Below, piece after piece: positions 1-27,706 of a stretch of DNA of 27,706 nucleotides. Made by a program: the position numbers and the translations under genes. The stretch covers positions 1 through 27,706 of the IMG/VR virus record IMGVR_UViG_3300029448_000326. One strand, 5' to 3'. Each line of letters opens with the position of its first letter. Position 1 is the stretch's first letter. The notes under the pieces are model-generated. The model ran no database searches, had not been told where the DNA came from, and saw only the letters and a program-made list of their open reading frames with translations. Source of the stretch: a virus.

Positions 1-10
1 GTTTTTTCAT
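1..10 (-). CDS. Start of a leftward gene cut by the window edge
   Basis: Only the first three codons are visible (Met-Lys-Lys) on the reverse strand. The start is supported by a purine-rich AGAGAG element just upstream and by a leader almost identical to the one preceding the 74-292 gene, with the same 15-nt spacing from the 18-bp palindrome to the ATG. The product cannot be identified. It would be the next gene of a leftward operon after 74-292. Confidence 0.5.
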
Positions 11-25
11 CGTTTGCTCTCTTTC

Positions 26-66
26 TGAATAAATAAATATTCATGATTACTCAAATAGAGTAATCA
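26..66 (-). promoter_or_regulatory. Composite leader 1: stem-loop plus 18-bp palindrome
   Basis: Reading leftward, a perfect 9-bp stem (TGATTACTC / GAGTAATCA, loop of 5, 44-66) directly abuts the palindrome TGAATA-N6-TATTCA at 26-43. Fifteen bases separate the palindrome from the ATG at 10, and an AGAGAGCAAA ribosome-binding region fills that space. The same arrangement recurs at 308-353. It could be a repressor operator, an RNA-processing site or a translational operator. The structure is seen directly; the function is inference. Confidence 0.5.
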
Positions 67-73
67 AAAGTAT

Positions 74-292
74 TTATTTGATTTGGTCTCTCAAAGATTT
101 TAAATAAATTCTATGACGTTTTATGTCAAAAATTTTTGACAGTCTTTTATAATAACGCCATTTTTTTTTGAGTTCTTCACGTTCTGCACCGTCAGCTTTG
201 ATTTGTAAGTCAAAATATTCTGAACTCTTTTTAAATAGTAAAGACTCTACATTTAATAGATCGATTTCCGTTAATTTAGTGCTTATAGTCAT
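74..292 (-). CDS. Small helical basic protein of unknown function
   Basis: A 72-residue reading frame starts at an ATG preceded by a strong AAAGGAG ribosome binding site 6 nt upstream, which makes it real rather than a chance ORF. The product is rich in Lys, Arg, Glu and Leu, has no Cys, and is predicted by eye to be mostly helical with charged segments (EREELKKKWRYYKRLSK). No family is recognised. It is the first visible gene of a leftward unit that continues to the cut gene at 1-10 and is opposite in direction to all the late genes. That orientation suggests an early, regulatory or host-takeover role, but this is inference. The rightward frame over 168-407 is a shadow of it. Confidence 0.7.
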   Translation of the reverse strand: MTISTKLTEIDLLNVESLLFKKSSEYFDLQIKADGAEREELKKKWRYYKRLSKIFDIKRHRIYLKSLRDQIK

Positions 293-307
293 TATTTGCT
301 CCTTTTC

Positions 308-353
308 TGAATACTTACGTATTCATAATAAGGCCAACTTAGTGACCTTATTA
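308..353 (-). promoter_or_regulatory. Composite leader 2: stem-loop plus 18-bp palindrome
   Basis: Reading leftward, a perfect 8-bp stem (TAATAAGG / CCTTATTA, loop of 12, 326-353) abuts TGAATA-N6-TATTCA at 308-325. That is followed by GAAAAGGAGCAAA and the ATG at 292, again exactly 15 nt from the palindrome. The palindrome, the ribosome-binding segment and the spacing match leader 1, while the stem sequences differ. Conserved layout with a changed stem sequence suggests selection on structure. Confidence 0.55.
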
Positions 354-385
354 AAAATACATAAAGATTTTCTGTTTGACTGTTT

Positions 386-660
386 CCTTATCGGTGTCAC
401 CGATTAGAGCCCTTTGCTCTGTAGACTCCCTCTAAGCGTTTCAAGATAAGGTTTGGAAGCTTACCTCGATTGGTTCGAGTTATCTATGCACTAAGAGACG
501 AGTATGTAGTGTCTAGCCTTAGCAACCCACAAGGACCTCAAGAAGAGGCTACCCCCAAATTTAATTGGTTAAGTGTTTTAGCACCTTAGACCCAATGGCT
601 AGAATATCGTGGGCATTAGACCTATCCTCAAATGAGGTGCTTGGCTTATTGTTTTCTAGC
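386..660 (+). ncRNA. Candidate structured non-coding RNA
   Basis: This stretch is visibly less AT-rich than its surroundings, has no good ORF, and is dense in stems. The stems are: CCTTATC 386-392 with GATAAGG 445-451; AGAGC 406-410 with GCTCT 416-420; CTCGA 465-469 with TCGAG 475-479; CACTA 489-493 with TAGTG 507-511; TAGCCT 514-519 with AGGCTA 546-551; ATTGG 564-568 with CCAAT 592-596, with an inner TAAG/CTTA; and GCTAGAA 598-604 with TTCTAGC 654-660. The last encloses GGGCA/TGCTT (611-615/638-642) and CCTC-AAAT-GAGG (626-637). The two G-U pairs in GGGCA/TGCTT only work on the plus strand. It matches no RNA class I can name: no tmRNA, RNase P or tRNA signatures were found. Ends are approximate. 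Confidence 0.4.
390..404. promoter_or_regulatory. 15-bp palindrome ATCGGTG-T-CACCGAT
   Basis: Perfect 7-bp arms with a single central base. As DNA it is a plausible dimeric repressor site lying between the leftward genes and the candidate RNA. As RNA it would form a 5-bp hairpin that competes for bases 390-392 with the long-range stem 386-392/445-451. The role is not known. Confidence 0.35.
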
Positions 661-861
661 GTGGTTTCTAAAGTATGGTTTGTCATTGTTAAAAAGAATA
701 CTGATTTTTATCGAAAAGTAAAATAAATTATTATAAAAAAAGATAAAAATATTAAAAAAAATGAAAAAAAGTTGAAGTTATCCACAGGCATTTTTTTGCG
801 TTTTTAGAGCGTTTTAAAAAGGTCCGTGTATGATTTTATATGATAATTTATTATATGCTCT
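661..861. other. AT-rich non-coding segment with DnaA-box match
   Basis: No supportable gene lies here. Bases 700-775 are almost pure A/T. At 778-786 is TTATCCACA, an exact match to the bacterial DnaA-box consensus. At 838-856 is an AT-only imperfect inverted repeat (ATATGATAA / TTATTATAT, one G-T pair). This combination resembles a replication origin, but one 9-base match is about what chance would give in a window this long, so the call is weak. Confidence 0.25.
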
Positions 862-1059
862 ATGGCTCTTAAAAGGGATTTAAAGGCTATTTTTTTTATG
901 GGAAGTTGTTATAATTTATTGCAAATTGCGACAGGGACCGTTGACCGTGGACAGAATACGAACAAACAAAGTACGAACAAAATAGACACACCTTCACAGT
1001 ACTTAGGTTTTTTTGAAAAAATAAAAATAAAAAAGAAAAATATTTTAAAACAAGTGTGA
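862..1059 (+). CDS. Doubtful 65-residue ORF
   Basis: An open frame of 65 codons with no ribosome binding site before its ATG, a hydrophobic patch near residues 10-22, and a Lys/Ile-rich C-terminus that simply mirrors the A-rich DNA. It contains a 15-nt direct repeat (TACGAACAAA at 957 and 972) and its last bases run into the AGTGTGA repeat cluster. No family is recognised. I think it is more likely non-coding control sequence than a gene. If so, 293-1286 is an unusually long gene-free stretch for this compact genome. Confidence 0.2.
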   Translation: MALKRDLKAIFFMGSCYNLLQIATGTVDRGQNTNKQSTNKIDTPSQYLGFFEKIKIKKKNILKQV

Positions 1060-1142
1060 TAGTGTCCGCTTAACGGTTTTAACTTTAATTAGGTGGGTTT
1101 TACCCATCACACTTCTCATTTTTAGTAGTGTGCATAGTGTGA
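1052..1142. repeat. Cluster of AGTGTGA direct and inverted repeats
   Basis: AAGTGTGAT (1052-1060) and ATCACACTT (1106-1114) form a perfect 9-bp inverted repeat. AGTGTGA recurs at 1136-1142 and pairs with TCACACT 1107-1113. A near copy, AGTGTGC, sits at 1127-1133. Between them GGTGGGT-TTT-ACCCATC (1092-1108) forms a tight hairpin with one G-U pair. The block lies upstream of the nuclease gene and could be an operator array or competing RNA stems. Confidence 0.4.
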
Positions 1143-1286
1143 AGGGTGGTTGTTGATTTTATTGGCTTTTTTGATCCCCTAGGTAATTGAACACTTTTTC
1201 CAAATTGATTATTTTAAAAGAAGATCTTGAAAATTCTCTAGTACCAAATTGTTTAAATATCTGTAAAGTGACACGGTGTATTTTTA

Positions 1287-1679
1287 ATGAGTGCTGAAAA
1301 GAATTTATATAAAATGGTAAAAGAAAAATTACCTGATTTTAACCCCATAAGGATTGAAACAACTACAATAAATGGCTTCCCTGATTTAATTTTGTTTAAC
1401 GAAAATAAAAACCCTATCTTTATTGAATGTAAGGTTTGTGAACGTTCTAGACTGTTGCAGTCTCTCAGGCCCCACCAAAAAGCATTTCATCACAAATACA
1501 AACATATTATGAACGGATTGTTTATCTTACAAAGGTCCCTCAAAGAGAGGGCCTTTTTTCTGTATAGATCGGACCAATTGGACTTCTTGACAGAAAACGT
1601 TGTAAATGAACCACTTTGCACGGTCCACGTGGGTCAACCATGGTCCCTGATGCGTGTTTTTTTGAACCATGACCACTAG
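1287..1679 (+). CDS. PD-(D/E)XK nuclease, VRR-NUC-like
   Basis: The 130-residue product has the small-nuclease core: GFPDLIL with Asp33, FIECKV with Glu47 and Lys49, then LRPHQKAFH with Gln64 and His63. This order (PD, ExK, downstream Q) is that of the VRR-NUC and Holliday-junction-resolvase-like branch of the PD-(D/E)XK superfamily. In phages such enzymes cut branched or junction DNA, for instance before packaging. It lies directly before the terminase genes, which fits that job. There is no clear ribosome binding site, and Met10 is an alternative start. Residues 83-91 are encoded by a terminator-like hairpin. All core catalytic residues lie upstream of the hairpin, so a product ending there would keep the active site but lose about 45 residues. 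Confidence 0.75.
   Translation: MSAEKNLYKMVKEKLPDFNPIRIETTTINGFPDLILFNENKNPIFIECKVCERSRLLQSLRPHQKAFHHKYKHIMNGLFILQRSLKERAFFLYRSDQLDFLTENVVNEPLCTVHVGQPWSLMRVFLNHDH
1531..1559 (+). terminator. Intrinsic-terminator-like hairpin inside the nuclease gene
   Basis: GG(T)CCCTC pairs with GAGGGCC around a 5-base loop with one bulged T, flanked by AAA upstream and a run of six T downstream. By sequence it is a textbook rho-independent terminator on the rightward strand, yet it sits in the middle of the 1287-1679 reading frame. Efficiency in the presence of translating ribosomes is unknown. Confidence 0.45.
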
Positions 1680-1784
1680 ATCTAGACCATATAATAAACG
1701 AAACGCTAAAAACGTTGATAAATATAGCTATTATTGGCCCTATAATATAGATTATGCAACAAATATCCTAGGTACTTAGACCAA

Positions 1785-1916
1785 ATGAAAACGTCAATTA
1801 AATCAACAATTACCGGACCCCCAAAATTTGGGCCCGTTCCGCACGACCCTGGCCTTGTCCTGGCCACATACACACACTATAGGAGTAAAAAATGCACACA
1901 GACTATTCAAAACTAG
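1785..1916 (+). CDS. Possible 43-residue ORF overlapping the terL start
   Basis: The ATG at 1785 opens 43 codons with a Gly/Pro-rich centre (ITGPPKFGPVPHDPGLVLA), ending 25 bases inside terL in another frame. The DNA is clearly more GC-rich than the flanks and holds a palindrome CCCAAA-A-TTTGGG (1820-1832) and repeated CCTGGCC/CTTGTCCTGGCC elements. No ribosome binding site stands out (only AGG about 12 nt upstream). It may be a leader peptide coupled to terL, or the bases may be constrained as RNA or promoter. No family is recognised with certainty. Confidence 0.3.
   Translation: MKTSIKSTITGPPKFGPVPHDPGLVLATYTHYRSKKCTQTIQN
1865..1887 (+). promoter_or_regulatory. T7-type promoter-like core before terL
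   Basis: CACTATAGG at 1875-1883 is identical to positions -7 to +2 of the T7 class III promoter consensus; the upstream half does not match well. Transcription from the G at 1882 would leave a leader of only about ten bases and would consume most of the terL ribosome binding site (AGGAG 1881-1885). No phage RNA polymerase is visible in the window, so this is only suggestive. Confidence 0.25.
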
Positions 1917-3361
1917 ATCCTAATCAATTAAAGGCGATGATATTGCTTAGAAAGAGAGTGGAACAAGAACAAGCACGTGGTACTTTCATGCGATTTGTTA
2001 AATCTATGTGGCCTGAGTTTGTAGAAGGACCACATCACAAGAAGATTGCAGAAAAATTTCAAAAGTTTTTGACAGGAAAGAATCAAAGGTTGATTGTGAA
2101 CATGCCTCCACGACACACAAAAAGTGAGTTTGCCTCATTTTTATTCCCGGCATGGATGATAGGGCAAAATCCCCGACTAAAAATTATTCAAGCGACTCAC
2201 ACAGGTGAACTTGCTATTCGATTTGGTAGAAAAGTTAGAAACTTAATGAACACCAAAGAGTATCGTGGAGTATTTCCTGATGTATCTCTTAGAACTGATA
2301 ACCAAGCAGCAGGAAGATGGGAAACTAACCTTGGAGGTGAGTATTTCGCGGCAGGTGTTGGTGGTGCGATAACAGGAAGAGGTGCTGACCTACTAATTAT
2401 CGATGATCCTCACTCAGAACAAGATGCTTTGTCTGATACAGCCATGGATAACGCCTACGAATGGTACACATCAGGACCTAGACAGCGTATGCAACCTGGG
2501 GGAAGTATTGTTATTGTTATGACTCGTTGGTCAAACAAGGATCTTACAGGAAATTTGATTAAAAAGATGGGAGATATGAAAGCAGACAAGTGGGATGTCA
2601 TAGAATTCCCGGCAATTTTAGATGATGATGACGAAAAGAAGAGAAAACCTATTTGGCCACAGTATTGGAAGCTTAATGAGCTTGATAAAGTAAAAGCTTC
2701 TCTTGTTCCAACCAAGTGGAGCGCACAATGGCAACAAAATCCTACTTTTGATGGCACAAGTATCATTAAACGTGAATGGTGGAACATTTGGAAAAAGGAT
2801 GACCCACCTGAGTGTGCTTATACTATTCAAAGTTATGATACTGCTTTCTCAAAAAAGGAGTCTGCTGACTATTCAGCTATTACAACTTGGGGAGTGTTTC
2901 ATCCAAACGAAGGAACTGAGACTCATTTGATATTATTGAACTCTCGAAAAGGTAGATGGGATTTTCCTGAGCTTAAACAGGTCGCAAAGGAACAACTTCA
3001 GATATACAACCCTGATAGTGTGATTATTGAAGCAAAAGCATCAGGGACACCCTTGATACAGGAGCTCAGGCGATTTGGAGTGTACGCTCAAGCTTTCTCT
3101 CCTAACCGTGGTATGGATAAACATGTTCGATTAAATTCTGTTTCCCCTATCTTTGAAGCTGGCCACGTATGGAGAACAGAGCACGATTGGGCTGAAGAAG
3201 TGCAAGAAGAGTTAGCATCTTTTCCTTATGGAGAACACGATGATCTTGTTGACGCAACCACCTTAGCACTGTTAAGATACAGGCAGGGAAGCTTTATTTC
3301 TTTGCATGATGACGAAGATGACATGGAAGGAAGAGAAAAACGAAAATATGAGTACTATTAA
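1892..3361 (+). CDS. terL: Terminase large subunit
   Basis: This is the motor ATPase and headful nuclease that packages DNA into the prohead through the portal. The 489-residue length is normal for the family. The ATPase half has a Walker-A-like MPPRHTKS at 71-78 and Walker B LLIIDD at 167-172, followed by the coupling region IVIVMTRW (206-213). The RNase-H-fold nuclease half has SYDTA (Asp316), IIEAK (Glu380) and HDDLVDA (Asp450, Asp451, Asp454), the expected acidic triad positions. The start is supported by AGGAG 6 nt upstream. It is followed by an overlapping small-terminase-like gene, the reverse of the common order. The C-terminal tail is acidic, then basic (DDEDDMEGREKRKYEYY). Confidence 0.95.
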   Translation: MHTDYSKLDPNQLKAMILLRKRVEQEQARGTFMRFVKSMWPEFVEGPHHKKIAEKFQKFLTGKNQRLIVNMPPRHTKSEFASFLFPAWMIGQNPRLKIIQATHTGELAIRFGRKVRNLMNTKEYRGVFPDVSLRTDNQAAGRWETNLGGEYFAAGVGGAITGRGADLLIIDDPHSEQDALSDTAMDNAYEWYTSGPRQRMQPGGSIVIVMTRWSNKDLTGNLIKKMGDMKADKWDVIEFPAILDDDDEKKRKPIWPQYWKLNELDKVKASLVPTKWSAQWQQNPTFDGTSIIKREWWNIWKKDDPPECAYTIQSYDTAFSKKESADYSAITTWGVFHPNEGTETHLILLNSRKGRWDFPELKQVAKEQLQIYNPDSVIIEAKASGTPLIQELRRFGVYAQAFSPNRGMDKHVRLNSVSPIFEAGHVWRTEHDWAEEVQEELASFPYGEHDDLVDATTLALLRYRQGSFISLHDDEDDMEGREKRKYEYY

Positions 3362-3875
3362 AAAATTAATTAATCCTGATGACAGGAGACTTAAACAAAA
3401 GCTGACACCAAAGCAGATGATTTTTGTTTATGAGTATGTTCATAAAGTTCTTCTCGGTGAATGTTCCGCGGCCGAAGCAGCACGGAAAGCGGGCTATTCA
3501 ATGAACCGTGCACGTCAAACTGCTACTGATCTAATGAATCCTCAATTAAATCCTTTCGTAGTGGAGGCTGTTAATGAGATGAAACAAGATCTGCATCAAA
3601 TGTATGGAGTGTCTACTGCATCTCATTTGGCCTCCTTAAAACAAATTAGAGAGGAAGCAAGAGAACATAAACACTATTCGGCGGCCGTGGCTGCTGAAGT
3701 CAACAGAGGTAAAGTTGCTGGCTTTTACGATAACAAAGTTCAAAGCGACACTCCTCTAGAAAACATGAGTAAAGACGAATTGATAAAAGTTTTAGAGAAC
3801 TATGACAAGCATGGTATCACTCATGATACAAAATTAATTATTGACGATGATAAAGATGCTATGACAGGTAACTAA
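3348..3875 (+). CDS. terS: Terminase small subunit-like DNA-binding protein
   Basis: I take the ATG at 3348, which overlaps the terL end by 14 bases and gives 175 residues starting MSTIKKL. An ATG 42 bases earlier would put coding sequence deep inside terL and has no better ribosome site. Near the N-terminus LTPKQMIFVYEYV, AAEAARKAGYS and ARQTATDLMNPQLNPFV form the helix-turn-helix pattern of small terminases (phage homologues of the Terminase_2 type), which recognise pac/cos DNA. A helical middle section (MKQDLHQMYGV, KQIREEAREHKHYSAAVAAEVNRGKVAG) would serve for ring assembly. The acidic tail (IIDDDKDAMTGN) may contact TerL. Position right behind terL supports the assignment. It is not proven. 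Confidence 0.7.
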   Translation: MSTIKKLINPDDRRLKQKLTPKQMIFVYEYVHKVLLGECSAAEAARKAGYSMNRARQTATDLMNPQLNPFVVEAVNEMKQDLHQMYGVSTASHLASLKQIREEAREHKHYSAAVAAEVNRGKVAGFYDNKVQSDTPLENMSKDELIKVLENYDKHGITHDTKLIIDDDKDAMTGN

Positions 3876-3876
3876 G

Positions 3877-5310
3877 ATGATTCAATATATTACTAATCCC
3901 GCGATCCTCGGGCCGTTGCTCGTGGCCACTGTGGGAGCGCAACAAGCTAGTCAGATACAACGAAACTTGGCCCTCGGTAATATAACTTTAGATAATGTAT
4001 ACGATATCATAGAAAATTTTGCGGCGCCAAATGCACTCAACTTTTTAAAAGATTTAGATAAGTCCAATAACTTACCACCAAAAAAAGATGACGAAGATCC
4101 AAAGACACCTGACAATGATCCATTGGACTTGCTCAACCTTATAAATACTGATAGAAAGGAAGAAGATGAAACAAAGCCTATTACAACTAGCCAAAACAAA
4201 GAGATTAAAGAATCAGTCTCGTCCAATCTCGAATCGCAAACCACGGACCGTGGATCAGGCATACAGCAATCTAACCAAGGAAGAGAAACAACGGTTAGTG
4301 GCCAATTACCTCTAGTCAAAGCTTCTCAAGAACAAGGCGTTACTTTCTTTTCTGATATTTTAGGAGGAGAACTTTATGTTCCTAAAAAAGATTATGAGCA
4401 GTTTGTTGATACTTCTGACGCTTTGGAAGCAACAGAGATCTTCAATGAGAAGAGAACAGGTAATTTTGAAAATCACATCTACACTTCTATTCCTGTTTTT
4501 AAAGAAGCTCAGATAGCAACTGCTGAAGCAATATCAAAGACTCTTCCTAAAGGAGGAACTATTATTGATATTGGAGGAACCGAAGGAGGTTTTATAAATA
4601 CGATAGCAGAACTTAATCCTGATATCGAAGGTATCGTTTTAGATCCTAATCCTAAAGCTCAAGAATCTTTTCTAAATCAGAACCTTCCTAACACAGAATT
4701 TATTCGTGAAGCGTTTACAACTAATCCTGAAGAGTTTGGTAAATATGCTTTTACAGAGGAAGGAGTAGATATCGACTACTTTGATCCTAATGAGATTCCT
4801 GATAATTCTGTTGATGCTTTCTCAGAGAAAATGGTATTTCAATTTATTGATAACGAGAGAGCTTCTAAAGTTAAATTGATTGCTGACAAACTAACAGATA
4901 CTGGCTTTGCTGTCTTTGAAGAAAAATTTTTTACATCTAAACAAGATCCTGTGTGGAATGCTAATGAGGCAAAGAAGAACGAGTTTAAATCTCAGTATTA
5001 CGATTCTCAACAAATAACTGAAAAAGAAGAGGTTGTTTTGACAGGTATGAATGAGAGACAGGTGACTTCTGAATCTTTTGAAAAGGTGTTAATGAATAAC
5101 TTTAACAATGTAGTTCAGTATTGGGATTCAGGAAACTTTGGAGGATATGTTGTTTCTGACAGCGCAGATACAATTACAAAATTTTTAGATAATATGGTGG
5201 ATCTTAACAGTGACTTTTCTAATGTGGAAACCCCTAGATATGTAACCCCTAAAATAGACAAAAAGAAAAGAGGAGGACCTATTTCTATTCCAAAAATAGA
5301 CATGTTGTAA
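3877..5310 (+). CDS. CmoA-like SAM-dependent methyltransferase with long N-terminal tail
   Basis: The protein has 477 residues. Residues 1-25 are hydrophobic, and 60-150 are polar and probably disordered (runs of D/E/K/P/Q/T/S). From about 185 it resembles class I methyltransferases of the CmoA group: FNEKRTGNFENHIYTSIP (compare the FDExVAxxFPDMIxxSxPGY signature of CmoA), SAM motif I TIIDIGGTEGG at 228-238, acidic motif II LDPN with Asp256, and DNSVDAFSEKMVFQF near 309-323. The C-terminus ends with a basic stretch then RGGPISIP. The substrate is unknown. It lies between terS and portal, one base after terS, so it is co-expressed with packaging and head genes and could modify DNA, a virion protein or a host tRNA. 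The SAM-binding fold is well supported; the target is not. Confidence 0.7.
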   Translation: MIQYITNPAILGPLLVATVGAQQASQIQRNLALGNITLDNVYDIIENFAAPNALNFLKDLDKSNNLPPKKDDEDPKTPDNDPLDLLNLINTDRKEEDETKPITTSQNKEIKESVSSNLESQTTDRGSGIQQSNQGRETTVSGQLPLVKASQEQGVTFFSDILGGELYVPKKDYEQFVDTSDALEATEIFNEKRTGNFENHIYTSIPVFKEAQIATAEAISKTLPKGGTIIDIGGTEGGFINTIAELNPDIEGIVLDPNPKAQESFLNQNLPNTEFIREAFTTNPEEFGKYAFTEEGVDIDYFDPNEIPDNSVDAFSEKMVFQFIDNERASKVKLIADKLTDTGFAVFEEKFFTSKQDPVWNANEAKKNEFKSQYYDSQQITEKEEVVLTGMNERQVTSESFEKVLMNNFNNVVQYWDSGNFGGYVVSDSADTITKFLDNMVDLNSDFSNVETPRYVTPKIDKKKRGGPISIPKIDML

Positions 5311-5338
5311 AAGGCTAATTAGGTGGTATAAATAAAAA

Positions 5339-7741
5339 ATGGCAGATAATATTGATAAGTCTCTAGACCTAGGTGATAAGCCTGAACTTGAAATTTTAAA
5401 AAAAGAAACTGAAGTAGAAATTGACGGACAACGAGTCCCTACCCCTGAAGGATTAGAAATTGAAATGGATGAAGAGGGAGGAGCAACTCTTGATTTTGAT
5501 CCTATGTCTGATTTACCTGATGAAGTAGAGTTTTATTCTAATTTAGCTGAAGTGATGGACGATCAAAAGCTAGGTGTAATATCTGATGAATTACTTTCTG
5601 AATTAGAAAATGATCGCTCTTCTCGAAAAGATTGGGAAGACAGTTACATTAAAGGATTAGATTTACTCGGACTAAAGTATGAGCAAAGAACTAGACCTTT
5701 TGCAGGAGCTAGTGGTGTTACTCATCCTTTGTTAGCTGAAAGTGCTACACAATTTCAAGCTTCAGCATTTAAAGAACTTTTACCTGCTAACGGTCCTGTG
5801 CGAACAGCAGTTATGGGAGAGGAGACTCCTGAAAAATATTCTCAATCACAACGTGTTCAAGAGTTCATGAACTATCAGTTGATGAATATAATGGAAGACT
5901 ACACCACTGATTTTGATCAAATGTTATTTTATTTACCTCTAGCAGGTTCTACATTTAAAAAAGTTTATTTTGATGAGTTGATGGATAGAGCAGTATCTAA
6001 GTTTATTCCAGCAGAAGATTTAGTAGTCAACTACATGACAAGTGATTTAAATTCTTGTGAAAGAATTACTCAGATCATTAACATGAGTTATAATGATTTT
6101 AGAAAAAAACAAGTTTCAGGATTTTACAAAGACGTAGAGATTATTCCTTCAGAAACAGATCCTTCTGAAGTTCAAAAGAAATATGACGAGATGGAAGGTA
6201 TCAAACCTTCTTACATTGATAAGACAGTCAGACTGTATGAGTTTCATGTATCTCTAGACTTAGATGGCTTTGAAGATAAGGGAACTGATGGTGAACCCAC
6301 AGGAATTAAAATACCTTACATTGTCACTATTGAAGACGGTTCAGGTATGGTTGTAGGTATTAGAAGAAACTACGCAAAAGATGATGAGAAAAAATTAAAG
6401 AAAAGATATTTTGTTCATTACAAGTTTTTACCAGGTATAGGTTTCTATGGCTTAGGTTTAATTCATTTGATTGGTTCTCTATCAAGAGCAGCAACACAGA
6501 TGTTAAGACAATTAATAGACGCAGGTACATTAGCAAATTTACCAGCAGGATTTAAGTCAAGAGGACTTAAAATAAGAGATGACGCAGATCCAATACAACC
6601 AGGAGAATTTAGAGACATTGATGCGCCTAACGGTGATTTAAGAAATGCTCTCTTACCACTACCCTACAAAGAACCCTCTCAAACTTTATTTAGCCTCCTA
6701 GGCTTTGTTGTACAATCAGGACAAAGATTTGCTGCTATTACTGACTTACAAGTCGGTGATGCAAATCAAAATGCTCCTGTGGGAACAACAATGGCATTAT
6801 TAGAGAGGGGATCAAAGGTCATGTCAGGCATTCATAAAAGATGTCACTATTCTCAGAAAAAAGAATTTAAATTATTGTTTGATGTTTTTGCTGATTATTT
6901 ACCTGAGACCTATCCTTATTCTGTAGAGGGAGCTGATAGAACTGTTAAATCTGAAGACTTTAGTGATCGTGTTGATGTTCTTCCTGTTTCCGATCCTAAT
7001 ATATTCTCTACAACTCAAAGAGTTACATTGGCTCAAACTGAACTACAATTAGCTCAAAGTGCTCCTGATATTCATAATATTAAAGAAGCTTATCGAAGAA
7101 TGTATGAAGCTCTAGGAGTTAAAGACATTGATCAAATTTTAAGAAAAGATTCTCCTACTGCTCCTAAAGATCCTGCAACTGAGTCTGCTGACTTGTTAGA
7201 TGGAAATTTATTAAAAGCTTATGAAGGACAGGACCACGATGCGCATATACAGAACCATTTAATATTTGGAACTAATCAAATGGTTTTAGGTAATCCTCCT
7301 ATGGCAATGAAGCTACAAAAACATGTTTTAGATCATGTCTCTATGAAAGCAAAAGAACAAGTAATGCTATTAGTTCAACAGGGTCAAGTTTCTGAAAATC
7401 AAATGGAAGCTGCTGTAGCAAAATTACAGGCACAGTTCATGGCAGAAATAAAACAGTTGTCAGGACAACTTAGTGGTCAAGGTAAACCTGATCCTGTGAT
7501 ACAACTCAAACAACAAGAGTTACAACAAGATGCACAAAAAGATCAAGTAGACGCTCAGGTAGACGCTGCTAAACTACAATTAGATGCTGAAAGATTGAAA
7601 CAAAGAACAGCTATTGATCAAGCTAGGATACAAAAAGATTATGATATTGCAGATAAACGTGCAGAAGTTCAGTATGATAAAATGACTACACAAACTCTAA
7701 ACCAAGAGAGAAGAGATGCCACTAACAAAAAAAGGCAGTAA
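5339..7741 (+). CDS. Portal protein, P22/podovirus type
   Basis: This is the dodecameric ring at the packaging vertex through which TerL pumps DNA and to which neck and tail attach. Its 800 residues are typical of long podovirus portals. After an acidic N-terminus (1-75) the order is recognisable: ELENDRSSRKDWEDSYIKGLDLLG, RTRPFAGASGVTHPLLAES, QASAFKELLPANGPVRT, DMLFYLPLAGSTF-like segment (QMLFYLPLAGSTFKKV), KFLPGIGFYGLGLIHLIG, and GDANQNAPVGTTMALLERGSKV. Residues 690-800 are a long Gln/Asp/Lys-rich helix, corresponding to the barrel region. AGGTGG about 14 nt upstream of the ATG is the likely ribosome site. The 3' end overlaps a small gene at 7716. The neighbours (terminase upstream, scaffold and capsid downstream) confirm the role. 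Confidence 0.92.
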   Translation: MADNIDKSLDLGDKPELEILKKETEVEIDGQRVPTPEGLEIEMDEEGGATLDFDPMSDLPDEVEFYSNLAEVMDDQKLGVISDELLSELENDRSSRKDWEDSYIKGLDLLGLKYEQRTRPFAGASGVTHPLLAESATQFQASAFKELLPANGPVRTAVMGEETPEKYSQSQRVQEFMNYQLMNIMEDYTTDFDQMLFYLPLAGSTFKKVYFDELMDRAVSKFIPAEDLVVNYMTSDLNSCERITQIINMSYNDFRKKQVSGFYKDVEIIPSETDPSEVQKKYDEMEGIKPSYIDKTVRLYEFHVSLDLDGFEDKGTDGEPTGIKIPYIVTIEDGSGMVVGIRRNYAKDDEKKLKKRYFVHYKFLPGIGFYGLGLIHLIGSLSRAATQMLRQLIDAGTLANLPAGFKSRGLKIRDDADPIQPGEFRDIDAPNGDLRNALLPLPYKEPSQTLFSLLGFVVQSGQRFAAITDLQVGDANQNAPVGTTMALLERGSKVMSGIHKRCHYSQKKEFKLLFDVFADYLPETYPYSVEGADRTVKSEDFSDRVDVLPVSDPNIFSTTQRVTLAQTELQLAQSAPDIHNIKEAYRRMYEALGVKDIDQILRKDSPTAPKDPATESADLLDGNLLKAYEGQDHDAHIQNHLIFGTNQMVLGNPPMAMKLQKHVLDHVSMKAKEQVMLLVQQGQVSENQMEAAVAKLQAQFMAEIKQLSGQLSGQGKPDPVIQLKQQELQQDAQKDQVDAQVDAAKLQLDAERLKQRTAIDQARIQKDYDIADKRAEVQYDKMTTQTLNQERRDATNKKRQ

Positions 7742-7859
7742 GATAAAAAAATCCATGGAGAAACAATATGGAAAGAAAAAAGGTGAACAGGTTTTTTATT
7801 CTTCTATTAACAAAAAAACTATCAAAGGCGCTGAAAAGAAATCTAGGAAAAAAAAGTAA
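7716..7859 (+). CDS. 47-residue basic MPLTKKG-type phage peptide
   Basis: Overlapping the portal end in another frame, the ATG at 7716 opens 47 codons beginning MPLTKKGSKIKKSMEKQYG and ending in a Lys-rich tail. Peptides starting MPLTKKG with a KKGEQVFYSS-like centre are, as I recall, common in marine phage genomes next to portal genes. The function is unknown; the strong positive charge suggests nucleic-acid or portal/DNA binding. A longer frame over 7768-8106 covers the same bases, but its first 36 codons are low-complexity and its real start is 7876. This gene is easy to miss by automatic calling. Confidence 0.6.
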   Translation: MPLTKKGSKIKKSMEKQYGKKKGEQVFYSSINKKTIKGAEKKSRKKK

Positions 7860-7875
7860 TAAGTATTATACTCCC

Positions 7876-8106
7876 ATGATGGACAAACCTACTGAAAAAA
7901 GAGTTCAAAAAATTATTAACGAAACTAGACATTTTGTTCAAGGTCAGGCTGACCAAGGAGTGAATTTAGTTGAATTAGCTCAAGTTATGTTGGCTATGAG
8001 TCGTGAAACAATTGTTGATGCATATGGAGAAGCTGTAGCAGATAGCTATATTGCTAATCAAATTTCTATGTTGCAAAGTGAAGAAAATAATCTAACATTA
8101 CACTAA
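7876..8106 (+). CDS. 76-residue helical protein of unknown function
   Basis: I start it at ATG 7876 (MMDKPTEKRVQKIIN), because the extension back to 7768 overlaps the basic 47-residue gene and is plain Lys/Leu low-complexity. The product looks all-helical and amphipathic (RVQKIINETRHFVQG, VELAQVMLAMSRETIVDAYGEAVADSYI). It ends with a TAATG overlap with the next gene, so translation is probably coupled. No family is recognised. Its place between portal and holin suggests a minor head or assembly factor, but that is inference. Confidence 0.6.
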   Translation: MMDKPTEKRVQKIINETRHFVQGQADQGVNLVELAQVMLAMSRETIVDAYGEAVADSYIANQISMLQSEENNLTLH

Positions 8107-8276
8107 TGACCAAGCGATTAACAAAAACTGTTCCTCCTAAAAAAGGACCGAAGTCTCAGGGTATGGATATTCCATATGGTAAAATTGTAAAAGTTGGACC
8201 TGTTCCTGAGGACAAGAAACATAAACGTGGGTACGGAATAGCCTCAAAAGGACTCAAATTCGAAGGAGTATTTTAA
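8106..8276 (+). CDS. 56-residue Lys/Pro/Gly-rich peptide
   Basis: The ATG shares its A with the previous stop codon (TAATG). The 56-residue product MTKRLTKTVPPKKGPKSQG through IASKGLKFEGVF is basic, Pro/Gly-rich and probably extended rather than globular. Such VPPKKGP peptides recur in marine podovirus-like genomes in my memory, without known function. It is linked by another TAATG to the following membrane peptide, and a GGAG in its last codons can serve as the next ribosome site. Confidence 0.55.
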   Translation: MTKRLTKTVPPKKGPKSQGMDIPYGKIVKVGPVPEDKKHKRGYGIASKGLKFEGVF

Positions 8277-8371
8277 TGGATATAATCAAAAAACTTTGGA
8301 ACGATCATCCCAAAAAAAAATGGCTCGTTGTTGGCATAGCTGTCGGCTGGGTAGCTGCTCAATTTATCTAA
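8276..8371 (+). CDS. 31-residue single-span membrane peptide
   Basis: A very short gene with a good upstream GAAGGAG and TAATG coupling. The product has a charged N-terminus (DIIKKLWNDHPKKK) followed by one hydrophobic stretch (WLVVGIAVGWVAAQFI, residues 16-31) reaching the C-terminus. It sits four bases before the holin gene. A one-span peptide beside a holin could be an antiholin, pinholin-like partner or holin regulator. This is inferred from position and topology only. Confidence 0.6.
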   Translation: MDIIKKLWNDHPKKKWLVVGIAVGWVAAQFI

Positions 8372-8374
8372 TAA

Positions 8375-8794
8375 ATGTTATCTAAATTATTAGGCGGATC
8401 TCTAGTGGACACTGTCGGAAAAGTAATCGATAGCGTCCACACTTCCGAAGAAGAAAAACTTAACGCAAGAAACAAACTCAAAGAACTAGAAAACGAAATA
8501 AATTCTAAACAGATGGACATCAATTTAGCTGATGCTAAGTCCACTGCTGTTGGTTTTGGTGGTATGATGCAAAGAAGTTGGAGGCCTCTCATCGGGATGA
8601 GTTGTGCCCTAGCAATATTGTGGGAGTACGTATTAAAACAGTTTATTATGTTTATACTTGCAGCATTTAGTGTAGAACACGATCCTTTGCCTGCCCTTGA
8701 CATGGCCGTTTTGATGCCACTTGTGCTTTCATTATTAGGAATGGCGGGAATTCGCAGCTTCGATAAGCTTAAAAAAACTAATTCAGATAAATAA
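8375..8794 (+). CDS. Holin, three-TM gene-transfer-agent type
   Basis: Holins form lesions in the inner membrane at a programmed time. This 139-residue protein fits the 'holin of 3TMs for gene-transfer release' family: an N-terminal amphipathic, charged helix (EEEKLNARNKLKELENEINSKQ, 25-46), then the signature GGMMQRSWRPLIGMSCA (62-78), and three hydrophobic segments at about 71-85, 86-99 and 109-126. The family was first described from alphaproteobacterial gene transfer agents, which agrees with an alphaproteobacterial host. It follows a 31-residue membrane peptide after three bases. No endolysin follows it. Confidence 0.85.
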   Translation: MLSKLLGGSLVDTVGKVIDSVHTSEEEKLNARNKLKELENEINSKQMDINLADAKSTAVGFGGMMQRSWRPLIGMSCALAILWEYVLKQFIMFILAAFSVEHDPLPALDMAVLMPLVLSLLGMAGIRSFDKLKKTNSDK

Positions 8795-8819
8795 TAACAA
8801 AAAAGAAAGGCAAAAAATA

Positions 8820-9167
8820 ATGACAATACTAGAAAACGAACTACCAGATAATCTGTTAGGTAGCACATCAACTATAAAATTCACTTTAGATGACACAGGA
8901 TATGTAAAAATTGAAAAAGACTTCACTACAGGTGGATGGGATGTAGACGTTACAGGAACAATTACTGATCCAGATGGAACAACTTGGCAAATGGAAGTAA
9001 AAACTTCTGCGGGTTCTGATCATAACAAATCAGGAGTAGCGACAGGACAATCAGAAAAGTTTACGCTAAAAACTAACTTTGATAAAACAACTGTAACTTT
9101 AAAACTTTGGGCTGAAAATGGTGATGCTTCTGCAGGAGCTGTGGGGCATATAAGTTTAAAATATTAA
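8820..9167 (+). CDS. Small beta-rich protein of unknown function
   Basis: The start is supported by GAAAGG 9 nt upstream. The 115-residue product has alternating polar/hydrophobic strands with many Thr, Gly and Asp (TGTITDPDGTTWQMEVKTSAGSD is interrupted by turns), no Cys, no signal peptide and no membrane span. It looks like a single Ig-like or beta-sandwich domain. In the head module this could be a decoration or minor virion protein, but it is not recognised. Confidence 0.6.
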   Translation: MTILENELPDNLLGSTSTIKFTLDDTGYVKIEKDFTTGGWDVDVTGTITDPDGTTWQMEVKTSAGSDHNKSGVATGQSEKFTLKTNFDKTTVTLKLWAENGDASAGAVGHISLKY

Positions 9168-9173
9168 TATTGG

Positions 9174-9362
9174 ATGAACGATCGTTTCGATTACCAAGTA
9201 AAAAAACTTATTCAACAAAGAGTAGAAGAACAAAAAGAAAACTTGTTGAGTAGATCTCTAAGTTCTTACGAACAGTATCAATATGAACTTGGAAAACTAC
9301 ATGCTTTAGAGCATTTATTAATAGATTACCAAGAACTAAACAAAAAGGTGATAGAAGAATGA
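9174..9362 (+). CDS. 62-residue helical protein
   Basis: Very polar and helical by composition (DYQVKKLIQQRVEEQKENL, ELGKLHALEHLLIDYQELNKKVIEE), likely a short coiled-coil or helical hairpin. No ribosome site precedes the ATG, but it begins six bases after the previous stop and ends in an ATGA overlap with the GroES gene, so it is probably translated by coupling. No family is recognised. Confidence 0.6.
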   Translation: MNDRFDYQVKKLIQQRVEEQKENLLSRSLSSYEQYQYELGKLHALEHLLIDYQELNKKVIEE

Positions 9363-9781
9363 GTAAACTAATAGTGCCTAGTTACTTAAAAGGTAACGAA
9401 AAAAAGGCAAAAGAAGAAAAGAAAGAAGAAGACAAAGGACCTGCTATGGAAAGAGTTCCTCAAGCAACAGGTTGGAGAATAGTGGTTCTACCTTATAAGG
9501 GGGTAGAAAAAACAAAAGGTGGTTTGTTACTTACTGACAAGGCCATCGAAGAACAACAACTCACTACCAATGTGGGTTTAATTTTAAGTATGGGTTCTGA
9601 TGCTTATGCTGATAAGAATAAATTTCCCAATGGGCCTTGGTGTGAAAAAGGTGATTGGGTAGTATTTGCTAAATATGCTGGCTCTAGAGTCAAAATTGAA
9701 GGTGGAGAAATACGTATTCTTAATGATGATGAAATATTAGCAAAGTTGAAAGATCCAAAAGACGTATTAACTATCTATTAA
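9359..9781 (+). CDS. GroES-like co-chaperonin (Cpn10)
   Basis: Residues 38-130 follow the Cpn10 fold: GWRIVVLPYKG at 38-48, a mobile-loop-like KTKGGLLLTD at 51-60 (LLL in place of the usual IVL that binds GroEL), VGLILSMGSDAY at 72-83, GDWVVFAKYAGSRVKIEG at 98-115, and LNDDEILAKL at 121-130. A 30-residue charged Lys/Glu extension precedes the domain. It would cap the host GroEL to help fold phage proteins, as T4 gp31 does for its capsid protein. Its place just before the scaffold and capsid genes fits that. It is translationally coupled to the previous gene (ATGA, with AAGGTG upstream). Confidence 0.85.
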   Translation: MSKLIVPSYLKGNEKKAKEEKKEEDKGPAMERVPQATGWRIVVLPYKGVEKTKGGLLLTDKAIEEQQLTTNVGLILSMGSDAYADKNKFPNGPWCEKGDWVVFAKYAGSRVKIEGGEIRILNDDEILAKLKDPKDVLTIY

Positions 9782-9791
9782 GGAGATAAAA

Positions 9792-10709
9792 ATGGCTGAA
9801 GAAAAAATGGTAGACCTTGACACCACAGGAGAGGGTCAAGAGGTTGAACTTCAAGAAGAAGATAAATCTACCGAAGATAAGCCTGTTTCTAATGATGTAG
9901 AAGATAAAAAAGAAGAAACAGAAAAGGTAGAAGAATCTTCAGAAGAAGAGTCTAAAGACGATGGTTTAGACAAATACTCCAAAAATGTTCAAAGAAGAAT
10001 CAAAAAACTTTTGGATAAAGTGGAAAGAGCTGAACAAAGAGAAAACGAAGCTTTAAAGTTTGCTGAAGTTGCTAAAAAGAAGGCAGATGAAGCTGAAACT
10101 AAAATTCAATCTTTGGATGAAAATTATATTTCAGAATATGAAACAAGAGTTAAATCTCAAATTGAACAAGCAAAAAAAGCTTTAACCGATGCAAGATTTA
10201 ATAATGATGTGAATGCTGAGGTAGAGGCTCAAAGATCTTTGACAAGACTTGCTATTGAAGAAGAAAGAGCAATTGTTTCAAAAGAACAAAGAGAAAAGCT
10301 ATTAAAACAAAAAGAAGGTTTAATGGCTGAAAAACAAACTCAAGCTCAACAAGCTCCTAGACAGCCTGATCCTAGAGCTGAAAAATGGGCTGAAGAAAAT
10401 GAGTGGTTTGGAAAAGATGAAGCAATGACCTTTACTGCTTTAGCTCATCATAAAAATCTTTTGAAAGAAGGTTATGATCCTAAAAGTGATGAATATTATG
10501 AAGAAATTAACTCTTATGTTAAAAAACAGTTTCCTCATAAATTTGAAGAAGCAGTTGCAGAAGTTAAAGAAAGAGCTCCTCAAACAGTTGCTGGAGCATC
10601 TAGAACTTCTAAGGCAAAAGGTTCTACAAAAGTAAAGCTAACTCCTAGTCAAGTTGCTATAGCAAAAAAACTAGGCCTGACACTTGAACAATACGCAAAA
10701 TATGTATAG
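9792..10709 (+). CDS. Scaffolding protein
   Basis: The 305-residue product has the features of podovirus scaffolds: an acidic, disordered N-terminus (1-60, Glu/Asp rich), a long coiled coil with Lys/Glu/Ala heptads (about 65-185), a Gln/Pro linker (190-205), a conserved-looking EKWAEENEWFGKDEAMTFTALA block (about 207-228) and a basic C-terminus ending KLGLTLEQYAKYV, which would be the capsid-binding helix-turn-helix. Scaffolds direct T=7 prohead assembly and leave before DNA entry. An excellent AAGGAG site precedes it. Position between GroES and capsid genes supports the call. Confidence 0.85.
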   Translation: MAEEKMVDLDTTGEGQEVELQEEDKSTEDKPVSNDVEDKKEETEKVEESSEEESKDDGLDKYSKNVQRRIKKLLDKVERAEQRENEALKFAEVAKKKADEAETKIQSLDENYISEYETRVKSQIEQAKKALTDARFNNDVNAEVEAQRSLTRLAIEEERAIVSKEQREKLLKQKEGLMAEKQTQAQQAPRQPDPRAEKWAEENEWFGKDEAMTFTALAHHKNLLKEGYDPKSDEYYEEINSYVKKQFPHKFEEAVAEVKERAPQTVAGASRTSKAKGSTKVKLTPSQVAIAKKLGLTLEQYAKYV

Positions 10710-10721
10710 ATTGGAAATATT

Positions 10722-11177
10722 ATGGTAAATAAAACGTCAAGATCTAATGAGACTAGGGAAAAAACAGCTCGTAAAAAAGGTTGGACTAGACCTTCATCAT
10801 TAGACGCACCCCCAGCACCTGAAGGTTTTAAACACAGATGGATTAGGGAATCAGTCAGAGGATTTGATGATACAAAGAATATCATGGGAAAATTACGAGA
10901 AGGTTGGGAATTAGTCCGAGCTGACGAGTATCCTGATTGGCAACTTCCTTCCATTGATGATGGAAAACACGCTGGTGTTATAGGGGTAGGTGGGTTACTG
11001 TTAGCTCGTATGCCAGTAGAAACTGTTGAAGAGAGAAACTCTTATTACAAAAACTTAACCGAGAGCCAAAAAGAGGCTGTCGACAGTGATCTACTGAGAA
11101 TAGAGGATCCTCGGATGCCGATCAGTAAGCCCCAAAGACAAACCAAAGTAACTTTTGGTTCAGGAAACAAGTCGTAA
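10722..11177 (+). CDS. Head-associated protein of unknown function
   Basis: The 151-residue product begins with a basic disordered stretch (KTSRSNETREKTARKKGWTR), then PAPEGFKHRWIRE and GKLREGWELVRADEYPDW, a segment I have seen in proteins encoded between scaffold and capsid in marine podovirus-like genomes. A Gly-rich VIGVGGLLLARMP follows at about 86-98, and the C-terminus is polar. A protease role is not evident: no catalytic Ser/His/Asp set is visible. A minor head, head-completion or capsid-lattice role is the best guess. Confidence 0.55.
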   Translation: MVNKTSRSNETREKTARKKGWTRPSSLDAPPAPEGFKHRWIRESVRGFDDTKNIMGKLREGWELVRADEYPDWQLPSIDDGKHAGVIGVGGLLLARMPVETVEERNSYYKNLTESQKEAVDSDLLRIEDPRMPISKPQRQTKVTFGSGNKS

Positions 11178-11235
11178 TCGGCACGGTTTGTTTAACGAAC
11201 ACTATTAATAACGCATATTACAAAGGAGTAATATT

Positions 11236-11814
11236 ATGGCAAATCAACAAGGCAACTTTGGATTTCGTCCAGTGCTAATGCTAGGTTCTGCTTATCAGGG
11301 CCAAGGTCAACAACAAATGACCATAGCGAGTAACGAAACGAATTCCATTTTTATGGGAGATCCCGTTGTATTAAATGCAAACGGTTCTATTTCTCGTGGA
11401 TCAAGTAAAGGTGCTGAATTGGTTGGTGTTTTTAATGGTTGTTTCTATACAGACCCAACTTCACAAAAACCAACTTTTTCAAATCATTATCCAGGTGGCA
11501 TTGTAGCGAGTGATATCGTTGCATCAGTTATCTCAGATCCAGACGTAGTGTTTGAAGTCAAAGTAGATGACGCAAACGCTGGACGAGCACAAGTCGGTTC
11601 AACAGCTAACATCGCAACTTACGCTGCAGGATCTACCAAATCAGGTATTTCAGGCGTATCAATAGATGGTGGCAGTTTTGCAACCAGTAATGGCTCTAAC
11701 TTTGCTGTTTATGATCTTTCAACAGATCCTGATAACAGTGACTATACTGTAGCTAACGCTAACATTCTTGTTAGAATTAACTTACATCAGTATAGAGATA
11801 GCACAGGAGTATAG
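11236..11814 (+). CDS. Capsid decoration-like protein
   Basis: A strong AAGGAG site precedes the ATG. The 192-residue product is beta-rich and begins NFGFRPV, then QMTIASNETNSIFMGDPVVLN, SISRG, GVFNGCFYTDPTS, and later SDPDVVFEVKVDD. This order (an NxFxGDPV box, then GVFxGCxY) is that of small capsid-associated or decoration proteins found just before Mu/HK97-type capsid genes in marine phages. It ends three bases before the capsid gene and shares codon use with it, so it is probably made in high copy. Confidence 0.6.
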   Translation: MANQQGNFGFRPVLMLGSAYQGQGQQQMTIASNETNSIFMGDPVVLNANGSISRGSSKGAELVGVFNGCFYTDPTSQKPTFSNHYPGGIVASDIVASVISDPDVVFEVKVDDANAGRAQVGSTANIATYAAGSTKSGISGVSIDGGSFATSNGSNFAVYDLSTDPDNSDYTVANANILVRINLHQYRDSTGV

Positions 11815-11817
11815 ACT

Positions 11818-12741
11818 ATGGCTATATCAAGAAGTCAACTCGTTAAAGAGTTAGAACCAGGTCTAAACGCACTGTTTGGCTTGGAGTACGCAAGATATGA
11901 AAACGAACACACAGAAATCTTTGATAACGAATCTTCAGACAGAGCGTTTGAAGAGGAAGTAATGCTTTCTGGTTTCGGTTCAGCACCTACTAAAGCAGAG
12001 GGCGCTGGTATATCTTACGATACAGCAGTTGAAGCTTATACTTCACGTTACACACACGAAACAATTGCATTTGGTTTTGCAATAACAGAAGAAGCTATCG
12101 AAGATAATCTTTATGATCAGCTTTCCTCTCGTTATACGAAAGCTCTTGCAAGATCAATGGCAAACACAAAGCAAGTAAAAGGCGCTGATGTTTTAAACAA
12201 CGCTTTTGCAGGTGCAGGTGCTGCAGGAACTAATCCTGGTGGTGACGGTGTATCTTTAATCAATACACAACACCCATTAGCACAAGGTGGTCTTTTATCA
12301 AACAGATTAGCAACAGATGCTGATCTTAATGAAACATCACTTGAGCAATCTTTAATTGACATTGCTGCATTCGTGGACGAGCGTGGTCTTAAAATCGCAA
12401 CACAAGGTAGAAAACTTATAATTCCAAAAGAATTACAGTTTACTGCTGATAGATTAATGGCCTCTGCTAACAGAACAAGCACTGCTGATAATGATATCAA
12501 TGCAATCAGAAACATGGGTATGATCCCTGAAGGTTATGTAGTGAACCACTTCTTAACCGATATCAATGCATTCTACATTAAAACTGATGCACCAAACGGT
12601 CTAAAACATTTCACAAGAACTGCACTATCCACAAACATGGAAGGTGATTTCGATACAGGAAATGTAAGATACAAAGCTAGAGAGAGATACTCATTTGGTT
12701 TCTCAGATCCTAGAGGTATTTTCGGAACTTCAGGCGCATAG
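11818..12741 (+). CDS. Major capsid protein (HK97 fold, Mu gpT-like)
   Basis: The 307-residue product matches the Mu-like major head subunit pattern: an N-arm (AISRSQLVKELEPGLNALFGLEY), SSDRAFEEEVMLSGFG, the repeated helix KALARSMANTKQVKGADVLNNAF, a P-domain-like DVLxxAFxG plus HPLAQGG, then GLKIATQGRKLIIPKELQFTADRLM and a C-terminal ARERYSFGFSDPRGIFG. There is no protease gene or obvious N-terminal delta domain, consistent with scaffolding by the separate upstream gene. AGGAG sits 7 nt before the ATG. A terminator follows at 12765, as expected for the most highly expressed unit. Confidence 0.9.
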   Translation: MAISRSQLVKELEPGLNALFGLEYARYENEHTEIFDNESSDRAFEEEVMLSGFGSAPTKAEGAGISYDTAVEAYTSRYTHETIAFGFAITEEAIEDNLYDQLSSRYTKALARSMANTKQVKGADVLNNAFAGAGAAGTNPGGDGVSLINTQHPLAQGGLLSNRLATDADLNETSLEQSLIDIAAFVDERGLKIATQGRKLIIPKELQFTADRLMASANRTSTADNDINAIRNMGMIPEGYVVNHFLTDINAFYIKTDAPNGLKHFTRTALSTNMEGDFDTGNVRYKARERYSFGFSDPRGIFGTSGA

Positions 12742-12764
12742 TTTAATCGTCAATAATTAATATT

Positions 12765-12799
12765 AAAGGGGCGTATGTCTTTGACTGCGCCCTTTTTTT
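12765..12799 (+). terminator. Intrinsic terminator after the capsid gene
   Basis: GGGCG (12769-12773) pairs with CGCCC (12788-12792) around a 14-base loop. The stem is flanked by AAA on the left and followed by seven T, and it can extend through A-T pairs with one bulged G. It lies 24 bases after the capsid stop. Confidence 0.85.
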
Positions 12800-12827
12800 A
12801 TGCCATATTGAAATCCTAGCAAAATAG

Positions 12828-12886
12828 ATTACACAAACTGAGCTAGACAGACTTATATAGAGATTGTGTGATCATGGTCTATATAA
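12828..12886 (+). promoter_or_regulatory. Interleaved stems upstream of the 12902 gene: pseudoknot or switch
   Basis: Two 9-bp complementary pairs are interleaved. Stem A is ATTACACAA 12828-12836 with TTGTGTGAT 12864-12872 (one G-U). Stem B is TTATATAGA 12853-12861 with TCTATATAA 12878-12886 (perfect). The order A-B-A'-B' is that of an H-type pseudoknot, or of two mutually exclusive hairpins. The AAGGAGG ribosome site starts only about four bases after B'. A control element on transcription start, mRNA stability or initiation is inferred. No convincing sigma70 promoter was found here. Confidence 0.5.
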
Positions 12887-12901
12887 CCAAGGAGGTTTAA
12901 T

Positions 12902-13447
12902 ATGGCAAACACTACATTTGACGGACCAGTCAGATCCAGAAATGGTTTTCAATCAATTGGTCCAGGAGCAGTGCCTGCTCTAACAATAGCGACAGATCTT
13001 ACTGTTGCTGATCATGCAGGTAGACTATTAACTATGGATCCACAGTTTACACCAACTGCGATCACAATACCTGCAATCGTAACAGGAGCAGATGCATCAA
13101 CAGCAGGACCTGGTAGCGATCCAAACAATCCAAGCACAATCGGAACTACTTTTGAAATTCTTTTCATAGATGATTTCACAGGTACAATTAAAACTGCAAG
13201 TACGGCTGATAAGTTTGTTGGAATGGTGACACTTGGAATTGATGCTTCAGTATCAGGTAAACAATTTGTACCAGCTACAGCAAACAACGAAATGAATCTT
13301 AATGGTGAAGCAGGTGCAGCTGTAGCAACTACTGGTGGATTAAAAGGAACATATGTTAAATTCACAGCAATAGCAGCTAATCTTTACTATGTTGAAGGTT
13401 TACTTAACTCAACAGGATCTATCGCTACACCGTTTGATACCCAGTAA
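12902..13447 (+). CDS. Virion structural protein, probable
   Basis: The 181-residue product has a very strong ribosome site (AAGGAGG). It is beta-rich and Ala/Thr/Gly-rich with no Cys: NTTFDGPVRSRNGFQ at the N-terminus, TIATDLTVADHAGRLLTMD, a Pro/Asn linker GPGSDPNNPS, FEILFIDDFTG, and a C-terminal FTAIAANLYYVEGLLNSTG. The FDGPVRSxNGF opening is known to me from marine phage structural proteins encoded next to the capsid gene. A capsid fibre or decoration role fits, but no specific function can be claimed. Confidence 0.6.
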   Translation: MANTTFDGPVRSRNGFQSIGPGAVPALTIATDLTVADHAGRLLTMDPQFTPTAITIPAIVTGADASTAGPGSDPNNPSTIGTTFEILFIDDFTGTIKTASTADKFVGMVTLGIDASVSGKQFVPATANNEMNLNGEAGAAVATTGGLKGTYVKFTAIAANLYYVEGLLNSTGSIATPFDTQ

Positions 13448-13457
13448 GGAGTAAATC

Positions 13458-13730
13458 ATGATTAACTATAGATCGGCTAAAGTAACTGCTACAGGAAACG
13501 TAGGAACAGGTCCCGCAAGACTGATAGCTATTCACGCTGTCTGTGGTGGAACTGCTGGTAGTATCGTTTTGAAAGACGGTAGTGGAGGATCAACTTTGTT
13601 AGACTTAGATACTCCTGCTTCTGCTACAGCGGTGATTGAAACTTACATAGGTGATACAGGTATGAGATTTCAAGATAGGATACATGCTACATTAACTAAT
13701 GTAACTTCACTGACTTGCATCTTTGGATAA
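13458..13730 (+). CDS. Small virion-type protein
   Basis: A 90-residue beta-rich product with AAGGAG upstream. It has a Gly/Thr-rich sequence with GPARLIAIHAVCGGTAGSIVLKDG-type strands, VIETYIGDTGMRFQDRIHATL and a terminal CIFG. Small proteins with such a GGTAGSIVLKDG core are common structural accessories in marine phages. Its stop codon shares a base with the next start (TAATG), tying the two genes together translationally. Confidence 0.6.
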   Translation: MINYRSAKVTATGNVGTGPARLIAIHAVCGGTAGSIVLKDGSGGSTLLDLDTPASATAVIETYIGDTGMRFQDRIHATLTNVTSLTCIFG

Positions 13731-14005
13731 TGGCAGACAAACAGCCACCAAAAACTAAAAAATATTTCCGCTCCACAAAAAGTGGGGCGGGAATGACTAA
13801 AGCAGGTGTTAAAAAATACCGAGCAGACAACCCTGGTTCTAAATTAAAAACAGCAGTTACAGGTAAAGTTAAACCTGGTAGTAAAGACGCTAAAAGAAGA
13901 AAATCTTTCTGCGCTAGAAGTGCAGGACAAATGAAAAAGTTTCCAAAAGCAGCTAAAGATCCTAACTCAAGGTTAAGACAGGCAAGAAAGAGATGGAGAT
14001 GTTAG
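13730..14005 (+). CDS. DUF6321-like basic phage protein
   Basis: I use the ATG at 13730 that overlaps the previous stop; an earlier start at 13715 only adds five codons inside the upstream gene. The 91 residues are strongly basic: KKYFRSTKSGAGMTKAGVKKYR at 10-31, NPGSKLKTAVTGKVKPGS at 34-51, and RRKSFCARSAGQM at 56-68, ending RQARKRWRC. The RRKSFCARSxGQ box and overall order match a short protein family (DUF6321, from memory) found across cyanophages and other marine phages. The function is unknown; the charge suggests DNA or RNA binding. Confidence 0.7.
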   Translation: MADKQPPKTKKYFRSTKSGAGMTKAGVKKYRADNPGSKLKTAVTGKVKPGSKDAKRRKSFCARSAGQMKKFPKAAKDPNSRLRQARKRWRC

Positions 14006-14550
14006 TGAAGCAACTTGCAATTATACTATTGTTATTCACAACTGTAGCTATCGTTACAGATTCTTCAGCAAATACAAACACCGTGTCGTCAACTGTTTTA
14101 AACAATGCGCCTGCTACAGCGAATGCACCGACCGTCCTCAACTCAAATTCTGATATTTGCAAAATCGGAATTGGTGGAAGTGTGCAAAATAATATTTTAG
14201 GCGTAGCTACAGGTTACGTTATCACGGACGAATTTTGTGAGCGTGTTCGCACAAGTCGTGCATTATATTCCTACGGCATGAAGGTGGCTGCAGTGAGTTT
14301 GCTTTGTCAAGATCCAAGAGTTCATGATTCAATGCAAAACGCAGGAACTCCATGCCCGGTCAATGGCTTAATTGGAGCCGAAGCAGCAACCTATTGGGAA
14401 GAAAATCCAGAAAAAATTCCAAAGGGTTCTCAATACAGAGAAGACTATATACAAGTAAGACAACAAGAAACAAAGGAGTTTAGTGATGCTAGTTCTATTG
14501 CACTTTATAAGGCTTTGTTCCTTATTACTACTGGTCTCCTCTTATTCTAA
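13993..14550 (+). CDS. Exported four-Cys protein
   Basis: The 185-residue product overlaps the previous gene by 13 bases. Residues 1-26 are a signal-peptide-like hydrophobic segment (MLVKQLAIILLLFTTVAIVTDSSA), so the mature part should be periplasmic or membrane-tethered. A Thr/Asn/Ala linker follows, then a domain with four Cys in DICKIG, EFCERV, LLCQDPRV and TPCPVNG, which could make two disulfides in the periplasm. The GMKVAAVSLLCQDPRVHDSM stretch is recalled from cyanophage proteins of unknown function. Its last 65 bases encode the signal sequence of the next gene in another frame. Met3 at 13999 is an alternative start. Confidence 0.6.
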   Translation: MEMLVKQLAIILLLFTTVAIVTDSSANTNTVSSTVLNNAPATANAPTVLNSNSDICKIGIGGSVQNNILGVATGYVITDEFCERVRTSRALYSYGMKVAAVSLLCQDPRVHDSMQNAGTPCPVNGLIGAEAATYWEENPEKIPKGSQYREDYIQVRQQETKEFSDASSIALYKALFLITTGLLLF

Positions 14551-16177
14551 AGCAGACTGCTTACCTAATACTGAAGGACTCTGTACTCCTGGTGTAACCA
14601 TCACGGAAGATACACAAATTGACATTACTGAAGAAGATCTTGGTACAGAAATTGTTACAACTACTGTAACCACAGAGACTACAACAACCACTACTGTAAC
14701 TAATGAAAACTCAGATAATATACTTGATGGCACAAACGGATATGTGAGCACAAGTAATGAAGGAGACATGGATATTGATTGGGGTGGCCAAGGTCCTGCT
14801 AGTATGCCAACAGGTAATGCTTGTTATGGATTAGGTTCTGATAAATGTGCACAAATCACAGGTAGTGGTAATAGCACTTCGACAATGGGTGTTGATGGCA
14901 TGGGCACGACATTTATACAGACTGTTGATTTCTCTGAGTTGAATATTAGTAATGGTGGTGAAGTTAAATACTCTATAGAGGTAGACAAACAGGATGATCA
15001 AGATCGAATATACATGCACATTACAGGACTTAATGGAACTAGTCAGGTCTTTTCAGGTACTGACATCTTGTCTGAAACTGGAGTATCAACAGGATATCAA
15101 TCATATAATGGGTCTTTCGATTTCAGTGGTGTATTAAATAAAGTTACTATTGAGATAGGTGGTAGAGATATTAATCTAGCTGTGGGTCCTGTCTTTGATG
15201 ATGTGAGTGTGGACGTATTTTATAATGTAATTAACACAATTATTACTCAACAAATAACTACAGTAGAAGAAATATATTATCTCAATCTTTTAGATACAGA
15301 GATTAACTTTGCAGAGGAAGTCTTTGAATTTAATGACATAGCTACCAACGATATTGGTGAGATAGAGTTTATGCCTTTTGAACCTGAGTATGAAGAAGTA
15401 ACCTATGAGTCTGTTGAAATTGAAATGGCAGAAATAGAATTAGAGTTTGAATATGTAGAAATTTCTTATGATGTCACTTTTGATGCTCCTCCTCCAATGG
15501 AGTTATTACCCCCACCTGATATGAATATGGACTTTGAAATACCTGTAAATATAGAAACCGTCACATTAGAGATTGAAATGGAAATGGATTTACCTCCACC
15601 AGATATGGTAGCTTCAGTAGAAGAGATAGCACCCCCAATTGAAGTAGAACCTGAGATAGTAGAAACAGAAGTAGAAGAAATTAAACCACAAATTGAAGAA
15701 GTTCAGGAGGAGCCTGAGATTATTGAACCTGAGCCTGAGAAAACTGTCGAAGAAGCACCTGAAGAGGTAGAAGAAATCGAAGAGGTAGAAGAAGTAAAAG
15801 AACCTGAAGAAGAAGCCCCTGAAGAAATAGAAGAAGCTGAAGAGGAGGTAAAAGAGGAGCCTAAAAAAGAAGAAAAGAAGGAAGAACCAAAGAAGGAGCC
15901 TAAGAAAGAATCTTCAGCAAAAGAAAAAGCAGCAAGTAAAATAGTAAAAAAGATTGACGATAAAGCTAGATATGATGATGCAGCTCAAACTAAAACTTTA
16001 ATTGTTATGCAGATTCTTGGTAATACAAAATCATTCTTCGATACACAGTCTTACATCCAAGATACAAACGTTACAGAATATTTAAACAAGACAATAGATG
16101 ATCAGTATGGTATGTTGTTTGACATGGCACAAGGACAGATAATGGATGATATGGTGAACTCACAATGGCAGAAGTAG
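14486..16177 (+). CDS. Exported beta-domain protein with long acidic then basic linker
   Basis: I start at ATG 14486 (AGGAG 7 nt upstream) rather than the GTG before it, giving 563 residues. Residues 1-24 form a Sec-type signal peptide with a Cys right after it (SYSKADC). A Thr-rich spacer (50-75) leads to a beta-rich domain (about 80-265) containing TGNACYGLGSDKCAQITG, a possible disulfide hairpin. Residues about 270-480 form a very long Glu/Pro/Val-rich then Lys-rich segment (repeated EEVEE, EPEPEK, PKKEEKKEEP), like a TonB-type periplasm-spanning linker. A compact C-terminal domain of about 75 residues follows. The function is unknown. The architecture suggests something that spans or anchors in the cell envelope; a virion fibre is the alternative. 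Confidence 0.6.
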   Translation: MLVLLHFIRLCSLLLLVSSYSKADCLPNTEGLCTPGVTITEDTQIDITEEDLGTEIVTTTVTTETTTTTTVTNENSDNILDGTNGYVSTSNEGDMDIDWGGQGPASMPTGNACYGLGSDKCAQITGSGNSTSTMGVDGMGTTFIQTVDFSELNISNGGEVKYSIEVDKQDDQDRIYMHITGLNGTSQVFSGTDILSETGVSTGYQSYNGSFDFSGVLNKVTIEIGGRDINLAVGPVFDDVSVDVFYNVINTIITQQITTVEEIYYLNLLDTEINFAEEVFEFNDIATNDIGEIEFMPFEPEYEEVTYESVEIEMAEIELEFEYVEISYDVTFDAPPPMELLPPPDMNMDFEIPVNIETVTLEIEMEMDLPPPDMVASVEEIAPPIEVEPEIVETEVEEIKPQIEEVQEEPEIIEPEPEKTVEEAPEEVEEIEEVEEVKEPEEEAPEEIEEAEEEVKEEPKKEEKKEEPKKEPKKESSAKEKAASKIVKKIDDKARYDDAAQTKTLIVMQILGNTKSFFDTQSYIQDTNVTEYLNKTIDDQYGMLFDMAQGQIMDDMVNSQWQK

Positions 16178-16680
16178 CAATAGGTGGCGTATCTTTTCGT
16201 GGTGGTCGCATGATGGCAGTCATCCTAGCATTAAGTAGTGCTGTAGGAGTTTTGTATGGTGGGTTCGAAGCTTTCAAAAAATTTCAAGATATGTCAGAAA
16301 AAATTGAGGCCTATACTGCCCCTGATTTAAGTGGGTTTGATAAGAAGATTGCTCTTGTAGAAACACAAACAGAAGCACAAATAGAGCTAGTATCACAACA
16401 ATTAGATGCTTTGAAAAGCGAATTAGAAATTATATTAGGTGAAATAGACCTAATAAGTCAGGTAAGTCGGGAACTTAAAGACGACCTTAAAACGGATTTA
16501 CGCAACGTTGAGCAAGACGTACGACACATAACCGAAATTGTGAATGACGTAGAAGATAGACAAAAAGAAGACTCAAGAGAGCTTATAGAAGAGATGAAGT
16601 TAATGGAAGAAAGCCTTGACTTGAAGATTAATAAGGCTTTAAATAACCCTTTAAGTGGAATGTCCGCAAAAACAAAATAG
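16165..16680 (+). CDS. Membrane-anchored coiled-coil protein
   Basis: The 171-residue product overlaps the upstream gene by 13 bases, with GGTGA as ribosome site. A short N-terminus (MAEVAIGGVSFRGGR) leads to one transmembrane segment (MMAVILALSSAVGVLYGGF, about 16-34), then AYTAPDLSGFDKKIAL and a long coiled coil from about 60 to 160. The topology (one span, long helix) resembles inner-membrane spanins or phage envelope tethers, but the YTAPDLSGFD box is specific to a marine-phage family of unknown role. It probably works with the two exported products encoded upstream. Confidence 0.6.
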   Translation: MAEVAIGGVSFRGGRMMAVILALSSAVGVLYGGFEAFKKFQDMSEKIEAYTAPDLSGFDKKIALVETQTEAQIELVSQQLDALKSELEIILGEIDLISQVSRELKDDLKTDLRNVEQDVRHITEIVNDVEDRQKEDSRELIEEMKLMEESLDLKINKALNNPLSGMSAKTK

Positions 16681-16689
16681 GAGTATGTC

Positions 16690-16737
16690 ATGTGTGATTG
16701 TAAAACAGATCAGGATTGTCAATGTCGTTTAAGATAG
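16690..16737 (+). CDS. 15-residue Cys micropeptide (CxC-x5-CxC)
   Basis: ATG with a proper AGGAG 6 nt upstream opens MCDCKTDQDCQCRLR, then TAG inside the next gene (overlap 16 bases). Four of 15 residues are Cys, at 2, 4, 10 and 12. A second micropeptide at 17117-17182 has Cys at exactly the same four positions. The pattern could bind one metal ion (zinc or iron) or react with thiols. It could instead be a translational leader for the next gene. The dedicated ribosome site and the conserved spacing argue for a real product. Confidence 0.55.
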   Translation: MCDCKTDQDCQCRLR

Positions 16738-16952
16738 AGTTAAAAACAGTTCTACCCTATTTGGTGCTATTGGCGACACTCGCAATGACGTGGGGAATGT
16801 GGAGCGAACGCTTAAATGCAGTTGAGAAAAAGGCAGATAGTGTTGCAGAAATGCAACAAGATCTAGCTGTTATAAAAGCACAACTAAAGTCTATGGATGA
16901 AAAAATGGATTGGATGGAAGGCTTTTTAATAAAGAATTATAGTGAATTTTAA
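16722..16952 (+). CDS. Short one-span membrane protein with coiled coil
   Basis: The ATG at 16722 (AGGA 6 nt upstream) is preferred over a TTG two codons earlier. The 76-residue product has one membrane segment (VLPYLVLLATLAMTWGMW, about 9-26), then a charged helix with heptads (RLNAVEKKADSVAEMQQDLAVIKAQLKSMDEKMDWMEGFL). This is a miniature of the 16165 product. It might be an inner-membrane spanin partner, antiholin or hetero-oligomer partner. It ends with a TAATG overlap with the next gene. Confidence 0.6.
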   Translation: MSFKIELKTVLPYLVLLATLAMTWGMWSERLNAVEKKADSVAEMQQDLAVIKAQLKSMDEKMDWMEGFLIKNYSEF

Positions 16953-17116
16953 TGGTGATTAGTAGATCACAAATGCAAAAAGAAGTATCTACAGGAGGTA
17001 GAAAAATGAATAAAAAATTAAAACCAATACCACCAAAAAATAAAGGTCTTAAAAAATTACCTAAAAAGGTAAGAAACAAAATGGGATTTAAGAAAAAAGG
17101 TGGAATGGTAAAATAG
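16952..17116 (+). CDS. 54-residue basic peptide ending KKKGGMVK
   Basis: Starts at the A of the previous stop (TAATG). The sequence opens MVISRSQMQKEVSTGGRK and continues with a Lys/Pro-rich run ending MGFKKKGGMVK. The ISRSQM-V-S-TGG opening followed by a Lys-rich tail with a GGM motif is, as I recall, a recurrent small protein in marine phages. Compare the KKGGM and KKRGGGMM motifs at 18263. The function is unknown; the charge suggests DNA condensation or binding inside the head. It is immediately followed by the second Cys micropeptide. Confidence 0.6.
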   Translation: MVISRSQMQKEVSTGGRKMNKKLKPIPPKNKGLKKLPKKVRNKMGFKKKGGMVK

Positions 17117-17182
17117 ATGTGTAAATGTAACGAAGAATACGTTTGTGTGTGTGGTTTAGAAACAGAGGACGATAATGGGTAA
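17117..17182 (+). CDS. 21-residue Cys micropeptide (CxC-x5-CxC)
   Basis: The ATG abuts the preceding TAG with no gap. The product MCKCNEEYVCVCGLETEDDNG carries Cys at 2, 4, 10 and 12, the same as the peptide at 16690, but the loop and tail residues differ and the tail is acidic. It overlaps the next gene by eight bases. Its ribosome site would lie in the GGTGG of the previous gene's end. Metal binding or a regulatory leader role are the possibilities. Confidence 0.5.
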   Translation: MCKCNEEYVCVCGLETEDDNG

Positions 17183-17444
17183 ATTATGCGCAAAGGGAAA
17201 AGCCGCCGCTAAGCGTAAATTTAAAGTCTATCCTAGTGCCTATGCAAATATGTATGCGGGCGCTGTTTGTTCTGGAAAAGTAACCCCAGGGGGTAAAAAG
17301 AAACCAAAGAAAAAAGCTGATGGTGGTATGATTAATAAAGTTTCTCAAGAAAGAAAAATGGTATCTAGTTTTGGTCAAGGTGGCGTTGCTAAGGGTTGTG
17401 GTGGCGTTATGGAGAATAGAAGAAAAGTTACAGCAAAAACCTAA
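17175..17444 (+). CDS. Basic phage protein of the KxKVYPSAYAN type
   Basis: The 89-residue product has LCAKGKAAAKRKFKVYPSAY as its N-terminal core (4-23), ANMYAGAVCSGKVTPGG following, then a Lys-rich run with ADGGMINK and a Gly-rich GQGGVAKGCGGVM. The FKVYPSAYAN motif with a nearby Cys pair is widespread in cyanophage and other marine phage small proteins of unknown function, often encoded near DUF5872 and DUF6321 genes as here. It starts inside the preceding micropeptide gene and ends in a TAATG overlap with the next. A DNA-binding or virion-internal role is inferred from charge. Confidence 0.65.
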   Translation: MGKLCAKGKAAAKRKFKVYPSAYANMYAGAVCSGKVTPGGKKKPKKKADGGMINKVSQERKMVSSFGQGGVAKGCGGVMENRRKVTAKT

Positions 17445-17719
17445 TGGCTAAAAAAGGACTTAGATCTTGGGTAAAAGAAAATTGGGTAGACATAGCCAAT
17501 AAAAAATCTGATGGGTCTTATCCTAAATGTGGACGTAGTGGTAAAGAAAAAAGAAAAAATTATCCTAAATGTGTCCCAGCCGCAAAAGCAGCCTCTATGT
17601 CTAAAGGTCAAAAAAGATCTGCTGTTAGTAGAAAACAAAAAGCTGGTAATCCAGGTGGTAAACCCACTATGGTAAAAACAATTGTCAAGAAAAAAACAAG
17701 CAGAAAAAATAAAACTTGA
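17444..17719 (+). CDS. DUF5872-like basic phage protein
   Basis: A 91-residue product starting at a TAATG overlap. The order GLRSWVKENWVDIANKK (5-21), DGSYPKCGRSG (23-33), NYPKCVPAAKAASMSKGQK (39-57) matches the short domain known as DUF5872, with its two conserved Cys (29 and 43) and a C-terminal Lys/Arg tail. The domain is found in marine phages and in some eukaryote/giant-virus proteins; its function is not established. The last 38 bases overlap the start of the next gene in another frame. Confidence 0.7.
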   Translation: MAKKGLRSWVKENWVDIANKKSDGSYPKCGRSGKEKRKNYPKCVPAAKAASMSKGQKRSAVSRKQKAGNPGGKPTMVKTIVKKKTSRKNKT

Positions 17720-18266
17720 TGTAATAAATTGGTCCAAGAATGTCTTGGAACCAATGAACAAACACATAGGTTTTCCTGCGTGTCCTTTTGCAGCTAAATG
17801 GAGAAAAGATAATAAATTAAGAATTGAAGTTCGTATGGATAAATCTAAATACGAAAAACAATTAACTTCTGTTCTAAAATCTTGGAATAAAAAACAACAC
17901 GATATAATAATATTTTGTGATCCTTATTGGGAACAATATGATGGTCAAAAATTTCAAGATAAGATAGATTTTTATAACAAAACATATAATCGTAAAGATG
18001 TCTATTTTATGGGTTTTCATCCTTCTTCTCCAGCAGATCCTGAAGAACAAGAGTTTTTAGTGGATCCTACTAATGAACCTGTAGAACATGGTGATTTAGA
18101 ATATTCAATGATGTTAGTACAAAAGTTTAAACAACTGTATGATGCAAGTTGCAAACTACATAAGATAGGCTATTATAAGAAATGGCCTAAGCAATACTAC
18201 GATGAAGTAGTAGCTGAAAGGCAAAATACGTACGAAAAACTTTTTAAAAAAGGAGTAAAATCATGA
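17682..18266 (+). CDS. Possible distant DUF1415-like protein
   Basis: The frame opens with TTG at 17682, overlapping the previous gene by 38 bases. The first ATG is only at codon 25, and homologous-looking sequence (VINWSKNVLEPMNKHIGFPACPFA) begins before it, so TTG or another upstream non-ATG start is likely. In 194 residues I see CPFA (about 34-37), HDIIIFCDPYWEQYD, FMGFHPSSPAD and DLEYSMMLVQKFKQL. DUF1415 proteins have the same order (CPFA, an acidic strand, FHP, then a PMLHLLRE-type helix). The match is from memory and weak. The function of that family is also unknown. It ends in an ATGA overlap with the next gene. Confidence 0.55.
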   Translation: MSRKKQAEKIKLDVINWSKNVLEPMNKHIGFPACPFAAKWRKDNKLRIEVRMDKSKYEKQLTSVLKSWNKKQHDIIIFCDPYWEQYDGQKFQDKIDFYNKTYNRKDVYFMGFHPSSPADPEEQEFLVDPTNEPVEHGDLEYSMMLVQKFKQLYDASCKLHKIGYYKKWPKQYYDEVVAERQNTYEKLFKKGVKS

Positions 18267-18409
18267 TGGCAAAAAAGAAACAAGTAATGAAAAAAGGTGG
18301 CATGGCCAAGAAGCGTGGTGGTGGAATGATGATGAAAAAACGTGGTGGTGGAATGGCAAAAAAGAAACAAGTTGCCAAGAAGCGTGGCGGCGGAATGATG
18401 AAGAAGTAA
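18263..18409 (+). CDS. 48-residue Lys/Gly/Met repeat peptide
   Basis: AGGAG 7 nt upstream and an ATGA overlap support the start. The product uses only M, A, K, Q, V, G and R, arranged as repeats: KKGGMA, KKRGGGMMM, KKRGGGMA, KKRGGGMMKK. Several repeats use CGT, GGC and GCC codons, unlike the A/T-ending codons around it, and the DNA itself is repetitive. It cannot fold into a normal domain. It is probably a nucleic-acid-binding or membrane/DNA-contact peptide, and could also be packaged in the head. The same GGM motif closes the 16952 gene product. Confidence 0.6.
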   Translation: MMAKKKQVMKKGGMAKKRGGGMMMKKRGGGMAKKKQVAKKRGGGMMKK

Positions 18410-18410
18410 A

Positions 18411-19094
18411 ATGGCTACCTCTGGAACTACAACTTTTAATTTAGATATAGATGACGTTATAGAAGATGCATATGAAAGATGTGGTCTTGAGACTAGATCA
18501 GGATATGATTTAAAATCAGCTAGACGTAGCCTTAATATCTTATTTCAAGAATGGATGAACAGAGGTATTCATTTATGGAAAGTAGAAAATCAAACTTCAA
18601 ACTTAACAGCAGGAACAACAACTTATACAGCTCCAACTAATGCTAGTGATGTTTTAGAAATGACATTTAGAACAGTATCAAGTGGTACAACTACTGATAC
18701 TACCATGACTAAAATATCAAGATCTGAGTATCAAGCCTTACCAAATAAATTTTCACAAGGTCAACCAACTCAATATTACGTACAAAGAAATTTATCAAAC
18801 GTTGAAATAAATTTGTATCAAACACCTAATACTACAGATACTCAAATAAATTATAACTTCATAGGTAGAATACAAGATGCTGGAGCTTATGATAATCAAC
18901 CTGATGCACCTTTTAGATTTCTTCCTTGTATGGTTTCAGGATTAGCTTTTTATATTTCTCAAAAAAGAAATCCTCAAATGACTCAAAATTTAAAACTTTA
19001 TTATGAAGATGAACTACAAAGAGCTTTAACAGAAGATGGTCAAAGAGCTTCAGTTCATATTGTTCCTCAAAATTATTTTATAAACGGTTCTTAA
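18411..19094 (+). CDS. Head-tail adaptor (P22 gp4-like)
   Basis: The 227-residue product begins FNLDIDDVIEDAYERCGLETRSGYDLKSARRSLNILFQEWMNRGI, the helical opening of neck adaptors that attach under the portal (P22 gp4-like family). Then come TSDVLEMTFRT-like strands, SRSEYQALPNKFSQGQPTQYYVQR, and the C-terminal FLPCMVSGLAFYISQKRN helix. The family closes the portal channel after packaging and offers the site for the nozzle. It begins one base after the repeat peptide stop, and the second adaptor lies downstream at 19425. Confidence 0.7.
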   Translation: MATSGTTTFNLDIDDVIEDAYERCGLETRSGYDLKSARRSLNILFQEWMNRGIHLWKVENQTSNLTAGTTTYTAPTNASDVLEMTFRTVSSGTTTDTTMTKISRSEYQALPNKFSQGQPTQYYVQRNLSNVEINLYQTPNTTDTQINYNFIGRIQDAGAYDNQPDAPFRFLPCMVSGLAFYISQKRNPQMTQNLKLYYEDELQRALTEDGQRASVHIVPQNYFINGS

Positions 19095-19095
19095 C

Positions 19096-19428
19096 ATGGC
19101 TACCTTTGCAACAGGTAAATACGCTATCGCTCTTTGCGATAGATGTGGTCAACAATATGATTTTCATCAATTACGACAAGAGTGGAATGGATTAAAAACT
19201 TGTCCTGAGTGTTTTGAAACTAAACATCCACAATTAGATCCTTCTTATCATAGTGCTGACGCTCAAGCACTGCCTTGGGCGAGACCAGCGAGACAAGAGC
19301 CAATGACAGTTTTTGTTGGTGGATCAGGAGACAGTTCTTTTACTTCAAATGGAATGCAACCTTCTTCACAAAGTAGATCGTTGATTATTGGATCAAGTAT
19401 TGGTAAAGTGACCGTGGTAATATCATGA
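19096..19428 (+). CDS. Zinc-ribbon structural protein
   Basis: In 110 residues, CDRCG (Cys14, Cys17) and CPECF (Cys36, Cys39) form a CxxC-x18-CxxC zinc ribbon around YDFHQLRQEWNGLKT, followed by KHPQLDP and a WARPARQEP linker. The C-terminal half is Ser/Gly-rich with a beta ending. The family with this ribbon plus WNGLK and KHPQ is common between neck genes of marine podo- and myoviruses. The role is not known; probably a small neck or tail component. It ends in an ATGA overlap with the second adaptor gene. Confidence 0.65.
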   Translation: MATFATGKYAIALCDRCGQQYDFHQLRQEWNGLKTCPECFETKHPQLDPSYHSADAQALPWARPARQEPMTVFVGGSGDSSFTSNGMQPSSQSRSLIIGSSIGKVTVVIS

Positions 19429-20111
19429 ATTATTCTGAACTTTTAGATAATGTAAGAAACTATACGGAGGTCACAAGTGACGTTCTTTCTAATACAGTTG
19501 TTAATGTTTTTATAACTAATATAGAAAACAAAGTTGCTAGACAAATTGATACTGACGATCAAAGAAGATATGCCACCACAACTTTTGAAGCTAATAATGC
19601 TTTTTTAGATGTTTCAGGACCTGAAGGTGGATTTAGATTTGCTAGAGGATTACAAATTGTAGAAACTGATGGAACTAGAACTTGGATACAACAAAGAGAC
19701 GCTACATTCATGGATGAATATTCTCCTGAAAGATCTACTACAGATACAAATTTTACAGGTAAACCTAAATATTGGGGAAATTGGGATGCAACTACTTTGG
19801 TTGTAGCGCCTACTCCAAACACAGCTTACACAGTGGAGATGTGGTATGATGAAACTCCACAAAGATTAGGAAACGGTTCAGGCACAACAACTACCACAAC
19901 TTTTCTATCAGATAATGCTCCTGAAGTTCTAATATATGGAACTTTATCAGAAGCTTTTTCTTACTTGAAAAACGCACAAGATATGCAATTATACGAAGGT
20001 AAGTACCAAGTAGCTCTGCAAGATTTTGCACAAGAGCAAATGGGTCGTAAACGTAGGGATGAGTATCAAAATGGTGTGTTACGCATTCCAATGAAATCGC
20101 TAACACCATAA
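19425..20111 (+). CDS. Neck adaptor protein (SU10 adaptor-like)
   Basis: The 228-residue product has helical ends flanking a beta core: FITNIENKVARQIDTDDQR (about 29-47), GGFRFARGLQIVETDGTRTWIQQRDATFMDEY, GKPKYWGNWDATTLVVAPTPN, TVEMWYDETPQRL and a C-terminal YEGKYQVALQDFAQEQMGRKR helix. This layout matches phage adaptor proteins of the SU10 type that sit between portal ring and nozzle. It is the second of two neck proteins separated by the zinc-ribbon gene, with which it is translationally coupled. Confidence 0.65.
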   Translation: MNYSELLDNVRNYTEVTSDVLSNTVVNVFITNIENKVARQIDTDDQRRYATTTFEANNAFLDVSGPEGGFRFARGLQIVETDGTRTWIQQRDATFMDEYSPERSTTDTNFTGKPKYWGNWDATTLVVAPTPNTAYTVEMWYDETPQRLGNGSGTTTTTTFLSDNAPEVLIYGTLSEAFSYLKNAQDMQLYEGKYQVALQDFAQEQMGRKRRDEYQNGVLRIPMKSLTP

Positions 20112-20125
20112 GGGAGTAACTAAAA

Positions 20126-20569
20126 ATGACAATAAATCAAGCAGTCTGTGCTTCATTTAAAAAAGAACTGTTAGCAGGCGATCATGATATTGATAATGAT
20201 ACAATTAATCTCGCTCTTTATACAAGTTCTGCAACTTTAAATGGAAACACAACAGCCTATGCTACAACTAATGAAGTTGGGGCATCAGGAACATATGCGG
20301 CAGGTGGTATAACTTTAACGAGTCCAACTATCGGTTTAACAGCAACTAGTGCAACAGCTTCAACAGCATTTGTTGATTTTGCAAACGCAAGTTTTACATC
20401 AGCAACAATCTCTGCTCAAGCAGCTTTGATCTATAACAGATCTTCAGCTAACACAAATGCAGCTATAGCAGTTTTAGATTTTGGAAGTGTAAAAACATCA
20501 ACAAACGGTACATTCACAATCGCATTCCCAACCAATGATGCTTCAAGTGCTATATTAAGATTATCTTAA
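20126..20569 (+). CDS. Conserved small virion protein
   Basis: AGGGAG precedes the ATG. In 147 residues: MTINQAVCASFKKELLAGDHD, then NLALYTSSATLN, TAYATTNEVGASGTYAAGGITLTS, FVDFANASFTSATISAQAALIYN and VLDFGSVKTSTNGTFTIAFP. This is a beta-sandwich family found in very many tailed phages near tail genes and often labelled structural or tail protein. The precise location in the virion is unknown. There is no membrane span or signal peptide. Confidence 0.7.
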   Translation: MTINQAVCASFKKELLAGDHDIDNDTINLALYTSSATLNGNTTAYATTNEVGASGTYAAGGITLTSPTIGLTATSATASTAFVDFANASFTSATISAQAALIYNRSSANTNAAIAVLDFGSVKTSTNGTFTIAFPTNDASSAILRLS

Positions 20570-20586
20570 TATAAGGTAGCATTACC

Positions 20587-21570
20587 ATGGCAGATGCTTG
20601 GGGTGAAAATAATTGGGGCGAAGGCGCATGGGGCCAACAAAGCTCAATTACAGTATCTGTTACTGGACTATCAACAACAACAGCTTTAGGAACTGAGTCT
20701 GTTGTTGCCGATGCAGTAGTAGCCGTTTCAACTTTATCTATGACCAGTGCTTTAGGCACTGCAGTAGGTGAACCTGAAAATGTTACGTTCCCTACAGGTG
20801 TTTCATTCGAGACACAATTATCAGGAGTCTTAATTGGAGAAGGAGCGGGTGTCGTTCTTGGAAGTTTATCAACTTCTTTTGGAATAGGCACAGAAGTAGC
20901 AACAGGTTCTGTTGATGCAGGTTGGGGAAGATCTACATGGGGATCTTTTGCATGGAATGAGAATATAGAATTTATTACCAACGTCAGTAGCGTTACGATG
21001 TCTACTGCGTTAGGCACTCCTACAGTTGAAGTAGGATCAGGTGTAATAGTCAGTGCTACTGGACTAGAGATGACAAGTGCTCTTGGCACAACATCTCAAA
21101 CAGGAACGGCAGTAGAAACTTTAGATAGTTTAACAATAGGTGTCGCATTATCAGGAGCGACTGTTTCTGGTGAGGGAAGTGCTGCAGTAATAGCACCTTC
21201 TGACCAACTAGACTTTGCTATTGGTACTCCAGTTATTGAAATATTTACACAAGTAGATCCTGTTCCAGTTACTATGACCTCAGCTCTAGGAACTGCTGTT
21301 GCAGAAGCCGATGCTCTAGTCACTCTTGGCAGTCTAAGTATGACCTCAGCTTTAGGCACTGAAACTGTAGAGGTAGGTACAGGAGTTATTGTAAGTGTCT
21401 CAACAGTAGCCTTATCTTTTGCAGAAGGCACAGCTACAGTGGGAGCAGGAGCCACAGTCAATGTGACAGGTGTTGATTTATCAATAGTCACAGGAAACCC
21501 ATTTGCAACACCTTGGGCAAATGTAGTAACAGGAGCAAGTAATACTTGGACAGAGGTAGATGCAGCATAA
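20587..21570 (+). CDS. Repeat-containing tail structural protein with WG motifs
   Basis: The 327-residue product starts with WGENNWGEGAWG (5-16) and has a second related WGRSTWGSFAWN at 113-124. Between and after lie degenerate repeats built on L-x-M-T-S-A-L-G-T followed by a V-rich strand: ALGT or its variants at about 33, 55, 141, 165, 233 and 255. The C-terminus PWANVVTGASNTWTEVDAA recurs in marine phage tail proteins as I recall. The repeats suggest beta-solenoid or stacked beta units, as in fibres or collars. It lies before the S74 fibre gene. AAGGTAG is the likely ribosome site. Confidence 0.65.
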   Translation: MADAWGENNWGEGAWGQQSSITVSVTGLSTTTALGTESVVADAVVAVSTLSMTSALGTAVGEPENVTFPTGVSFETQLSGVLIGEGAGVVLGSLSTSFGIGTEVATGSVDAGWGRSTWGSFAWNENIEFITNVSSVTMSTALGTPTVEVGSGVIVSATGLEMTSALGTTSQTGTAVETLDSLTIGVALSGATVSGEGSAAVIAPSDQLDFAIGTPVIEIFTQVDPVPVTMTSALGTAVAEADALVTLGSLSMTSALGTETVEVGTGVIVSVSTVALSFAEGTATVGAGATVNVTGVDLSIVTGNPFATPWANVVTGASNTWTEVDAA

Positions 21571-21620
21571 AAAGTGTTGCTTGAATAACAAAAAAAGATA
21601 TATTTTAGAGAGGTTTAAAA

Positions 21621-22709
21621 ATGGCAAGTACATATTCAGACAGACTTAAATTAGAAATAATGGCCACAGGCGCCAATGCCAATACATGGGGTACAAATAC
21701 TAATAACAATTTAGAAGTTATAGACGCTTTTGCAGCAGGTTTTTTATCTAAATCAGTTGCAGGTTCAGCGAATATAACACTTTCAACAGCTAATGCATCA
21801 GACACTGCGGAATCTTCCAATAAAACAATTGATTTAAATGGTGCTCTTACAGGCGATATCGTTGTGTTTATTCCAGCAGTAGAAAGCGAATATAACTTTT
21901 TTAATAACACTTCTGGATCTCAAACTTTAACTATCGCAGCAACAGGTCATACAGCAAATGGTGTTGTTATTACTCAAGGTGCAAAGACAACAGTATTTTG
22001 TGATGGTGCATCAAATTATAATGTAGAGATTATTTCATCCACAGACGCAGGAGCGCTAGGAGCTGGAACTTTACCAGACGCTAGATTCCCTGCAACTTTA
22101 CCCGCAGCTTCAGGTGTAAATTTAACTGCACTGAATGCATCTAACTTAGGATCAGGAACAGTTCCTAACGCTCGTCTAGATGCACAACTTCAAGACGTTG
22201 CAGGTTTAGCTGTTACAGATAGTGGTATTATTGTAGGTGATGGTTCAAACTTTGTTTTAGAAACAGGAGCAACTATGAGAACCTCTTTAGGACTAGGAAC
22301 TGGTTCTGATGTACAATTTGATTCTTTTGGTGTTGCAACAGCAGCATCAGGAACAAGTGGAGAAATTAGAGCTACAAATGATATTACTGCTTTTTATTCC
22401 TCAGACGTTTCTTTAAAAGAAAATATTCACAACATATCTTCCCCTATGGATAAAGTACAAAATTTAAATGGAGTTTTATTTGATTGGAAACAATCCTTTA
22501 TTGATTCCAAAGGTGGAGAAGATGGCTATTTTGTTCGTAGAACAGATGTAGGTGTTATCGCTCAAGATGTTGAAAAAGTTTTACCAGAGGTCGTAGGCAC
22601 AAGACCTGACGGAGTTAAAGCCGTTAAATATGATCGTCTATGTGCTCTACTAATCGAATGTGTAAAGGACTTACAAACTCAGGTTAACGATCTTAAGAAA
22701 GGAAATTAA
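21621..22709 (+). CDS. Tail fibre with C-terminal S74 chaperone domain
   Basis: The 362-residue product opens STYSDRLKLEIMATGANANTWGTNTNNNLEVID (2-34), a usual start of marine phage fibres. It then has a beta-rich shaft (40-140), GAGTLPDARFPATLP and LGSGTVPNARL repeats (150-190), and DGSNFVLETGATMRTSLGLG. Residues 261-355 are the S74 intramolecular chaperone: SDVSLKENI with the Ser261/Lys266 catalytic pair, FDWK, GVIAQDVEKVLPEVV, and a terminal YDRLCALLIECVKDLQTQVNDLK helix. S74 domains trimerise the fibre and then cut themselves off. GAGAGG precedes the ATG. Likely host-receptor binding. Confidence 0.85.
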   Translation: MASTYSDRLKLEIMATGANANTWGTNTNNNLEVIDAFAAGFLSKSVAGSANITLSTANASDTAESSNKTIDLNGALTGDIVVFIPAVESEYNFFNNTSGSQTLTIAATGHTANGVVITQGAKTTVFCDGASNYNVEIISSTDAGALGAGTLPDARFPATLPAASGVNLTALNASNLGSGTVPNARLDAQLQDVAGLAVTDSGIIVGDGSNFVLETGATMRTSLGLGTGSDVQFDSFGVATAASGTSGEIRATNDITAFYSSDVSLKENIHNISSPMDKVQNLNGVLFDWKQSFIDSKGGEDGYFVRRTDVGVIAQDVEKVLPEVVGTRPDGVKAVKYDRLCALLIECVKDLQTQVNDLKKGN

Positions 22710-22711
22710 TT

Positions 22712-23650
22712 ATGCCAACACCTACTGGTCAAATTGGTCTTTCTGATGTCAACGCAGAATTAGGAAATTCTCCCTCAGCTCAAATAAATATGGGATCCTC
22801 TGAAGTCAGAGGTTTAGCAGATGTGCCTTCAGGTGCAATCGCCATGAGCAATCTTCAAGGAAAAGCAAGCACTGTAGAAGCTCAAATCTTGGTTGTTGCA
22901 GGTGGAGCAAGTGGAGGCGTCGATATTGGTGGAGCAGGTGGAGCAGGTGGATATAGATACTCTTCTTCTGAACAATTAACTCCAGGCGCTACTTACAACG
23001 TATCTGTTGGTGGCGGAGGTGGAATAAATAATAATACAGGCGCTAATGGTCCTTCAGGAAACGGATCATCGGGCTCTACATCTAGCCTCAGTGGTACTGG
23101 CGTTAGTATCAACAGTACAGGTGGAGGATTCGGTGGCAACTATGGCGTTGGTGGTGGACCAGGTGGTTCTGGTGGGGGCGGTGGCGCTCAATCTGGCGGT
23201 GGTTCTGGTTCTTCTGGTCAAGGAAATAATGGTGGTTCTGGTGCTCCAAACCCTTTCGCAGGTGGTTCTGGTGGAGGTGCAGCTAACGCAGGTGGCACAG
23301 CTACTCAGGGTGGAAACGGATCAAGTTCACCTTTTGGAACTTTCGCAGGTGGTGGTGGTTCTGGTGGTGGAGACTCTTATAACTCAAAACCAGGTGGTTC
23401 TGGTGGTGGTGGCCCAGGGGGACAAAGAGGATCAAATAATGGTCCTAGTAACCACGGTCAGGCAAACACTGGTGGTGGTGGAGGTGGAACAGGTCGAAGA
23501 TCACCAACTTCTGCTGGAGGAAGTGGAGTTGTGTTTATTCAAGTTCCAAGTTCAGGTTATACAGGAACTACAACAGGTTCTCCAACAGTTAACACCTCAG
23601 GTTCAAACACAATAATGAAATTTACAGGATCAGGAAGTTATACAGCGTAG
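22712..23650 (+). CDS. Glycine-rich tail fibre or adhesin
   Basis: Residues 1-55 (ISLSD-type opening: GQIGLSDVNAELG, QINMGSSEVRGLADVPSGAIAMSNLQGK) are common to marine phage tail proteins. VEAQILVVAGGASGG and TYNVSVGGGGG then lead into a glycine-rich domain (about 65-270) full of GGSGG and GGG runs, like Gly-rich phage adhesins that form polyglycine-II-type sandwiches. A short beta C-terminus (GVVFIQVPSSGYTGTT) ends it. The underlying DNA has many imperfect GGTGGTTCTGG repeats, which may allow length variation. It follows the S74 fibre after two bases and is probably the tip or a second adhesin. Confidence 0.75.
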   Translation: MPTPTGQIGLSDVNAELGNSPSAQINMGSSEVRGLADVPSGAIAMSNLQGKASTVEAQILVVAGGASGGVDIGGAGGAGGYRYSSSEQLTPGATYNVSVGGGGGINNNTGANGPSGNGSSGSTSSLSGTGVSINSTGGGFGGNYGVGGGPGGSGGGGGAQSGGGSGSSGQGNNGGSGAPNPFAGGSGGGAANAGGTATQGGNGSSSPFGTFAGGGGSGGGDSYNSKPGGSGGGGPGGQRGSNNGPSNHGQANTGGGGGGTGRRSPTSAGGSGVVFIQVPSSGYTGTTTGSPTVNTSGSNTIMKFTGSGSYTA

Positions 23651-23652
23651 TT

Positions 23653-24072
23653 ATGGCACATTTTGCAGAATTAGATGAAAACAATGTTGTTTTACAAGTA
23701 GTGGTAGTTCACAATAATGAACTACTTGATGAAAACAATGTCGAACAAGAATCTTTAGGAATTGCTTTTTTAAATACTATATATGGTGAAGGTAAAACAT
23801 GGAAGCAATGTTCTTACAACTCAACCTTTAGAAAAAATTATCCTAACGTAGGAGATAGCTACGACTCATCAAGAGACGCTTTTATAATGCCTCAACCGTA
23901 TACAACATGGACATTAAATGAAACTACTTGTGATTGGGAAGCACCCAATCTACCTATTCCAGACGATGTTTACGATGAAAATGGTGTATGCACAGGACAT
24001 TATTATTGGAGTGATGATGAGTACACAGCCAACGGTAATGGTTGGGTATTAGGTTCTCCTAATGTTGAGTAG
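23653..24072 (+). CDS. Conserved marine-phage structural protein
   Basis: The 139-residue product begins AHFAELDENNVVLQVVVVHNNELLDENNVEQESLGIAFL, followed by WKQCSYNSTFRKNYPNVGDSYD, RDAFIMPQPYTTWTLNE and CDWEAP. This sequence order is very common in cyanophages and other marine phages, with no experimentally known function; a fibre-tip or tail-associated role is usually assumed. The C-terminal part here (DDVYDENGVCTGHYYWSDDEY) is more variable. A 39-base gap with a small stem (TTAGTA/TACTAA) separates it from the oxygenase gene. Confidence 0.65.
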   Translation: MAHFAELDENNVVLQVVVVHNNELLDENNVEQESLGIAFLNTIYGEGKTWKQCSYNSTFRKNYPNVGDSYDSSRDAFIMPQPYTTWTLNETTCDWEAPNLPIPDDVYDENGVCTGHYYWSDDEYTANGNGWVLGSPNVE

Positions 24073-24111
24073 ACAAAAAGAAATTTTTTAGTATTATCTA
24101 ACTACTAAGAA

Positions 24112-24735
24112 ATGCAAGACATCGATCCTAACGATTTAAAAGAATATTACTTTGATGAAATAACCTTAATGGGGGCATGGTACATGCCTGAAGAAATTTG
24201 TGATAAACTTTTATCTTATTTTAAATTTAATAAAGAATATCAAGTTCAAGGAGAGTGTAAAGTTGGCACAATAAAAGCACCAGAAATACGTTCGGATATA
24301 AAATTAAGCACTGACTTAGCAATTTCACCAGGAAATTTTGATGGTCACGTAGGACTTTATAAACACTACTTAAACTCCATCTTAGATAAATATCTAAAAA
24401 AATATCCTCACGCAGATCAACAATATTTTTTTAGAATGAATGAATCAATGAACATTCAATATTATAAGCCTAAGGAAGGATTTTTTAAGTATCATTTTGA
24501 GTCAAATGGAACAGGCGTTAATGGATGGAATAGAAACTTAGTTTTTATGACATACTTAAATGATGTTCCTGATGGTGGAACAGAATTTAAATATCAAAAA
24601 ATAAAAACCGAAGCAAAAAAAGGACTAACTTTAATATGGCCTGCTTATTGGACCCATACTCACAGAGGTATGGTTAGTGAACTTAACTCAAAATATATAG
24701 TCACAGGTTGGTATAGTTTTAATAAAGGAGAATAA
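24112..24735 (+). CDS. 2OG-Fe(II) oxygenase, prolyl-hydroxylase-like
   Basis: The 207-residue product has a double-stranded beta-helix core at about 105-203: MNIQYYKPKEGFFKYHFESN, with His128 and Glu130 in place of the usual HxD, then NLVFMTYLNDVPDGGTEFKYQ, KGLTLIWPAYWTHTHRG with a distal His (182 or 184), and SKYIVTGWYSF where Lys194 could hold 2-oxoglutarate. This is the prolyl-4-hydroxylase-like pattern seen in many marine phages. The substrate is unknown; it may modify a virion protein, DNA or host glycan. It is linked by TAATG to a second oxygenase gene. Confidence 0.8.
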   Translation: MQDIDPNDLKEYYFDEITLMGAWYMPEEICDKLLSYFKFNKEYQVQGECKVGTIKAPEIRSDIKLSTDLAISPGNFDGHVGLYKHYLNSILDKYLKKYPHADQQYFFRMNESMNIQYYKPKEGFFKYHFESNGTGVNGWNRNLVFMTYLNDVPDGGTEFKYQKIKTEAKKGLTLIWPAYWTHTHRGMVSELNSKYIVTGWYSFNKGE

Positions 24736-25391
24736 TGGAACAAACACAAACACAAACAGTAACTGAATTTTTTAAACAAAATAAATATATTATTGTGACA
24801 GATGCTTTGTCTAAAGATTTAGCAAGTTTTATTTATAATTATTTTCAAAATAAAAGAAAAGTAGCAGAGCATTTACTTAAAACAGATTTTTTATCCAGTG
24901 AGGATCAGTCTTGGGGATATTGGAGCGATCCTCAAATTCCTAATACTTATTCTCATTATGCAGATTTAGCCATGGAAACTATTTCAGTGAGAATAGTTCC
25001 AATCATGAAACAAGTGACAGGAATTGATCTTCTTCCTTCATACACTTATGCCAGAATATATAAATATGGAGATGTTCTTCGTAGACATAAAGACAGACCT
25101 TCCTGTGAGATATCTTGTACTATAAATTTAGGTGGAGACTCTTGGCCAATTTATTTGGACGCAACAGGAGATGAAAGTAAAGAGGGAATAAAAGTAGATT
25201 TAACCCCTGGAGACATGCTTGTTTATAAAGGGTGTGAAGTGGACCACTGGAGAGAACCTTTTGGTGGATATGAAATCGGACAAGTTTTTTGTCATTACGT
25301 AGATAGCGAAGGGCCTTATGCCAAGGAACATCATTTAGACAATAAACCAATGATTGGATTACCGGCTGTTTATAGAGGAGTTAAAAAATGA
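24735..25391 (+). CDS. 2OG-Fe(II) oxygenase
   Basis: In 218 residues, the core runs from YTYARIYKYGDVLRRHKDRPSCEIS with the HxD motif at His118/Asp120, through NLGGDSWPIYLDATGDE, to TPGDMLVYKGCEVDHWREPF with distal His171. A GQVFCHYVDSEGP strand follows. The RIYKYGDxLRRHxDRPSCEIS sequence is typical of a phage/marine 2OG branch. AAGGAG precedes the ATG, and its stop overlaps the glycosyltransferase start (ATGA), suggesting the three enzymes act together. The substrate is unknown. Confidence 0.85.
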   Translation: MEQTQTQTVTEFFKQNKYIIVTDALSKDLASFIYNYFQNKRKVAEHLLKTDFLSSEDQSWGYWSDPQIPNTYSHYADLAMETISVRIVPIMKQVTGIDLLPSYTYARIYKYGDVLRRHKDRPSCEISCTINLGGDSWPIYLDATGDESKEGIKVDLTPGDMLVYKGCEVDHWREPFGGYEIGQVFCHYVDSEGPYAKEHHLDNKPMIGLPAVYRGVKK

Positions 25392-26203
25392 TTAAACCAG
25401 AAGAATTAAAAGACAAAGATTTTAAGATATATTTAGGAATGCCTATGTATGGAGGAATGCTTTCAGAGGCTACAGTTCATGGATTATTGGAGTTACAACA
25501 ATGGAGCATGGCAAAAAAAGTAGGACTTAGATTTCAATCTATGGGTAATGAGAGTTTAATTACACGAGCACGAAATACTATTGTTTCTATGATGATGGAT
25601 GAAAAAGATTATGTGGCAACACATTTATTGTTTATAGACGCTGACATCGGTTTTCAATGGCAAAATGTTGAAAGACTTCTGTGTGCTGACAAAGATGTTG
25701 TGTGTGGTATTTATCCTCGAAAACATTTGTATTTGGAAAAAATGAAACAGATATTAGAAGACCATCCTAATGCAACACCAGATGATTTAGAGGCTAGAGC
25801 TTTAGGATATAATGTTAACTTCGATGATCCATCAAACCTTAAAGGAGAAAATGGATTTTTTAAAGTTAATGAAGCAGCCACAGGTATGATGTTAGTAAAA
25901 AGAGAAGTGTTTCGTACTATGATGAAAAAATTTCCAGAGCGAAAATATGAGTCTGATCAAATAGTTAATGGAGGATACTTTAAATCTGACAACTGTTATG
26001 ACCTATTTGCAGTGGGTCCTTATGAAACAAAAACAAAACAAGGTCAGCCACAAAAAAGATATCTATCAGAAGACTATTATTTTTCTAGATTATGGCAAGA
26101 GTGTGGTGGTGAGATTTGGGCTGATTTAGCAATGCCTCTTACACATTTTGGTAATAGAGCATTTAAAGGTCATGTAGGATCTTTGGTAGCTAAAAAAGAC
26201 TAA
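25388..26203 (+). CDS. Glycosyltransferase, GT-A-like
   Basis: The 271-residue product starts FKIYLGMPMYGGMLSE, has QSMGNESLITRARNTIVSMMM, then HLLFIDADIGFQW with the DxD motif (Asp84/Asp86) that holds metal and sugar nucleotide in GT-A folds, followed by DKDVVCGIYPRKH and, later, EAATGMMLVKREVF, and a C-terminal SEDYYFSRLWQECGGEIWADLAMPLTHFG. This is the arrangement of phage GT-A proteins encoded near tail genes. It may glycosylate a virion protein (for example a residue hydroxylated by the neighbours) or host surface material. A GAGGAG site precedes the ATG. Confidence 0.75.
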   Translation: MIKPEELKDKDFKIYLGMPMYGGMLSEATVHGLLELQQWSMAKKVGLRFQSMGNESLITRARNTIVSMMMDEKDYVATHLLFIDADIGFQWQNVERLLCADKDVVCGIYPRKHLYLEKMKQILEDHPNATPDDLEARALGYNVNFDDPSNLKGENGFFKVNEAATGMMLVKREVFRTMMKKFPERKYESDQIVNGGYFKSDNCYDLFAVGPYETKTKQGQPQKRYLSEDYYFSRLWQECGGEIWADLAMPLTHFGNRAFKGHVGSLVAKKD

Positions 26204-26682
26204 TGAATGTTATAGATAATTTTTTACCTGAAGATGTTTTTTTAAAAATAAAAAACGATCTTCTTAGTTTAGATTTTCCTTGGTATTACAGTAGCGCTGT
26301 TGCGTCTGATCAAGACGACATTGATTTTTATTTCAATCATAATTTTTATGAATTTGAAAGTTCTAGAAGTTCTTGGTGTCATAAAATAGTTAATCCTTTG
26401 TTAGGAAAATTGACTTTTAATAATTTAGTTAGAGCAAGAGCAAATCTTTATACAAGAAAAACAGAACCAGTTCCAAACGGTTTTCACATAGATCAAAGTT
26501 ATCGTCATACGGTGGCTTTATTTACGATTAATACAAATAATGGTTACACGCTTTTCAAAGATGGAACAAAACACCCATCAGTTGAAAACACTATGTTACT
26601 TTTTGATGGATCTCTTGAGCACGCTAGTGTTGCACAAACAGACGAAAAAGTAAGGGTAAACATCAATCTTAATTTAATATAG
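26203..26682 (+). CDS. 2OG-Fe(II) oxygenase, short form
   Basis: The 159-residue product keeps the full active site: NGFHIDQSYRHTVALFTINTNNG with HxD at His95/Asp97, and MLLFDGSLEHASVAQTDEKVRVNINLN with distal His140 and Arg151 for 2-oxoglutarate. The N-terminal helical part is short. Related small oxygenases are common in cyanophages and other marine phages, next to tail genes. It is coupled by TAATG to the glycosyltransferase gene, making it the third oxygenase of this four-gene group. The substrate is unknown. Confidence 0.8.
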   Translation: MNVIDNFLPEDVFLKIKNDLLSLDFPWYYSSAVASDQDDIDFYFNHNFYEFESSRSSWCHKIVNPLLGKLTFNNLVRARANLYTRKTEPVPNGFHIDQSYRHTVALFTINTNNGYTLFKDGTKHPSVENTMLLFDGSLEHASVAQTDEKVRVNINLNLI

Positions 26683-26713
26683 ATTTTGTGAAAATCAGTA
26701 GTATATTGGCATA

Positions 26714-27706
26714 ATGCCCTTAGTTAATTTTAGACCAGCCCCCGGCATCAATAAAGAAGTAACCGACTACACAGGCGAAGGCAAGTGGACAGACGGTGAT
26801 AATGTACGCTTTTTTCAAGGATTGCCACAAAAAATCAAAGGATGGGAGAAGTTTATCTCTACAACTCTGGTTGGTGTTGCTCGTGACCAACACGCTTGGG
26901 TAGCTTTGGATGGCATTCGATATGATGCTGTTGGCACAGATAGAAAACTTTATGTGATTGAAGAGGGAAATGCTTACGACATAACCCCTATTCGAAAAAC
27001 AACATCATCTCTTTCTAATCCTTTTACAACTAATGCTACAACCTCTGTTGTGGTAAGCGATACAGGTCACGGTTGTCAAAAAGGAAGTTTTGTTACATTT
27101 GATTCTTTCTCAGCCATTGATGGATTGGATATGAATAATGAATTTGAAGTCACTTCTGTGGTGAACGCTTCTGCCTATGTTGTTACACATACAAGCACAG
27201 CATCAGGCTCAACATCAGGAGGTGGTGGTACAGGAAATGCAAACTATCAAATTAATCCTGGTCCTGAGATCTCAACTTCAGCTTTTGGTTGGGGAACAGA
27301 CACGTGGGGAGCTTCAACTTGGGGTACACCAAGATCCACCTCTAACGTCACACTGGAGGCAAGACAATGGTCATTAGATAATTTTGGTGAAGATTTAATT
27401 GCAGTTGTATTAAACGGTGGAGCTTTTAGATGGGATACCTCAGTAGGTGTTTCAACTAGGGCTACAGCTATAACAAATGCTCCAACAGCATCAAGATTAA
27501 GTTTAGTTTCAACACCAGACAGACATTTGGTTTTCATGGGCACAGAAAACACTATTGGTACACCTGACTCTCAAGATGATCTGTTAATCAGATTTTCAGA
27601 TCAAGAAGATATTACAACCTATCAACCAACAGCAGAAAACACAGCAGGATCTTTAAGAATTGCTGATGGATCCAGAATAAGAGCAGCAGAAAGATCAAGA
27701 GGACAG
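26714..27706 (+). CDS. Large structural protein, possible tail nozzle, cut by the window end
   Basis: The frame is open from ATG 26714 to the window edge (331 codons, no stop). It opens MPLVNFRPAPGINKEVTDYTGEGKW, then DNVRFFQGLPQKIKGWEKF and ALDGIRYDAVGTDRKLYVIEEG: short beta blades, as in nozzle-type tail proteins (P22 gp10-like) that begin in the same way. At about 192-203 it carries GWGTDTWGASTWG, related to the WG motifs of the 20587 product. RSTSNVTLEARQWSLDNFGEDLIAVVLNGGAFRWD and STPDRHLVFMG follow. Upstream is a small GATTTT-GTG-AAAATC hairpin and no clear ribosome site. The assignment as nozzle is inference. Confidence 0.7.
   Translation, partial: MPLVNFRPAPGINKEVTDYTGEGKWTDGDNVRFFQGLPQKIKGWEKFISTTLVGVARDQHAWVALDGIRYDAVGTDRKLYVIEEGNAYDITPIRKTTSSLSNPFTTNATTSVVVSDTGHGCQKGSFVTFDSFSAIDGLDMNNEFEVTSVVNASAYVVTHTSTASGSTSGGGGTGNANYQINPGPEISTSAFGWGTDTWGASTWGTPRSTSNVTLEARQWSLDNFGEDLIAVVLNGGAFRWDTSVGVSTRATAITNAPTASRLSLVSTPDRHLVFMGTENTIGTPDSQDDLLIRFSDQEDITTYQPTAENTAGSLRIADGSRIRAAERSRGQ

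Follow-up and report, generated by a model that had tools for sequence, protein, structure and literature searches.

Two micro-ORFs in the 27.7 kb IMG/VR virus record analysed here (its whole length is referred to as the window) are probably translated late genes of an HTVC023P-like pelagiphage and, judged by their sequences, probably belong to a new family of metallothionein-like phage peptides that are predicted to bind metal. Micropeptide A (MCDCKTDQDCQCRLR; 15 aa; KTD type) is encoded on the + strand at 16690–16737, in a position denoted slot A, and micropeptide B (MCKCNEEYVCVCGLETEDDNG; 21 aa; NEDY type) on the + strand at 17117–17182, in slot B, with its ATG immediately after the stop codon of the upstream gene. 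As the first-pass annotation had pointed out, both translations have Cys at positions 2, 4, 10 and 12, giving an identical CxC-x5-CxC spacing. When the corresponding pattern, ATG-TGY-N3-TGY-N15-TGY-N3-TGY, was searched on both strands of the window, micropeptides A and B were the only two matches, whereas 100 dinucleotide shuffles of the window gave a mean of 0.01 and none of the 100 reached two, in agreement with the earlier judgement that such a pair is unlikely by chance. The four Cys make up 19–27% of these peptides of 15–21 aa. Both the micropeptides and the long forms described below are small and Cys-rich, with the Cys arranged in CxC/CxxC clusters, the features by which metallothioneins are recognized.

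Micropeptide A has its own ribosome site, an AGGAG at 16679–16683 (+), which had been described as a good one; it is at normal spacing and is kept in nearly all slot-A relatives. Micropeptide B follows the upstream stop directly in a TAG|ATG junction, and is therefore probably translationally coupled to the upstream gene. Both ORFs overlap the following gene, as had also been noticed: the ATG of the next gene is at 16722 inside A and at 17175 inside B, and the associated ribosome sites are an AGGA at 16712–16715 (+), inside codons 8–9 of A, and a GAGGA at 17165–17169 (+), inside the tail of B. The micropeptide coding sequence at 16712–16724 and 17165–17177 thus includes both the ribosome site and the start codon of the next gene. 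In micropeptide A, the TG of the Cys12 codon is also the TG of the next ATG, and codons 8 and 9 (xxG GAT) form the Shine–Dalgarno sequence of that gene, so that Cys12 and D9 of A do not constitute independent evidence. The acidic tail of B (ETEDDNG) encodes the GAGGA and the ATG of its next gene. Because the tails of A and B encode these signals, they reveal little about peptide function, and the common core consists of residues 1–12/13.

Slot A is located between the gene for a 171-aa protein (16165–16680, +) with a hydrophobic helix and a coiled-coil-like sequence and that for a 76-aa protein (16722–16952, +) with an N-terminal hydrophobic helix followed by a coiled-coil-like sequence, the ATG of which overlaps the Cys12 codon of A. 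In genomes without A, these two genes overlap directly. Slot B follows the gene for a 54-aa basic protein (MVISRSQM...; 16952–17116, +) and precedes that for an 89-aa basic protein (phrog_27331; 17175–17444, +), which has no assigned function and no hydrophobic segment. A third position, slot C, is empty in the window; in relatives, MCECCEDYDCICK occupies it, directly preceding the gene for a 185-aa protein with an N-terminal hydrophobic segment (13993–14550, +). The window also contains a group of small, very basic proteins (16952–17116, 17175–17719 and 18263–18409), two of them with conserved Cys, which are possibly DNA-binding or virion proteins. A 2OG-Fe(II) oxygenase (PF13640), a known HTVC023P-type accessory gene that often adjoins ferrochelatase, is encoded at 24112–24735.

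By its terminase and common gene order, we assign the window genome to the HTVC023P-type pelagiphages. The terminase is 59–62% identical to those of HTVC023P, HTVC027P and 023Pt_psg01, and up to 30 of the window genes are present in relatives of 57–59 kb. HTVC023P and HTVC027P were isolated on HTCC1062, a strain of SAR11, the most abundant bacteria in the ocean, and we therefore infer from the terminase similarity that the host is SAR11/Pelagibacter. Pelagibacter has few detoxification genes (PMC4161860).

Loci in HTVC023P-like pelagiphage contigs were gathered through the gene for a 194-aa protein located 500–1000 bases downstream, that is, without selecting on the peptide. (An alignment-based locus search, which lacked a conserved stretch to work with, had no yield.) Slot A was defined as the position between the 171-aa and 76-aa genes, and slot B as that before the 89-aa phrog_27331 gene. 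Among 37 distinct slot-A sequences, 22 had a four-Cys peptide, two had a three-Cys version (MCSCNGECILGK) and 13 had no ORF; in the latter, the flanking genes overlap by a few bases, leaving no room for a peptide. All 24 of the distinct sequences with a gap at slot A contained a Cys micropeptide, and anything that occupies this slot is therefore a Cys peptide. At slot B, a Cys-rich ORF was present in 44 of 46 distinct sequences, starting immediately after, or overlapping, the preceding stop. The two slots vary independently among the relatives. Direct DNA pattern searches in IMG/VR found the KTD type of slot A in at least 119 contigs and the NEDY/CCED type of slots B and C in at least 73, and together with the neighbour-anchored loci these substantiate the earlier suggestion of a peptide family; the KTD pattern had no match in GTDB genomes. 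Near-complete relatives of 52–59 kb have only one or two such Cys-rich sense ORFs each, and one of the relatives (G001) carries the A and B pair found in the window, with no further ORF of this type.

The micropeptides are under purifying selection, which is clearest at slot B. Across the 13 distinct DNA sequences of the short form found at slot B in the neighbour-anchored set, synonymous sites had reached saturation (pS 0.85), while pN was 0.07. The Cys codons alternate between TGT and TGC, so that Cys is conserved in relatives through synonymous change, and K3, N5, E6 and Y8 are invariant while pS is ≈0.8. The two observations that the first-pass annotation had named as refuting its proposal, absence of the pattern from these loci in other genomes and loss of the Cys codons in relatives, were thus both looked for and not made. 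The slot-B core does not overlap the signals of the next gene. At slot A, pS and pN were 0.30 and 0.14 in the neighbour-anchored set (17 sequences) and 0.33 and 0.10 over all loci, with replacements mostly at the x positions 3, 8 and 11. Selection at slot A is partly confounded: throughout the KTD group, the third base of codon 8 is G and that of codon 11 is A, because these codons contribute to the Shine–Dalgarno sequence and start codon of the next gene, the TG of that start codon being part of Cys12. In one slot-A variant (MCECCEDYSCICKK), the next gene starts after Cys12, and Cys12 is still Cys. Values of pN/pS from pattern-selected sequences are not used as primary evidence.

The same peptide type precedes at least five different downstream genes, counting slot B and including split and fused double forms. 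Besides the 185-aa gene at slot C, MCECCEDYDCICK precedes another helix/coiled-coil gene with two different N-termini, and a sister peptide, MCECCEDYDCVCKP, is encoded upstream of the 76-aa gene. A more distantly related phage has MCECCEDYNCICKGKKNV with a second, overlapping micro-ORF, MCDFCSGECICR, behind it; both are upstream of one gene, whose product has no hydrophobic segment and, in our reading, may resemble virion-morphogenesis proteins. Fused forms of 28 aa also exist (MCKCNEDYDCICKGKTMCEYCGGECICR). The conserved unit is the peptide, not any particular downstream gene, and the two ORFs in the window are not an isolated pair, but part of a larger family with independently varying slots. 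Across the relatives, these short genes encode 13 to 23 amino acids and are unannotated. ORFs of 42–72 bases are below the usual limits of gene callers. Genes in the HTVC023P-type genome study were predicted with Prodigal.

At slot B, the short form is replaced in about half of the members by proteins of 36–59 residues with 6, 9, 13 or 14 Cys. The 6-Cys version (MCHCALNTSCMCEC, MCHCALNTSCMCECPRC) has Cys at exactly positions 2, 4, 10 and 12, as in the micropeptides. The long forms as a whole have 28–67 aa and 6–14 Cys (mostly 9–14), with the core CxxC[GD]CxCHCx3-5CxCECxxCxH. At least 120 contigs contain them, the majority from the same phage group, and 99 of the 114 new long-form loci carry window genes; long forms also occur downstream of a homologue of the window gene at 8375. 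That short and long forms are homologous is suggested by the slot that they occupy, by their spacing and by forms of intermediate length, with no significant alignment between them. The micropeptides look like pared-down versions, or minimal units, of larger Cys-rich, probably metal-binding phage proteins that occupy the same position in sister phages.

Cys density by itself was rejected as evidence, since ORFs with nine Cys also arise on the antisense strand of a conserved gene. Such an ORF is found in the window at 21633–21481 on the − strand, antisense to a 327-aa gene, with a similar one in another genome (G003), and is probably an artefact of the codons of the sense gene. The long-core pattern had 35 matches in GTDB, which we read as chance (not every one was examined; most translations lacked a start codon or fell within long frames of unrelated sequence), except for one contig filed as a Rhodobiaceae MAG (L401; PAHC01000028.1). 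This contig carries eight homologues of window genes and is therefore a phage contig in a bacterial bin. No cellular homologue with the long core was found in GTDB.

Metal binding is the best supported of the functions considered. The functional part would be the 12–13-residue core MCxC-x5-CxC, with the tails mainly providing the next gene with its ribosome site and start. The four thiolates form two CxC pairs separated by a loop of constant length, five residues, and most likely bind one tetrahedrally coordinated divalent ion resembling Zn(II) or Fe(II) or, alternatively, a small Cu(I) cluster, possibly common to two peptides. The phage would thereby buffer or sequester a thiophilic metal in late infection, much as a metallothionein does; the Cys spacing shared with fungal Cu-metallothioneins and the few detoxification genes of Pelagibacter speak for this. 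Metallothioneins usually have more than four Cys, however, and four thiols bind little metal per chain, which counts against the metal reading.

The first-pass annotation had also proposed Cys-sensing leader peptides that control the downstream genes. A nascent Cys peptide might sense the cysteine supply or a metal on the ribosome and thereby tune translation of the overlapping next gene; consistent with this, the 3′ end of each short form coincides with, or lies close to, the point where the following gene begins, the ribosome sites of that gene at slots A and B are embedded in the micro-ORFs, and Cys codons 2 and 4 could stall the ribosome early. However, the pattern of conservation speaks against the proposal: non-Cys residues (KTD, NEDY) are conserved against varying synonymous sites, strongly at slot B, where the four invariant non-Cys residues show that selection is not on Cys codons alone. 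Furthermore, an attenuator would have a terminator or sequestering hairpin between leader and gene, but no terminator-like site was found nearby on the + strand, and the RNA folding z-scores (+0.36 and −1.60) were not clearly better than those of shuffles. The downstream genes differ, many genomes have no ORF before the same gene, and the family includes long proteins, many of them terminating upstream of the gene that follows. We consider it unlikely that the peptides act as a co-translational sensor or leader; the sensing of a metal on the ribosome is a minor possibility.

The annotation had left open whether the family was metal-binding or redox. The family is real and conserved, and its sequences make metal binding plausible, while a redox function is improbable. 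CxC pairs are known redox-active motifs, and here they could cycle between dithiol and disulfide, either folding or regulating the adjoining membrane or secreted phage proteins, or buffering oxidants; the products of several downstream genes do have N-terminal hydrophobic segments, most with a coiled-coil-like remainder. However, four Cys with a fixed x5 loop, and the long versions with 9–14 Cys and conserved His, better suit metal sites, and the basic 89-aa protein encoded next to slot B lacks a hydrophobic segment. A structural role is less probable still. The peptide would then bind the neighbouring membrane/coiled-coil or virion protein and assist assembly or lysis by clamping it through a Zn-thiolate site or a disulfide, as might be suggested by its co-location with small helix/coiled-coil genes and by cultured pelagiviruses that encode, near lysis genes, a membrane-type helix ending in a CxC-x5-CxC tail; against this, the same peptide type is found before different genes, including those for the basic protein at slot B and the virion-morphogenesis-like protein without a hydrophobic segment, and slots A and B vary independently. 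That the ORFs are filler that carries ribosomes between genes and yields an inert peptide is very improbable: the TAG|ATG and ATGA overlaps and the embedded ribosome sites would fit, but Cys and other residues are under purifying selection at slot B, genomes without a slot-A ORF simply overlap the two genes, and a high Cys content in every case would not be expected of an inert linker.

The putative metal-binding family was not recognized in existing collections, in line with the earlier remark that no such phage family was known. The long forms had no match in Pfam, PHROG or NCBIfam, and the single micropeptide scanned, from slot B, had none in Pfam and PHROGs, so that no curated metallothionein family was matched by the long forms in Pfam and NCBIfam or by the slot-B peptide in Pfam and PHROGs. 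Sequence and fold searches of the PDB gave no match, and an AlphaFold model of one long form, of moderate confidence (pLDDT 70), had no PDB relative. A tblastn search of cultured phages with the 9- and 13-Cys proteins found no match, although low-complexity masking may hide matches. In the open-access literature searched, which excludes most subscription journals, no paper was found on metallothionein in pelagiphages, phage metallothionein or such pelagiphage peptides, and neither cysteine nor zinc is mentioned in the principal genome paper on HTVC023P-type phages.

Metal binding by these peptides would define a minimal metal site of 12–13 residues and suggest phage management of zinc, copper or iron in SAR11 cells. 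In sharing one locus, the long and short forms also make a natural series for the growth or shrinkage of a Cys-rich protein. A wider proposal, which we advance tentatively, is that marine phages possess modular, ribosomally synthesized thiolate peptides, some as short as 13 residues, that bind metal. Such units could be placed between late genes that otherwise overlap, duplicated, joined into larger proteins of the metallothionein type, or trimmed back. If true, they would rank with the smallest gene-encoded metallothioneins and add a new class to the auxiliary functions of phages in oceans poor in metals.

Among known systems, the bacterial metallothioneins SmtA and BmtA are resembled by the 9-Cys long forms, which pair nine Cys with conserved His. 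SmtA has a Cys/His count of the same 9-Cys-plus-His kind. The phage long forms differ in having no Pfam metallothionein match, a different Cys order and no GTDB cellular homologue with the core pattern. The Cu-metallothioneins of Neurospora crassa and Agaricus bisporus have the pattern X2-CXC-X5-CXC-X3-CXC-X2-C (PMC4755600). These fungal proteins (26 aa, 7 Cys) are also very short, and their Cys arrangement begins with precisely CxC-x5-CxC, which makes up its first half. In contrast, the micropeptides are phage-encoded, have 13–23 aa and four Cys rather than seven, are similar in Cys spacing only, and bind metal only putatively; they have the first two CXC units of the full 7-Cys pattern, and the 6-Cys form continues differently. 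The match to the fungal proteins is most likely convergence.

Cys attenuators and metal-sensing upstream ORFs of bacteria are likewise short, Cys-rich ORFs that overlap or precede a gene, but the phage peptides have conserved non-Cys residues, several downstream genes, long versions and no terminator. As small phage proteins, they share very small genes that annotation often overlooks with those reviewed by Beggs and Bassler (2024; PMC11323111), a review that does not mention cysteine, zinc or metal. The nearest likeness in cultured pelagiviruses is to HTVC021P gp54 and HTVC121P gp52, which have a C-terminal CxC-x5-CxC (CKCKDKGKCQC) or CxC-x3-CxC, but are fused to an amphipathic or membrane-type helix, Lys-rich, near lysis genes in a relative, and otherwise dissimilar. 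These short helix proteins (L251:601-723, HTVC021P gp54; L425:701-823, HTVC048P, not annotated; L255:601-720, HTVC121P gp52) have a C-terminal tail that is either a Lys run or a Cys version, CKCKDKGKCQC (CxC-x5-CxC) or CKCKGKCKC. In a relative, the short helix protein with the Lys/Cys tail is located one gene beyond the lysozyme gene. Two further proteins, L081:415-612 (HTVC106P gp36) and L249:8784-9179 (HTVC023P, frame not annotated), consist of a helix, a KKRKNK stretch and a Cys-rich tail with a CHC core that resembles the long Cys-rich family.
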